Positions 1 through 64,000 of a stretch of DNA of 64,000 bases are shown here, one piece after another. Both the position numbers and the translations under genes were made by a program. The stretch comes from a candidate division SR1 bacterium (GTDB lineage Bacteria > Patescibacteriota > Gracilibacteria > Absconditabacterales > Absconditicoccaceae), in assembly GCA_026397475.1 (NCBI GenBank), contig JAPLUT010000002.1:124001-188000 (forward strand). Reading direction: 5' to 3'. The notes beneath the pieces are model-generated. The model searched no databases. It saw only the letters and a list, made by a program, of their open reading frames with translations, and was not told where the DNA came from. Every line of letters begins with the position of its first letter. The first letter of the stretch is position 1.

Positions 1-528
1 TATCCTATTTCACGTAAAATAACTTTTAAATATGAAGATATAAAAAAAAGGATGCGTCCATTTTTGTTAGATATGATTCTAAAATCTCAAATAATTAGGC
101 CCTCCCTTATAAAAAGGAAATCTCCAAACGATGCGGCTCGAATAAAAAACCATTGTAGATGTAATGGCAAAATAGATCGGTTGATTGCAATTTTTAAGTG
201 CTTTGACGAAGATATAATAGAAAAAATGACTTTTAAATATCACGGAAAAGATATATTTAAAGACGACGTAATAGCTCCGCCTCAAAGATACGAAGACATT
301 TCCGAAGCTAATTATTGAAGAGGAATAAAAGATAAGCATGAAAAAAATCCAGAAGAGATTTTGATAGAAAAGGAAGAATTAGATTTGCTTGAAAAGGCTA
401 TTTTACAATTACCCAAACATCTTAGAAGTTGAATTGTAAAATTTAGAAAATGAAAAGAAGTTAATCCGGAGATACTCCATGAAGCAATCACATTAATGAG
501 AAAACATATAGAACTTATGAATAAATAG
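1..528 (+). CDS. Hypothetical protein, 5' end outside the window
   Basis: The frame is open from the first base, so the N-terminus lies upstream; 175 residues are visible and the frame ends in TAG. Three in-frame TGA codons are read as Gly. The visible part is highly charged and soluble. It has a small Cys pair (CRC) about 50 residues in and a helical, Lys/Glu-rich C-terminal half, with no membrane segment or signal peptide. I recognise no family. It converges on the HAD gene, with five bases between the two stop codons, and no terminator is evident between them. An internal ATG at 52 could be a start, but the upstream frame is equally protein-like. Confidence 0.55.
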
Positions 529-533
529 GAATA

Positions 534-1298
534 TTACAATATTTCCAGCAACTGTTGCAAAGTAGAAATTGAGATATAAGCATCACAATATTTAATTCAT
601 TCAGAATTTCTATTCAGATGAACTGGAGCTATTCCACAACGTTTTGCTCACTGAACATCAGAAGATAAACTATCACCAACCATAAGAATTTGATCTTCAT
701 GATATCAAGAAATATTTTTTAAACAATCAAATATTTTTTTGTCAGGCTTAATCAATCATACCTCACAAGATAGGACCTCATAATGGAAAACATGAGGCAA
801 AAGGATATTCAGTGGTTCAATATAAGGCTGCGCGAGATTAGAAATAGCTGCTATTTTATAGCCTCTATTTTTTAATTCAGACAAAACAGAAGTAACTTCT
901 GGGAAAAGAGAAACAGAATCAATTTCATTACGAAGATTTTTATAAAAATCATTCAACTGAAGACGTATCGTTCATTCAGGAAATTGAGAAGAAAATTTTC
1001 ACACGACTGCTTTCGAATTTTTTAATCACTTCATTTCATTTGTGTTTAAAATTTCTCAAGTCGTCGGTATAATTCAATCATCCAAAAGAACCTCATTTCA
1101 TTCGTTTTTTTGGTGGTTGAATATATCTGAAAGAATTTCTTCGATAGATTTATTTGAAGTCAGAAGAATTTTTTTTAATTCACGCTTCTTATCAGAGACT
1201 CACAAATCAAAAAAAAGCTGGCTATAAGCCATATTTCCATTCTCTATACTAAAGCAGGTATCATACAGATCAAACGCTATCAATTTTTTCTCTTTCAT
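534..1298 (-). CDS. HAD-superfamily hydrolase (phosphatase-like)
   Basis: A 254-residue HAD-like hydrolase, probably a small-molecule phosphatase; the substrate cannot be told from sequence. HAD motif I is seen near the N-terminus as FDLYDTC (residues ~9-15), with the nucleophile Asp and the second Asp of DxxxT. Motif II is in IAAISNLAQ, the motif III Lys in GLIKPD, and motif IV in MVGDSLSSDVQGAK, followed by a typical GI turn. Several TGA codons lie in frame, including the Gly before LIKPD. The insert between motifs I and II is long (cap domain) and Lys/Asn-rich. The gene is divergent from the CoA-binding protein; the ATG chosen is the first in frame, six residues before the motif I strand. 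Confidence 0.85.
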
Positions 1299-1372
1299 TA
1301 CAGTACCTCAAGATAAATACAAAAGAATATATAGATATTCCATTTTATTTCCACATTAGTATCATACTACCA

Positions 1373-1410
1373 AATTATTCATTATTCATTATTAATTTTT
1401 AATTATTTTA
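1373..1410. repeat. AT-rich dispersed repeat (ATTCATTATT/AATTTTTAATT type)
   Basis: An intergenic copy of an AT-rich element built from ATTCATT units followed by AATTTTTAATTATT. Close relatives lie at 15726-15764, 23348-23386 and 35683-35730. This copy ends five bases before the start codon of the CoA-binding protein. Seen directly; its function is unknown. Confidence 0.55.
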
Positions 1411-1414
1411 AACC

Positions 1415-1783
1415 ATGATTGATAAAAAAAACTTCTACACTGTAATCGGCGCATCAAACAATAAAGAAAAATATGGATATAAGGTTTTTAAAGATTTACT
1501 AGACGCAGGATATAAGGTAACACCAGTCAACCCAGCAGAGAAGGAAATTTTATGAAAAAAAGTTTTCTCCACACTCTCAGAAATCAAAGAAAATATCGAC
1601 GTAGCAATTTTTGTCACCCAACCCACCATTACAGAAAAAATTTTGGAGGAAGTAAAAAAGTTATGAATTAAAAAGGTGTGGTTACAACCAGGATCGCAAA
1701 GCGACATAGCAATATCTTTTTGTAAAAACAATACTATTGAATGCATTCATGATGCATGCATCATGATTCAGAGAACAAAATAA
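1415..1783 (+). CDS. CoA-binding domain protein (YccU-like)
   Basis: A 122-residue single-domain Rossmann-fold protein of the CoA_binding_2 (YccU) family. Family features seen are the N-terminal strand with TVIGASNNKEKYGYKVF, PVNPAEKEI after the second strand, DVAIFVTQP, and VWLQPGSQSD in the third part. Members bind CoA in vitro but have no firmly assigned reaction. Length matches the family (about 120-140). In-frame TGA codons supply Gly in EILGKK and KLGIKK. The start ATG lies just after an AT-rich repeat with no clear Shine-Dalgarno sequence. It is transcribed away from the HAD gene. Confidence 0.8.
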
Positions 1784-2176
1784 TAAAAAAATAATTAGGA
1801 TTTCTTCGACGTAAAAGATTTTTTTGATATACAAACAGCTCGACGACATTTTTTATCAGTTCTCATTATATATCTCTCAAGAAAAATATTTTTTTATCGA
1901 CAGTATATTTTCTATGAGAAAGATATGATAGCTAGGCCAAAAAAATCAAAATCATAACATAACCTATACACTTAATGGAATATGTAAACCGCATTTTTTT
2001 ACGATACATCAAGTTGCTAGTCAATACCTAGCGATACTCAAATATTTTTTTTTTAGAAAAAGTGTGATTATGTTTGCTTTTTTCAGCTCCTTACATATAA
2101 AATTTGTAGCAAGGAAAGTTTAACCACAAAAGTTAAATTTCTACCTAGCATTTTATTCTCTTATTGTATACCACAA
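1784..2176. other. Gene-free stretch
   Basis: About 390 bases with no reading frame of useful length in any frame under code 25. It is AT-rich, with T-tracts at about 2047-2055 and weak inverted sequences, and TTGTATACC just before 2177 could serve as a -10 box for the small basic protein. I see no recognisable RNA family; an unrecognised small RNA is possible. Confidence 0.4.
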
Positions 2177-2314
2177 ATGGTAGTTAAGAAAAAAGTTGCT
2201 AAAAAAGCACCAGCTAAAAAAGTTGTAAAAAAAGCTGTAAAAAAAGTTGCTAAAAAAGCTCCAGCTAAAAAGGCTGTGAAGAAGGCTGTTAAAAAGGTTG
2301 CTAAAAAAAGATAA
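2177..2314 (+). CDS. Lys/Ala-rich histone H1-like small protein
   Basis: A 45-residue protein made almost only of Lys, Ala, Val and Pro, built from repeats of the type KKVAKKAPAKK. It resembles the tails of histone H1 and of bacterial Hc1/AlgP-like proteins, which bind DNA or RNA non-specifically. It is followed at once by a strong terminator and stands as its own transcription unit. No TGA occurs in it. Because the sequence is low-complexity, homology is weak evidence; the clean ATG, TAA and terminator argue that it is a real gene. Nucleoid compaction is an inference. Confidence 0.65.
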   Translation: MVVKKKVAKKAPAKKVVKKAVKKVAKKAPAKKAVKKAVKKVAKKR

Positions 2315-2338
2315 TCTTTTTAAAAAAACAAAAAAAAC

Positions 2339-2370
2339 AAATACCCTGTCTCCGGATAGGGTATTTTATA
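2339..2370 (+). terminator. Rho-independent terminator after the basic protein gene
   Basis: Perfect 9-bp stem AAATACCCT / AGGGTATTT with a 10-base loop, preceded by an A-rich run and followed by TTATA. Confidence 0.75.
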
Positions 2371-2494
2371 TTATAGTTTGAAAATATATCTCCAATAGTT
2401 ACCATAACTTTGAATTACAAATTCAAAATTTAAAATTCGAGTGAAGCGAAGTCCCGCAAAGCGGGATAAAATTTATTATCTATCATTTAAAATT

Positions 2495-3583
2495 GTGAAA
2501 AGGGTTTTAGTCTGAATGTCATGAGGAGTAGATTCTGCGATAGCAGCATATCTGTTACAACAAGAAGGATATGAGGTAGTAGCTGGATTTATGAAGAACT
2601 ATGTCTCTGACAGTGGAAATTGCACAACCTATACTGATGCAGAAGAAGCCATCAAAGTTTCAAAATTTTTATGAATAAAAATAATCTCTTTTGATTTACA
2701 AAAAGAATACAATGAAAAAATAATTGAATATATTTACAAATGATATCAACAAGGGATCACACCAAATCCTGACGTTCTTTGCAATAGTCTGATCAAATTC
2801 GATGTATTTCTACAAAAAGCGATGGAATTATGATTCGATTATATCGCTACAGGGCACTATGCAAGAATCGTAAAAACGCAAAAACGCAAAAACGATAAAA
2901 CGATAAAAAAATCGCTTAGTCGTTTAAACGCTTCATCGTTTAAACTTTTAAGATGAGTTGATCACAACAAAGATCAATCGTATTTTCTCTCATGATTAAA
3001 TCAATTTCAACTTTCAAAATCATTATTTCCTGTATGAATGTATACAAAACCAGAAATAAGGACATTAGCAAAGAAAATTTGACTTCCCAACGCTACACGC
3101 AAAGATAGTCAATGATTATGTTTTATTGGAAATATTCCCATCAAGGAATTCCTCCTCAAAAAGCTTCCCAAAAAAGAATGAAATATTATAAATACTTTAG
3201 GAAAAGTTGTCGGGAAACATGAGTGAGCATATTTTTTCACCATAGGACAAAGACAGTGATTATGCCTCCCCTTCAAAGCATACGTAATCAAGACTGATGT
3301 AAAAAAGAACACAGTAGTCGTAGGAGAGAGAGAAGATAAAAATCTTTTTGAAAAAACAATTTGTACGACAGGACGACATCGAATCGAAGAAAAACATAAG
3401 CTTCCGACAAAAATACTAGCAAAAATAAGATACAGACAAGAACCCCAAGAAGCAACACTCAAACAAGATAAAAACAAGAATATTATAGTTGTTTTCAAAG
3501 AAAAACAACGAGCTATTGCTCCAGGACAGACAATAGTTGCCTATAAAAAAGACGAATGTATAGGCTCAGGCATCATAATTTAG
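2495..3583 (+). CDS. mnmA: tRNA-specific 2-thiouridylase MnmA
   Basis: A 362-residue enzyme that thiolates U34 of Lys, Glu and Gln tRNAs using a sulfur relay. The PP-loop is at residues 5-15, VLVGMSGGVDS, where two glycines are encoded by TGA, a direct proof of UGA = Gly. The first catalytic Cys is in NPDVLCNSLIKF, then ATGHYA, LRGVDHNKDQSYFL, the second catalytic Cys in KDSQGLCFIG, and TIGQRQG. The C-terminal barrel ends in GSGII. A GTG start is chosen because it directly precedes the PP-loop strand. About 20 extra residues (KTQKRKNDK... to ...SSFK, around residue 127-149) between ATGHYAR and LLRG come from a repetitive DNA insertion kept in frame. Confidence 0.95.
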
Positions 3584-3671
3584 AATAGAATAACACGAAA
3601 GGGCAATATAAATAAGAAAAGTCAAACAATTTCATTAAGATAATATGATTTATAAACTACCATAGCAGCAA

Positions 3672-3703
3672 AGCTCCTGTAAAATTTGACAGGATGCTTT
3701 TTT
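3672..3703 (+). terminator. Terminator downstream of mnmA
   Basis: Stem AGC-TCCTGT / ACAGGA-TGCT with an 8-base loop, followed by a T-tract (TTTTTT). It lies about 90 bases after the mnmA stop codon. Confidence 0.65.
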
Positions 3704-3743
3704 GGATTATCATTGAATTACTTTAAAAATAGCCAAAAAATCA

Positions 3744-4829
3744 ATGAAACACATCAGACAGCACTTACAAAAAATCAGTAAAGATGCCATAAAGAAAGGA
3801 AGCACAACACTTGTGATCCTCTTTTTTGCAATGGTAATGATTTTCCAAAAAGATAGCTCAAAGCAAGATTTACAATTTATATGGAATAGTACCACTGATA
3901 TCACGCATAGTGCACCCAATGCAGACGCACCAGCAAGTCAACGAGATTATCTTTTCCAAAACGAAGCAGGAAATGATGTATACCAATGACAAATATCAAA
4001 TGGACAAAGACGAGATGGGATAACTCCCCCATCAACAACAAACATGAATACTATTGATGGTCTTGCTAATCCTAACCAAATGACAGGAGGCCAAGAAACA
4101 TGACAAATATATACAGGGACAATATATACATGAAGTATAGCTACAAACACAGGAATACCTACAGTTAACGCAACATGAGAAATAATAACAGGGAACTTAG
4201 ACTGTATAACTCCTTGGGGTGAAAAAATAAGAAACCAAGATTTTATTTTGGCATATGAACAAAGAACTGATGTAAATACCTATTGTAACATAGAAAAAAG
4301 AATATGCGCAAACGGAGTACTTGGGGGAACATTTAAACAAAACTCATGTAAAGACAACGTTGTATACAATTACAGAAGAGCAGAAATCATCTCTTACAAT
4401 CAAAAGATACTCAATGATTATATTCAACCCACAAAACCGATAAATGCATGAGCATCATTTAGCACGCAAGGAAAGATTAACCAAACAACGAAAACAACAG
4501 ACAAACGAGGAACGAGTAACTCCCCTGTTCTTACTGATACCACAGCAACTCAAAGCGGATTACCAAATAAATATAATTGTATAACTCCTCGAGGACAAAC
4601 GATTAAGCATGGACAATTTGTGAAAGCATACAAAACGCCACGTGGATTTATTGATCTTGCTTGTGATGTGCAAATCAGACCGTGCGTTAACGGCAGTTTA
4701 AAATGAACATTCACCTATTCGAAATGTACTTTCAACAATACAACATATACTGATTATCTCAAAGCAGGCTCACCTAAATCCAACACAGGATTTCTCTTCT
4801 TCCAACGAATCAAATCAGTATTCAATTAA
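3744..4829 (+). CDS. Secreted or membrane-anchored protein with two Cys-rich repeat domains
   Basis: A 361-residue protein of unknown function. Residues ~20-35 form one hydrophobic segment (signal anchor), followed by a Thr/Asn/Gly-rich low-complexity stretch. Two homologous domains follow, at residues ~154-202 and ~279-328. Both share the pattern C-I-T-P-x-G, then A-Y, then C-x(6)-C-x-N-G-x-L-x-G-T-F and a final C, four cysteines each. The linker is again Thr/Ser-rich. The pairing of conserved cysteines suggests disulfide-stabilised domains outside the membrane. Several TGA-encoded Gly residues occur in the linkers. It sits alone between two terminators or promoters. I do not recognise a named family. 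Confidence 0.75.
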
Positions 4830-4842
4830 GAAAAATTGTATC

Positions 4843-4870
4843 TTGACTTATTCATAATAATGAGTAAGAT
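4843..4870 (+). promoter_or_regulatory. Putative promoter with dyad symmetry
   Basis: TTGACT at 4843-4848 and TAAGAT at 4865-4870 with a 16-base spacer, 30 bases before the next ATG. The spacer holds an imperfect dyad, CTTATTCAT / AATGAGTAAG, which could be an operator. Confidence 0.4.
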
Positions 4871-4899
4871 ATAAAATATAAACAAAAAAAATCACACAA

Positions 4900-5193
4900 A
4901 TGAATACTATAGGAGTTAAAACAAAAAGAGCCTACAATATGGATTTTATCGTAACGGATGATACATACATTCCTAAGGATAAAAGTTGGGAAGAAATGGC
5001 AAAAGAAGAAAAGACAAGAAGACAGCCTTCATTCAAACCCAACAATCCATTACGAATTGAGGTAATTCACAAAAATGAAAGTTGGCGTGTGGATCTACAT
5101 GGATTCTATGTCCCCAAAAATCCAAAAGAAAAATCAGTAGCATTTATTTCATGCTATGGAAAAAGATGGGCAGTAAAATTTTGATCAGATTAA
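4900..5193 (+). CDS. Hypothetical small soluble protein
   Basis: A 97-residue protein with no membrane segment or signal peptide. The N-terminal half is charged (KSWEEMAKEEKTRRQ). The C-terminal half looks like a small beta-fold with SWRVDLHGFYVP and a single Cys in FISCYGKRW. Near the C-terminus one TGA is read as Gly, after AVKF, extending the product by four residues to TAA. It has its own promoter candidate and terminator, so it is probably monocistronic. I do not recognise the family. Confidence 0.65.
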
Positions 5194-5218
5194 TCCATCA
5201 CAAAAAAAACCATTAACA

Positions 5219-5250
5219 TTCCTGCTGTTTTTAGCAGGTTTTTTTTATTT
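5219..5250 (+). terminator. Terminator after the 97-aa protein gene
   Basis: Stem CCTGCT / AGCAGG (5221-5238) with a 6-base loop and an 8-base T-tract. It also separates this gene from the convergent MBL gene. Confidence 0.8.
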
Positions 5251-5895
5251 TTACTTTAAAATTACAACTTCACATGACGCATGTTCTTGGACATATTTTG
5301 CATCTTCCCATGTACCAATGATACTATCATAGTGCATAGGGATAGCAACCTTTGGGTTAATAATTTCTATAGCATGTACGGCTTCTTCAGGAGTCATAAC
5401 ATATTTACCACTTACCGGTAAAAATAAAACATCAGGAGATATTCAATTCATTTTTGGGATAATATCGCTATCTCAAGTATGATACACTGTCGTTCAATCA
5501 AAATTAAAAACAAATCACACAAATCATACTTCTTGAGGATGATAAGGAACTCAAGGAGACCTAAACTTATCAATATTATATGCAGGAAGTGTTGTTACAG
5601 AAAAAATATCTAAATCGAGAACATCTGTTTGTTTGAGGAATATCTTTTTATTTGAAAAAGCCTTAAGATCTGTTTCACAAATGGAAGGAGCAACAAGTAT
5701 GGTCTCTGAGAGAATCACACGTGAAATATCATCAGGACTCAGATGATCTTTATGATTATGTGTGAAGAAAATATAGTCAGCCTTAAAATCTTTTTTGATT
5801 TGAAAAGGATCTATACAAATTTTCTTATCTTTATAGTCTATCAAAAATCAGTCATGACCTAACCAGTCTATAGTTATATTTTTATACGTATACAT
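5251..5895 (-). CDS. MBL-fold metal-dependent hydrolase (UPF0173-like)
   Basis: A 214-residue metallo-beta-lactamase-fold hydrolase. The metal-binding signature THNHKDHLS (HxHxDH) is near residue 46-54, a further ligand region is YHTGDSD, and PMHYD near the C-terminus supplies the last His. The order and length match the small UPF0173/YtkL-like group, whose natural substrates are not settled. Gly residues in WLGHDG and VGFVG are encoded by TGA. The ATG chosen gives the usual N-terminal strand before the conserved WLGHDGFLI, typical of the family. It is cytoplasmic (no signal peptide). It is followed by exonuclease III, 37 bases upstream on the same strand, possibly one operon. Confidence 0.85.
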
Positions 5896-5932
5896 GGATA
5901 CTTTTAAGGATAAATATATTCAATACTAAGCT

Positions 5933-6721
5933 CTAAAAAATAAGTTCTAGTAGTATAGGGCAATGATCAGATCATTCTACAGAAGTCTGATGCAGCATTT
6001 TTTTTACATGAGGAATAATGTCTTTGGATACTCGAAAATAATCCAATCTCCGTCAAACATTTCTTGGTCTCGCTCATGCACGATACGACCATCGAGTATA
6101 TTGATCTATAAGATCAGGATAATAATGCCTAAATACATCTACATACCCATTTGATTGTAGCTTGTCCATCTCAGCTCTTTCTATGGGCAGGAATCAAATG
6201 CTATTTGCATTTTCTTTTGGTCTCGCGATATCTATTTCATTATGACAAATATTGAAATCACCACAAGTAATTATCTTTTGTCCAGAATCTTTAAGCTTAT
6301 TAATATAGTGAATAAAATGCTCATAAAACTTTAACTTATAACTAAGCATTTCTGTCCCATCTGCTCTATCTCCTCCATTAGGAAAATATAAATTCAACAA
6401 AGTAAAATCCTGGAACTTCGTCTCGACTACCCTTCCTTCTTCATGAAAATGTTCCACCGATTCAAATTTCGATATTCATGAAATAAATTTTAAACTCTTT
6501 TTATAAAAAGTAGCAACACCAGAATATCAGGGTTTCTCACCCACATGTCGAATTCGATCATACTCTGCCATATGATAACGAAATTCTGGAGGCAATTGAG
6601 TTTCAAAAGATTTTACCTCCTGCAAACAAATGATATCTGGATCATTTTGCTTGACCCAATCATAAAATCCCTTAACCGTTACAGCACGTATTCCATTTAC
6701 ATTTCGAGAAGCAATTTTCAT
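5933..6721 (-). CDS. xthA: Exodeoxyribonuclease III / AP endonuclease
   Basis: A 262-residue Mg2+-dependent enzyme that cuts DNA at abasic sites in base excision repair. Family motifs seen are NVNGIRA at the start, LQEVK with the catalytic Glu, [15 protein letters not shown] with the catalytic Asp/Asn, [20 protein letters not shown], and GSDHCPI with the final Asp-His pair. The ATG two codons inside the longest frame is preferred because it gives the classical MKIAS start. The usual Trp before NVNG is Arg here. TGA supplies the Gly in EKPGYSG. Length is typical. Confidence 0.93.
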
Positions 6722-6744
6722 AAACAAATAATTATATAGATAAA

Positions 6745-9264
6745 TTATGAATCAGAAGTTGTATGCATTCTTTTATAGAAAAAATACTTCACTATTTCAA
6801 CTAGAACAAGATAAGCAATAACGAAACCTAATACAGTAAGATACGCATATGTAGGCATAAAAGCAAAACCAAAAATAGGAGCTAAAAATGGTAAAGTGAA
6901 CAAAAATCAAAGAAATACCATACCAAAGGTTGTTGCCATCAATCGCTTGCTTGGTCATGATTTCCAAAAAGGAACTCTTCTAGTTCTGATAATATATATT
7001 ACCAATACCTGGGTTGCTAGAGACTCAATAAACCATCCGGTCTGAAACATTCAAGCTTGGAAATGGAAAACCGCATACAAAAAATAAAACGTCAAAAAAT
7101 CAAATAGAGAACTGATAGGTCAAAATGCCAACATAAAATTTCTAATAAATTTTATATTCCGATGCTTGGGCTTTCTAATATATTCTTCATCTATATTATC
7201 AGTTGGCAAAGAAACTTGAGAGAGATCATATAGAAAATTATTGAGGAGAATCTGACTTGGGAGCATAGGAAAAAAGGGAAGAAACATGACAGCACCTATC
7301 ATACTAAACATATTCCCAAAATTCGAGCTCAATCACATCATCATATATTTCATGGTATTCCCAAAGGTTTTTCTACCTTCTATTACTCACTCCAGAAGTT
7401 CTTTAAGTCATTTTCTTACCAAAATAATATCAGCAGCTTCTTTAGCAACATCCACAGCATTGCTTACAGATATACCGACATCAGCACTTTTAAGTGAAGG
7501 AGCATCGTTGATTCAATCTCAGAGATATCAAACGACAAATCATTTTTTTCTAAGTGCCAATATTATTCTATCTTTCTGACTAGGAGATAACCTCGCAAAA
7601 ATATTTGCTTCCATTACTTTAATGGCCAGCTCATCATCATCCAGCACATTAAGGTCAAGATATTCTCAAGAAACAATGCCCTCTATAGGGATATCCAATT
7701 CTTCACAAACCTTTTTGGTAACTAATGGACTATCTCAAGTCAAAATTTTTATCTTAATTCCGTACTCTTTCATAGCAATCAATGCTTCTTTGACATCACG
7801 TTTAGGAGGATCGTAGAATGCAAGCATACCAACAAGGACCATATTTTGCTCTTCTTCTTTGATGGTTCTAATTTCTTGATCATTCAAAGACTTTATTGCA
7901 ACCGCCAAGACTCTAAATCACTGACTACTAAGATCATCATATACAGAAGAGACTTTCTCTAAGAAACTTTTATCTACAGATCTAATAACAGATCAAAGAG
8001 CGTAGGAAGTACATATTTTAAATATTTCTTCTGGAGCTCATTTGCTGACCATCTTCTTAATACCAAGATTTTCTTGATACATAATAGATGACCTTTTACG
8101 AAAAAAATCATAAGGGAGTTCATCCATCTTCTTAATACCGGTAACATCTATATGTTGATAAGAAAGGATTGCATCATCCAAAACACTTCTAATTCATGTC
8201 TCAAAATATCAATTAATATATCAAAATTTTAAAACATCTGGATTAACTTCCCCAAAAACATCAATATATTTTATCAAAGTAATTTTATCTTCGGTCAATG
8301 TCCCTGTCTTATCAGTACAAAGGATATCCATGCTTCAAAAATCAGGAATAGCATTAAGTCTCTTAACAATAGCTCATTTAGCTGCCATCTTAACTGACCC
8401 TTTAGCCATATTGATACTCATAATCACAGGCAAAAGTTCGGGAGTAATACCTACCGCAACGGCCAAAGCAAAAATAATAGATTCTAATATATCTTTATGA
8501 TTGATAGCATTGATAAGAAAAATCGCTGCCACGATAAGAACAATTGCTTTAATAATAAGATATCAAAATGATTTGATTCCTATTTCAAAAGCCGTAGGTA
8601 ATGCAGGCCTAATAAGTTGTTGAGCTATTTTTCCATACTCAGTTTGTTCTCATGTACCTATCACGATAAATTTTGCAAATCCAGAAACAACATTTGTTCC
8701 AGAAAGGACCAAGCCAATATTTCATTTACCATCTACCATTTTCTCTACAGGGAAACTTTCTCCCGTCAGTGAAGCTTCATTAGCAAAAAGATCATCTGCT
8801 TCAATAAGCATTCCATCAGCAGGGATAATATCACCTGCAGCCAAAAAAATAATATCACCAGGGACTATATATTTAGTTCCAATAAGTTTTTTTTGGCCAT
8901 CTCTCAAAACCATAGACTTTATCTCAAGCTTCTGAAGAATTTCTTGGACAGCTTTATCTGATTTAGTTTCTTGATAATATTTAAGAATAACACTCAAAAA
9001 AATCATAAGGACAATAATGATTGAATTTTTATATTCTGAAGTAAATCAAGAAAGCGCAGCACACACAAGTAAAATAACAATTAATGGATCCTTAAAATAC
9101 AACAAAAATTTTAAAAATCAACTAATGTTTTTAGTTTTCTGTACGTCATTATATCCATATATTCCTATTCTCTTTTCTGCTTCAATCTGAGATAATCATA
9201 ATGCAGTAGCATGAAATTTTTCATACATATCTTTAAGAGAAATTTTATTTTGATTTTCCAACAT
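6745..9264 (-). CDS. mgtA: Magnesium-translocating P-type ATPase (type IIIB)
   Basis: An 839-residue P-type ATPase of the MgtA/MgtB group that imports Mg2+. The actuator motif [10 protein letters not shown], the phosphorylation site [26 protein letters not shown] and the hinge region with [13 protein letters not shown] are all present. Paired TM helices precede and follow them, and a block of C-terminal TM helices ends the protein. The N-terminal region ([30 protein letters not shown]) is the usual cytoplasmic extension. Many TGA codons are read as Gly. No Mg2+ riboswitch is recognisable in the few bases upstream. It is separated from the AlaRS fragment by only 26 bases, so co-transcription is likely. 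Confidence 0.92.
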
Positions 9265-9290
9265 AGAATTATTTTTGTATAAAGAAAAAT

Positions 9291-10205
9291 CTATTTAAAT
9301 AATTTTAAAATATTTTCATCTCTTCCTTGGACCATTACCTCAGTTCATCATCATCTGATACCAAGACCTTCAGCAATTTTTTTTGCAGAAGATCATTTCT
9401 TAGAAAGAATAAGAAAACTTCATTCTTTCGTGTAAATAAGGATTGTAGAATCAGGGAATAATATCTTCGCATGGAATCCTACGTTTTTGAAGTTAAGATC
9501 AGATGAAATATTAAATATTTTTTCAAAAACTTTATTTGAAGTAAAATTATTTGATTGTAAAAAATCTTTGATCATAAGTGTTTCCAAAGACTCAACAGCA
9601 GACCTCAGTTCATCATATTCCTTGAGCGTCTTATCAAGTTTATCAAGCATTTGTGTAGCAGTTTTGATTCATAACTTAGCAACGGTAGTATCTAATATTT
9701 CTTGCATTTCATGCATTCTCAATCCAACTTTTGGTCAAGTAACAGCAGTAATTCTTTTCACTCCAGAAGCTACCGCTTCCTGTCAGCTAATAGAAAAGCA
9801 ACCAATATCTTTAGTATTGCTTACATGCGTTCCCCCACAAAGCTCAATAGAGAGCGTTTCGTTTTCATTATTAAAAACTCTAACGACACGAACAATATCG
9901 CCATATTTATCTTCAAAAAATGCTTTTGCTCAAAGTTTAATAGCATCATTGTAAGAAGTCTCTTTCACTTCTACGGTATATGCAGCATAGACAATCTGAT
10001 TAATGGTTTTTTCGATTTCATGAATCTCTTCTGAAGTCAAAAGCCTATCAGCATTAAAATCAAATCTCAGATAATCTTCATCTACAAGAGATCCTGCTTG
10101 TTTCGTATTTTTGAAAATTTTTGCAAGTTCAGTATGAAGCAAATGTGTAGCAGTATGTGCCCTCATTTTAGCGTATCTTTGACATTGATCGACAATCAAT
10201 TTCAT
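9291..10205 (-). CDS. Alanyl-tRNA synthetase C-terminal half (editing + DHHA1 domains) without the catalytic half
   Basis: 304 residues matching only the C-terminal half of AlaRS. The editing domain has HTATHLLH near residue 16-23 and [10 protein letters not shown] with Cys/His zinc ligands, then [19 protein letters not shown] coiled linker follows, and a DHHA1 region with [17 protein letters not shown], where the three consecutive glycines are all TGA codons. No class II catalytic domain precedes it; upstream lies a dispersed repeat (10239-10345). It could be a stand-alone AlaX-like trans-editing protein that hydrolyses mischarged Ser- or Gly-tRNA-Ala, half of a split AlaRS, or a decayed copy. 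The start shown (MKLIVDQCQ) is the first ATG outside the repeat; the frame stays open into the repeat, with a GTG at 10319. Confidence 0.8.
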
Positions 10206-10238
10206 TAGAGCAAAGAGTAATAAATTAAATATTTTTTT

Positions 10239-10345
10239 GTCTCCCTTTTTTAAAGGGAGAGGTATCCGCATTTCGCGGATGAGGGATTTTGTTGATTCAA
10301 ATCCTCCTGTGCTTCGCACCTCCCCTCCTTTACAAAGGAGGACAA
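10239..10345. repeat. Composite palindromic repeat, copy 1
   Basis: An intergenic element made of nested inverted repeats: CTCCCTTTTTTAAAGGGAG, ATCCGCATTTCGCGGAT, and CTCCTTTACAAAGGAG. It shares the ordered modules TGTCTCCC, GAGGGATTT, AAATCCTCC and CTCCTTT..AAAGGAGGACA with the longer copy at 23143-23337. It lies exactly where the N-terminal part of an AlaRS would be expected. Confidence 0.7.
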
Positions 10346-10370
10346 AAACAGAAAAAATTTTATTTAAAAA

Positions 10371-10562
10371 CTAATAAGCTGATGGTGATGAAGTAGGAAC
10401 AGCATCTCATGAGACAACATCTCATGAGACAACATCTCCCGTTGATGGAGTAGCATTTTTACTTCCTCCAAGATAGAGAACAGAAATAAGTCCTGTAGAA
10501 AGAAGAAAAATAGCAAGAATAATGATGATAAAAACCTTTAATAATTTTTTTTGTGTTGTCAT
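10371..10562 (-). CDS. Small single-pass membrane protein
   Basis: A 63-residue protein with a Lys-rich N-terminus, one strong membrane helix (residues ~9-31, VFIIIILAIFLLSTG) and a short Thr/Ser/Pro tail. The tail carries a tandem repeat (GDVVSGDVVSGDAVP) whose Gly residues are partly TGA. The topology suggests N-in with an exposed flexible tail; no function can be assigned. It lies between aspS and the composite repeat, with a 30-base gap to the aspS stop codon. Confidence 0.65.
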
Positions 10563-10592
10563 ACTATCAAGTAAATAACAAATAAAAAGTGT

Positions 10593-12365
10593 TTATGCTT
10601 GTAAAAGTTTTTTTGTTTTAGCATTGAGCTCGATTCCAAGATCATCTAATTGATTCTGATCAACAAATCACGGAGCGCCCATCATCACATCTTGTGCTCT
10701 TCATGACTTAGGAAACGCATAGACTTCTCTGATATTTTCTTCATCTTTGAGAATCATAAGCAATCTATCAAAACCAATAGCAAATCATCCATGCGGTGGA
10801 GGACCAAATTGAAATGCCTCATACATCGCACCAAATTTTTGTTTGATTTCATCCTCTCCTCTGCCGACCATTTTAAATGCTTGAAGAAGTAATTCAGGAT
10901 CATGATTACGAATAGACCCAGAAAGTATTTCATAGCCATTACAAGAAAGATCATATTGTTCAGAATAAATCTCTAATTTGTTTGAATTATTTAGGGCTTC
11001 TGCTCATCATTTTACAATAGAAAATGGATTATGACAAAAATCTAATTTTCACTCATCAGTCATCTCAAAAAGTGGAAAATCTTCTATCCAACAAAACGCT
11101 AAATCGTCTTTATTCAAGTTAAGATATTTATCTCTAATATATATTCTCAATCTTCAAAGTGCAGTAGTAACAACATCATAAGCATCTGCCACGAACAAAA
11201 CACTATCACCGGTTGTAGCTCAAGTTTTAGTTTTAATAGTTTCCATTTCTTCAGGCGTAAAGAATTTAGCAATGGATCATTTTACTCACTCAGCGTCAAA
11301 ACAAAGGTAAGCGAGTCATTTTGCTCCATTCTTTTTAACTTCCTCAGTAAGCTCATCGGCCTCCTTTCTTGTCAGTATTTTATTTTCAAATTTCATCGCC
11401 TTGATAGTTCAGTTAGCAGCAACCGTATCTTTGAAAACAGAAAATCATGACTGAGCAAAATCTTGCGTCATATCAACAAGCGACATTCCAAATCTCAAAT
11501 CAGGCTTATCACTTCAATATTGATCTACCGCTTCTCTATGTTTGAGTCTTTTAAATGCAACAGTAATTTTTTTATGAGGAGACAATGTTGGAATTAATTG
11601 ATTGAGATATCATTCAACGATAGCATATACATCATCCTGATTTACAAAAGACATCTCACAATCGATTTGATAGAATTCACATGAATGCCTATCTGCTCTT
11701 GGATCTTCATCACGGAAACAAGGCGCTATCTGAAAATATTTATCAATACCTCCCACCATAAGCAATTGTTTATATTGTTGAGGAGCTTGAGGTAAGGCAT
11801 AAAATTGCCCTGGATTAATTCTTGAAGGTACAAGATAATCTCTTGCTCATTCAGGCGAAGAAACCGTAAAAATAGGCGTCTGCACATCTACAAATCACTT
11901 ATCGCTAAACCAATTTCTTGTAAAATTAAGCATCTTTGATCTAAACAAAACATTATCTAATATTTTTCTTCTTCTCAAATCTAAGTACCTATGCTTAAAT
12001 CTATTTTCTTCACTCGTATTAGGTTCATCAACGATAGAAAAAGGCAAAAGTTTAGCCTTCGTCAATACTTTAACTTCAAGAGTATTAATTTCTATAGCTC
12101 ACGTTGCCATATCTTTGTTGATCATGCTTTCAGGCCTTGCAACAACTTCTCAAACAATCTGAACAACATATTCAGATTTAACATCAGGAAATTCTATCTT
12201 GGACTTGGCAGGATCATGTGTTATTTGAGTAATTCCATATCTATCACGAAGATCGATAAAGCTCATTCATCAGAGATTTCTCACCTTATTAACTCGTCAA
12301 CAAAGGGTAACCGTTTTTCATGCTTCTTTAGCAGTAAGTTCTCAACAGGTATGTGTGCGATACAT
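10593..12365 (-). CDS. aspS: Aspartyl-tRNA synthetase
   Basis: A 590-residue class II synthetase that charges tRNA-Asp (and perhaps tRNA-Asn if the organism uses the indirect route). The N-terminal OB domain starts with MYRTHTCGELTAKEAGKTVT and has [13 protein letters not shown]. Motif 2 reads [16 protein letters not shown], and the C-terminus keeps DVMMGAPG before the end. The bacterial insertion domain is present, and the length is that of bacterial-type AspRS. More than ten TGA codons occur at family glycines, e.g. the pair in RNLGGMSF. The start ATG gives the standard N-terminus. Confidence 0.95.
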
Positions 12366-12385
12366 AAAAATTTAATAATTAATAA

Positions 12386-12661
12386 TTAAAAGCTTTTTGT
12401 ATTGTTTAGTATATGGTCAATTATTTCTTTTTGTTTACGTGTATAATGATGAGTACGATTATACTCCTCTTCATCATTGATATCAATAACTTTAGCCTCA
12501 GGAATTTCTTCACCTAAGAAAACAGGCCTCTCAGACGATGATTTATCCCCTGAATCATTAAGTGTCTCTAGAATAGGCCCTATATAATCTGACATCTTAA
12601 TAATTTTAGCTTCTCAAGAAGATATTTCTTCTCAATGATCTTTTTCTGGAAGATTGCTCAT
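12386..12661 (-). CDS. Hypothetical acidic protein, 91 aa
   Basis: A 91-residue very acidic soluble protein (EKDHGEEISSGE at the start, INDEEEYNRTHHY near the end). No membrane segment or Cys. Two TGA codons near the N-terminus are read as Gly; without them the frame would begin at an inner ATG at 12595. It sits between aspS and the 956-residue orphan gene, transcribed in the same direction, 65 bases downstream of that gene's stop codon. It may act with it. No family recognised. Confidence 0.6.
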
Positions 12662-12726
12662 AATAAGAAAAAATAAGAATATAAAGATATCCTATATGTA
12701 TAGAAATGATGTTTGTTATCAAGAAT

Positions 12727-15597
12727 TTATTCTATTTCTATAGACTTACCATCTTCTCACAGTTTTTTCATATTTTTCAATCAGTCTTTCCACTTTTCGA
12801 GGTATTCTTTAACGATTGAATCAAAGAGTGGTTTATCAAAATCCCATACTTTTTTTCAGTCAAAACTCACCGCATTAAAATCTTTCCAGATGATATCCAA
12901 AAGTTGCTCAAAAATATACTCAATAGCAAAAGATACTTGATCAGACGATACCGCTGGATCTCAAGAATTTTTGAGGATATGTTCATATATGATTCTATGG
13001 AGCCTTCCTTCTACTCTCCCATTTTCAAAAAGCCAATGCTGGATACGGAGGCCCAGAATTTTTGGTCTATCTTTTTCTATCTTAGAGAAAACATTGTTGA
13101 AGTAAGTTGCCATCTCTGGAGAACTATTTGCTAACAAGATATCCATATCACACAAAAAGAATGAAAAAGCATTAATAGCTGTAGAGCAATATTGTCCTTC
13201 ATATTTTTTATTTTTTTGCAATAAAAGAGTATATTTAATATCAAACGTATCACTACTATCATAAATGATACTATAACTAACAGGTATAGTGCTCTGAATA
13301 AAGTCTCTTATTTCAAAAATAATTTTAGTCTGTTGGATATAAGGCTTGATATAATGATCTCTCTTCATTTTCTTTCATTTGAAAAATTTCTTGCATGAAG
13401 CAAAATAGTTATCTATTTTACTCTGTGTAAATTTATAATAGACTGCGTTGATAGCATCCCAACTAATAATAATATCGCTCTTTTCTCCATAGTAAGTTTC
13501 ATAATCTCATTTCATTATTTTTATCATAGACATCTTACCTATACTAAACTTTTGTAAATCCAGAAGGTCTTTATGAATATAATCAATACCTGTCTTTATA
13601 ATTTTTCTTTGAAAAACATAGAATTTCTGATATTGATTTTTTTGTTTATCTTTTTGTTCTTCGCTAGGAGGAGTATCATCATAATGGATTGGTTCAAAGC
13701 CCGTAATATCTCTAAATCAATTAGCATCACGCTCATTTTTTAAGACTGACGACAGCATATCATCAAAAGAAAAAATAATTCAAAGTTTCAAAAGCTCATT
13801 TTCCCATCATCTCGTTATGGCATCATATCAGTCATTTAGATCCATGCCAGAAGAGCAAAACTCATGTGTCATAGACAGATTATCATCTATATATCTTTTT
13901 GCTAGTTGCTGGATGAACACATCTTCAATTTCTTTTTTTTCATCAGGAATGAGAGTAGAAAATGATGCAGCATCCAATCAATCGCATTTCTTTTTAATCA
14001 TCTCGAGAAGAAAATAATCAACATATTCCTGAGCATAAAGATTTTTTATTTCATCAACAGGAGGTAGTGTAGACAAGACATCAGGATTAAATTCTTCAAT
14101 AAGTTCTGATAAATCTTGAAAAGAACCAATGATATCACCCATTACATTATAGGGACTATCAGATCTTCTAGCATATTTATATGGGATATTTTCTTTATTT
14201 TTTACTTTTTCAAGAAGAAAAAGATATAGTTCTGAAAGTTTTTTTACAATCTTAGTTTTAAGAGCGTTCACATCCAAATGCTCACAGCCAAAATCTTTTT
14301 GATAACGTTCTATATTCAAAAGCAAAGAAGGAACATAAGGAATATACATTTCTGTTTGATATTTTTCTATAGACAATATTAGACCATCATAATACGATAA
14401 TTTAGACAAATCAACATCATCAAAAAAACTATCAAAATTTTCAATAATTTCTTTTTTCGCTTCATATTGCCAACGTTCTTGAATTTCTTTATCTATACCT
14501 AATATTTTTTTCATTTTAGACGAATGAAATCACCCATATCTCAATCTATATTTTTCATCACTTTTTAATATTTTTTTAGAGTAATCGGACCAACAAAAAT
14601 CTCCATCCTTATTTTTTGAAAATCAGGAGACTGCCTGATTTCTTTCTGTTTTAGTCATTTCATTCCAACGTTGTTCAGAGACAATATGTTTTATTTCTTG
14701 TTTGATAAACAATTGTTGATCATCTAAGAGGAAAGAGAAACTATCTTCTTGTTCGGGGGACAACCCATCAAGGTATTGACGCGATTTATATAAAATATCT
14801 TTTCGCACATCACGTTTATATGATTTTTCCACTTTTTCTAAAAAAGAATAGGTAGAAGAAGTTAAGTCTTCAGGAGTACAACAAGCAGTCCTCAAACCAA
14901 AATTAATACTATACATATTATGATTATCTACAAATTCCACTTCTTTAGGAACAGAACCTATCTTGTGATGCTTTCGAAAATGAGGCCTACCAAATCTAAA
15001 CCTAGAAACAAAAGTGATTCTTTTGTTCTCTTTTTTAAGAGCTTCATATCTAGCAAATAAACTAAGATCTCTCACTACTCATTTCACAAAAAGATTTTCA
15101 ACAATACCAATTTCATCATCATCCAAATAATGAAACCTTTTATTAAGTTGCTCATATTCACCTAACAATCTCTTTATCTCAGTAGCATAATAATCATCCT
15201 CACGTTCTATTTTTTGTACTCAAAATACTTGAGAAAATAACTGAAGCGCGGTATTACTTTTTTGTTCAATCAAACGAAGACGTTCAGGAACCTGATCCAC
15301 ATGAGAGATATTTTCATCTAAAAACACTTGAGCTATCCTATCACCATATGCTCAAATAGAAGAACCTATTGTTGGATCGACATATCAGAGAGCCTCAATT
15401 TTTTCACGTCTTTTACGTCTCATCTCTTGTTCCTCTTTTTCCTTTTTTTCAAACGCTTGGTGTTTTGTATTCCACTCTTCTCGTCTCTCTTTACTTACAA
15501 GGATACCTCTATCATCATCAGAAAAAGGCCAAGGAATCCGATATTCCTTATTTTCATCATCTGCTTGCTCCGGCTGAAGACTGTCCTTTTCTTCCAT
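12727..15597 (-). CDS. Large protein of unknown family, 956 aa
   Basis: A single uninterrupted frame when TGA is Gly. No signal peptide or clear TM segment is seen, so it is probably cytoplasmic. The N-terminus (residues ~1-75) is charged and coiled-coil-like (KERREEWNTKHQ, EKKEKEEQEMRRKRREK). The middle is helical and Lys/Glu/Tyr-rich. Short Cys pairs occur in RTACCTPED and NDGYD-like acidic turns are scattered. I can point to no catalytic motif. The large size, coiled-coil start and predominantly alpha-helical composition would fit a structural, scaffold or cell-surface-associated internal protein, but this is inference. It is preceded by an inverted-repeat element at 15629-15713. Confidence 0.75.
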
Positions 15598-15628
15598 TAT
15601 AGATAGCTAAATTTTAAACGTATATAAT

Positions 15629-15713
15629 GTCATTTCGAGTGTATTCGCCTAAGCGAATGAAACGAGAAATCTCCTTTTTTTATATAAGATTTCTCACTAT
15701 GTTCGAAATGACA
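15629..15713. repeat. Inverted-repeat element with TGTCATTTCGA ends
   Basis: Ends TGTCATTTCGA (15629-15639) and TCGAAATGACA (15703-15713) are perfect inverted repeats. Inside them GAGAAATC and GATTTCTC are also complementary, as are ATTCGC and GCGAAT. The whole element folds into one long hairpin. Elements with TGTCATTTCGAG ends are widespread as intergenic repeats in other bacterial groups. Confidence 0.7.
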
Positions 15714-15725
15714 AAAATAGAAAGA

Positions 15726-15764
15726 TACCACCATTATTCATTCTTCATTATTCATTTTTCATTA
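15726..15764. repeat. AT-rich dispersed repeat overlapping the end of the RND gene
   Basis: Begins ATACCACCATTATTCATT, as does the copy at 23348, and continues as ATTCATT units. On the minus strand the repeat encodes the last residues (KGIMKNE) and the TAA stop of the RND transporter. Confidence 0.6.
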
Positions 15765-18700
15765 TGTTTATAATGCTCCTTAGATACCAAGTTCATCAAA
15801 GAAGGAATGTAAAGTAAGGTAATAAAGAAGGATATGATAAGTCATCAGATAAATGCTATTGCCATGGATCAGAATAATTCGTCTTTAAAGGCAAGAATAA
15901 GCAATCCTATAATCGTTGTCACCTTAGTTAAAAAAATAGGAATAAATCTCTCTGCAATACTCTGCTGGAAACTGTCGATAACAGAAAATCACTGTTCTTG
16001 ATAGTAATATTTAAAATCTTCCAGATGAATCAAAGCTTGATTTACTCAGACTCCCATCACGCCAAAGATTCCTATCATCGCGGGAAATGTCATATCGTAT
16101 CAAGTCAAAGCAAGAATCACTATCGTTCATCAGAGAGAAAGAAAGACACTAGAAACGATGACTAGAGCATATTTAATATTGTTGAATTGAATAATCAATA
16201 CTAAAATCATCAAGAGCAATCCGATAAGCATTGCCGATCATAAGTCCTGCATACTTTGAGCTTGAGATGCGATATCTCATCAACTCGTATACGTCAATCC
16301 CTCAGGCAATGGATATTTTTCAATGACTTTATTTATCGCTGAAGTAATATCACTCAAAGCAGCGCTATTAGTTTTATCAGCTTGAACAGTGATGTTTCTC
16401 TTGCCATCAAGTCTCGTGATAGCATTTATTTCTGGTTGCAATTCTTTTTGTTTGATGATTTGATCGAGAGGAATTTTACCTATTTTAGTTTGCTCTATCG
16501 ACATATCCGTAGATAAAAATGCATTTACTGACAAAGCATCACTCCCAAAATCAGAGAATTCTTTAATCTGAATTCCGTTGGATTCATAGGCAGCATTTTT
16601 GAGCGCAAGTAAACTGGTAACCGACGACATGCTTGTAATGCCAAGCGATTTAGCTTTGTTTTCATCAAGAATATACACTATTTTTCCATTGGTATATTCG
16701 ATAGAAATTCACACATTATATACACCAGGAATAGTTTTAATATCAGGAAGAATTTTCTGAATATAAGTATTTATCTTTTTATAATCATCACCGAGAATAC
16801 TAAAAGTAATCGGCTTTCCCGAGCCTCATCAGGCCTGTACCGTAAAGATAGAAGCATCTTGTAAGAACGCATACTTTTGTTTCAGTGCAGGCAAAAGTTC
16901 TTTTTGCATCTGTTCAACTATCTGAAAAGATTTTTTATTTCTTAATGTTGTATCGACTAATCTTATCGTAAATGAGCTCATATTATTTCCTGCTCCTCAT
17001 GCTCACTGGAGAGAATATCATTGTCCCAAATCAATAGAGATATCTTTGACCATCCCAGACATTACCGTTTGAAAATATTTCAACGTAGCATGTGCAACTT
17101 TAGAAGTATACGCTTGATTGTCTTCCAAACTAATTCACGGAGAATATTTGAGATTCATCCAAACATTATTGGAATCCATATTTCCCATAAATGAAAATTT
17201 CACCACTCACAAAGGCATAAGGGACAATGCTCAAACAAAGAATACAAGAAACATAAAAACAATTCATCTGGATCACCATCTCGATTGATTCCTACGATGA
17301 TATCGGTTGGCGAATTTAACTCCGCTTCTCTCGAGAAAAGACAATGAAGGAGGAGAAACATATATCTGTCATGACTTATAAAAAAACAAAGCAAGAACAG
17401 GGAGAATAAACATAGTCACTACCAAAGAAATAGCTAGATTTGAGATGATAGTGATCGGCATCGCCTTGAGATATTCCCCCATAACCCCCGTCAATCAAAA
17501 ATAGAGCGGGATGAAAATAACAATCGTCGTCAATGTTCAGAAGAAAATAGCTTTTCCATAATTTTTAAGCGAGTCACCTATCGCATCCCAGATATTTCCG
17601 GCATACTTTTGTAACCCGACCACTATTCACTGTGTAATCACAATAAGATTATCAATCATTATTCCCAATACGAGAATCAAAGCAAACGAAACAATATTAT
17701 TGAAACTTCCTATAGATTTGAGATAAATAAAATTAGCTAAATAGACGATAAGAAATGAAAGCATAATAAGCCATGAAGATCTCCATCAAAGAAAAAGAAG
17801 AATAATACAAAACACAAGCAATGCTGTCTCTCGAAAGTTTTCCATAAACAATCCATAGGTCCTTTGGATGCTTTCTTTTTGCGACAAAGTCTCAGTATAG
17901 GTTAAATCAGGAGTAGTTTTTGCATAATCAGTAATGGTAGTTTTTAAGGCATCAACAAAGGTATCAAGACTATATCCAGGAGATTTTTTTATCTGAAAAG
18001 AGAGTGCATTTTGCGTGTCTGAAGTATTCACATTGGTGATGACGAATGATTTTTTGTCCTGTTGTTTATATCCTATATATACTGTAGCAACATCTCTAAG
18101 TTTAATAGTTTTACCAGCGATATTGAGAAGGTCATAGTTTTTCAATTGTTCAATCAATCAGGTCAAATTAGTCTCATAGTTTGTTATTTCAAATGAATAT
18201 AGCTTACCAGCCACATCTTTTTTGTCCACAGGAAATTTTACAAAAGCTCACTTCAACTGACCCACTATCATGGTAAAATCTAAATCCAAAATAGCTAATT
18301 TCTGTGCATCAAAAGTAAGTTTTACTTCCTGGACAGGTTTACCAATAATGTTGATATCAGAAACTCATGCCACAGACTTTATCTGATCTTCCAAAGACTT
18401 TAATTTGGTATACATCACTTGCGTAGGAAAATTTCCAGCAACAGAAAATGAATATACAGGAGTATCACTAACAGATATTTTTTTTACAGAAGGATAATTT
18501 ACATCAGACGGCAATGTTGGATAGACTTGATCTATAGCGGCCTTCAAATCATTTGTCGCATCAACATCACTTTTGGCAGTAGTAAATTGAACTAAAATAG
18601 TTCCAAAATTATAATAACATGATGAAGTAATTTTATCAATATTTGTGATTGATTTAATTTTCTGTTCCAATGGGATGATGACCTGTTCTTCTAAAGAAGA

Positions 18701-18862
18701 AGGATCAGCACCTAAGTAGCTAACACTCACATAATAATAGGGAATATTGACAGAAGGCTGTGCCTCTTTCGGTATAGTAAAAACACTGAATGCTCAGTAG
18801 ATTCAGATAAAGACAGTGAATACCAATATTGCTACTTTATTTGTTTTCAGGAATTTTATCAT
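15734..18862 (-). CDS. RND-family efflux transporter (AcrB/HAE-like)
   Basis: A 1042-residue pump of the resistance-nodulation-division family, the right length for a full transporter. It has an N-terminal TM helix, a large external loop with GADPSSLEEQVIIPLEQKI, and six TM helices. A second large loop and six C-terminal TM helices follow. The proton-relay region reads LGIMIDNLIVITQG, with Asp-Asn where AcrB has Asp-Asp; this variant is common in Gram-positive and Bacteroidetes-type RND proteins. The adaptor lipoprotein gene lies directly upstream (29-base gap), forming an operon. No TolC-like outer-membrane channel is in the window. The last residues are encoded by a dispersed repeat. Confidence 0.9.
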
Positions 18863-18891
18863 ATTTTTACAATGTTTTAAAATTCTAAATT

Positions 18892-20049
18892 TTATTGCAC
18901 TATCACATCTCAAATATGCAATCCACTAAGGACTTCAACCGAACTATCATTTATGTTTCACAAAGTCACATATACATTTTGAATAGCAGATCCTACTTTA
19001 CGTCTTACAAGATTTCATTCAAGCCTTGGACTGATATATTGCAAAGGAATCCACACCTGACTTTTATCAATAGCTAGGGGCGCCATAACCAAAACCTTTT
19101 GTCATTCCTTGAAAAATGACTTTATCACGGGGACTTCGTAGATATAATTTTGCGTAACAGAATCTTTATAGGGATATTGATACGTAAGTATCAAAACTCC
19201 AAGTTTTTTTCATTGTTCATCGCTCACATGCACTTTAGTTCACAAAGGAAATTGCTGATAAGAAAATATTTGCAAACTAAGGTTTCATAAAGTTGAAGGC
19301 GTAATCTGACAAATCAAAACACCAGCAGTAACCTTATTTTCTTCACCGATACCTCTTGATTTAACAATACCATCTACTCCTGCATATAAGAGCTCACCTT
19401 CAAGTCCACGAGAAAGTGTAGTCATACTTTGTTCAAGAGTAAGGATTTGATTTGTTACCCCCGCAAGCTGACTTTCTTTACTAGTATCAGCAGCATCCAT
19501 CTGACGTTGTAAAGTTTCTTGAGCAAGCAAAAGATTGCTCATTTGTGTTTTTAATTGTGATGCTGCAGTCCCGGTACTTGAACGTAAAGAAATTTTTATA
19601 TCATCAAGCAAGCGGATATTGTTATCATACTGAGCTTCAAGAATACCCTTTTGTGAAGACAAAGTTTCTTCAGTCAATGAATAAACAGATGCAAGATTAT
19701 CATGCTGTTGTTGTAAAACATCCAATTGCGTTTGTATATTTTGATAAGAAGTATCATCAGCATTAGGTATTATTTTTGCGATAACAGTGTCTTTGTATAC
19801 ACGCTTACCAGGTTGACAATCGACATAATCTAAGCTACCAGCCCTACTAACTGAGACATTCTTAACGCTGTCAGAAATAACAATTCCATACAAAGCTTTT
19901 TGAGAAACAGGAGAACCACCAACAACATATGAGGTCGTAAATCACTGAACACTTCCCGTAGAAATAATACTATCATCTACAACTTTTCCACATCATGTAA
20001 CCACAAAGATGGTAAGAGAGAGTAAAGATATAATGAATAACTTTTTCAT
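18892..20049 (-). CDS. RND adaptor (HlyD/AcrA-like periplasmic-type lipoprotein)
   Basis: A 385-residue membrane-fusion-type subunit that pairs with the RND pump downstream. It starts with a lipoprotein signal peptide, MKKLFIISLLSL... with lipobox VVTGC at residues ~17-21 (the lipobox Gly is TGA). A barrel-sandwich half (DCQPGKRVYKDTVIAKI) follows, then a long coiled-coil hairpin (residues ~95-200, LDVLQQQHDNL and SNLLLAQETLQRQMD). The second sandwich half is GELLYAGVDGIVKSRGIGEENKVTAG, followed by a beta-barrel region. The long hairpin is the part that, in diderms, touches TolC. Confidence 0.88.
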
Positions 20050-20209
20050 AAGAATAGAACAAAAAAATATAAATAGAAAACATCAAAAAAGATTAAAATA
20101 TAGAATAGCAATTTAAGCAACAAAGTCAATAGAATAAGACAATATTACAAACATAAGCAAACAAAAAAAGGCAGCATATATACCGCCCCCTAATCCGGTT
20201 TTCCATTTA

Positions 20210-20602
20210 TTAGATTTTCATTAATGCAACTCGAATAGTAAAGAGAGAAATGGCCAACACCAACAATCAAGTAAGAAATGATCCCATAGATGAAGAGTAA
20301 AACCATCTATACTTACCATAAGCATAATTTGGGAATCGCAACAACACCAATCATTTTATCAAAGAGCTATATCCAAAAATAGAAAAGAACATCGCCCATC
20401 CATTGTTAAATGATTGATAGACGGTCAAGAAAAGAAATCAAAGAAGCATAGTAAAAAATGCTCGTACTCTAACAATATCAGAATTTTTTAATGTTTTCTC
20501 CATAATAGCTCTAAATGTCTTAGGCGCAAAAAGCATAGGCAAGCCGATAGCCAACATAAAGAATGCCGTCCAGAGAAGCAATAACTTAGGAAAAGCAACC
20601 AT
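20210..20602 (-). CDS. Small integral membrane protein with about four TM helices
   Basis: A 130-residue hydrophobic protein. TM segments are seen at about residues 7-27, 47-65, 68-85 and 105-125, with an Arg/Lys-rich loop in between (FRAIMEKTLKNSDIVRVRAF). Two or more Gly residues are TGA. No catalytic motif or known domain is visible. It lies between the HIT gene and the RND adaptor with short gaps (23 bases to the HIT stop codon), all on the same strand. Confidence 0.7.
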
Positions 20603-20625
20603 GAAAATATAATTAAAAAATAAAA

Positions 20626-21069
20626 CTACGCTTTAAAAGAATCAGCAAGTTTTTGTAACTCATTTATATCAGCCTTGGGCCCTATCTCTGTAGTAATATA
20701 TCAAGGGTAATCATCAAAAGAAAGCTCCCTTCATCATATATATTCTTTTCGGTCTTTAGTCAATCCATGCATAGGATAGAGCTTAAAATGAGCATGATTG
20801 ACTCATAATCCCTCCATTACCATTCCGACTCTTTGTACTCATAATCATTGCTTAAGGAGAGAAATAACTTTTTTTACTGCCAAAGTATATTTAGCATAAT
20901 AATCATCTTGTAAAACAAAAATATCAGAGTCATGATGCTCCTTTGAAATGACCAAAGTTTGTCCCTTACAATTAGGAAAAATATCAAATATCGCAAAAAA
21001 ATTATCATCTTCCCAAATCTTAACACTCGGTATTTCTCCAGCAACTATTTTACAAAAGACACAGTCCAT
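20626..21069 (-). CDS. HIT-family nucleotide-binding protein
   Basis: A 147-residue HIT-fold protein (nucleoside phosphoramidate or dinucleotide hydrolase family). The N-terminus MDCVFCKIVAGEIPS with the CxxC pair, then FAIFDIFPNCKGQTLVISKEH, is classical. The active-site line reads NHAHFKLYPMHG: the first two His of HxHxH are kept (including the position of the nucleophile), and the third is Lys. Some HIT subgroups share this change, so activity may be retained. The start gives the canonical N-terminus. A promoter-like pair (TTGATT, 16 bases, TAGTAT) lies just upstream on the minus strand. Confidence 0.88.
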
Positions 21070-21127
21070 AAGACAGGATAGGAGGTAAATACTAAAATAC
21101 TAGCATTATTAAACAATAAATCAAGCA

Positions 21128-21153
21128 AATAAAAAAATCGCAGAAAGCGATTT
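21128..21153 (-). terminator. Terminator of the candidate RNA gene
   Basis: On the minus strand AAATCGC / GCGATTT (7 bp, 5-base loop) followed by a run of T. It ends a unit that contains no reading frame. Confidence 0.75.
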
Positions 21154-21499
21154 AATTAGGATAAGGAAGAAGGGAACTAGCATACAAAATGTCGCAAAAA
21201 TCGGGTTATCACTATTATACTAGCGAAGCAGAGATTTTAGTATTCGCGAAAGCGAATGGCAACCAACGTGATACAAGCAAGATATACACAAAGGCATAAA
21301 CCAGTTTTTGACAAGACTATAAAGAGCTAATGAATGCTATAAGGAGTACGTAAAAGCTTGATGCTACAATAAATAAATACTTTTTATTTTTGTTTTTGGT
21401 AGCACTTTTAAGTACAGAACGTATAGGGTAAGACACTAGAATACAGTAAGTAGACCGGTAGCGTATCACATTATAGTCATATGTAAGACCTTCTTCCTC
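21154..21499 (-). ncRNA. Candidate structured RNA of about 350 nt, family not recognised
   Basis: No code-25 reading frame of length is present, yet the segment has a promoter, a terminator and strong internal pairing. A perfect 10-bp terminal helix joins 21489-21498 to 21164-21173. A 7-bp long-range helix joins 21463-21469 to 21268-21274. Local hairpins lie at 21242-21257 (6 bp, four-base loop) and around a GTGCTAC/GTAGCAT pair that encloses an AT-rich loop. The closed-end architecture resembles RNase P RNA or a large riboregulator, but I do not find the conserved P4 sequences. It lacks the T-arm of a tmRNA. Strand is set by promoter and terminator; the 21242 hairpin would have a GAAA loop on the + strand, so strand is not certain. 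Confidence 0.5.
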
Positions 21500-21505
21500 A
21501 AGTAA

Positions 21506-21534
21506 AGTATACTCACAATTTCAAATAAAGCAAA
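21506..21534 (-). promoter_or_regulatory. Sigma70-type promoter of the candidate RNA
   Basis: Minus-strand TTTGCT (21529-21534), a 17-base spacer, TATACT (21506-21511). The predicted start is about 21499, at the foot of the terminal helix. Confidence 0.6.
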
Positions 21535-21574
21535 TTTTGAGGGACTTTTTTGAAGGAAATCTCTTTTTAATCAA

Positions 21575-21592
21575 AAATTTGTAAACAAATTT
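21575..21592. repeat. Perfect palindrome upstream of glyS
   Basis: AAATTTGT-AA-ACAAATTT, flanked on both sides by a direct repeat of the type GACTTTTTTGA (about 21543 and 21599). It could be an operator or a leader hairpin of glyS; no T-box sequences are visible. Confidence 0.35.
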
Positions 21593-21691
21593 CAGAAGAC
21601 TTTTTTGAGGCCTATTTCCAATTGCAAATTCCCCTCTTTTTTTTATATATTTCTTGATATTTTTTGATTTTTAGTATATTATACAGTTATT

Positions 21692-23134
21692 ATGTGATTT
21701 AGCTTAGAAACAATCGTTGCACGAGCAAAAAGAAGAGGTTTTGCCTATCCAGGATCAGATATTTATGGGGGGTTAGCAAATGCTCGAGATTTAGGACCTT
21801 ACGGAACAGAGATTAAGAGAAATATAGAGAACAACCGACGGAACTACTTCGTACAATCGAGAGAAGACGTCATTTGATTGGATTCTCAGATTTTAATGAA
21901 TCCCAAAGTTTGGGAAGCATCTGGACATGTAGGAGGTTTTTCAGATCCTCTTGTAGATTGTAAAAAATGCAAAAATAGAGAAAGAGCAGATCAACTTATT
22001 GAATCATCCCTAAAAGACGTAAGAAAACAATATTCAGATGAAGACATACAAAAAGAGCTTACAAAACTTATTTGAGTAAACAATCTTGTATCTGAGTCAC
22101 GAAGCTTTGAGCAACAAAAAGGATACTTAGATGGATATAAAATCAAGTGTCCAAAATGCTGATCATGCGACCGAACAGAACCCAAAAAATTTAATCTGAT
22201 GTTCAAAACTCAACAAGGAATCGTTGAGGGAGAATGAACAGATATTTATCTGAGACCTGAAACTGCACAAGGAATATTTGTAAATTTCAAAAATATATTA
22301 GACACTACGAGAAGTAAGATTCCTTTTGGTATCGCTCAAGTAGGAAAATCATTTAGAAATGAAATTACTCCCGGAAATTTTATGTTCAGAGTAAGAGAAT
22401 TTTATCAGATGGAGATAGAATATTTTGTAGAAAATAATGAAGAAACTGGACTTAAAGCCTTTGAAGAACGAAAAGCACTAAGCAAGAAACGACGAATAGA
22501 AGAGATAGGAATCAAGGAAGATAAGTTAAAATTTAGAGATCACGACAAAGATGAATTGAGTTTCTACAGCAAGTGAACTTGTGACGTAGAATACGCATTT
22601 CCTCGAGGACGAGGAGAATTGCAAGGTATCGCATACAGGACAGATTATGACTTAAAACAACATATGCAACATTCTGGAAAGGACCTACAATATAATGATC
22701 CTTATACCGGGAAAAGATATATTCCTCATGTGATTGAGCCAAGTCGATGACTCACAAGAGCGATATTGACGACCATGATAGACGCTTATGATGAAGAAAA
22801 ATACACTGATGGGAACTGAGCAGAAGCGTCAAGAGTTGTTGCAAGATTTCACAAAAATGTTGCACCGATAAAATTTGCTATCATCCCTCTTGTCAAAAAA
22901 GACGAGAAAATGGTGGCTATGGCGAGAGATATTTTCAAGAGACTCAGTAAACAATATATGGTAGAGTTTGATGATAGCGGAAACATAGGAAAATCTTACC
23001 GCAGACAAGATGAAATCGGAACTCCATATTGCATCACCGTAGATCATCAAAGCTTAGAAGACGGAACAATAACATTGAGAACAAGAGATGACATGAAACA
23101 AATCAGAATCAAAGCAGACAAAATTAAATTTTAA
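21692..23134 (+). CDS. glyS: Glycyl-tRNA synthetase (dimeric, single-chain type)
   Basis: A 480-residue class II synthetase that charges tRNA-Gly, including presumably the tRNA that reads UGA. Seen are [37 protein letters not shown], the motif 2 region [35 protein letters not shown] in motif 3, and the C-terminal anticodon domain with [17 protein letters not shown]. It is of the alpha2 (eukaryote/archaea/Gram-positive) type rather than alpha2beta2. The second codon is itself TGA (Met-Gly). In-frame TGA at conserved Gly appears throughout. A palindrome lies in the leader. Confidence 0.96.
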
Positions 23135-23142
23135 AAATGTTT

Positions 23143-23337
23143 TGTCTCCCTTGTGACCAAAGGGAATCCCGTGGGATAAAGGGATTTATCTATCGCAGAT
23201 AGAGAAGCCGAATCCACCTTCGTGGATAAAGGACAGAGGGATTTGAAAACTAATTTATTCTTAAATCCTCCATCCGCAAAATGCGGATATCTTTTAGCTC
23301 CGCAAATGACAAGCCTCCTCCTTTAAAAAGGAGGACA
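23143..23337. repeat. Composite palindromic repeat, copy 2
   Basis: A longer relative of 10239-10345 with TGTCTCCC at one end and AAGGAGGACA at the other. Inner inverted repeats include TATC/GATA and ATCCGC/GCGGAT modules. It fills nearly the whole gap after glyS. Confidence 0.65.
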
Positions 23338-23347
23338 AATAAAAAAA

Positions 23348-23386
23348 ATACCACCATTATTCATTATTAATTTTTAATTATTCATT
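23348..23386. repeat. AT-rich dispersed repeat
   Basis: ATACCACCATTATTCATT followed by ATTAATTTTTAATTATTCATTG, directly upstream of the LiaF-like gene. Nearly the same sequence as at 1373-1410 (second half) and 15726-15764 (first half). Confidence 0.6.
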
Positions 23387-23396
23387 GTCTCAAAGC

Positions 23397-24506
23397 ATGG
23401 CTGAATCGAGTAACTTCGTAGAAAAAACATTAGGTGTAAATCTAGATTCCAAAATAAATCCTGATGTTTTTCCTGAAATGAAAGCTTCAGCTCCGATATA
23501 TACTCCCCCACCTCAAGCTACACCAACACAGACACAAATACCTCCACAAGCCCAAATAACGCAACCCGTGATCCAAATCATAGAAAGAGTAATTTACAAA
23601 AAACAAAGAATGCATGGATTTTTTAGAACGTTAACCATCATAGCACTACTCATTATATGATTTCTTATGCTCGGAGAATCGACAGGCATGATAGAGCTTT
23701 CAATAAACAGCTTCAAACTTCATCAGATATTTCCTATCGTTATCATACTCAGTACGATTGTCATACGAAGTTACAAATGAATACTCGGAAAAATATTTTG
23801 ACTCATTCTTTTTCTAGCGGTATTTGGAGGACTCTTTGGAATAGAAGTGTATACCGGACTTAATCCCTCAAGCAAACGAAAGGCTTGAGAAAATATCAAC
23901 TACACGCTAACAAATACAGAAACAAATTTATATCTAAATACCCTTATAGGAAACGCAGACATCAAGGCGAATACAAAGAGCAAAGCCATTGAAGGGACAC
24001 GAAATTCAGATAGAAAATTATTGATATCCTGATGACTCGACCAGAATATAGCTTTTCTCAATTTTAACGAAGATAACAATCGAAACATTCTTGGGAACTA
24101 TCTTAGTAACATCAATCTTTCACTTCCAAACAGCACAACATTTGATCTTATCTATGTAAAAAATCTTCTCTGATCAGACACCATAGACCTCAATGGGATT
24201 CAACGAAAAATGATTAAATTTCACGCTGGGATAAACAACCTCACGATACAAGTAGCAAAGGTTATTTCATGAAGTAGGATAGAAATTCAAGGGACAGCAG
24301 CCAATATAAATCTTGATATTCCTGAGGACATATGAGTAACCATGTATTACAAACAACTCATAGGGACACTGGAAACGCCATGATTCGAAGCGCTCTCTGG
24401 GAACTTTTTCAAATCAAACAACAGCGCGACAGCTAAATCTATGCTAAATATTTACGTAAATCTTGCTGCAGGAAAGACAAAAATCAATCGAATCACAACA
24501 AAATAA
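23397..24506 (+). CDS. LiaF/toastrack-like membrane protein
   Basis: A 369-residue protein. It has an N-terminal soluble segment rich in Pro, Thr and Gln (residues ~35-65), then about three or four TM helices (residues ~75-165, IIALLIIGFLML, IFPIVIILSTIVI, LILFLAVFGGLFGIEV), then a beta-rich C-terminal half. The latter contains NINLSLPNSTTFDLIYV and IEIQGTAANINLDIPEDIGVTMYYK, and is typical of toastrack (LiaF/DUF4097-like) domains that sense envelope stress at the membrane. Many Gly residues are TGA. A TTG start four codons upstream is an alternative. It is followed by smpB 24 bases downstream. Exact role unknown. Confidence 0.7.
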
Positions 24507-24530
24507 ACTTTAAGCACTAGCTTTCCAAAG

Positions 24531-24986
24531 ATGAAATTAATAAGCAAAAATAAACACGCTTACCATGATTATCAGATCGACAAAGAATATGAAGTCTGAA
24601 TCATTTTGAAGTGACACGAAGTTAAATCTATCAAAGCAAGTCATGTAAACATCAAAGATAGTATTATAAGATTAGAACATAAAGAACTCTGGATCAACAA
24701 CATGGACGTTCCTTTATACGAAAAGACATCACATCTCCTTGTTCCTGGGTATCTTCCAAAATGAAAAAGGAAAATCCTCATTACAAAAAAAGAACTAGCA
24801 AAAATATCTTCTGCATTAGACAAGTCTGGAACTACGATTATTCCCCTAGAAATATATCTCAATAAACGTGGACTCATAAAAATAAAAATAGGCGTAGGAA
24901 AAACCTTAAGAAAAGTAGAAAAGAAGCAGATTTTGAAAGAAAAAGATATAGACAGACAAATGAAGAGAGAGATGAAACATTTGTAA
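24531..24986 (+). CDS. smpB: SsrA-binding protein SmpB
   Basis: A 151-residue tmRNA partner for rescue of stalled ribosomes. Recognised by NKHAYHDYQIDKEYEVGIIL, GHEVKSIKASHVNIKDS, the LLVPGYLPKGKRKILITKKE region, and PLEIYLNKRGLIKIKIGVGKT, ending in a basic tail (KRKEKDIDRQMKREMKHL type) that inserts in the ribosome mRNA channel. Length is normal. TGA gives Gly in EVGIILKGHE. Its presence implies an ssrA gene elsewhere; I find none in this window. Confidence 0.93.
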
Positions 24987-25034
24987 TTGAGACGCTAAAA
25001 AAATTAAAGTATAATAAAAAATTTCTAAGGTCGA

Positions 25035-25060
25035 AATTACAAATTATATTATTTGTAATT
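25035..25060. repeat. Perfect palindrome upstream of tRNA-Cys
   Basis: AATTACAAAT and ATTTGTAATT, 10 bp, around a 6-base centre. It is placed between smpB and tRNA-Cys and could be a protein-binding site or a weak hairpin terminator for smpB. Confidence 0.4.
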
Positions 25061-25103
25061 GAAAAGAAAAAGCAGATTCGTATATATGCACCACGACCAA
25101 AAT

Positions 25104-25177
25104 GGCACCTTGCTAGAGTGGTCCAATAGACGGGTCTGCAAAACCTTGGCTCATCGGTTCGAATCCGATAGGTGCCT
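25104..25177 (+). tRNA. trnC: tRNA-Cys(GCA)
   Basis: Acceptor GGCACCT pairs with AGGTGCC; discriminator T. The anticodon loop is CTGCAAA (anticodon GCA). The T-arm is ATCGG-TTCGAAT-CCGAT. CCA is not encoded. One pair of the anticodon stem is mismatched. The only tRNA in the window. Confidence 0.93.
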
Positions 25178-25226
25178 AATAAATTCTAGCAAACTGATCC
25201 AAGCGAATACCCTCAGTTCCGTCATC

Positions 25227-25256
25227 AAAAAAACTCCTCAATGGGAGCTTTTTTTG
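25227..25256 (+). terminator. Terminator after tRNA-Cys
   Basis: CTCC / GGAG core inside A7 and T7 flanks (AAAAAAACTCC ... GGAGCTTTTTTT). The A/T flanks make it potentially bidirectional. Confidence 0.6.
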
Positions 25257-25323
25257 TTATAAAAACGAAACTTGATTTTTTTAAAAATAAAAATATATAC
25301 AAAGACACCAAAAACAAAAAGAA

Positions 25324-25647
25324 ATGAACTACTATATTTATTGTTACGCACTAATTGCAGGCATATTATCATGCGCTGCATATACCTTTGTAGGCCAAAC
25401 TGCTATAAAGATCACAAAATTATCGGTTGAATCAGAAAACGAGGTGTCTCTTAATTTAGGTTTAATCATAATTGGACAAGCAATAATAAGAACAGGAGCA
25501 ATTCTTATAATTGTTATTATAATAGGCCTTCTCATATGTTTTCCACCTCATATAGGCCTATTATTACTACTTATATGGGCTTGTGGTGTATCGTTAGGAG
25601 CAGGATATTTTCTCGGAAATGAAATTGTCGATAGCAAGAGCAGCTAA
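25324..25647 (+). CDS. Hypothetical membrane protein with about three TM helices
   Basis: A 107-residue hydrophobic protein. TM segments are seen at about residues 5-25 (ALIAGILSCAAYTFVG), 45-70 (IIRTGAILIIVIIIGLLI) and 77-98 (GLLLLLIWACGVSLGAGYFLG), with a short acidic loop (VESENE) between the first two. The size and hairpin-with-polar-loop look recall ATP synthase subunit c, but the membrane carboxylate expected in the second helix is absent, so I do not call it. Unusually it contains no TGA codon. A terminator follows 28 bases downstream. Confidence 0.6.
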   Translation: MNYYIYCYALIAGILSCAAYTFVGQTAIKITKLSVESENEVSLNLGLIIIGQAIIRTGAILIIVIIIGLLICFPPHIGLLLLLIWACGVSLGAGYFLGNEIVDSKSS

Positions 25648-25675
25648 AAAACTAAGATTAAAAAAAATCAAACTA

Positions 25676-25706
25676 CGCTTCTGGGTTTTCTCAGAAGTTT
25701 TTTTAT
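25676..25706 (+). terminator. Terminator after the 107-aa membrane protein gene
   Basis: CTTCTG / CAGAAG stem with an 8-base loop and a T7 tract. A near-copy occurs at 27482-27513. Confidence 0.75.
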
Positions 25707-25713
25707 ATACTAA

Positions 25714-25741
25714 TTGATTTTTATCGACAAAACAATATCTT
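25714..25741 (+). promoter_or_regulatory. Putative promoter of the BtpA-NADAR gene
   Basis: TTGATT (25714-25719), a 16-base spacer, TATCTT (25736-25741). It would give a leader of about 55 nt. Confidence 0.4.
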
Positions 25742-25763
25742 GTTGTTAGAACAAAACGAAAAC

Positions 25764-25795
25764 AAAAAGAGAAAGATTAGATTTATCTCTTTTTT
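25764..25795 (+). promoter_or_regulatory. Terminator-like hairpin in the leader of the BtpA-NADAR gene
   Basis: AAAAAGAGA / TCTCTTTTT, a 9-bp stem followed by further T, ending eight bases before the ATG at 25803. It is placed like an attenuator or a translational cover; it is not needed to end the previous gene, which has its own terminator. Confidence 0.45.
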
Positions 25796-25802
25796 TATTT
25801 TA

Positions 25803-27101
25803 ATGAAAAATAGTAGAGAAAAGTTTAAACAAGCTTTTCCAGATGAGCACAGCCTTGTCGTTGCCTTACATGCTAGAGATCTTAAGCATGCATTAGAATG
25901 AACAAAAATAGCAATAGATAATGGAGCACATGGAGTGGCTTTAGTGAGTCATTTTGTTGGACCAGAATATGGCGCTTATATTGCTTGCGTTATTAAAGAA
26001 AGATATCCCTATCACAAAGTAATAGCCAACATAAGACAACGAGAGACACTAAATACTTTCAAGATCATGAAATGAAGCCATATTGATGGAATACGAGTGG
26101 ATCAAGCAATGATTAAATGAATAGATGAAATAGAGGGAAAAGAAAACTCAGCAGAAGAAGTACTACAACGACAGCAAGAAAATTGAGAAGAAAAATTATA
26201 CTTCGGTGGACTCGATTTTAAACATCAAAAACACTTAACCCCAGAAGAATATCCCTTTGCTGTACAGCAAGCAAAAAAGTATCTCGACGTCATTACTACC
26301 AGCTGACCTGCTACAGGAAAAAGTGCTGATGTAGAAAAAGTAAGAAAGATAAAAGAATTATCTGGAGATCATCCGGTAGGACTCGCAAGCGGCGTGACTC
26401 CTGAGAATATCCATGAATATATCTCGAACACCGAAATCTCTATCGTGGCGACAGGAATCAGTAAAAATTATTATGATTTAGATCCCGACAAAGTTCGTCA
26501 ACTCGCAAAAATCATAGAATGATATAATAGAAAGATAGACAGGAAGAAATTTGAAGCTCAAACGCTAGAACAGTATAAAATGACTTCTGCGACAGAACTC
26601 TATAATTATTTAAAACAATGAGAAATAATAAACATAGGAATGCGCATGGAGCATAATGAAATGCAGAAAAAACTCAGCAACCTCTACCCTAGCTCATTTA
26701 CATTAGATGGAATAGAATATGCTTCCGTTGAAGCATTTCGAATGTCTATCAAATATCCAGCGACAGATCCACGTCACGTGGAGATCAGAAAACTTTCTGG
26801 TATCAAAGCAAAGACTGCAGGAGGAGAGGCAAAACTTTTTAAAAGCATTGAATATCAAGGAGAACACATACGTATAGGATCTCCAGAACATCATGCTTTA
26901 CTCAAAAGAGCATTAAGAGCAAAACTAGAACAAAATCCAGATATATTGAAAGCGCTTTTGGATACTTGAGACAAGGAACTTGCTCATATCGTCTTTAGCA
27001 GACACGAAGAAAAAAAGGTTATTCTTCACGACAGCAAAACTATTCCAGGAGAAATATTTGCTCAGTTGTATAAAGAGCTGAGAGAAGAGTTTAGAAAATA
27101 A
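25803..27101 (+). CDS. BtpA-like TIM-barrel fused to a NADAR (YbiA-like) domain
   Basis: A 432-residue two-domain protein. Residues ~1-255 look like the BtpA/SgcQ TIM-barrel family. Seen are the repeating strand-helix pattern, GIRVDQAMIKG, TTSGPATGKSADVEKV (phosphate-binding-type loop) and GLASGVTPENI. Residues ~280-432 resemble NADAR domains: LSNLYPSSFTLDGIEYASVEAFRMSIK, GIKAKTAGG, HALLKRALRAKLEQNP and LLDTGDKELAH. NADAR proteins act on ADP-ribose-type adducts or riboflavin-pathway N-glycosides, so the fusion may process or hydrolyse an N-ribosyl compound; this is inference. A leader hairpin precedes the start. TGA gives Gly in several conserved places, including TSGPATG. Confidence 0.75.
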
Positions 27102-27162
27102 GCAGATTGACATTTAATAACAAATAATTATAAGTAAAATTACAAACAAATAAGAAAAAAAC

Positions 27163-27462
27163 ATGGCACCAACAACATTTCAAAAAGGAACAATAAAGGA
27201 AAAAGAGATGCTTCTTCGTTTCCTAAGTGAACAAGCAAATCAACAAGGCATTAATATGCTCTTAAAAAAAACCGGATCAGAATACATGAAAAAAATGTAT
27301 CCAAAAGAAGCAGAAAGGCGAATGCTTGAGGAGGGCACAGAAATATGGATTTACTGCACAATCATGGATATGCCTGGGGATATGGTTCATATCAAAACAC
27401 TAAATCATGACGTAGAATTAATCATACCCACAGAATTAATTGAAAATATCGAGGTACGATAA
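27163..27462 (+). CDS. Hypothetical small soluble protein
   Basis: A 99-residue protein. The N-terminal half is helical and Lys/Glu-rich (KGTIKEKEMLLRFLSEQ). The C-terminal half looks like a small beta-barrel (TEIWIYCTIMDMPGDMVHIKTL, ELIIPTELIENIEV), reminiscent of an Sm- or SH3-like module, but I cannot assign a family. It lacks TGA codons. Located 61 bases downstream of the BtpA-NADAR gene in the same direction; they may be co-transcribed. A strong terminator follows. Confidence 0.65.
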   Translation: MAPTTFQKGTIKEKEMLLRFLSEQANQQGINMLLKKTGSEYMKKMYPKEAERRMLEEGTEIWIYCTIMDMPGDMVHIKTLNHDVELIIPTELIENIEVR

Positions 27463-27481
27463 ATTAATTTCAAAAATATTC

Positions 27482-27513
27482 AGCTTCTGAGTTTCCTCAG
27501 AAGTTTTTTTTAT
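27482..27513 (+). terminator. Terminator after the 99-aa protein gene
   Basis: CTTCTGA / TCAGAAG stem (7 bp, 6-base loop) with a T8 tract; nearly the same stem as at 25676. Confidence 0.8.
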
Positions 27514-27562
27514 ATTTGAGACATAAGGCCGTGGGATTGTTCGGCGACAATATATTTCCCTT

Positions 27563-27588
27563 TAAAAAAAAGCCCACCTAAGTGGACA
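27563..27588 (-). terminator. Terminator of serS
   Basis: On the minus strand GTCCAC / GTGGGC (one G-T pair), loop TTAG, then a run of eight T. Confidence 0.7.
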
Positions 27589-27607
27589 TTTTTATATACC
27601 GTAAAAC

Positions 27608-28846
27608 CTATTTCCCAATAAACTCTTTTCCCATATACGGAACCAAGACATCAGGAATTTTAATCGTTCCATCAGCTTGTTGATTATTTTCGATAAGAGC
27701 AATAAGAACTCTTGGTGTTGCTATTGCAGTATTGTTCATGGTATAACAATATTTAACCTTTCCTTCTGCATCACGATAACGTAAGTTGAGCCTACGTGCC
27801 TGAAAGTCAAGGAATGAAGTCACTGAATGTGTCTCTCCGTAAGAAGTACGTGAAGGCATCCAGCATTCTAAATCTTGAGAATCATATTTCCCTATAGCCA
27901 TATCGCCAGTACATAACTGCAACAAACGATAAGGAACTTTTAAGTCATCAAGAATATCCATAGCATTATGTAAAATTTGTTGATGATATTCATGCGTCAT
28001 TTTCAAGTTTTCAGGCAAGATAACAACTTGCTCTACCTTCATAAATTGATGTACTCTATACAATCAAGCAGTATCTTTTCCATAGGTTCCTGCTTCTCTA
28101 CGATAACACGCAGAATATCAGCAATATTTTTTTGGTAAATCTTTTTCATCAAGTACTTCATCCATATGATATGCAGTTACAGGGATTTCAGAAGTTCAAA
28201 TTAATCGTTGATTATCTCTTTCCATCCAATATGCATCCTCCTCTCCTCCAGGGAAGTATCATGTTCAAACTAAACATTCGGGATTAACGATGTTAGGTAC
28301 ATTCATAGGAGTAAATCATTTTGCTACAAGTTTTTTTAAGGTATACTGAAGTACTGCTTGTTCCAACATCATACCATCGCCCTTGAGAAAATAGCTACGA
28401 GCTCAAGCCAATTTAACTCCCCTCTCTACATCGACCATATCATGTTTTTTCATAAGCGTCATATGATCTTGAATTTCAAAATCAAAATGAGGAACTTCAC
28501 CAAAAGTCTTTACAATAACATTTTCTTTTTCATCTTTACCAATAGGAACATTAGGATGCAAAGAAGTATTTGGCATAGTCAACAATTCTTTATTTAACTC
28601 AACAACAATTTTTTCATACTGATCTTCCAATCATTGAATCTCTCACTTTAAAGCTTTAGCTCACTCATAATCTTTTTTAGCTGCCAATTCTTTTTGTTGA
28701 AACTTCATAGCATCTATTTTCTGTTGGAATTCTTTTCTTTGGTCGTCTCTTGCAAGGATTCCATCGACATCAATCTTCTTTCATTTATGCTGACAAATCA
28801 ATTTATATCAGGCGACATCGTCACGCACTTTTTTTATATCTATCAT
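27608..28846 (-). CDS. serS: Seryl-tRNA synthetase
   Basis: A 412-residue class II synthetase that charges tRNA-Ser. The N-terminal antiparallel coiled-coil arm is seen at residues ~25-100 (LARDDQRKEFQQKIDAMKF). The catalytic domain has TPMNVPNIVNPECL, motif 2 [22 protein letters not shown]-like sequence, LQLCTGDMAIGKYDSQDLE, and the motif 3 region with NNTAIATPRVLIALIEN. Length matches bacterial SerRS. The many TGA-encoded glycines include those in the active site (AGLYRVHQF). The ATG follows directly after a weakly structured AT-rich gap. Confidence 0.95.
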
Positions 28847-28925
28847 GGTTTTTAAAATTTAAAACTTAAAAATGTTACGAATATTTGTAGGAGCGATTAT
28901 CAATCGCCTATTTGATAGCTAGAAA

Positions 28926-30044
28926 TTATTTGAAAAACAATTTCTTATATATCATTTCAGCGGCCAATCTCAAACTATTGGAATTTTTTTGTCATTTTTT
29001 GAGACTATATTCAGTATATCTGATATGGACAGGAATTTCAGCATATTTCATATGATGTCTTTTTATTTGTTCATTCACCTCATTGGCATAATGCATACCA
29101 TCTGCAGTAATAATGAATTTTCTTAAGGTAGGCAGCGATATAACTCTATATCAATTATGAGGATCAGAGATGTTTGCACCATAAAATATTCTTGTTACCA
29201 ATTTTGCAATTCAAAGAATGATTTTTCTAAATGCTGGCATATTATCTACCCTACTTCCTTCAAGGAATCTCGAGCCAAGATAAAGGTCAGGTTTTTTATT
29301 TTCAAGATCCAATCCAAGTTTCTGATCAGCATGAATACGATGGATAAAAGCATCCATATCTTTTACATTCATTTGCCCATCCGAGTCAAACCCGACAAAC
29401 CATTTAATTTTAAGCTCATCACCATATTTTTTTATGAAATTATATCCTGTTTGATTAGCTGCCCCACCTCATCTATTGATCGTATGATCAAGAACAACAA
29501 TAAGCGCAAGAGGATACTGTTTTTTCTTTTCTTGAAGAACTTCTAAAGTACTATCGCCCGAGCCGTCATTAACAAGAACTATTTTTCTGAATCAAGCATC
29601 AATGATTTCATCGATAACCTTACCCACAGCTTTTTCTTCGTTATAAACTCTAATATTAAAGACAAAATCGTCTTTTTCATGAGTATTATTTCGATGAGCA
29701 ATTTGATCTTTATTTTGAAGATATCAAGCAATAATCGCTTGTTGAGAGATAAGTTTAGTTAATTGAAATTTATCTTTAGTATGCTTATTAAGCACATCAA
29801 TATAGAAATAGAACAAAAGAATAAGAGAAATATACACCAATACATCAGCACCTCTTGCTATACCAAAGAATCTTCCAAATTGATCCAATAAACTTTGATT
29901 CAATGAAAACGCAATAATCATTGCTCCACCGACAAAGAATACGAAAAAATGCATAATATTCATCTTTTTGCGTCTATAAAGATCAAGCCCAAAGAGTATG
30001 AATACCACAGCAGAAATTAAGATGACAAACTGAAGTAATGACAT
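28926..30044 (-). CDS. DUF2304 membrane domain fused to a family 2 glycosyltransferase
   Basis: 372 residues. Residues ~1-110 are a DUF2304 unit with three TM helices (LLQFVILISAVVFILFGL, IMHFFVFFVGGAMIIAFSL, VLVYISLILLFYFYI). From residue ~125 a GT2 domain follows: FNIRVYNEEKAVG, KIVLVNDGSGDSTLEVL, GFDSDGQMNVKDMDAFI (DxD-type site) and PDLYLGSRFLEG. Such proteins transfer a sugar to polyprenyl phosphate or to a surface glycan. DUF2304 and GT2 genes are usually separate neighbours, so the single chain is notable. TGA codes Gly at the junction and in the active site. The inner ATG at 30044 is chosen because it begins the first TM helix; a longer start at 30074 is possible. Confidence 0.82.
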
Positions 30045-30212
30045 AGTATACCGCCAATAATAAAATTTTCTCAATACGCAATATGTTTTTGCCGTCAGCT
30101 AGATGCATCAAGCATCATTAATGTATACAGTTGAAGGCAAAAATCAAGACATTACCGAAAAGAATCAATTGCTTTGATTAGACAAAAAAGTACACAATAA
30201 AAAAACAAAAAA

Positions 30213-30338
30213 ATGAAAAAATTTAGAAAATGGGCAAAAAGATATAAAGTAAAAGTTGTTGGAATTACTATTATCGTAGGAGCGATAATATTATATGGAA
30301 TAACTATTTTATGGGGAATCTACGAAAAAACAATATAA
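30213..30338 (+). CDS. 41-aa single-pass membrane peptide
   Basis: A very short gene with ATG, TAA and its own terminator. A basic N-terminus (MKKFRKWAKRYKVKVV) is followed by one TM helix (GITIIVGAIILYGITILWG) and a short tail. It has no TGA codon. The positive-inside rule puts the N-terminus in the cytoplasm. Function unknown; small membrane peptides often tune transporters or membrane complexes, but nothing here says which. Confidence 0.6.
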   Translation: MKKFRKWAKRYKVKVVGITIIVGAIILYGITILWGIYEKTI

Positions 30339-30339
30339 A

Positions 30340-30369
30340 AAGCCGATGTATTTCACCGGCCTTTTTTTA
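30340..30369 (+). terminator. Terminator after the 41-aa peptide gene
   Basis: GCCGATG / CACCGGC stem with one mismatch and a five-base loop, followed by T7. Confidence 0.65.
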
Positions 30370-30372
30370 TAT

Positions 30373-31656
30373 TTAGATAAGTATTTGATTCTCTTCTCCT
30401 GTTTTCATATTTTTGATTTTATATTTTTTTGATTGCATTTCTTCTTTACCAAGGAGAATAACAAAAGTAATCTCTTTTTTATTAGCATATTGCAAAGCCT
30501 TAGCAACTCATTGAAGCTCTAAGGATTGTTCTACCATCTTCCCCGTATCTCTCAATTTTTGAGCTAATTTGCAATAAACATCATAATATTCCTCTTCTAA
30601 CATAGGGACATAATAAAGTTCTGGTTTTTGGGCATCTAAAATGACAGGTATCATTGCTCGACTTTCTAAGAACAATTTCATTGCTTCATCTCCTGGCGCA
30701 CATCATACGGCAGGGAATGTTTTTGCTCCAAATATCTCTGCCAAGCCATTGTAACGTCCTCCCCCAAACATAGCACGTCTATTATCAGGATGTAAGTCAA
30801 AAACCTCAAATACCACACCATCATAATAATCAAATCATCTGATAAGGCTTCATTTGAATTGGAACAAATGACCGTATCATAATGCCGCAAGTTGAGAAGA
30901 AATAATATGAAAGTTCATATATCATTCATTCTTTTCGATAGCAGGAAATTTTTTTGCTAGTGCAGAAATATTCTCTATACTTAAGTAACTAACAATTTTG
31001 TCTATTTGATCAGGATTCAATCCATGATCTTGAAGCATAAGAATAAAATCTTCTTTCTTTAATTTTTCTCGCTTATCCATAAGCCTTACAATTTCAGTTT
31101 TTTTGTTTACAGGCACTTTTACTTCTTCATCGAGGACATAATCTATAATCTGGCGACTATTAAGATACATACATCGAGAACTTTTTGGTGGATTAAAAGC
31201 AAGCATAATTTCCATAGCAACTTGCAATATTTCCAAGTCAGCATAGACAGAATGACTACCAAAAAGATCAATATTTAATTGTCGAAATTCCCTATTCCTT
31301 CCTCTTTGAGGTCTTTCATTACGATAAAAATTTGCTATAGAAAAATATCTAATAGGTTTAGGCTCTTGAAGATAGATTCTACTTACCATACGCGTAACCG
31401 TAGGCGTCATCTCTGGTCTCAAAGCCAAATCGCTTATCTTTCCTGTCCTATCCGTGATAAGAGTAAGTTCACTTCATCAGACATCTTCACCAGACTTTGC
31501 TCTCCAGATATCTGCATTTTCTACTAAAGGACCAAGATATTCTTCATATCAAAATTTCTTACATACCGTTCTCCAAGTATCAAAGATATACTTACGAACA
31601 GAAAATTCTTTTGGGAATCGATCACTAGTTCCTTTAGGAGGAGTATTTAATAGCAT
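30373..31656 (-). CDS. hisS: Histidyl-tRNA synthetase
   Basis: A 427-residue class II synthetase that charges tRNA-His. Seen are PPKGTSDRFPKEFSVR at the start, GEDVGGSELTLITDRTG, LRPEMTPTVTRMVS, motif 2 FYRNERPQRGRNREFRQLNID, and in the C-terminal half the GRYN-like region with GGGRYNG-type sequence read from the 30.7-30.8 kb stretch. The anticodon domain closes the protein. The stop codon TAA lies immediately after a terminator of the convergent small gene. TGA gives two adjacent glycines in EDVGGSE. Confidence 0.93.
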
Positions 31657-31754
31657 AATTTACAATTTAGAATTTAAATTTTGAAAAAATATCGACATAA
31701 TTCACTAATTTAGTGTAGTTATTTAGCAAAGAATTTCAAGTCAATTCAAGCGGA

Positions 31755-32906
31755 CTAGACAATATGTTTTGTTAGATATTTTTTAGCATAGACATAAGAA
31801 ATAATAAGCAGAACGGCAACCAAACCAAAAGGAGAAACACCAAAGTCAATCATATATCCACCAGCCAGGGGTCAGAATATATTTGCCAAATTTCCTAGTG
31901 CAGCCATATTTCCATTGATCAATCAGACATCATGATTATTTCACAAAATCATATTTTGGAACACAGGACGGAAAATTCATTGAAAAACTCAACTTATCGC
32001 GACAAGAATAATAATGGGCGTAACTGAAGTAGCAAAAAAAGCTGCCCCATAACAAAGAATCATTCCAAGGATACTGATTCACACCAAACGTTTATTTGAA
32101 AATCTCTTCAACCAAAATTTACCAAGAAGAAATCATTGATTAATAACCATAACGAGTCAGATCAATGCCATCACATATCAGCTTTTTTCTCCAGCAATTC
32201 CAAACTTTTCACTAAGGAAAAGAGCAAATGACATCTGATACACCATCAATGCTAAATTGACAATAAAAAACACAAAATAATATTTTTTTTCAGGACTTAT
32301 AAACATATTTTTGAAAATACTGATGATGTTGATAGAGATCTTTTTAGCTTTAAGCATAAATTTATTAGTCTCGGGAAGTCATCGAATGATAAATAAGACA
32401 TTTATAAGACAAAGAAAGAAACTGACGATAAATGGCATTTTAACTCCATATCCCAAAAGCCATCCTCCTATTGCCGGACCAATAATAAATCCCACGCCAA
32501 ACACCGCGCCAAATAATCAAAAATTTGCCGAACGTTCTTTATGGTCCACAGAAATATCACTAAGAATAGATTGTATAGAACTGATATTCCCTGCAGCAGC
32601 TCAGTTAACTATTCTTGAAAGAAGATATACCCAAACATTTCAAGAAATTCGAATCAACAAATAACTTATCAAACTAGAAATAACAGAAACCAAAAGAACA
32701 ATCTTTCTTCCATATTTATCAGAGATTGCTCAAAGAATAGGAGTAGAGAACAAGCCAAATAAAGAAAACAAGGTAACTCCTATTGAGATCATAAAATAGC
32801 TAGTATGATAATACGTCACTAAATTTGGAAACGCAGGGATCATAATAGTCATACCTAACATATCAAGAAACAACGTGAAAATCACTATTCGTTTTATTTT
32901 TTTCAT
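31755..32906 (-). CDS. Major facilitator superfamily transporter
   Basis: A 383-residue transporter with about 12 TM helices. The MFS loop 2-3 signature is seen as GAISDKYGRKIVLL (residues ~65-80), and the equivalent in the second half is less conserved. Proteins with this pattern are drug or small-solute exporters; the substrate cannot be told. It begins MKKIKRIVIFTLFLDMLGMTIMIPAFPNL, matching TetA/MdtG-like members with the conserved D-x-L-G-M. TGA encodes many loop and helix glycines. It is flanked by hisS and murA on the same strand with short gaps. Confidence 0.88.
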
Positions 32907-32933
32907 AGTTATAGTGTAAGAAAACTTAAAAAA

Positions 32934-34187
32934 TTAAGAAACTGTTTTTATATTAACTCAAATGCTTTGTAATTTATGTATGATATCATCATATCATCTT
33001 GCGATGATGTCTTCATTCATAATATTTGTTGTTCCTTGTGCCATAATTCAAGCAAGAATCATAGCTCCACCACATCTAAGATCCGTAGAAGATACATACC
33101 CACCCTTAAGTTTCGTAGGTCAAATAACAATTGCCTCATGGGGATTTAGAATTTCTATTTTTGCTCATAAATTTTCCAACTCCGTCAGATAATTAAATCT
33201 TCATTCATAAAGCGTTTCAAATATTTTAGAAATTCAACTCGCTTGTGTCAGCAAAGTTCAAAAAATAGATTGAAGATCAGTAGGGAATCAAGGATACGTT
33301 CTCGTTTCAAATTTGACCGCCTGATAATTTTTTTTATTTTTAGAATTTACTTTGATAGTGTATTTATCAATGATTTTAAAATCAATTCAAATTTTAGTAG
33401 CTACGCTATAAAGAGCTGAAAGATCATCCACATCACATCATTTGATAGTCAATTCGCTATCATCCGCACCCGCTCATATAGCAAAGTACGTCCCAGCTTC
33501 TATATAATCAGCAATAATAGTAAATTCATTTTTTTTATCCGCCACTTCGGATGACTGAACAGCAATTTTAGAAGGTTTCATAACTATGCTATGATCTACA
33601 TTCAAATGGATATTTGCACCAACACTATTTAAAAAATCAATAAGATTTCTGACATGAGGCTCAATAGCAACTTGATAGATATTAATTTCATAATCAAAAT
33701 TGTTTGCAAAAGCAAGATAGGTCAATAATGCTTCGATAGCGGTTACTGAAAACCCTTGAAGCATGATATTTTTTTTGGGAGTTCCAACAACTTCAAACAT
33801 TTTATGCTCTTCTGTTTGAGTAACCTTGATTCCAGCTTTTACAAGGGCATCATCAAACATATCCAATGGCCTTTTTCATATATTACATCCACCACTTCAA
33901 ACAAATTTAACCTTTCCATATTTAATAAGTCCAAAAGGAATAAGCAAAATTGAAGCTCTAAATTTTTTAGCAAGATCATCAGTAAGATCAAAATAGTCCT
34001 TAGATTTTGCAATCGCAGATGTAGCGAGACTTTCCATAGACAAGACATCTTTGATATTTGGTTTATTGAGAAGCTTAACCGCATTATCAATACAAAAATT
34101 TGCAGCCACGATAGGCAATGCAGCGTTTTTACTTCCAGAAATTATTATTTCTCATTTTAGTTTTGAAGAATACTCAATTTGAAACAT
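32934..34187 (-). CDS. murA: UDP-N-acetylglucosamine 1-carboxyvinyltransferase
   Basis: A 417-residue enzyme for the first committed step of peptidoglycan synthesis, enolpyruvyl transfer from PEP to UDP-GlcNAc. SGSKNAALPIVAA (with the UDP-GlcNAc-binding Lys-Asn) is near the N-terminus. The catalytic loop Cys is in GSGGCNIGKRPLDM, so fosfomycin's usual target residue is kept. IEAGTYFAIGAG, FPTDLQS and LRCGGAMILAG follow. Length is typical. TGA is Gly in several of these motifs. The gene shows that the cell makes peptidoglycan, at least as a precursor. Confidence 0.94.
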
Positions 34188-34210
34188 AAATAATAAACAA
34201 AATGATAAAT

Positions 34211-34228
34211 GTCCCGATCTCTCGGGAC
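34211..34228. repeat. GC-rich hairpin in the murA upstream gap
   Basis: GTCCCGA / TCGGGAC, 7 bp with a four-base loop, no T-tract. It stands out from its AT-rich surroundings. Confidence 0.4.
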
Positions 34229-34308
34229 GACAAACGCGTAACAATAAACAATAATTTTATGTCGTAAATTGAAGTCTAATAAAAGCGTAATTATTTGCAA
34301 GATTAAAT

Positions 34309-34334
34309 AAAAAAAATGCCCGGAAAAACCGAGC
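34309..34334 (-). terminator. Terminator downstream of the 74-aa protein gene
   Basis: Minus strand GCTCGG / CCGGGC (one G-T pair), loop TTTTT, followed by ATTTTTTTT. It probably ends the korA-korB-74 aa transcript. Confidence 0.7.
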
Positions 34335-34360
34335 AAGATAATAAATTTGTAATAGTCAAT

Positions 34361-34585
34361 TTAAAGAGTGTGAGATTCTCTAAGTCTAAGGGCTGCAATT
34401 CTAAGATCTTCAGGCAACTCCTCTAAAGGACTTAATTTGTTCAAAGTTTTTCCTGTAAGATTACTAATCCTCAACAAACAAGAAGTTATTTCTGTCTGAA
34501 GAACTTCAGAAAAAACGGCCTCAGTACTTTTATTTTTTGCTTCTATCGCATCTGACACGATAGTATTAAGTTCTAATCCATTCAT
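34361..34585 (-). CDS. Hypothetical small protein, 74 aa
   Basis: A 74-residue soluble, helical protein (MNGLELNTIVSDAIEAKNKSTEAVFSE start, KLSPLEELPEDLRIAALRLRESHTL end). A single Cys is in TSCLLRI. The longer frame to 34645 gives an unlikely N-terminus, so the ATG at 34585 is preferred. No TGA codons. It follows korB by about 70 bases and shares its terminator, but no relation to the oxidoreductase is visible. Family not recognised. Confidence 0.55.
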   Translation of the reverse strand: MNGLELNTIVSDAIEAKNKSTEAVFSEVLQTEITSCLLRISNLTGKTLNKLSPLEELPEDLRIAALRLRESHTL

Positions 34586-34652
34586 AATTAAATGTTTTGT
34601 TTGTGAGAAAATACTATATATATTTTTGCTGAAATAACAAGACATTTATCTT

Positions 34653-35255
34653 TTACCACTTTTTCCAACTTGGACAGCCTTGATCCACATCTATATGAGA
34701 GAATCCTTCATGTTTGATTCCATCAACAATAGCTTGAGTAAGAAGAGCAATATCCTTATCTATTACGTGAACAGAATACTGACATCATGCAGCTTTAGCA
34801 AGTGCATTCGGATCAAAAGGCAATAATGTATTTCATTCAGGAGTAGATTTTGTCTTAACGTGAAGTGGCGTCGTCGGAGACGCTTGACCCGTAGTCAAAC
34901 CATAGTTTTCATTATTTGCGACGATGTAAGTCAGATTAGTATTTCTTCTACATGCATGTAAAAAATGCCCAAGTCAGATTCCATAGCCATCACCATCTCA
35001 TCCATAAATAATAACCGTCAAATCAGGATTAGCAAGTTTTAATCCTGTAGCAAAAGGGACAGCTCTACCGTGTAAAGTTTCAGCTCCATAGCTATCAATA
35101 TACTGACTCGTCTTTCCAGAACAACCTACACCAGAGACAATAACAACTTTATGTTTGGGAATACCCAACTCTTTGAGCGCGTTTTTGATAGCGGCATTAA
35201 TAATGAAATTACCACATCACGGACATCGTTGGATTTTATTTAAACCAGCTCTCAT
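34653..35255 (-). CDS. korB: 2-oxoacid:acceptor oxidoreductase, beta (TPP-binding) subunit
   Basis: A 200-residue catalytic beta subunit of the 2-oxoglutarate/pyruvate:ferredoxin oxidoreductase family, which decarboxylates a 2-oxoacid to the acyl-CoA and reduces ferredoxin. Seen are [14 protein letters not shown] near the N-terminus, [29 protein letters not shown], the TPP/Mg motif GGDGDGYGIGLGHFLHA with ANNENYGLT, and [10 protein letters not shown] at the C-terminus. It is shorter than the typical 280-300 residues at the C-terminal end. It is read after korA but a frameshifted gene (35324-35658) lies between them. The true substrate is not decidable. Confidence 0.88.
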
Positions 35256-35323
35256 AAGAATTAATAATAATTTAAAATGGAGAATTAATAATGAATGATT
35301 TTGGACTTTTTTTATTTTTTCTT

Positions 35324-35658
35324 TTATTCTTTTGATGACTTTACAATAACTACTAATATCCTCACAATAGATTCACAATCAGACTTGATATCTATAATGT
35401 CTTCACCAAATCAATGTTCAAGAATTTGGAGCCAATATAACGTTTCATGGGATTCCTTAAGGGCTATAGTCATTTAATTTATATGGCTTTTTTACTGGCT
35501 GCTCATTGCGCTTCAGCAACATTTGCTCATATACTAGTTCAACTTCTAAAGAGTTGTGAAGCTATTTCATAATACTTTTTATCTTTCAAAGAAATATAAA
35601 ATTTTGCTAATTTAATAGAGAATTGAAGCGTCTTTCCTTGAATAAGATTTTCTTTCAT
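35324..35658 (-). pseudogene. Four-helix-bundle (S23/23S rRNA IVS-type) protein, frameshifted
   Basis: The first 59 residues (35658 to 35479) read MKENLIQGKTLQFSIKLAKF and SQLFRSGTSIGANVAEAQGA, the signature of four-helix-bundle proteins once called S23. The frame then stops at TAA. The expected continuation is found in another frame from 35473 to 35324: TIALKESHETLYWLQILE. A short piece resembling YKLN lies in the third frame, so at least two shifts separate the halves. The family is normally about 115-120 residues, as here in sum. It is either a dead gene or a sequencing/assembly error. It interrupts the korA-korB pair. Confidence 0.75.
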
Positions 35659-35682
35659 AGCATATTTTTTAAAATAAAAACA

Positions 35683-35730
35683 TACCGCCATCATTCATCA
35701 TTCATCATTAACTATTCATTCAATTTTTAA
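35683..35730. repeat. AT-rich dispersed repeat overlapping the end of korA
   Basis: Begins ATACCGCCATCATTCATC, related to the copies at 15726 and 23348, with three ATCATTC units. The minus strand of the repeat provides the last codons and the TAA of korA. Confidence 0.5.
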
Positions 35731-37351
35731 TATCTTCAGCGAAAACAGGATACAGAGAATATTTTCTGATATTTTTAATTTTATTATTCCATTTTTTATC
35801 ATTAAGTCGACATTTGTGAGTTAGCAATTCTTGTAACTGTCAAGAATAGTTCATTTCTACAAAAATTAATTTTTTGATTTTTTTGACATTTATATCCAAG
35901 AATTCTTTCAATCTCATATCGAAAGGCTGTAAACATTTAATTATTATCAGACCAAATTTTACACTTCAATTCTGAATTTTGAATTTTGAATTCTTAATTC
36001 TAATAAACTCCTCTATCACATAACGATTAACTCCAAACGTCACAAAGAATTCTTTGGCTTCAGGATTGATGATTTCATATCCATAAAAATCTTTCGTAAA
36101 TTCTTGTTGAATAAAAGTTTCCATTTTTTTAAATCTTTTTTCTAATTGTTGTTTCTTAATTATAGGGTCCTCATTGGTTGTCCCATATTCATCATGCTCA
36201 TAGGAAGTCGCAATAAATTCACCATTTTCAACTCCTGGCAGCATACTTGGAGAGATTCAATCAGAAGTAGTTTCATATCTTTTATATCATTCAATTCCTA
36301 CAGTATTAATTTTACCTCTAAGTATTTGTTGAGACACCAATTTAGATTTATCAACAGAAATATATCATTCAGAAAGTTGTTTATCTACAAGAAAAATGAC
36401 CGGATGCTGATAAATATCAGATCGATTCAACGCTTTTCAGATTAAATTATATCATTCTTCAAAAGTTGAAGGAGCTAAGACTATAGGATAGGTTTCACCA
36501 AAACTTGCATTCAAAGCATAGTTAAGATCTCACTGGCCCGTATAAGTTGGAGTTCCTGTACTTGGACCATCACGTTGAGAAAGGATATAGACACCACCAA
36601 GTTCAGCCTGATGAGAGAAACTAATGGACTCCGTCATCAAAGCGAAGCCTCCCCCACTCGTTCCACACATAGATCTTTTTCCAGCAAATTTAGCTCAAAG
36701 CATAACCATGCTTACGGCTACTTCATCTTCACATTGAAGAAAAGTAACCTCTTTATGAGATTGGACAACTTCAATCAACGATGATGCGGGAGTCATGGGA
36801 TATGCAGAATAGAAATTCATTCATGAAGCGATAGCTCATGTACCGATAAGTTCGTTTCAAAAAAGAAATTCTTTAGCTGATCAAATGTTTTTAGATAAAT
36901 CGTATTTAGGAACTTTGAAATAAGCATATCATTTAGTTAAACAATCAATATTCACCGCCAAAACATCACCTACAAATTGACTCGCCAGAAGCTTTTCACC
37001 TTCTTCACGAGCAATACCAAGAAGCTTTAAGGCAGCTCAAAAGAAAAAAACGTTTTTGTATTTGATTGTAGTATCCTTAAGAGGATGTGTTTTCTTAAGC
37101 GTATATATTTTAGCATTTTTAGTAATAGAGTACTCATCAAAAGGGAAGAAATGATCTATAGTTTTAGCAATAAAGGGGTGATCATCAGAGATATAAAGAA
37201 AAAAATTATTATTATCTCCTTTGATGATAGAAGCATATTCCTTATCTCAAAATACACTATATCATTTAGATGATAAAAGTTGTCCAAGAAGCATTCCAGA
37301 AGTATTTACTCAACTTCCTGCAGCTCACGAGAAACCGATTGATATTTTCAT
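35708..37351 (-). CDS. korA: 2-oxoacid:acceptor oxidoreductase, gamma-alpha fused subunit
   Basis: A 547-residue partner of KorB. The N-terminal ~190 residues are the gamma domain (MKISIGFSGAAGSGVNTSG, TGA-encoded glycines in the nucleotide loop). The alpha domain follows with AYPMTPASSLIEVVQ, FLQCEDEVAVSMVMLG, GKRSMCGTSGGGFALMTESI, QAELGGVYILSQRDGPSTGTPTYT and GDLNYAL. The C-terminus has FVEMNYSGQLQELL. About residue 455-470 a Lys/Asn/Ser/Phe-rich stretch (KNSKFKIQN) is encoded by a simple repeat kept in frame. The last few residues come from a dispersed repeat. With KorB it links 2-oxoacid oxidation to ferredoxin. Confidence 0.9.
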
Positions 37352-37560
37352 AAGTTTTGAAAAATAAGATAAATAAAGTATCAAGAGTTTTATATCAAAA
37401 AAAAACAACAAAACAACATAAAAAAAAAGATAAAATATTTATCAAACAAATAATTTCGACATGAAATAAGAAATTATTAATTTAATAAGTACAATTTCTT
37501 CAATCAAGAATAAGAATGATATTTTTGAAGAAGAAAATGCAATTGAAAAAAGATATGCTT

Positions 37561-37591
37561 TTGTTACCTATACTATTATGTAAGGTATAAT
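37561..37591 (+). promoter_or_regulatory. Putative promoter of the glycan gene cluster
   Basis: TTGTTA (37561-37566) and TATAAT (37586-37591) with a 19-base spacer, 18 bases before the flippase ATG. The whole 37352-37609 gap is AT-rich and lies between divergent korA and the glycan cluster. Confidence 0.4.
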
Positions 37592-37609
37592 TTATAATTG
37601 TATCATAAT

Positions 37610-39148
37610 ATGGACGGAGAAATGGAATTGCTTGCAGATCAGCCGCTAGGGCAGAAACTTATCAAAAAAGGATTCTGGTTATATTTTTTTATGATTTTTT
37701 TAGCACCTACATGATATTTCATCAGAGTTATAATCTCAAACACACTTTCAATAGAAGACGTATGATTATTTTATAGTATATTTTGATTGGTAACATTAAT
37801 ATCAATGTATAATGACCTTTGATTAACAGAGGCATTACAATATTTTCTTCCCAAATACCGAATAGAAAAAAAATACAATAATTTTAAAACCATTATTTAC
37901 TTGACCCTATTCGTACAAGTAATTAGCTGAATCATTATTGCATGAGCAATGTGGATATGAGCAAATTGGCTAGCTATTCATCATTTTCATTCAATTTTCG
38001 CCAAAGATATCCTTAGGCTTTTTTGTTGGTACTTCATAGGCATTAACTTTATACAAGTCTTAAACTCAATTTATATTTCATTTCAGGACGTAGTTGCAAG
38101 CAATCTCACTGAATGAGCAAAAATGCGAAGTACCTTAGGGTTTACATTAATTTTTCGGCTAACGGGAACCCTAACAATTAATAATTTTGCATTATGATGG
38201 ATTTGTGGTCTTGGAATAGGACTACTAGCATCAACAATCATCTTTATAGCCAAGTATAAAAAAACATTAAAAAAATGAATTGTAATATTGGATAGATCAT
38301 TACTAAAAACACATTTTCATTACGCATTTTGGATTTTTTTATGAGCAAACATACTCACGTTATTTAGTCAAGTGGACCAGCAGATGGTAATAAATTTTTT
38401 GGGAGTTAAACAGGCCTGATATTATGCAAATTTTTGGGGGATGATAGCTATCTTTAATTTTCTAGCATGACCGTTATTAAGCATTCTTTTCCCTATAGTA
38501 AATGAACTTATTACAAAGAAAGAAATAAATAAATTAAAGTTTTTTCAAAACATACTGTATAAATATTTTTCTGTTTTTGCGTTAACCGTAGGATGAATAT
38601 TTATAGCGCTTGGACCGCAAATTTCTAGCATTATGTTTGGGGTAAAGTTTGCATATTCGGGAGCATTAGCTACGTACATATGACCGTTTCTCATATTTAA
38701 CATCTTATTTATAATCAATTATTTCATTCTAGCTTGAATTTGAAAAATAAGAAAAAGAGTTGAAATATTATGAATTGCACTTAGCATCAATGTAGTATCA
38801 AACATTATTTTGATTTATATGCTAGGATGGGGGCTTATTTGAGCAGTAATTTCTTTGATTTTATGACGAATATCATTATGGTGGTTAAGTTACAAATTAG
38901 TAAACAACCACTTAAAAATTGATTTCGATTGGTGATTTTTTATAAAAAACGCTTTGATAGTAACAATATTAACAATTTTTTCTAAAGAGATAGCCAACCA
39001 CACGATGACATTAGAGAATACTATGAGATACAAGAACATTTGATATTTACTGCTAATAATTCTCTGTTACTACATAGTCATTGGAATACTAAACCGAGAA
39101 AATGCAAGGATACTAATAAATGAAATAAAAAAAATGAAAAAAAATTAA
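37610..39148 (+). CDS. Polysaccharide flippase (Wzx/MATE-like)
   Basis: A 512-residue membrane protein with about 14 TM helices of the oligosaccharide/lipid flippase superfamily, which moves lipid-linked glycans across the membrane. The N-terminus has GFWLYFFMIFLAPTGYFIRV and SIEDVGLFYSIFGLVTLIS, the typical helix 1-2 region. The middle shows QVDQQMVINFLGVKQAGYYAN, the family's repeat of the first bundle. TGA is Gly in many helices. An inner ATG at 37622 is possible but too close to a GGAG sequence. It opens the + glycan cluster. Confidence 0.85.
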
Positions 39149-39226
39149 TATAATACACAACAATAGAATTCATATAGAGAACGACCGTCTTTTAAAAAAA
39201 TTTTATTAAATTTTTAATTTTAAAAT

Positions 39227-39649
39227 ATGTGACTTCATAAGAAAATAATAAAAATTATATGAGAAGAATTGGTCAGATTCATAATTGTTTGAGGAATAAG
39301 TACAATTATTAACTACAGCTTTTTCTATATTTGATACAATTATCTCAAAATAAATTATTTAATTTCATCATGAATTTGATATATCTTATGAGTTATTGTA
39401 TGATATTTTTTAAACAAATTGCGGACATTCAAAAACAAATCTGGACACCAAATAAAGACAATCATAAAGTATTGTTGAGTATATGCCTTTTCTTGATTAT
39501 CTTGAATTTGACTACTCTATGTATTAGTAAATTTCTTGAAAATGAATCCAGAAATAGGGAATATATTGAGCCTATTCTGGATAGTAGGCATAAATTACAT
39601 ATGAACGAAATATTTAGTTTTCTATAAAAAAACAAATGACGGATTTTAA
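39227..39649 (+). CDS. GtrA-family membrane protein
   Basis: A 140-residue protein with four TM helices. ELVRFIIVGGISTIINYSFFY at the N-terminus, VGYFLNKLRTFKNKS after helix 2, and YIGTKYLVFYKK at the end are the GtrA pattern. The family is thought to help move polyprenyl-phosphate-linked sugars across the membrane or to assist GT2 enzymes. More than ten TGA codons lie in frame, including the second codon. Its 3' end overlaps the next gene by 14 bases, so translation of the two is probably coupled. A second GtrA gene lies at 56607. Confidence 0.88.
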
Positions 39650-41711
39650 AGAACTACTAAAAAACAAGCTATTTATTATATGATTAATAATCAAGATAGT
39701 AATTGCTTGAGTTTTTGTTGGATGATTATTTATAAAATGATTTTTGCCTTTCATTGACTACTTTATAAGTTCCTGATTCCAAAATCCATACAATTATTTT
39801 CATTCTATTAATTATAATAATATTTTTCCATATTCCTCAGTAATGTTGTGGCTAACATCACTTCCATATATGTTAGTAGCAGGAATTAAGGTAATATGGC
39901 TAAAAGTATTATTTATAAAAGGCGCTCTATTAATCGCAGATATAGCAGTATTATGGGTACTATTTAAATGGTTTCCGATTTATAAAAGAAAAATATTAAT
40001 ATACTATCGACTATCTCCAATATTTATATTTATATCATATTTTTATGGGCAATTTGATATAATACCAACAGCACTATTATTTTTATCTTTATATTACATT
40101 AGTAGGAATAAATACCTTGTTTCAATGATATTATTATGAATAGGTATAGCGACAAAGACACATTTAGTATTAGTAGTTCCCTTCATCTTTCTCTATCTCT
40201 TCAGCAAGGAAATAAAAATAAAAAAACTTTTTATGTACGTTTTTGTTCTGTGTTGAACAACAGCAGCCCTACTTTCACCATACTTTTTTAGTGAAGGATA
40301 TATCCATCTTGTGCTCAATAACGCACAGCAAATAAAGATATTCTGATCGTTTCTAGATTATGGGATCAATAATTTAAAATTTCTTTTCATACCGGGACTA
40401 TATTTAATGTTAATACTAATATTCAAATTTGAAAGAAAAATGACTCAAGACTATTTAATGTCTTTTTTGTGCATCATATTTTGAATATTAATAATATTAA
40501 TTCCACCAGCAATTGGACGGTATTACTGGTCACTACCATTTATAATATATTTTTATATAAAATACAAAGACATCCCTAGAACAAGCTTTATAAGCTTAAA
40601 CATAGCTTATTTCTTGTTTTTCATATTTGAAAGGAACTCAGATTTTATGTCAATTTTCAGCCTAATACATCCAAAATGGTCATGAGTTATTCTCAATACC
40701 GTACTATTTACACCAGAAAAATGAATTTTAGTACAAAATATTTTATTTACTATTTTAATTATAACAACAATCGCAACGATTATATGAATATACAAAAATT
40801 GATTCCTCAAAAACAAAAAATATGAGGCCAAACAATTATTAATAGGTATATGATGAGATTCGTGATCTGGGAAAAGCACATTGGTAAATAATATAATCTG
40901 ACTATTTGATAACGATTTGATTACCTTAGTAGAGGGTGACGACATACACAAATGGCCTAGATGAGACGAAAACTGGAAGAAATTTACTCACCTCAACCCA
41001 AAAAGCAATAACCTTCACCTAGATTTAATTCACGCAAAAATATTAAAATCTTGAGATACGGTATATAGAAAACATTATGATCATTCTACAGGAACATTTA
41101 CAAATCCACAAAAAATAAATGCTTCGAAGTTTATTTTATTCGCAGGATTGCATCCATTTTTTCTTGAGCATATGAGAAATACCATGGATTTGAAAATTTT
41201 TGTGAAACCAGAAGAACAGCTAAGATTACACTGGAAAATTGCTAGAGATATGAAAGAAAGATGATATTCAAAAGAAAAAGTAGAGGAGCAATTAAAAAGT
41301 AGAGAAAAAGATAGCATTCAATATATTCAATCTCAAGAAAAATTTGCAGATATAATTATCTCATTATCCCCTCTTTCATGAATAAAAAACATATGAGATC
41401 CAAGCGAGAATATCTCATTAAAATTATCTATACAACTATCCAATTCATATTATCTAGAGCCACTAATAGAAGCACTTAAAACCATTCCCACATTATCTAT
41501 AGAACACTATATAGGCGATGACCTAACAAGGCAAGTTTTTGAATGTTACTGAAGCATATCAGCCAAAGAAATTAAAGCCACTTTACTTACCACCCTACCA
41601 AACTATTATCTCATAACTCACAAAGATCCAGAAATGGAGATGGGAACAAATTGAATTATTCAGCTATTTATACTCTACATTAAACACAGCAAGCTCAATC
41701 CAAAAACGTAA
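39636..41711 (+). CDS. Multi-span glycosyltransferase-like protein fused to a uridine kinase/PRK-like kinase
   Basis: One frame of 691 residues. Residues ~1-395 hold about ten TM helices and look like a polytopic (GT-C/GT87-like) mannosyltransferase, e.g. YRLSPIFIFISYFYGQFDIIPTAL. Residues ~400-600 are a P-loop kinase of the uridine kinase/phosphoribulokinase family. Walker A is IGIGGDSGSGKSTL (residues 403-416, three glycines TGA-coded), then VEGDDIHKWPRGDENWKKFTH, SGDTVYRKHYDHSTG, and FAGLHPFF, the Asp/Glu and lid-like features of that family. The last ~90 residues are unassigned. No stop codon or shift separates the two parts. The kinase sits on the cytoplasmic side after the last helix. 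A lipid- or sugar-phosphorylating role coupled to transfer is inferred. Confidence 0.8.
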
Positions 41712-41733
41712 TTTAATTATCAACATTAAGCTT

Positions 41734-42747
41734 ATGGGAAAAAAAGAACTCATTGAAGACTATATCGATTTAGCAAAAAAGTTGGGATCTAAAATCGAAG
41801 ACGTACAATGATGATGAGGGAATATATCTATTAAAGTATCTTCAACAGATATGTATATTAAGGCTTCATGAAGCCTACTTAAAGATATAGACAAAAAAAA
41901 CATATGAGCACATATTAATTATGAAAAAATTAAGAAAAAACTACAGCTACATTTAAAAAACAAAAGCACAGGAGCAATAGAAAAGAAGATTGACAGCCAT
42001 ATCCAAGAAAATACACACACTTTAGACAAAAAGGCATCTATAGAAACATCTATGCACATTCTATTGCCTGGAAAAATAGTATTTCACAATCATTCTATAT
42101 ATATTAATATATTTTCCTGTTCAAAAAATGGGGAAAAACATTTTGAACAATTATTCTGAGAAAAAATTAATTTTATTAGATATGCTTCCCCATGAGCATG
42201 ATTATCAAGGCGCATCTACAAAAAACACTGATTGGCGTCACCCCAAACCCTTATCTTGGAGAATCATGGAATAATTATTCATAGCGACAACAAAGAAGAA
42301 ATAATAACAACGTATTTATCAACAAAAAAAAAAATAAAAGATTTTTTAAAAAAGAAATGAATAAAACTATTTGAAAATTGATTAATACAAGGGGGGAAAT
42401 GAATAACATGGGGGACGCTTTCTCCTCACAATATGTTAAAAAAATTTATAATAAAAAATAAGTTGAGCAAACATATGTATCCAGACTCGATTGTGTTTGG
42501 AGAAGACATCCTATTTGATTGAGTAAAAAACTATATACAATGAGACAAGATAGTAATAAACACAGGCAACACAAAAAAAGACATATCAATATTAGAAAAT
42601 CTAGTAGCCATAAATTACATTTTATATGTGCATGACACACTATGATTTAAAAGTAAATTTTTATGAGCAAAGGAGATCAAATACATTCTCAATATGGATC
42701 AAGAAAAATATCGTAAATCCCTCTATGTTATAGAGAAAAAGTTGTAA
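41734..42747 (+). CDS. Class II aldolase/adducin-family protein
   Basis: A 337-residue protein. IEDVQGGGGNISIKVSS (residues ~20-36) with four TGA/GGG-coded glycines, IKASGSLLKDI, SIETSMHILLPGKIVFHNHS (Glu and the HxH zinc ligands) and LILENHGIIIHS (third His) are the class II aldolase signature. The family includes fuculose/rhamnulose-phosphate aldolases and ribulose-5-phosphate epimerases. The ~100 residues after the core are extra and helical. It follows the kinase fusion by 22 bases. A role in making or rearranging an activated sugar or polyol phosphate is plausible. Confidence 0.85.
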
Positions 42748-42801
42748 TCATTATGTTTTTATTTATAGTAGAATTGCTTTAAATTATTAAAATAGAATTA
42801 G

Positions 42802-43497
42802 ATGCTTTTAAAACTTGCTAAAAACATTTCTTTTTTACAAAACATGGTTGTTAATATTGTAACATCCATACATCCCTCTATAATGCACAATTTAGGAAAA
42901 ATTGAGATTATAAAAAAAGCTATGTGGAATTGTGAATTAGAAAAAATCGAGGGGGGTTATTTCGAGTTTTGAGTATATGAAGGAACGTCACTTTTTGCTG
43001 CAGTAAAAACTCATAAAAAAATTAAATCTGAGATAAAAAGAAATTTCTATGGTTTTGACTCTTTTGACGACGGATTCAAATATTTCGATGAAAAAGATAA
43101 ACACCCTTTTTTCAAAGAAGGCGATTTTGTGAGTTCTTATGAAAAAGTTAAAAGAAGATTTAAAAAATTCACTAACGTAAAACTCATTAAATGATATTTT
43201 GAAGAAACTATCGACAAGGGAAAAGGTAAAGACATCCATAATAACGACAAATGTGCTATAGCATTCATTGACTGTGACCTAATGAATCCTTCAATGGTAG
43301 CTTTAGAATATATAAAACCAATGATTCAAGCATGATCTATACTCATAATTGATGATTATTATGCTTATAAGGGAGATGAAAATCTTGGCCCATGTGGAGC
43401 ATTTAATAAGTTTTTAAGCAAATATCCCCATATTAAAGCAAGAGAATTCGCAGATTATGGATACTGATGAAAAGCGTTTATTATAACAAGGATATAG
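42802..43497 (+). CDS. TylF/MycF-like O-methyltransferase family protein
   Basis: A 231-residue SAM-dependent methyltransferase of the macrocin-O-methyltransferase (TylF) type. GGYFEFGVYEGTSLFAAV is the SAM-binding region, FYGFDSFDDGF is the second motif, GYFEETI and AFIDCDLMNPSM (Asp for metal and SAM), and GSILIIDDYYAYKGDENLGP complete the core. Family members O-methylate sugars of glycans or macrolides. TGA is Gly in the first motif and in GYFEET. Its stop is followed by a long perfect hairpin at 43577. Confidence 0.85.
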
Positions 43498-43576
43498 GAC
43501 ATAGCATATCAATGACGACATTTCAAGGACAATACTTCTTATTATCTTGATAATTACATGCCTTTAATTATAAAAA

Positions 43577-43600
43577 AATAGTCTTTAGGGAAAGACTATT
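43577..43600. terminator. Perfect 10-bp hairpin between the methyltransferase and the nucleotidyltransferase
   Basis: AATAGTCTTT / AAAGACTATT with loop AGGG and an A-run before, a short T-run after. Weak or partial terminator inside the cluster, 23 bases before the next ATG. Confidence 0.55.
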
Positions 43601-43622
43601 TTATGTGATTAAGAATAAAATA

Positions 43623-45218
43623 ATGCAAATTATCATTCCCATGACGTGAATTTGAAAAAGATTTCTAGACGTAGGATATATTGAAGCGAAACCACTCATA
43701 TGAATAGAAGGAAAACCAATGATTGAACATGTGGTAAATCTTTTTCCTGAAACATCAGACTTTATATTTATAATAAATAAAGATCACGTAGAAACGACGA
43801 ATATTGTAGCTATCTTAAATAGAATAACAAAAAATCCAAAAATTATAATCACTTCAAAAGAGAAGTGACCTGTAAATGAAGTGATGAAAGCTAAAGATTT
43901 AATAAACGATAATGAACCATGTATCATAAATTATTGTGATTTTAGTATGCAATGGGATTACAAACATTTTGAAGAGACGGTCTTAAAGAACAAATGTGAT
44001 GGAGCCATTCCGTCCTATATATGATTTCATCCTCATCTTCTCCACAATCATAAGTATGCAAGCATGAGAACAGATGAAAAGAACTGGATGTTAGAAATCA
44101 AAGAAAAACACTCTTTTACAGAAAACACAATGGATTGTTATCAATCAGCAGGAACATATTATTTTTCTAATTGAAAAATATTAAAAAAATATTGTGAAAA
44201 AATGATTCAAGACGGAGAAATGCTTAATGGAGAGTATTATGCAAGCATGGTATATGATTTTATGAAAAAAGACGGGCTCAATATCTATGTATATGAAATA
44301 CAGAAAATGCTTCAATGGTGAACTCCACAGGACTTAGAGGAATATCTTTATCGATCTAATCTTTTTAGAGCAAAAATATATCCACAACATACTTATGATT
44401 CGATTATCCATGAAGAGATGCAGACTATAATCCCTATATGAGGAGAAGGATTAAGATTCAAGAATGCATGATATAAAGATCTTAAACCGCTAATAAAAAT
44501 AGGCAATATCCCAATGTTTGTACAAGCTATTAATGATATGCCTCAGACAAAAAAAATGGTTTTTGTATCAAGCAATAGACACATTAAAGAACTTGGTATG
44601 GGAGATCATTTCAAAAAGCATTTTCCAAATTGTGAAATTATAGCAATGGATCCTCAAGGACCCGTCCAAGATTGTATTCAGGCAGAACATATGTTTGATC
44701 TAGAAAAACCATTAAATCTGATCGCTTGCGATAACGGGCTTATGCGAGATTTCCCAAAATTCATAGACATGTATGCAAATACAAAAATAGATGCAGCGAT
44801 TCGAAGTTTTAGAGGACACCCATGACAAGTACTATCACCTACAAGTCGATGATGGATAGAAATAGCAAAGGAGGATGGAATTACTGCCAAAAGAATTTCT
44901 TGTAAGATACCTCTTTCTGGGACTCCCCTACAAGATCATGCTATCGTAGGTGCCTTTTACTTCAAAAAAGCAAAATATTTTTTTGATGCAGCCAAAGAAA
45001 TTATAGAAAAAGGAATCAACGTAAATGGCGCAACACACAATGATTTGGTACTTGAAATAATGATTCAAAAATGATATTCTGTCAGAGTGTTTGAAGCAGA
45101 TAAATATATAGGACGAGGGACGCCAAATGACTTCAAATCATATCTTTATCGACAAGAATATTTTGATCAATGCGCCGGTCATCCATACAAAAAAGAATTA
45201 GATGAAGACTATAAATAA
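43623..45218 (+). CDS. Tandem sugar-nucleotidyltransferase-like protein
   Basis: 531 residues formed by two copies of one NTP-transferase domain. Copy 1 (residues 1-~265) begins IIIPMTGIGKRFLDVGYIEAKPLI, copy 2 (residues ~268-531) begins IIPIGGEGLRFKNAGYKDLKPLI. Both keep the G-x-G-x-R-F and K-P-L-I elements of the nucleotide-binding loop and a CxxD-type second motif (INYCDF; IACDNG). They are diverged enough to differ in role. Copy 1 has fewer acidic and metal-binding features in the middle, so one copy may be regulatory. Proteins of this kind activate sugars or choline/polyol phosphates with CTP, UTP or GTP. Confidence 0.82.
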
Positions 45219-45241
45219 TATTTTATTATCTCTTAATTATT

Positions 45242-45967
45242 ATGAAACAGTCACTTTCATTAGTCATCCCCTGCTTCAATGAATGAAAAAATATAGAGAT
45301 TCTGACAGAAAAAATAGAAAAGTTACTAGAAAAATCAGAACTTAGATGAAACTTCGAGTTAATTTTTGTAAGTGATTGACCCGCGAAAGAATTTGCCAAT
45401 ATACTCAAAGAAATAGAAAAAAAACATTCTTTTATAAGCGTCATTTTATTTCCATCAAATAAATGATATGGTTTTTCTGTCGTAGAAGGGCTCAAAGCTG
45501 CAAAATGAGAATATATCGGTCGGACACATGCTGACCTACAAACCGATCCCGAAGATGTATTTAAAGCTTTTGAAATTATTAAGGAACAGAGATATCCAAA
45601 AAACATCTATGCGAAATGAGTAAGAAAGAATAGGCCATTTGCTGATCAGATTTTTAGCTTTTGAATGGGGATTTTTGAAAGTATATATTTAGGAAAAAAT
45701 CTATATGAAATTAACGCACAGCCGAATATTTTTCATAGAAATTTTTTTGAAAAACGAAAGAATCCACCAGATGATTTTGCACTAGATTTATACGCGTTAT
45801 ATATGGCAAGAAAGTTAAAAGTAAATTTAATTAGATTTAATGTTTTATTTCCCAAAAGAATTCACGGGCAATCTAACTGGAATACATGATTCAAATCTAA
45901 ATGGAAATTTATAAAGAGAACGATAAAATTTAGTAAAAAGTTAAAACAATCTTTTAATAATAAATAG
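45242..45967 (+). CDS. Family 2 glycosyltransferase
   Basis: A 241-residue GT2 with LSLVIPCFNEGKNIEIL at the N-terminus, ELIFVSDGPAKEF, GYGFSVVEGLKAAKGEYIGRTHADLQTDPED with the metal-binding acidic pair, and a Lys-rich C-terminus without TM helices. It probably acts at the membrane surface with a soluble nucleotide sugar. TGA is Gly in conserved turns. Gap to the next ATG is four bases, so the two genes are co-translated. Confidence 0.87.
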
Positions 45968-45971
45968 CGAT

Positions 45972-46562
45972 ATGCAAATATTTGTTCATAGAGTAAATAC
46001 AATAGAAAAGTTAGAGAAAGTATCTTCTGCATATGGAATAGAAATTGACATAAGAGCAGAGGGAGAAAAACTGATTCTTCATCATGAGCCCTTTGAATGA
46101 TGACAAGATTTTGAGGATTTTTTAAAGAAATATCATCATGCTGGGATTATCCTCAATATAAAAGAGGCAGGGATAGAAAATAAGGTGATTGAATTAATGA
46201 AAACGCATAATATTCAAAATTATTTCCTTTTAGATATAGAATTTCCTTATATTTATAAAGCCACTAGACAATGAGTTAAAAATATAGCAATAAGATACTC
46301 AGAAGACGAGTGCATAGAGACAGTACTCAAATACAAATGAAAAGCAGATCGAGTATGGATTGATACAAACACACAACTACCTTTAAATAAGGATATTATA
46401 CAGAAATTAATCTGATTTAAGACATGTTTAGTGTGCCCCGAGAGACGATGAAGGCCAGAAGATATAAAGGGATACAAGGAAGCGATGAAATCACTAAATT
46501 TTAAGGTTGACGCCGTAATGACATCACTAGAATACACTGCTATACGAGAAAAAAACGATTAA
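45972..46562 (+). CDS. Glycerophosphodiester phosphodiesterase-like protein (short)
   Basis: A 196-residue TIM-barrel-type protein with similarity to GDPD enzymes. VHRVNTIEKLEKV (HR motif), GIEIDIRAEGEKLILHHEPF (E-x-D and second His) and then weaker barrel motifs, including HAGIILNIKE and FLLDIEFPYIYK. It is shorter than usual GDPD (about 240 residues). In a glycan cluster such an enzyme could trim or use glycerophosphoryl groups, or act on a phosphodiester-linked substituent; this is inference. Confidence 0.68.
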
Positions 46563-46585
46563 GCTTTTATTCTTTGGGAACTCAA

Positions 46586-48451
46586 ATGATAACTATGGGA
46601 TTAATAAAAAGCGCAGTTAAAAGGTTCATGATTAATAAAATAAACCTACTATTTGTCGTTATTTTGTTTATCAGTGTGCTTTTTCATATACATAATCGTA
46701 ATGATCATTTTCAAGAGATTGATTCAAGTTGAACATATTATTCGCTTAAAGATTTTTTAAGCGCAAGCGTAGGGATAAATTATGCGAAATTTTTTGATGA
46801 AAACGGTAAAGATAATAACAAACTAATAACAAAGAATATTGTAACTGCCCTTATGGATAAACCATACATATCAAATACATTAAAAAACATTTTTAAAGAT
46901 CAATATAATAAAGAAACCAAAGAAAAAATAATAGATGCAATAGAAAAAATAAGCTTTTTTTGATATTTCAGACTATGATTATCATTAATTACATATAAAA
47001 TAAGTAATTTTTTGCCATGAATATCTGATGGATTCAAGCTAGCATTAACAACTACATACTCTTTTGGGCCTTGATTAATATATTGAATTGCAAATTACAA
47101 TAATTCTAATTATGATATTTTTATGTCAAGAAACTTAATAATAACAATACTGATTTTTCATTTGGGGGTACTATTATTATATCTAACATTACTTAACTTA
47201 AGATTAAGTAAGACGTCAGCACTTTTAGCATCACTCATGATGTTATTCTCTATAAGTTTTTATTCTTATAGTTATCATTTATGAAGTAGTATCCGAAATG
47301 CATCTACTATGTTAGCATTTTTTTATTGTGTGATTTGTTTTTACGAACAAGATAAATTTTATAAAAAAATATCTATACTGACAGCCATTCTAGTATTTTT
47401 TAACTACTTGATTATCTTTGCACGGTGAGCTTTAATGCTATCAAAGCTATATCAAAGTATAAAGACAGAAAAAACATCAAAATACAATTGAAGTAATATT
47501 AAAGATATACTTATAATAACATACAGAAACACAATAAACATAATAAAAGAGCAAAAAATAGCATTAATATGAATTATAACATGCGGAATACTATTTTTTA
47601 ATCCTGTCGCAACAGAATATTTAATAAATAGCATAGAATCGATCCCCTGATTTTGGAAACATTTTATAGATCTATATTATATTATCTTAAATTGGACATC
47701 GATATATGGAGGGAATAAACGAATAAATATGATAACATTTATTATATCTTTTTGATTAATTTTAATGTGATATATTCTTATATTTAAGAATAGAACTAAG
47801 CATTGAAAATGAATTAATATATTTATTAAGTCTTTTATAATCTTATTATTTTTCGTTTTTTTATGCAAGATATTGGTCTTTATTCCTACAAGACACATAC
47901 TCTTTCTTGCTCCTTTAGTATTTGTCCCCATCGCTTTAGCTATAGACTCTCTTACGAGATTTTTGAAAAATAGATATATAATAATGATATTCACAATGAT
48001 ATTTGTAGGGGCTTGATCTTTTTGTGTCTATGACAGAACACTCAAAACCTATGACATACTATTAAAGCAAAAAATAGATTACGTTGTGCCCTATGAAAAC
48101 ACAATAATATTAGACTATAATTGATCTTCTTTATGATACACAAACAGATATAGTTTTTTAGAAAAATCAGACAAAACAAGGCACTTCATAAACCTTAATT
48201 ATAATTTCTTCTCATTTATATCACGATCAAAAATGAAAAAATGACAAAGGTATTTTTATATTGGTAAAATATATAATCTATCTTCACGATTAAAGAAGAA
48301 CAATTTAAAAGACACAAAATATAAGATATATAATGAAAAGACATATTCTTCGGATGTTTATTTTTTAGCAAATAACAAATGAACAGGTAGTCCCTATCCT
48401 GGAAATTTTTCGAATACCGTTTATTTATGAGAATTTGAGATATTAGAATAA
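46586..48451 (+). CDS. Polytopic membrane protein, probably GT-C-type glycosyltransferase
   Basis: A 621-residue protein with about 11-12 TM helices. The first external loop after helix 1 (residues ~40-140) is long and has EIDSSGTYYSLKDFL, with acidic residues where GT-C enzymes carry their catalytic Asp/Glu. A long C-terminal soluble part begins near residue 490 (DYNGSSLGYTNRYSFL). Architecture is like PMT/ArnT or oligosaccharide polymerases. The N-terminus may start nine bases later at a second ATG. TGA codons are frequent. No specific family recognised; the call rests on topology and neighbours. Confidence 0.6.
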
Positions 48452-48473
48452 CTTTATTCATAACATTTAAATA

Positions 48474-49172
48474 ATGCATACGATTAAATGAGTTATACTA
48501 GACCTAGACAATACACTATATGATTACGAAAATCCAAATACACAGTGAAATGCTGCTGTATTAAATCACGCACATATACAATTGGGAATCACAAAAGAAG
48601 ACTTAGAAGATGCAATTTTATGGGCTAGAAGAAAAAATCATGACAATATACCTACTCATGGCGCCTCACATTCAAGACTCATTTATTTTCAAAAAGCACT
48701 AGAAAAGTTAACAGGGAAAACACACTTTGAACTTACATTAGAACTAGAATCTATTTTTTGGGACACATTTATGGAGCATATGCAGCTACACGATAATGTT
48801 ATCAAATTTTTAGATCATTTAAAAAAACACAACAAAAAAATATTAATTTTAACTGATTTAACAGCACAAATTCAAAAGAAAAAAATTATAAAATTATGAA
48901 TACATCAGCACATAGATTATTTGGTATCATCAGAAGAAGCATGAGCAGAGAAGCCAGATCCAAAAATATTTGAACTCTCTTTGGAAAAACTAGGACTTAA
49001 GAAAGAAGAAGTATGTATGATAGGAGACAATTATGAAAAAGATATTGTGTGAGCAAAAAATTTCGGTATATATAAGGTATATCATAAAATTAATGGAGAA
49101 TGAAATATTGGTGTAGAAGATGACGTAATCAGATTTAGAAGCTTTGATGATATAATAAAAGACTTTAAATAA
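48474..49172 (+). CDS. HAD-superfamily hydrolase
   Basis: A 232-residue HAD phosphatase. Motif I VILDLDNTLYDYE (nucleophile Asp), motif II ILILTDLTAQ, motif III Lys with GAEKPDPKIFE, motif IV MIGDNYEKDIVGAKNFG. A helical cap lies between motifs I and II. In this cluster a phosphatase would fit the dephosphorylation step of sugar activation, as GmhB does for heptose. The HAD GmhB proper has a different short type, so it is not called GmhB. TGA supplies Gly in KGVILDL and AGAEKPD. Confidence 0.87.
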
Positions 49173-49203
49173 GGAAATATATTTTTAATTTTAGAAATAA
49201 CAG

Positions 49204-49917
49204 ATGAAAGTAGATTTTTATAAAAATTACTACACCAAAAACCCCACCCAACTCACAAATTGAGATTTAAAAGAAGCATATGGTGGATCTTTTTTGTCAT
49301 TAAAAAATAATGTAGGAAAACACATAGATTATCTAGATAAAAAAGCGCATATTTTAGAAATTGGGAGCGGAAATGGATGATTCTCAAATTACTGCGACAA
49401 ACTCTGATTTAAAAACTACATATGATTTGATCTAGATGATAATATGACCCAAAAAACCCAAAAAATCTTTCCAAATTATAAATTTTATAGCAAAGATATT
49501 TTTGATTTTCTAAATTCACAAAAAAACGCATTTGACGTAGTTTTTATGTCACATGTTTTTGAACACCTAGAAGAAGAAAGGGCATGTGAGATAAGCAAAC
49601 TCATCTATGAGTCATTAAAATTATGATGAATATGGATAAACACAATGCCAAATGCCGAAGCGCCATATACATCGCAAAGGTACCTCGATGTTACACATAA
49701 AAAGATATATTCTAGCAATTCATTCTCTCAAATACTTTTAGAAATTGGCTTCGAAAAAAACAATATCAATCATTACGAACAAGTGCTTGGAAATAATATA
49801 ATCATAAGAGGGATTATGAAAATATTTAAATACTTTCACAAAGCATTCCTACTATCAGCAGGAATATATCCCCCAAAGATATTCACACAAAATATTTTTA
49901 CCATAGCTAAAAAATAG
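49204..49917 (+). CDS. Class I SAM-dependent methyltransferase
   Basis: A 237-residue methyltransferase with motif I ILEIGSGNGGFSNYC (two TGA-coded glycines), VVFMSHVFEHLEEE (post-motif) and SLKLGGIWINTMPNAEAPY. It resembles methyltransferase type 11/23 proteins that modify sugars or lipids. C-terminal region KAFLLSAGIYPPKIFTQNIF is common in glycan-cluster methyltransferases. The TAG stop is two bases before the next ATG. Confidence 0.87.
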
Positions 49918-49919
49918 CC

Positions 49920-50738
49920 ATGAAAGTAGACTTAATATTTAATTGTTACGAAAAAACATACGCAAGAGTATTAGACAAAAGTTTTATAAAAAGCATAGTA
50001 AATCAAAATAAAATTTCTTTTGAAAATATTTTTATTGTAATAAATAATGTAAAAAACAAAAAAATAGTACAGAATATAGCTGAAAAACTTAAAAAAGATT
50101 GAGATATTGCAAACTTTTTTCGAGTTGAAGACTACTTACCTAAAGTATTACAACAATGCAATATAGAAGAAAAAGATATTAAAGCGCTTAGGCATTATGT
50201 CGATCGAGCATTAGTTTGTGCATACATTGCGAAGTCTGAATATTTTGTCCATCGAGATTCAGATGTCTATCTAGAAACATCTATCGATTGGATAGCTCCT
50301 TGCATAGAAGAAATGAATAAAAATAAAAACATCTTGATCGCAAATCCATTACGAAAAGAATATAAAGTTGAATGAAAATTCTGGTACAAGGAATCTCGTA
50401 ACTTTTATTATTCATATGGGTTTTCAGATCAATTATATTTAGCTAGAAAATATGATTTATTAAAAGATATTTATAGATATACGCATATATATACAAGCAG
50501 GTTCCCATTATATCCGATATGAAAAACATTCGAAGCAATGATTGATGCTTACATGAGAAAAGAATCTAAAACGAGATTAGTATTTAAAAATACTATATAC
50601 GTACATGAACTCTGAAAATGATCTCCATATCCGAAATATTCATTTTTTCAATACATCAAACGAATAAGTATGTTTTTAATACGTAATATTTATTGTAAAT
50701 TAGGATATAGACACAATAGCAATACAACATATTTATAA
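49920..50738 (+). CDS. Glycosyltransferase-like protein (GT-A fold suspected)
   Basis: A 272-residue protein starting VDLIFNCYEKTYARVLDKSFI, with a helix-strand pattern and a D-x-D-like site in EYFVHRDSDVYLETSIDW (residues ~109-124). SDQLYLARKYDLL and a charged C-terminal helix follow. The layout matches small GT-A transferases found in surface glycan clusters (compare Gly-tRF-like bactoprenol-independent enzymes). I assign the family only loosely. ATG overlaps nothing and lies directly after the methyltransferase stop codon, suggesting coupling. Confidence 0.62.
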
Positions 50739-50776
50739 TTCCAGATATAAACCATTTAACAGCTTACTTCCCTACC

Positions 50777-51697
50777 ATGAGAATTTCTATTATTATCCCC
50801 ATGTATAACGAATCTAGATATATCGCTAGATGTTTAAAGAGCTTAAAAAATCAAAGCTATATGGATTTTGAGATTATTTTAATTGATGATGGAAGTAAAG
50901 ACGATACAGTAAAAATAGCTAAAACATTCGAAAAAGATTTTTCTTTAACAATTTTACATCAAGAACATTGATGACCAGGGAAAGCTAGAAATCGATGAGC
51001 AAAAATAGCAAAATGAGACGTTTTTGTCTTCGTGGATGCTGATATGTATTTTGATCAGGCATACATTGAAAATCTCGTTAGGCCTATTTTAAAATGAGAA
51101 GAAGAATGAACAGCGCATGGGACTGAAAAGATATGAAATCCTGAAAATATACGAGCAAAATCGCGATCCATAGATAGGATCCCTAACCCAGGGAAAAGAT
51201 CTGGAGTTTATAGAGCTATTTCGAAAGACTCATTTAAAAAATCATGAGGATACAATAATGATCGTTTCGCATTTGAAGACAATATATGAGCAAAATATTG
51301 AAAATGAGCACTAACAGTAATGAAGGCGGTTTGTTATCATAATAATCCAGAGAACCTAAATGAGGTCTTTAAACACGATCAATGGATTTGAGAATCTATG
51401 ATGGCAAAATGAAAAATAAAGGAGTATATATCTAAATATCGTTTGTATCTTATATTAATAACAATTATGTTAGTCGCAGTAGTATATTTCATAATAGTAA
51501 AAGACATCTCTTGGATATGAATTATTGTGGGACTATGATGAGCAATTATTGCTTTTGCAGAAATTATAGCTCTCAAAAGAGTAATTAAAGAAAAAGAATT
51601 TAAATACATATTTTCAATACCAATACTATCGATAACAAGATGATTGTGATATATAAGTTGAGCCACAAAACATCTTGTTTCCAAAATAATACATTAA
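50777..51697 (+). CDS. Family 2 glycosyltransferase with C-terminal membrane segments
   Basis: A 306-residue GT2. ISIIIPMYNESRYIARCLKSL at the N-terminus, IILIDDGSKDDT, GGPGKARNRGAKIAKGDVFVFVDADMYF with the DAD metal site, and GGYNNDRFAFEDN with the acceptor acidic residue. The C-terminal ~80 residues contain about two TM helices (YLILITIMLVAVVYFIIV, IIVGLGGAIIAFAEII) that anchor it in the membrane, as in GT2 enzymes acting on polyprenyl-linked intermediates. Many glycines in the motifs are TGA. Confidence 0.88.
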
Positions 51698-51717
51698 TTT
51701 TTAATTTAAATATAAAA

Positions 51718-52806
51718 ATGTGATTTGTCTCTATAATCATTGTCAACTATAATGGCAAAGATTTCAATTCCTCTTGTATAAATAGCATTCTAAAACAGAG
51801 CTATCAAGATTTTGAAATTATTTTTGTCGACAACGCCTCCAGTGATTGATCACTTGAAGAAGTTAATGAAACTTATCAAAAAGAGATTAAAAACAATAAA
51901 TTAATCATAATTAAAAACGATAAAAATACCTGATTTGCAGGAGGGAATAATGTATGAGTGCTCCATGCAAATAAAAAATCAGAATATATTTGCTTATTAA
52001 ACAATGATACTACGGTACCAGAAAATTGGCTAGAAGAGCTAATAATAGCAATAGAATTGGATAAGGAGTTATGAGCAGTAGGTAGCATCATTTTAAACAA
52101 ATGAATGGAAAGGAAGACTAGCAGCAAAACATTTAATAACAAAGAGATAAATACTTCATCATTTTTTTGAGATACCGTCCGAAAAAAGATTCCTGAAAAA
52201 GAATTTAAAACAGGCATTTTTTATACGGCAGCAATTTCATGATGTTGCTTTTTATATAGAAAAGAGATCATTGATACTCCATTTGAAGAGTACTATTTTG
52301 CTTATGCAGAAGATATCTTTCTTTCTTGGTTAATTATTTCATGCTGATACAAAATAGCATACGTAGCAAAGTCCCTTGTATATCATATATGATCTTGAAG
52401 TTTTGGCAAATCCCCTTCAGACATCAAGTTATTTCATTGAAACAAAAACCAAATAATAAATTATATTATTTTTTATAATATATGACGAAAAATATTATTA
52501 TTCCCGCTATTTATAGGAGTTCAACTATCACATATTTTTATAAATCATCCACGAAAAAGAATAAAATCAAAATATGAATCATGGAAACGAATATATAAAA
52601 ATCGATCAAAACTAAGTACCACTAAAAGACACATTACAACACAGAAAAAAATATCACAAAGAGAATTCATATCGAAGTTATCATATAAATTTAATGATGA
52701 AGTATTTTACACCTCACAAAAAAAACGACAAATCAATATGATTGTGGCGATAAATAAAATCTATAAGATATATTGTTATATCTTTGGCATACCATACACT
52801 AAATAA
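51718..52806 (+). CDS. Family 2 glycosyltransferase (rhamnosyltransferase-like)
   Basis: A 362-residue GT2 of the WbbL/rhamnosyltransferase group. GFVSIIIVNYNGKDFNSSCINSIL, FVDNASSDGSLE, KNDKNTGFAGGNNVGV (very typical of this group), ICLLNNDTTVPENWLEEL with the metal site, and GCCFLYRKEIIDT with an acidic EYYFAYAEDI later. The C-terminal part is basic and helical (residues ~270-362). The second codon is TGA. It is the last GT of the + half before gmd. Confidence 0.88.
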
Positions 52807-52967
52807 TAAACTATAAGGAAAAACAGCTAAGGAATAAGTTAGGATGAAAGAAAACATCATAGTTTATAATTCTTTATCAAAAAATTATCAAAAAACCGAC
52901 TTTTTCTCTTGATTATATATGACATATCCCTTATATATAAAACTAACTTTATGCACTTAAAAAAACC

Positions 52968-53945
<978 letters not shown>

Positions 53946-53947
53946 TA

Positions 53948-55048
53948 TTAGATTCTTTTTATAAAATCTAGATACTCCTGAGCCTCGCTATCTATTGACT
54001 GTATTTTTGTATCATAATGGAAAACTAAATTTTTTTTACAAATAGTATCAATATATCATACATATTCTTTAATAGATTTAGGGTTTTCAACAAGGAATAC
54101 ATTCTGATCATTTTCAAACATTTGTGCGACATCTGATACTTTTGTAGTAATTACAAAATTATGATAAAGATATCATTCAAATATTTGTTTTCCATATCAT
54201 TCTAATAATGCAGGAGAGATAACAATATTACTTACCTTATATAAAGCCATTAATTCTTTCTCTGCTAATCATGACACATAAAGAACATTTTTAAGCTTAT
54301 TTTTAGTTATATAGGAATCAGACTCTTTAGACTTTCTTCAAACTCTAACAAAAATTAAATTCTTTTCATATTTATAATGGTTAGCGACACCAAGAAATGT
54401 TTCTATATTTTTACGCTTATCCTCAGATCAAACATTTAATATTATACGTTTTTTCTGCAAATTAAATTTGGAAATCACATCATTTTGCATATTGTGCGAT
54501 ATATCCATATTGTCAATTCATATATACACAGTCTTATAATGTTTTTCACTAAGGTTATGATAAAATTTAATATAATCGTTTTTTGTAAAATTTGATATGA
54601 AAACCATATTTTTGAATTCACTCAGATGATTCAATAAAAAACGCCTATAGATAAGATAATTTAAACCAGCATATACTGATTTATACAATGGGAAAAGATC
54701 ATCAACAATGATCATAAGATTGATAGTTAAGGTAGATAACGGCTTATATAAATAAGCAAGTCATTGATGTCACAATATTACCACATCATATCTATTTTTA
54801 TTCAAAAGCTCTTTAAGCATTTTGGGAAATTTAAAAAATACCCCATATCCAAAGGACAATGCTGGATTATTAAAAATAGAACTTATGATATTGATACCAT
54901 ATGATGGTGGGGACTTAAATCATTGTGGAGATACTAGATTAATAATATCTACAGCAACTCCCAATCTTTTTAATCAGAGATAGAGATTATAATTCTGGGA
55001 TCAAACTCATGTTTTATTATTATAATCAGAGATAATAGCAATTTTCAT
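53948..55048 (-). CDS. Family 4-like glycosyltransferase (GT-B)
   Basis: A 366-residue GT-B enzyme. MKIAIISDYNNKTGVGSQNYN at the N-terminus, LLNHLSEFKNMVFISNFTKNDY in the first domain, NVGSEDKRKNIETFLG and LYVSGLAEKELMALYKVSNIVISPALLEGYGKQIFEGY in the second, with the E-G-x-G-x(3)-E nucleotide-sugar motif. Members are retaining transferases on lipid or glycan acceptors. TGA encodes glycine at TGVGS and EGYG. Converges on gmd. Confidence 0.87.
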
Positions 55049-55062
55049 GGGACATATTGGTA

Positions 55063-56607
55063 TTATTTAAAAAAAGTAGTAATTTGATGAACAAGAGGGA
55101 CACAACTTATAGGAGGGGCTGATAATTTAAATTCGCTAACCATTTGGTCATAACTGCCTATCTTGACAATAGCATCACATCAAGAAAACATAGTATATAC
55201 ATGAGGATATTCGTTTAATAATTTTTCAATTACTCCAGGAGAAGAAAACCTTTCCTGCAAGTAGGAAGGAAGTGTTTGTATTTTTTTCCAAGTTGCATTA
55301 GGATACGCCAACCTAATATCCATATCATAATTAAATGTATCAAGCATATTTTTTTCTAATTCTAATCTTTTTCCAGCAATATTCATATCATAAACATATG
55401 AATGTTTGAAACAGATCCCGTCATAAAACATACTTATTTTTTGGTCATAATTATGATTGAATATTTCATATGTCTTTTCGCAATTACCTATCCATAGTTT
55501 GTTCCATTGTCCACTTAAAAGAATAGCCATATAAGTAACCATGAATACAAAAAGAACAATGCCATACTTTATTATGACGTTCTTTTTAAAAAAGGAATAT
55601 CTAAAAAATATAGGAGTCAATACTAGAAAAGCATAGAGATATCTAACGATCATCAATGGCATGACATCAAAAATATATGACAACAAAAACAGCTGCACTA
55701 AAACATATATAGACATAGTAATAGCAGCCTTTCTTGTACACAAACAGAGAAAGAATATCCCAGGCAACAAATACAATAAATTATTAATACCTCAACCAGA
55801 GAATCCAGTAAAAAAGCCATATAAATTAAATGGAGCTTGTAATATTCATTGTAATTTAAATAAGGACCCATAAACAATCCACAATTCATTACCTGTATAT
55901 CAATGATAACGGACTATCACATACAAAAAAATAACAGATATTATGGTTATTCATGAAATAAACCAATAGAACAATATTTGCTTATAACTTTTTAAAACAC
56001 TTTTCTCCAAACTGAATATATATAATAATGGGATAACAAATAAGGCTTTTTGTAGGGCAATAAAAGAAAAAGCAAAAAAGATTCAAGCAAAAATATGATT
56101 TTTCAATCATCATTTAATTAAAAAGTAGAATCCTAACAAAAGGAGAGGAATCATTGTATTTTCAGGCAAAAGAGCGCTATAACTCAAACAGAAAGAAATA
56201 ATTACTGTTATCAGGATAACATTAATTTTATTGAATGTTCCACCAACACCAAAAAGCAACATCTCATTTCTTTTATTAAAAACTTTTACAAGATTATATG
56301 TTAATATAGTGAATAATATGAAAGATGCTATTCTATAAATAAAGATAAATTTTACAGGAGGGATTCAAGATTTAAACAGAGATGCGACTACATACCATCA
56401 GATTTCTCAATGAGTTCACCAAAAATCAACATATGGTCTCAATCATAACGAAACATAGTTAGCAGACATCATAAAGAAGCCCTCATCTGCTCTATATCAA
56501 GTAGTAAAAAAATAATATACTACCAATAGCAAAAGAAACAATAAAATTATTTTTACAAAGAGATCATTTTTAATAAGTTTTTTAAGCGAGCTCACTAATG
56601 TATTCAT
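55063..56607 (-). CDS. Polytopic membrane protein, GT-C-like (mannosyltransferase type)
   Basis: A 514-residue protein with about ten or eleven TM helices. After helix 1 it has GYRADEGFFMMSANYVSLGLRP, in which the ADE acidic pair sits where GT-C enzymes carry a catalytic Asp/Glu, and RPYVDFWGTHGEIGWY follows. A long C-terminal extracytoplasmic region (residues ~340-514) contains CEKTYEIFNHNY. The pattern matches dolichyl-phosphate mannose-type transferases that use lipid-linked sugars. The ATG overlaps the TAA of the upstream GtrA gene, so the two are translationally coupled. Substrate unknown. Confidence 0.72.
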
Positions 56608-56981
56608 TACTTCTTAAAGGTAATAAAATTGTTATATAAAAAATTTGTAGTAGTACTAAAAATTATAGCCAGAAGAAAACAATAATTCTTATCTAATCAT
56701 GATGTATATAATATATAATTGACAAGGGTAAACAACAAAAAAGATAAGGACTGAGAGACAAGAAAGTGAGTAAGACTTTTAAGAGATTTCTTTGACTTAA
56801 AGACAAACTTTGTTGATATAATATAATTTACAAAAACCATAACAACATAGCTTACAACGGAAGCCAATATATACGACACTCATAATAAGAAAAGTAATTT
56901 GATCAATATATATGTTCATATTGTCATAACAATTCAATTGATGCCGAATCTAGTTATTTTGTGCAGGAAATGCTTATTCAT
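56607..56981 (-). CDS. GtrA-family membrane protein
   Basis: A 124-residue GtrA protein with four TM helices. [20 protein letters not shown] and [20 protein letters not shown] (helix 2 followed by the basic loop) are the family hallmarks; the C-terminus has [13 protein letters not shown]. It lies between a GT2 (8-base overlap) and a GT-C-like gene (1-base TAATG overlap), the usual GtrA-GtrB-Gtr order for a three-component glucosyl-like modification system. Two GtrA copies in the window (also 39227) imply two such modules. Confidence 0.88.
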
Positions 56982-57903
56982 ATATCTTCTTCACAATATA
57001 TAAAGGCCTGCCCTTAGTCTCATTGTAAATCCTACCAATATACTCTCCTATCATACCAAGTATGATAAGCTGTATTCATCCTATAAGAAAGATAAGAACT
57101 ATTAGAGTTGTTATACCAGAGACATACAGATTGGGATTTACAAATTTCATAATGACAAAAAACAATCCCAAAAGGAATCAAACTCCAGAAAATAAAAATC
57201 AAAACAAAGTAGCCATTTTTAATGGCTTATCTGAAAAAGAAAAAACGCCATCCAAAGCAAGCTTCAATAACTTCCAAAAACCATATCATGTTTGTCCATG
57301 AAGCCTATCTCATCTGTCATATTCTACACTACTCTGCTTATATCATACCCAAGCAAACAGTCCTCTCAAAAACCTAGATTGTTCATTAAAATTTTTAACC
57401 AAATCATTAATTTGTTTAGTATAAATCCTAAAATTTCAAGTATCTTCAGGTATATAAAGATTAGTTAATCTGTTTAACATTCTATAAAAAAGGAATGTAG
57501 CCGTATTTTTAAACATTCAATCTTTCTTTGCTCTTTTTCATCTTTTAGCATATACAACATCATATCCCCCCTGCATTTTATTATACATTTTTTCTATCAA
57601 ATGTGGAGGATCTTGCATATCGCAATCCATCATAACAACATAATCTCCATCAACAATATCCATTCCAGCCTTAACCGCCATTTCATGTCAAAAATTTCTT
57701 GAGAATTCAATAATCTTTATTTTTTTGTCATGCTGCTGTAAGTCAAGCAACACCTGTAAAGAATTATCTTTTCATTTATCATCTATACATACTAATTCAT
57801 AATCACAGCCAATGGAAGCAATAACCTTAGAAAGTTCCCTATACAATATAGGGATATTTTTCTCTTCGTTATAAATAGGGAGAATAAATGATATTTTTAC
57901 CAT
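56974..57903 (-). CDS. Polyprenyl-phosphate glycosyltransferase, GtrB/DPM-like GT2
   Basis: A 309-residue GT2. [21 protein letters not shown] at the N-terminus; the usual DDGS appears as [39 protein letters not shown] has the D-x-D metal site, followed by FRIYTKQI. Two C-terminal TM hairpins (~residues 235-255 and 270-295) anchor it. It probably loads a sugar onto polyprenyl phosphate for the GtrA and GT-C-like neighbours. TGA is Gly in several motifs. The start is at the first ATG; the stop overlaps the GtrA start. Confidence 0.9.
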
Positions 57904-57931
57904 TGTCTTATAAATTTAGTATTTAAATATA

Positions 57932-58654
57932 TTATTTTTTACCCACACATGCAATAATCGAAACTCAAAATGGGAATCTAAATCATTGTTTTATAAACCA
58001 GAATTCAGATCTGAATATACTATAAAATATTTTATTAAGAAATCAGCTTACCTTTGAATCAACCGTATCATTCTTTTTATTTATGTATTTAAACAGTAAA
58101 GCAATAGGGAACAAAAAGAAATTAAAATAGCTAATATACTTTATTTTTCATCAAGCACTTTCTATTAATTTTTTAAACTCATGACGCACATACCTCTTTT
58201 TATGATGATTTATTTCATCATGATGTCACCACAAAAATTTATAAGCAGGAACGGTAAATATAGCTGTACCATCATCTTTCAACACATTAATAATATTTTT
58301 TATAGATTCCTTATCTTGATCTACATGTTCAATCACATCAAGACAAGTAATACAATCATATTTCTTGTATAAATCAACCTTAGGTAAAGATCAAAACTCT
58401 ATATGTATTCATTTATTTTTACAAAGAATAATTGAATCTTTAGAAGAATCAAATCCAGATATATTTTTGTATCATGCTTGCATCAAATGTTCCAAAAAAT
58501 ATCAAGTTCATGAGCCAACATCCAAAAGAGCAAGATCCTTGTTATTATTAAATTGTTTTTTTATCAATCAAATTATAATATCTTTTCTTGCTTTAAATCG
58601 CCAATTATCATTAGATTCATGTTCATTCATTTTATAATAATAATCTTTCTGCAT
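57932..58654 (-). CDS. Class I SAM-dependent methyltransferase
   Basis: A 240-residue methyltransferase with motif I LALLDVGSGTGYFLEHLM (TGA glycines), SGFDSSKDSII, CITCLDVIEHVDQD and DGTAIFTVPAYKFLWGHHDE. The family includes methyltransferases linked to GT2 proteins in surface-glycan clusters. A hydrophobic segment near residue 180 (FFLFPIALLF) suggests membrane association. Starts 28 bases downstream of the GT9 stop codon; probably one operon with it. Confidence 0.87.
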
Positions 58655-58686
58655 GAGGATATCTTCGCCAAAAATAAATAGAATAT

Positions 58687-59808
58687 TTAGAGATTAACTA
58701 TGTGTGCTAATACGTCATCAACAGTAATCTTATCGACCCGATAATTTTTATCTTTTGCCCATTGAGCGATATGAACTTTTATACAAGCAGAACCATCTCA
58801 TTTATATAGTCATATATTCTTAGTCAATGGATAGGGACCGAATTTGCTGGGTAATTCTGGTCAGAAAAGGCCTATAGTCATGGTACCCATAGCGGCTGCC
58901 AAATGCATAGGTCAGCTATCATTTGATATCATGAGAGTACATTTTTTCAGAAGATAAGCAAATTCAAATAAATTAAATAATCAACAGGCATTTATTACAC
59001 GATCACGATATTTTTTCGAGACAGTACTCACAATATTCTGCACTATTTTCTTTTCAAAATGAGTACCAGAAAGAAATATATATGTTTCAGGATATGTACT
59101 CAAGACCTTATCAATTAAAGATATCCATTTCTTCTGTGGCCAAGCTCTTTCTTTTGCAGTTTCTGCACCTCATGTATGCATACAAATGAATGTCCCAGGG
59201 AACTCGGATAAGAAATTATCAACCTTGATCATATCAGAATCTGTATAATTTAATGCTTCCATAGCTCTAGGAATTTCATAAGGAATACCGATTTTTTTAA
59301 GAAGGTCTAAGGTCGTTAGGAGACTATGTTGTTTGTCATTATATTCTATTCCATAGACATAAGCCAGCGATCTAACATAAATATTGTTATATCATATATT
59401 TATTTTCCCAAGTCGTAAACTCATAAATGCTGAAAACATAAAATATTCTTCAGCATCTATAACGATATCATATCTTTTAAAAGCAAAAAGAATTGTAATA
59501 AAATCCTTATAGTTGAATATATTATACATATGAGAAAAATATCATTGATTTTTAAATACCCCGATATTTCTTGAAGAAGCCAATAGATCATACTGGACAT
59601 CATTTCCATAGTGATGCTTGAGCTGTTTAATCATGGGGAAAGTAAGCAAGCTACTTCATAAAGCCCATAAACGGATAACAAGAACTTTTTTTGGATGACG
59701 CTTAATTACATTACTTCTAGATATAAAAACATATTTCAACCAGAAAAAGAGAACAATTAATGTTCAAAAAACAAACATATCGATACGTCTTAAAATTTTT
59801 ACATTCAT
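58687..59808 (-). CDS. Family 9 glycosyltransferase (heptosyltransferase-like)
   Basis: A 373-residue GT-B enzyme of the ADP-heptose:LPS heptosyltransferase family. A short N-terminal hydrophobic segment (residues ~13-27) precedes [20 protein letters not shown]. The second domain has [22 protein letters not shown] and the family's [18 protein letters not shown] (residues ~305-322), followed by [16 protein letters not shown]. It overlaps gmhA by 10 bases. In a lineage thought to lack LPS the acceptor is probably not lipid A. TGA gives Gly in NDSGP. Confidence 0.88.
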
Positions 59809-60371
59809 GTATTTTTTAGCGTAATTTCTATCTCTTCACAGATAGTATGATAAATAGTTTGATGACATTCTTGGATTCTTGGGGTATTATCAGAAGGAAC
59901 GACCAAAGCAAAATCTACCATATCCTTTATTTTCCCACCTCATTTACCAAGAAGTGCTATTGTCACAATTCACTTATTCTTACACACCTCTATAGCCTTA
60001 ATGACATTAAGAGAATTTCCACTAGTAGAGATACCAATAAAAACATCTCCAATAGTAGCCAATCACTCAACCTGCCTAGAAAACACATTTTCAAAACCAT
60101 AATCATTTCAAACAGCAGTCAAATTAGAAGTATCAGTAGTAAGAGAGATTGCAGCAAGAGGACGTCTTTCTAGTTTATATCTTCCCATAAATTCAGCCGC
60201 CCAATGTTGAGCATCAGCTGCGCTTCAGCCATTTCCCGCTATCAGAACTTTTCATCAATTTTCAAAACAATGAATTAATATTTCAATAACCTTCTGCAAA
60301 AGTTCCTCATTAGTTTCAATAAATTGCTTTTTAATATCAGCCGATTCATGAAAATATTTTTTTAGATCCAT
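59799..60371 (-). CDS. gmhA: Sedoheptulose-7-phosphate isomerase
   Basis: A 190-residue SIS-fold enzyme that makes D-glycero-D-manno-heptose 7-phosphate, the first step of nucleotide-heptose synthesis. Seen are [77 protein letters not shown] and [13 protein letters not shown] with the catalytic His. Length and order are classical. TGA is Gly in GNGGSAADA and GKGGGK. It starts 19 bases after the hldE-type kinase stop. Confidence 0.94.
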
Positions 60372-60389
60372 AGGAAAATATAAAAGAAA

Positions 60390-61313
60390 CTAAAGTCACA
60401 ATTCCTTTGCGGTAACTGTGGAGGTACCAAACTTTTCTACGACTATTCCACTAGCTTTATTTGCTAATTTTACTGCATCTTCCAAAAGATATCAAGAATC
60501 AAGTCAATAAGTAAGTGCTGCTAGAAAAGTATCTCCAGCTCATGTGACATCGAAGACGTTGTATTCTTCCAAAGAACGTACATGAGAAGTGTGTCAGGCA
60601 AAAGTAACAACGGAAGCTCACTTAGATCCTCTTGTAACAACAAGATTTGTCTTATATTTTTTAGTAAAATCTGGTCAATATTTTTCTATATTTATATCCG
60701 TATTTTCCATTCCCTTATTCCCTATCATTTCACAGAATTCTTTAAAATTTGGTTTAATAAGATACACTCACTGGAAAAAATCAATATGCTGAGGCTTAGT
60801 ATCCACAAGTAGTTTACTTCAACATTCAGCTGAAAATTGCTTAATAGCATGTACAAGATCTATTGTTATCATTCATTTATTATAATCTGAAATCAAAACA
60901 TATTCAGGCTTAGAAGCTTGCAAGATATCGGTGATTTGTTTAATATGATCGACATTCAAAGATATTTTACGTTCATAATCAACTCTCAAAAGCTGTTGTT
61001 GATATTGCGAATCTACAAATCTTTTTTTAGTAATTGTTGGAGCATCTCAAATGATAGGAATAAGATGTATTTGAGATTGTTGAGATAGCCTTTTAAGCTT
61101 TTCCCCGTTTTCATCATCCCCGATGACACTAATTAGATCTACAGATCACATTAAGCTTGAAATATTGTTTGCTACATTGGATGCTCATCCTAACTTCATT
61201 TCTTCTCTTTCTACACTAAGAAGCGGCATGGGAGATTCAGGGTTTTTTCTATCAGTATTTCAAAAAATATACTCATCAATCATAGAATCTCATATAACCA
61301 TTATTTTAGACAT
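60390..61313 (-). CDS. rfaE1: D-glycero-beta-D-manno-heptose-7-phosphate kinase (HldE N-domain, stand-alone)
   Basis: A 307-residue PfkB-family kinase, matching the kinase half of HldE, which makes the 1,7-bisphosphate. KIMVIGDSMIDEYIFG at the N-terminus, PLLSVEREEMKLGGASNVANNI, LLRVDYERK and the catalytic DVTGAGDTFLAAL near residue 252 are seen. The nucleotidyltransferase half of bifunctional HldE is absent, as in bacteria with separate RfaE1 and RfaE2. No RfaE2 or GmhB is found here unless the 43623 or HAD genes fill these roles. TGA encodes the first Gly of the TGAGD motif. Confidence 0.9.
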
Positions 61314-61349
61314 TCGCAAAAGTAGAATATAAAACAATGTCAATACTAT

Positions 61350-62549
61350 TTATTTAAATTTTTTATTCAACAAGAAATATTCTATCGTTTGAATAACCTT
61401 TTCAGGACGTATTCCAGACATACATTTATTTTCATTATTACATACGAAATTTTTATCTCTAAAGACACTAATACAAGGGCTACAGAACAAATTTAAGAAA
61501 AAAACCTTGTGTAATTCTGGATGAAATTTTGGACCATAAATAACAGGAGTCTCAGGACCGAAAAAAGAGACCGTCGGTGTCTTGTACGCGATAGCAACAT
61601 GTAATGGTCCAGAATCATTACTGACAAAAAGTTTAACAGATTTTACCATAACAAAAAACTGTTTCAAAGAATATAGACCAGCCACATTTAGTACTTTATT
61701 CTTATGTTTTAATTGATCATAAATACTACTAACATATTTTACATCAGAGATATCTCAAGTCATGAGAATCTTCTCTCATTTTTCTGACAAAGCATCAATA
61801 AGCTGGACATAATATCTTGCTGGCCATCTCCTTTCATAAGCAAGATCCGAAGCATTAACATTCACGCCTATACAATTATTAATATCGGGGGCATCATCGA
61901 ATACCTTACGTTCATCAAGGAGCGTATAAGAAGGAGGAATAAGATCATAAGAGATATCCTCGATTCAAAGCAATTTTAATGGCAAAGAAAAAATTTCTGT
62001 AATATGTTTACTTTCATGATATATAGCAGTAAAATCATAAAGTTTATCTTTAGTTTTTCCAATAATTTTAAATCAAATACTATATTTAGGATTAATCAAA
62101 AACGTCAAAGTTGCGGTATAATAAGAAATTACTTCAAAATCTATAACCAGATCATAATGTTCTTTTATTAGTTTAAGAGGCACCAAACAAAAATCCTTTA
62201 TTGCATTAAGCATTCATCAAGTATTAAGAGAATATACTTTGTCGAAAATAGAAGCGTCATAAATAGTATGTAATCATTTTTTAGTAAGAAAATGAACTTT
62301 TACTCAAGGATATTTTTTTTTAAGGTTATTAACAACAGGAGAAAGCAAAAGAACGCTTCATATGCCCCACAATTTAATCAAAAGAATCTTTTTCGGATGA
62401 ATAGAATGCACATCTTGCATTTTTCTTTCTTTTCTTAAAATTTTTTTAATCAAAAAAAGGATTCGACTTGCTGGTTTTCCCACAATTCTGTCAAGATATC
62501 TAAGCATACTAGTATTCATAATACTGATACCAGGTATATATCTTTTCAT
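61350..62549 (-). CDS. Family 9 glycosyltransferase (heptosyltransferase-like)
   Basis: A 399-residue second GT9. After a basic N-terminal stretch (RILFLIKKILRKERKM) comes KKILLIKLWGIGSVLLLSPVV, then WPARYYVQLIDAL in the second domain and LFVSNDSGPLHVAIAYKTPTVSFFGPETP. The C-terminal Cys cluster FCSPCISVFRDK...CNNENKCM resembles the C-x2-C signature of WaaF/RfaF-like enzymes. The N-terminal GIGSVLL glycine is TGA. Lies between the rfaE1-type kinase and a radical SAM gene in one direction. Confidence 0.88.
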
Positions 62550-62574
62550 TGTCAGACTGAAAAAATAAAATGAG

Positions 62575-63960
62575 CTATTTCCAAAAAGTATTTTTCATTA
62601 ATAGTCGAGCATTATTAAGATTCCCCACAAATTCAGTCCATGAAGTCATTTTTCTTAATCTTTTCCAAAGGTATGAGGGCCTAAGATAGAATTCACGTAT
62701 AGCTAATTTTCTCAATGTCTCAATCTGTTTTCTCGTCATATGGGTTGATCACATAACGATAGTATCTCCAGATTGATCCATGCTTTCAATACTATTATCT
62801 ATCAATCACTTTTGTTTCGCTTCATCGCGAAGATCTGTTCAATATCTTGGTACAGCAAAATTAAAAGATGCGACATCTAAATCCAGCTCTTTAGAAAATT
62901 TAATTGTCTCCATAGCCATATCAAAGGTTTCATCAGGAAGTCCAAGAATAAATGTTCATAAAAGATTTATGCCCACCTCTTGAGCGGTTTTTATTCAACG
63001 TCTAATTATATCCAAAGTATATCATTTCCCATAAGTTTTAAGAATATATTCACTACCAGACTCTACACCAAATCGAAGCGTATGGCATCCTGCATTTTTC
63101 ATAAGTTGCATGGTTTCTTTATCCAAAACATCTACACGAGAAAACCCAAACCAACCAAAATTATATTTTTTATCAATCATAATATGCATCAATTGCTTGA
63201 AATTTTCTTTATTGATACCTAATGTTTGATCCAAGAAAAGGATATCTCTGACTCACAATTTTTTAAGTTGATCTAATTCCTTTACCATTTCCTCTATTGT
63301 TCTCTCTTGATATCATAATTTCGACATAATACAGAAAGAACATTTGAAGGGACATCCATAGGTCATAATTGTAGTAGCAAAAGGATACTTTCTTACAAAT
63401 GGCATTCTATATTTTTTGCTAATAAACATTTCATGGGCAGGGGTATTAACAGAAAAATATCTGTCCTTGCGTTCAGGATATTTTTTAATTTCACCTCATT
63501 TTCTAATCATAAGAGCCTTTATTTTATCTTCTTCTCATCTAAGATAATGATATACTCATGTGCCTATAAAATTAGTAATCACTCATGTTAATTTTGGAAA
63601 TTCATTCATAAATCTTTCAGCTTCCGTAATAAGAACATCTCATGTTAGAAAAACTTCAGTATCTTTTTCTAGCAATTCTTTTAAAAACAACCTATCTTCC
63701 TCTAAAGAAACAGATCATATGAGTCAAATGACAACATCTGGTGAGTATTCATCAATTTCCTTAAGTATTTGCTTCGGTGATTTTTTATCAACGATACCAT
63801 CAATCAATTTCAGATCAAACTCTCAGGTATTAAATATTCATGATTGCATAACCAAATCTATAGGTGCTGCCAAATAATCACCTTTAGACACTTTAGAACA
63901 GTAATATTCTCTTATGTAAAGCTTTGTACCTGGGAAATGGAGGAAAAGTATTTTTTTCAT
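62575..63960 (-). CDS. B12-type radical SAM enzyme
   Basis: A 461-residue protein of the B12-binding/radical SAM group. The N-terminal ~140 residues resemble a cobalamin-binding Rossmann domain (PDVVIGLIGSVSLEEDRLFLKELL, without a clear DxHxxG). The radical SAM core has the cluster motif GCPFKCSFC (residues ~208-216), FGFSRVDVLDKETMQLMKNAG, HTLRFGVESGSEYIL and a C-terminal SPASM-free tail. Relatives perform C-methylations or rearrangements in glycan, hopanoid or natural-product synthesis. It is the last gene before the edge; six codons of a further upstream frame (stop at 63979-63981) are visible but not called. Confidence 0.86.
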
Positions 63961-64000
63961 AACATACAATGTAATAAATTAAAAAGGTTTTTGAAGAATC

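Follow-up and report, generated by a model that had tools for sequence, protein, structure and literature searches.

The window analysed here, a stretch of 64,000 nucleotides, comes from a candidate division SR1 bacterium, and its source genome (1.17 Mb; completeness 99.57%, contamination 2.28%) belongs to a tiny, probably symbiotic cell; code and genome size together point to a patescibacterium of the Gracilibacteria/Absconditabacteria type. Between the genes for SmpB and SerRS lies a reading frame that stays open only if TGA codes for an amino acid, and which, translated with genetic code 25, yields a protein of 432 residues in which a short linker joins a TIM barrel (approximately 1-244) to a NADAR domain (approximately 285-432). 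The initial annotation had described a barrel fused to a NADAR domain, and this observation is correct. The combination of such a barrel with a NADAR of the phage gp30.3 type is a new domain architecture, of which the folds were already known. The features of the locus are as follows:

24987..27607, no strand assigned: variable gap between SmpB and SerRS that holds the fusion, with the same flanks in six genus-mates
25803..27101, + strand: whole fusion gene, ATG start, TAA stop, code 25, eight TGA codons read as Gly, with a full-length homologue at locus L010
25803..26534, + strand: N-terminal TIM barrel, residues 1-244, of a BtpA-related sister clade (PF03437, AF2 model, Z values, and tree)
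26535..26654, + strand: linker of some 40 residues (245-284) with helical parts, the least conserved stretch and 50% identical between the two fusions
26655..27098, + strand: C-terminal NADAR of the gp30.3 phage type, residues 285-432 (PF08010, phrog_652, and the structures 8bau, 2b3w, and 8bat)

The order GlyRS, LiaF-like protein, SmpB, SerRS, glycosyltransferase, and HisRS is kept wholly or partly in six genus-mates. In all of these the SmpB-SerRS gap contains different small genes and the fusion is missing, which indicates a patchy accessory gene. In one genus-mate (G003), the gap carries a candidate NUDIX-like gene, judged so by eye (L065:4309-4719). The gap of the window itself also contains a small orphan (25324-25647; 107 aa, membrane-like) for which tblastn found no homologue in the six genus-mate loci, and positions 28926-30074 of the window encode a single protein in which a DUF2304 domain is fused to a family 2 glycosyltransferase. 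A toxin-antitoxin pair was considered and rejected, as GlyRS, SmpB, SerRS, HisRS, and some small orphans make up the neighbourhood, and as searches restricted to DarT and Macro gave no match in the genome. The phage-defence or toxin-antitoxin setting evoked by the initial annotation is thus not seen at this locus, where the neighbours are housekeeping genes.

Genetic code and the second fusion

A second full-length fusion was found in a genome of another genus (locus L010, genome G031), with 60% identity over 430 aligned positions. A chance or assembly join was rejected on the ground that the same full-length fusion occurs in this independent genome. The codon alignment of both genes bears directly on the reading of TGA: at positions 33, 128, and 168 of the window protein TGA is also TGA in the second fusion, at positions 106 and 389 it is GGT, and at position 197 the window gene has GGC where the second fusion has TGA, while the TGA codons at positions 91, 240, and 273 face N, V, and N. 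This alignment supports Gly as the meaning of TGA in the window gene. The share of TGA among Gly codons (28%) lies within the range of seven other window genes (23-59%), and is thus normal for the neighbourhood, making a very recent arrival from a donor with the standard code unlikely. The small orphan at 25324-25647 is the sole compared window gene without TGA Gly codons.

Identity between the two fusions at the first, second, and third codon positions was 0.65/0.77/0.45, which indicates purifying selection. The same pattern holds separately for the barrel halves (59% identical) and the NADAR halves (64% identical), and these figures point to purifying selection on both parts of the protein. 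The second fusion lies at a different locus, with a gene for the Der GTPase downstream and without SmpB adjoining.

The barrel and NADAR halves

The N-terminal half was accepted by the Pfam BtpA family (PF03437) with 43.3 bits (cut-off 30) over residues 76-238 only, and remained below the cut-offs of the NCBIfam BtpA/SgcQ family TIGR00259 (45 vs 153.4 bits) and of phosphoribosylanthranilate (PRA) isomerase, PF00697 (17.9 vs 22.7 bits). The full-length AF2 model (mean pLDDT 87.8, pTM 0.77) displays a barrel of the phosphate-sugar type. Its closest folds are hexulose-phosphate synthase (Z 20.8), TrpA, KDPG/KDPGal aldolases, and PRA isomerase (PRAI; Z 18.3); in this model comparison, Z values of about 18-21 are too close together to choose a function for the barrel. 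Conserved polar residues and motifs at the strand ends, namely, H23, N76, D100, K140, TTSGxxTG, and ASGxxxxN, are kept in both fusions:

25869..25871, + strand: codon of H23, where strand 1 of the barrel ends, without variation in one alignment (A1) and with almost none in another (A3)
26100..26102, + strand: codon of D100, end of strand 4, in the family motif WxDxA (here RVDQA)
26220..26222, + strand: codon of K140, just after strand 5, in the motif FGGxxFKxQ
26295..26318, + strand: TTSGPATG motif, residues 165-172, with G168 encoded by TGA
26385..26408, + strand: ASGVTPEN motif, residues 195-202, by its position a putative PRAI-like phosphate-binding region

In a tree of 28 barrel sequences that included canonical BtpA and E. 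coli SgcQ, the two fusions fell into a clade of 20 members (support 100/100, branch length 2.68) that stands apart from canonical BtpA/SgcQ. Besides the fusions, this clade contains members from four phages, six plasmids, and eight patescibacteria, and its phages include genomes of 485 and 642 kb; many of its internal forks are without resolution, and the closest relatives of the fusions are not settled (81/68). The earlier assignment of the N-terminal half to BtpA/SgcQ is therefore retained at the level of the Pfam family and replaced, on the basis of the NCBIfam cut-off and the tree, by a sister clade of the canonical proteins. The initial annotation had stated that BtpA is without a settled enzymatic role; in the open-licence papers searched, neither a ligand nor a reaction was found for any protein of the BtpA clade.

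As the list of PDB matches of the whole model was filled by barrel matches, a separate model of the NADAR half was built and compared. This model (pLDDT 83.4, pTM 0.82) matched the NADAR of P. nicotianae with ADP-ribose (8bau; Z 14.1, rmsd 2.5 over 139 residues), E. coli YbiA (2b3w; Z 13.4, rmsd 2.7 over 139), and the NADAR of G. lovleyi (8bat; Z 9.6, rmsd 3.6 over 142); these three were the only high-Z matches, the next best reaching Z 2.4. In BFVD, viral NADARs were matched. With Pfam, Phage_30_3/gp30.3 (PF08010) was matched above the curated cut-off over residues 290-409 (55.8 vs 36 bits; 44.4 bits for the second fusion), and in PHROGs the C-terminal half matched phrog_652 (64 bits), which gp30.3 of phage RB49 also matches. 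The YbiA-side profile PF08719 scored just under its cut-off (28.9 vs 35.1 bits), and since TIGR02464 also remained below its cut-off, a YbiA/RibX label was rejected. Profile searches thus uphold both assignments made earlier, a BtpA-type N-terminal and a NADAR C-terminal half, except that the NADAR is of the gp30.3 phage type rather than YbiA. Three of its residues stand out:

26730..26732, + strand: codon of E310, which pairs in the alignment with E43, the catalytic-site Glu of the protein in 8bau
26751..26753, + strand: codon of K317, which pairs with K50, the Lys that contacts phosphate in the 8bau protein, at an identical E-x6-K spacing
26985..26987, + strand: codon of H395, invariant in five aligned sequences, at the last-strand position that phage NADARs fill with His

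By alignment, E310, K317, and H395 appear to fit the published catalytic set of the phage type (PMC11543638, PMC11125620): the Glu and Lys of the active site and the acid of the last strand are important in the NADAR of E. coli C7 (PMC11543638), and phage NADARs carry His where others have a last-strand Glu or Asp (PMC11125620). All NADARs tested, one phage protein included, hydrolysed guanosine-ADPr in DNA (PMC11125620), and the NADAR of T4 also accepts RNA, with a lower efficiency than that of E. coli C7 (PMC11833690). Given the fold, the catalytic residues, and these published activities, the NADAR half likely hydrolyses N-glycosidic ADP-ribose. Reading NADAR as an N-glycosidic ADP-ribose hydrolase agrees with the published characterisation of family members, a phage gp30.3 among them.

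Distribution and gene context

Searches with the window protein (P0001) found the full fusion in two of the 49 genomes of the family, its own and G031, and these were the only two among all genomes searched, the collections having been sampled. Of 288 genomes of the class, five are matched by BtpA profiles and six by gp30.3 profiles. The scan of genome contigs for fusions was limited by its search pattern, and further fusions may exist elsewhere; no fusion was found in scans of viral contigs, and no match to the NADAR half among plasmids. One genus-mate without the fusion (G007) has a canonical BtpA gene (L048:5962-6777; 131 bits).

Some NADAR genes seen in the searches are recorded here for their own sake. 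Two genomes from separate families of the class each encode a gp30.3-type NADAR whose long C-terminal extension has no assigned family (G212, L074:332-2622; G179, L071:886-3312). In each, it comes after a pair of unknown genes that are similar between the genomes in order and size, in what looks like a conserved three-gene cassette; the partners had no Pfam match, and the L074 set no PADLOC match. A viral contig encodes a family A DNA polymerase protein with a weak, N-terminal, NADAR-like stretch (L009:7875-10766), of which Pfam confirms the polymerase only, the NADAR being suggested by a local profile (E 1.6e-5). In a Candidatus Obscuribacter MAG, a NADAR lies within a multidomain protein of 781 aa (L011:15-2360), beside a repetitive protein of 2,485 aa.

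On two Rhodobacterales plasmids, a phosphoribosyltransferase gene directly follows that of a barrel relative: on that of Rhodovulum the two genes overlap by 4 bases, and on that of Pseudohalocynthiibacter a PRPP synthetase gene follows as well. A Variovorax plasmid carries two overlapping barrel genes (L021:6977-8379), the second of which lacks the FK lysine and scores above the PRAI cut-off, as does a phage relative (P0003). On plasmids of Delftia, Variovorax, Bosea, and P. mendocina, the neighbours of the barrel were mostly uninformative by Pfam. In the 642-kb phage (L007), the barrel, a nucleoside-deoxyribosyltransferase-like gene, and a YbiA-type NADAR (138 bits) occur within approximately 8.5 kb, the NADAR at about 5.5 kb from the barrel, a proximity that carries little weight since phage genomes are dense. 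Standalone barrels of eight other patescibacteria and of the other phages had no nearby NADAR by the gp30.3-type profile and no repeated operon partner among the genes listed. Across the phage, plasmid, and patescibacterial loci, this profile, which may miss YbiA-type proteins, placed a NADAR beside the barrel only in the fusions. The question raised earlier, whether BtpA-like and NADAR genes are neighbours or fused in other genomes, is therefore answered by one further fusion; they are not generally neighbours, and the sole proximity seen is that in the huge phage. The fusion gene itself has likely been exchanged with mobile elements.

Proposed function and comparison with known systems

The PRAI-like phosphate region, together with the phosphoribosyltransferase, PRPP synthetase, and phage neighbours and the second Variovorax copy, suggests a ligand of the phosphoribosyl type for the barrel. 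The initial annotation had proposed one substrate class for both halves; this is plausible in view of the genes beside the barrel relatives and the PRAI likeness, but it is still an inference, for which the fusion itself and the two plasmids are the main basis. We tentatively favour a bifunctional enzyme, to which we give somewhat less than even weight, and which would work as follows: I) the NADAR half would hydrolyse the N-glycosidic bond that joins ADP-ribose, or ribose 5-phosphate, to guanine or a small amine; II) base and sugar phosphate would be released, by a mechanism modelled on characterised NADARs including phage gp30.3; III) the barrel, like PRA isomerase, would bind a phosphoribosyl compound by its phosphate; and IV) the barrel, as an active enzyme, would act at or near ribose C1 via H23, D100, and K140, this chemistry being presumed. 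Carrying both enzymes in one chain would allow a two-step processing of N-ribosylated material, probably for protection from ADP-ribosylation damage or for recycling of its products.

It is doubtful, yet conceivable, that the NADAR is the only enzyme and that the barrel is non-catalytic, binding ADP-ribose, a nucleotide, or a partner, or setting the oligomeric state. No reaction is known for the barrel family, its PVIH start has become VALH/VSLH in the fusions, the W of WxD is R in the window copy, and two relatives (L005 and the second Variovorax copy) have lost the FK lysine; however, H23, N76, D100, K140, and the TSG and SG-N motifs persist in both fusions, and the barrel is under purifying selection as the NADAR half is. 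Similarly unlikely is a role as a counter-toxin, in which the protein would shield the cell, or a source phage or element, from a guanine-ADP-ribosylating toxin of a host, prey, or rival. The gp30.3 type is that of phage NADARs (PMC11125620), the distribution is patchy with insertion in a variable gap, and PDC-M42C, a candidate-defence profile of PADLOC, spans the NADAR half, but the phage NADAR that was assayed failed to rescue cells from DarT1 (PMC11125620), the genome lacks DarT and Macro matches, the neighbourhood is housekeeping, and the barrel would be left unexplained. Riboflavin damage control, with the NADAR cleaving reactive phosphoribosylamino-pyrimidines and the barrel handling ribose 5-phosphate, is very improbable. 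In its favour is a weak match to the riboflavin N-glycosidase TIGR02464 (25.1 vs 73.7 bits, below the cut-off); against it, the YbiA Glu is replaced by His, and DHBP synthase (RibB) was not found in this 99.57%-complete genome while being found in all 14 control genomes. An assembly misjoin of two adjacent genes or a misread TGA, for which the non-standard code and eight in-frame TGA codons might speak, has a negligible probability against an independent second fusion that aligns over 430 codons, the pairing of TGA with glycine codons, and a TGA share (0.28) normal for the neighbours.

The bifunctional reading has a wider, rather improbable extension, namely, that the barrel clade of huge phages, plasmids, and patescibacteria comprises undescribed enzymes that process the phosphoribosyl or ADP-ribosyl product of NADARs. 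If true, this would give a two-step pathway for repairing and recycling ribosylated bases, and the first defined chemistry for the BtpA superfamily. The clade is now delineated, where annotation merges its members with BtpA or calls them hypothetical, and the selected fusion of a BtpA-type barrel with a phage-type NADAR is a directly testable pairing.

Several known systems may be compared. PRAI shares with the barrel the fold and, by position, the C-terminal phosphate-binding region, with weak profile matches, whereas the fusion falls below the PF00697 cut-off and no Trp-pathway context was seen. The BtpA/SgcQ family has in common with it the TIM barrel, the SG/TG motifs, the strand-1 His, and a Lys in the strand-5 motif; the fusion barrel differs by a shorter N-terminal region, the FGGxxFKxQ and TTSGxxTG signatures, and its separate long-branch clade. 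Viral multidomain NADARs (fusions with SLOG, Macro, or DUF4326; PMC9503650, PMC7824862) similarly join a NADAR to a ribosyl- or nucleotide-related domain, and a BtpA-like partner is not named in the parts of these sources that were consulted. The DarT1-associated NADAR antitoxin of DarTG1 shares the NADAR fold and the E and K residues, but such NADARs have Asp at the position of His in the fusion, which, unlike DarTG1, has no DarT next to its NADAR. The best curated match is phage gp30.3 (T4/RB49 30.3), which shares the whole domain, the E-x6-K spacing, and the last-strand His; RB49 gp30.3 is a standalone protein of approximately 160 aa with Arg aligned at the Lys position, whereas the NADAR of the fusion makes up the C-terminal half of a protein encoded on a bacterial chromosome.
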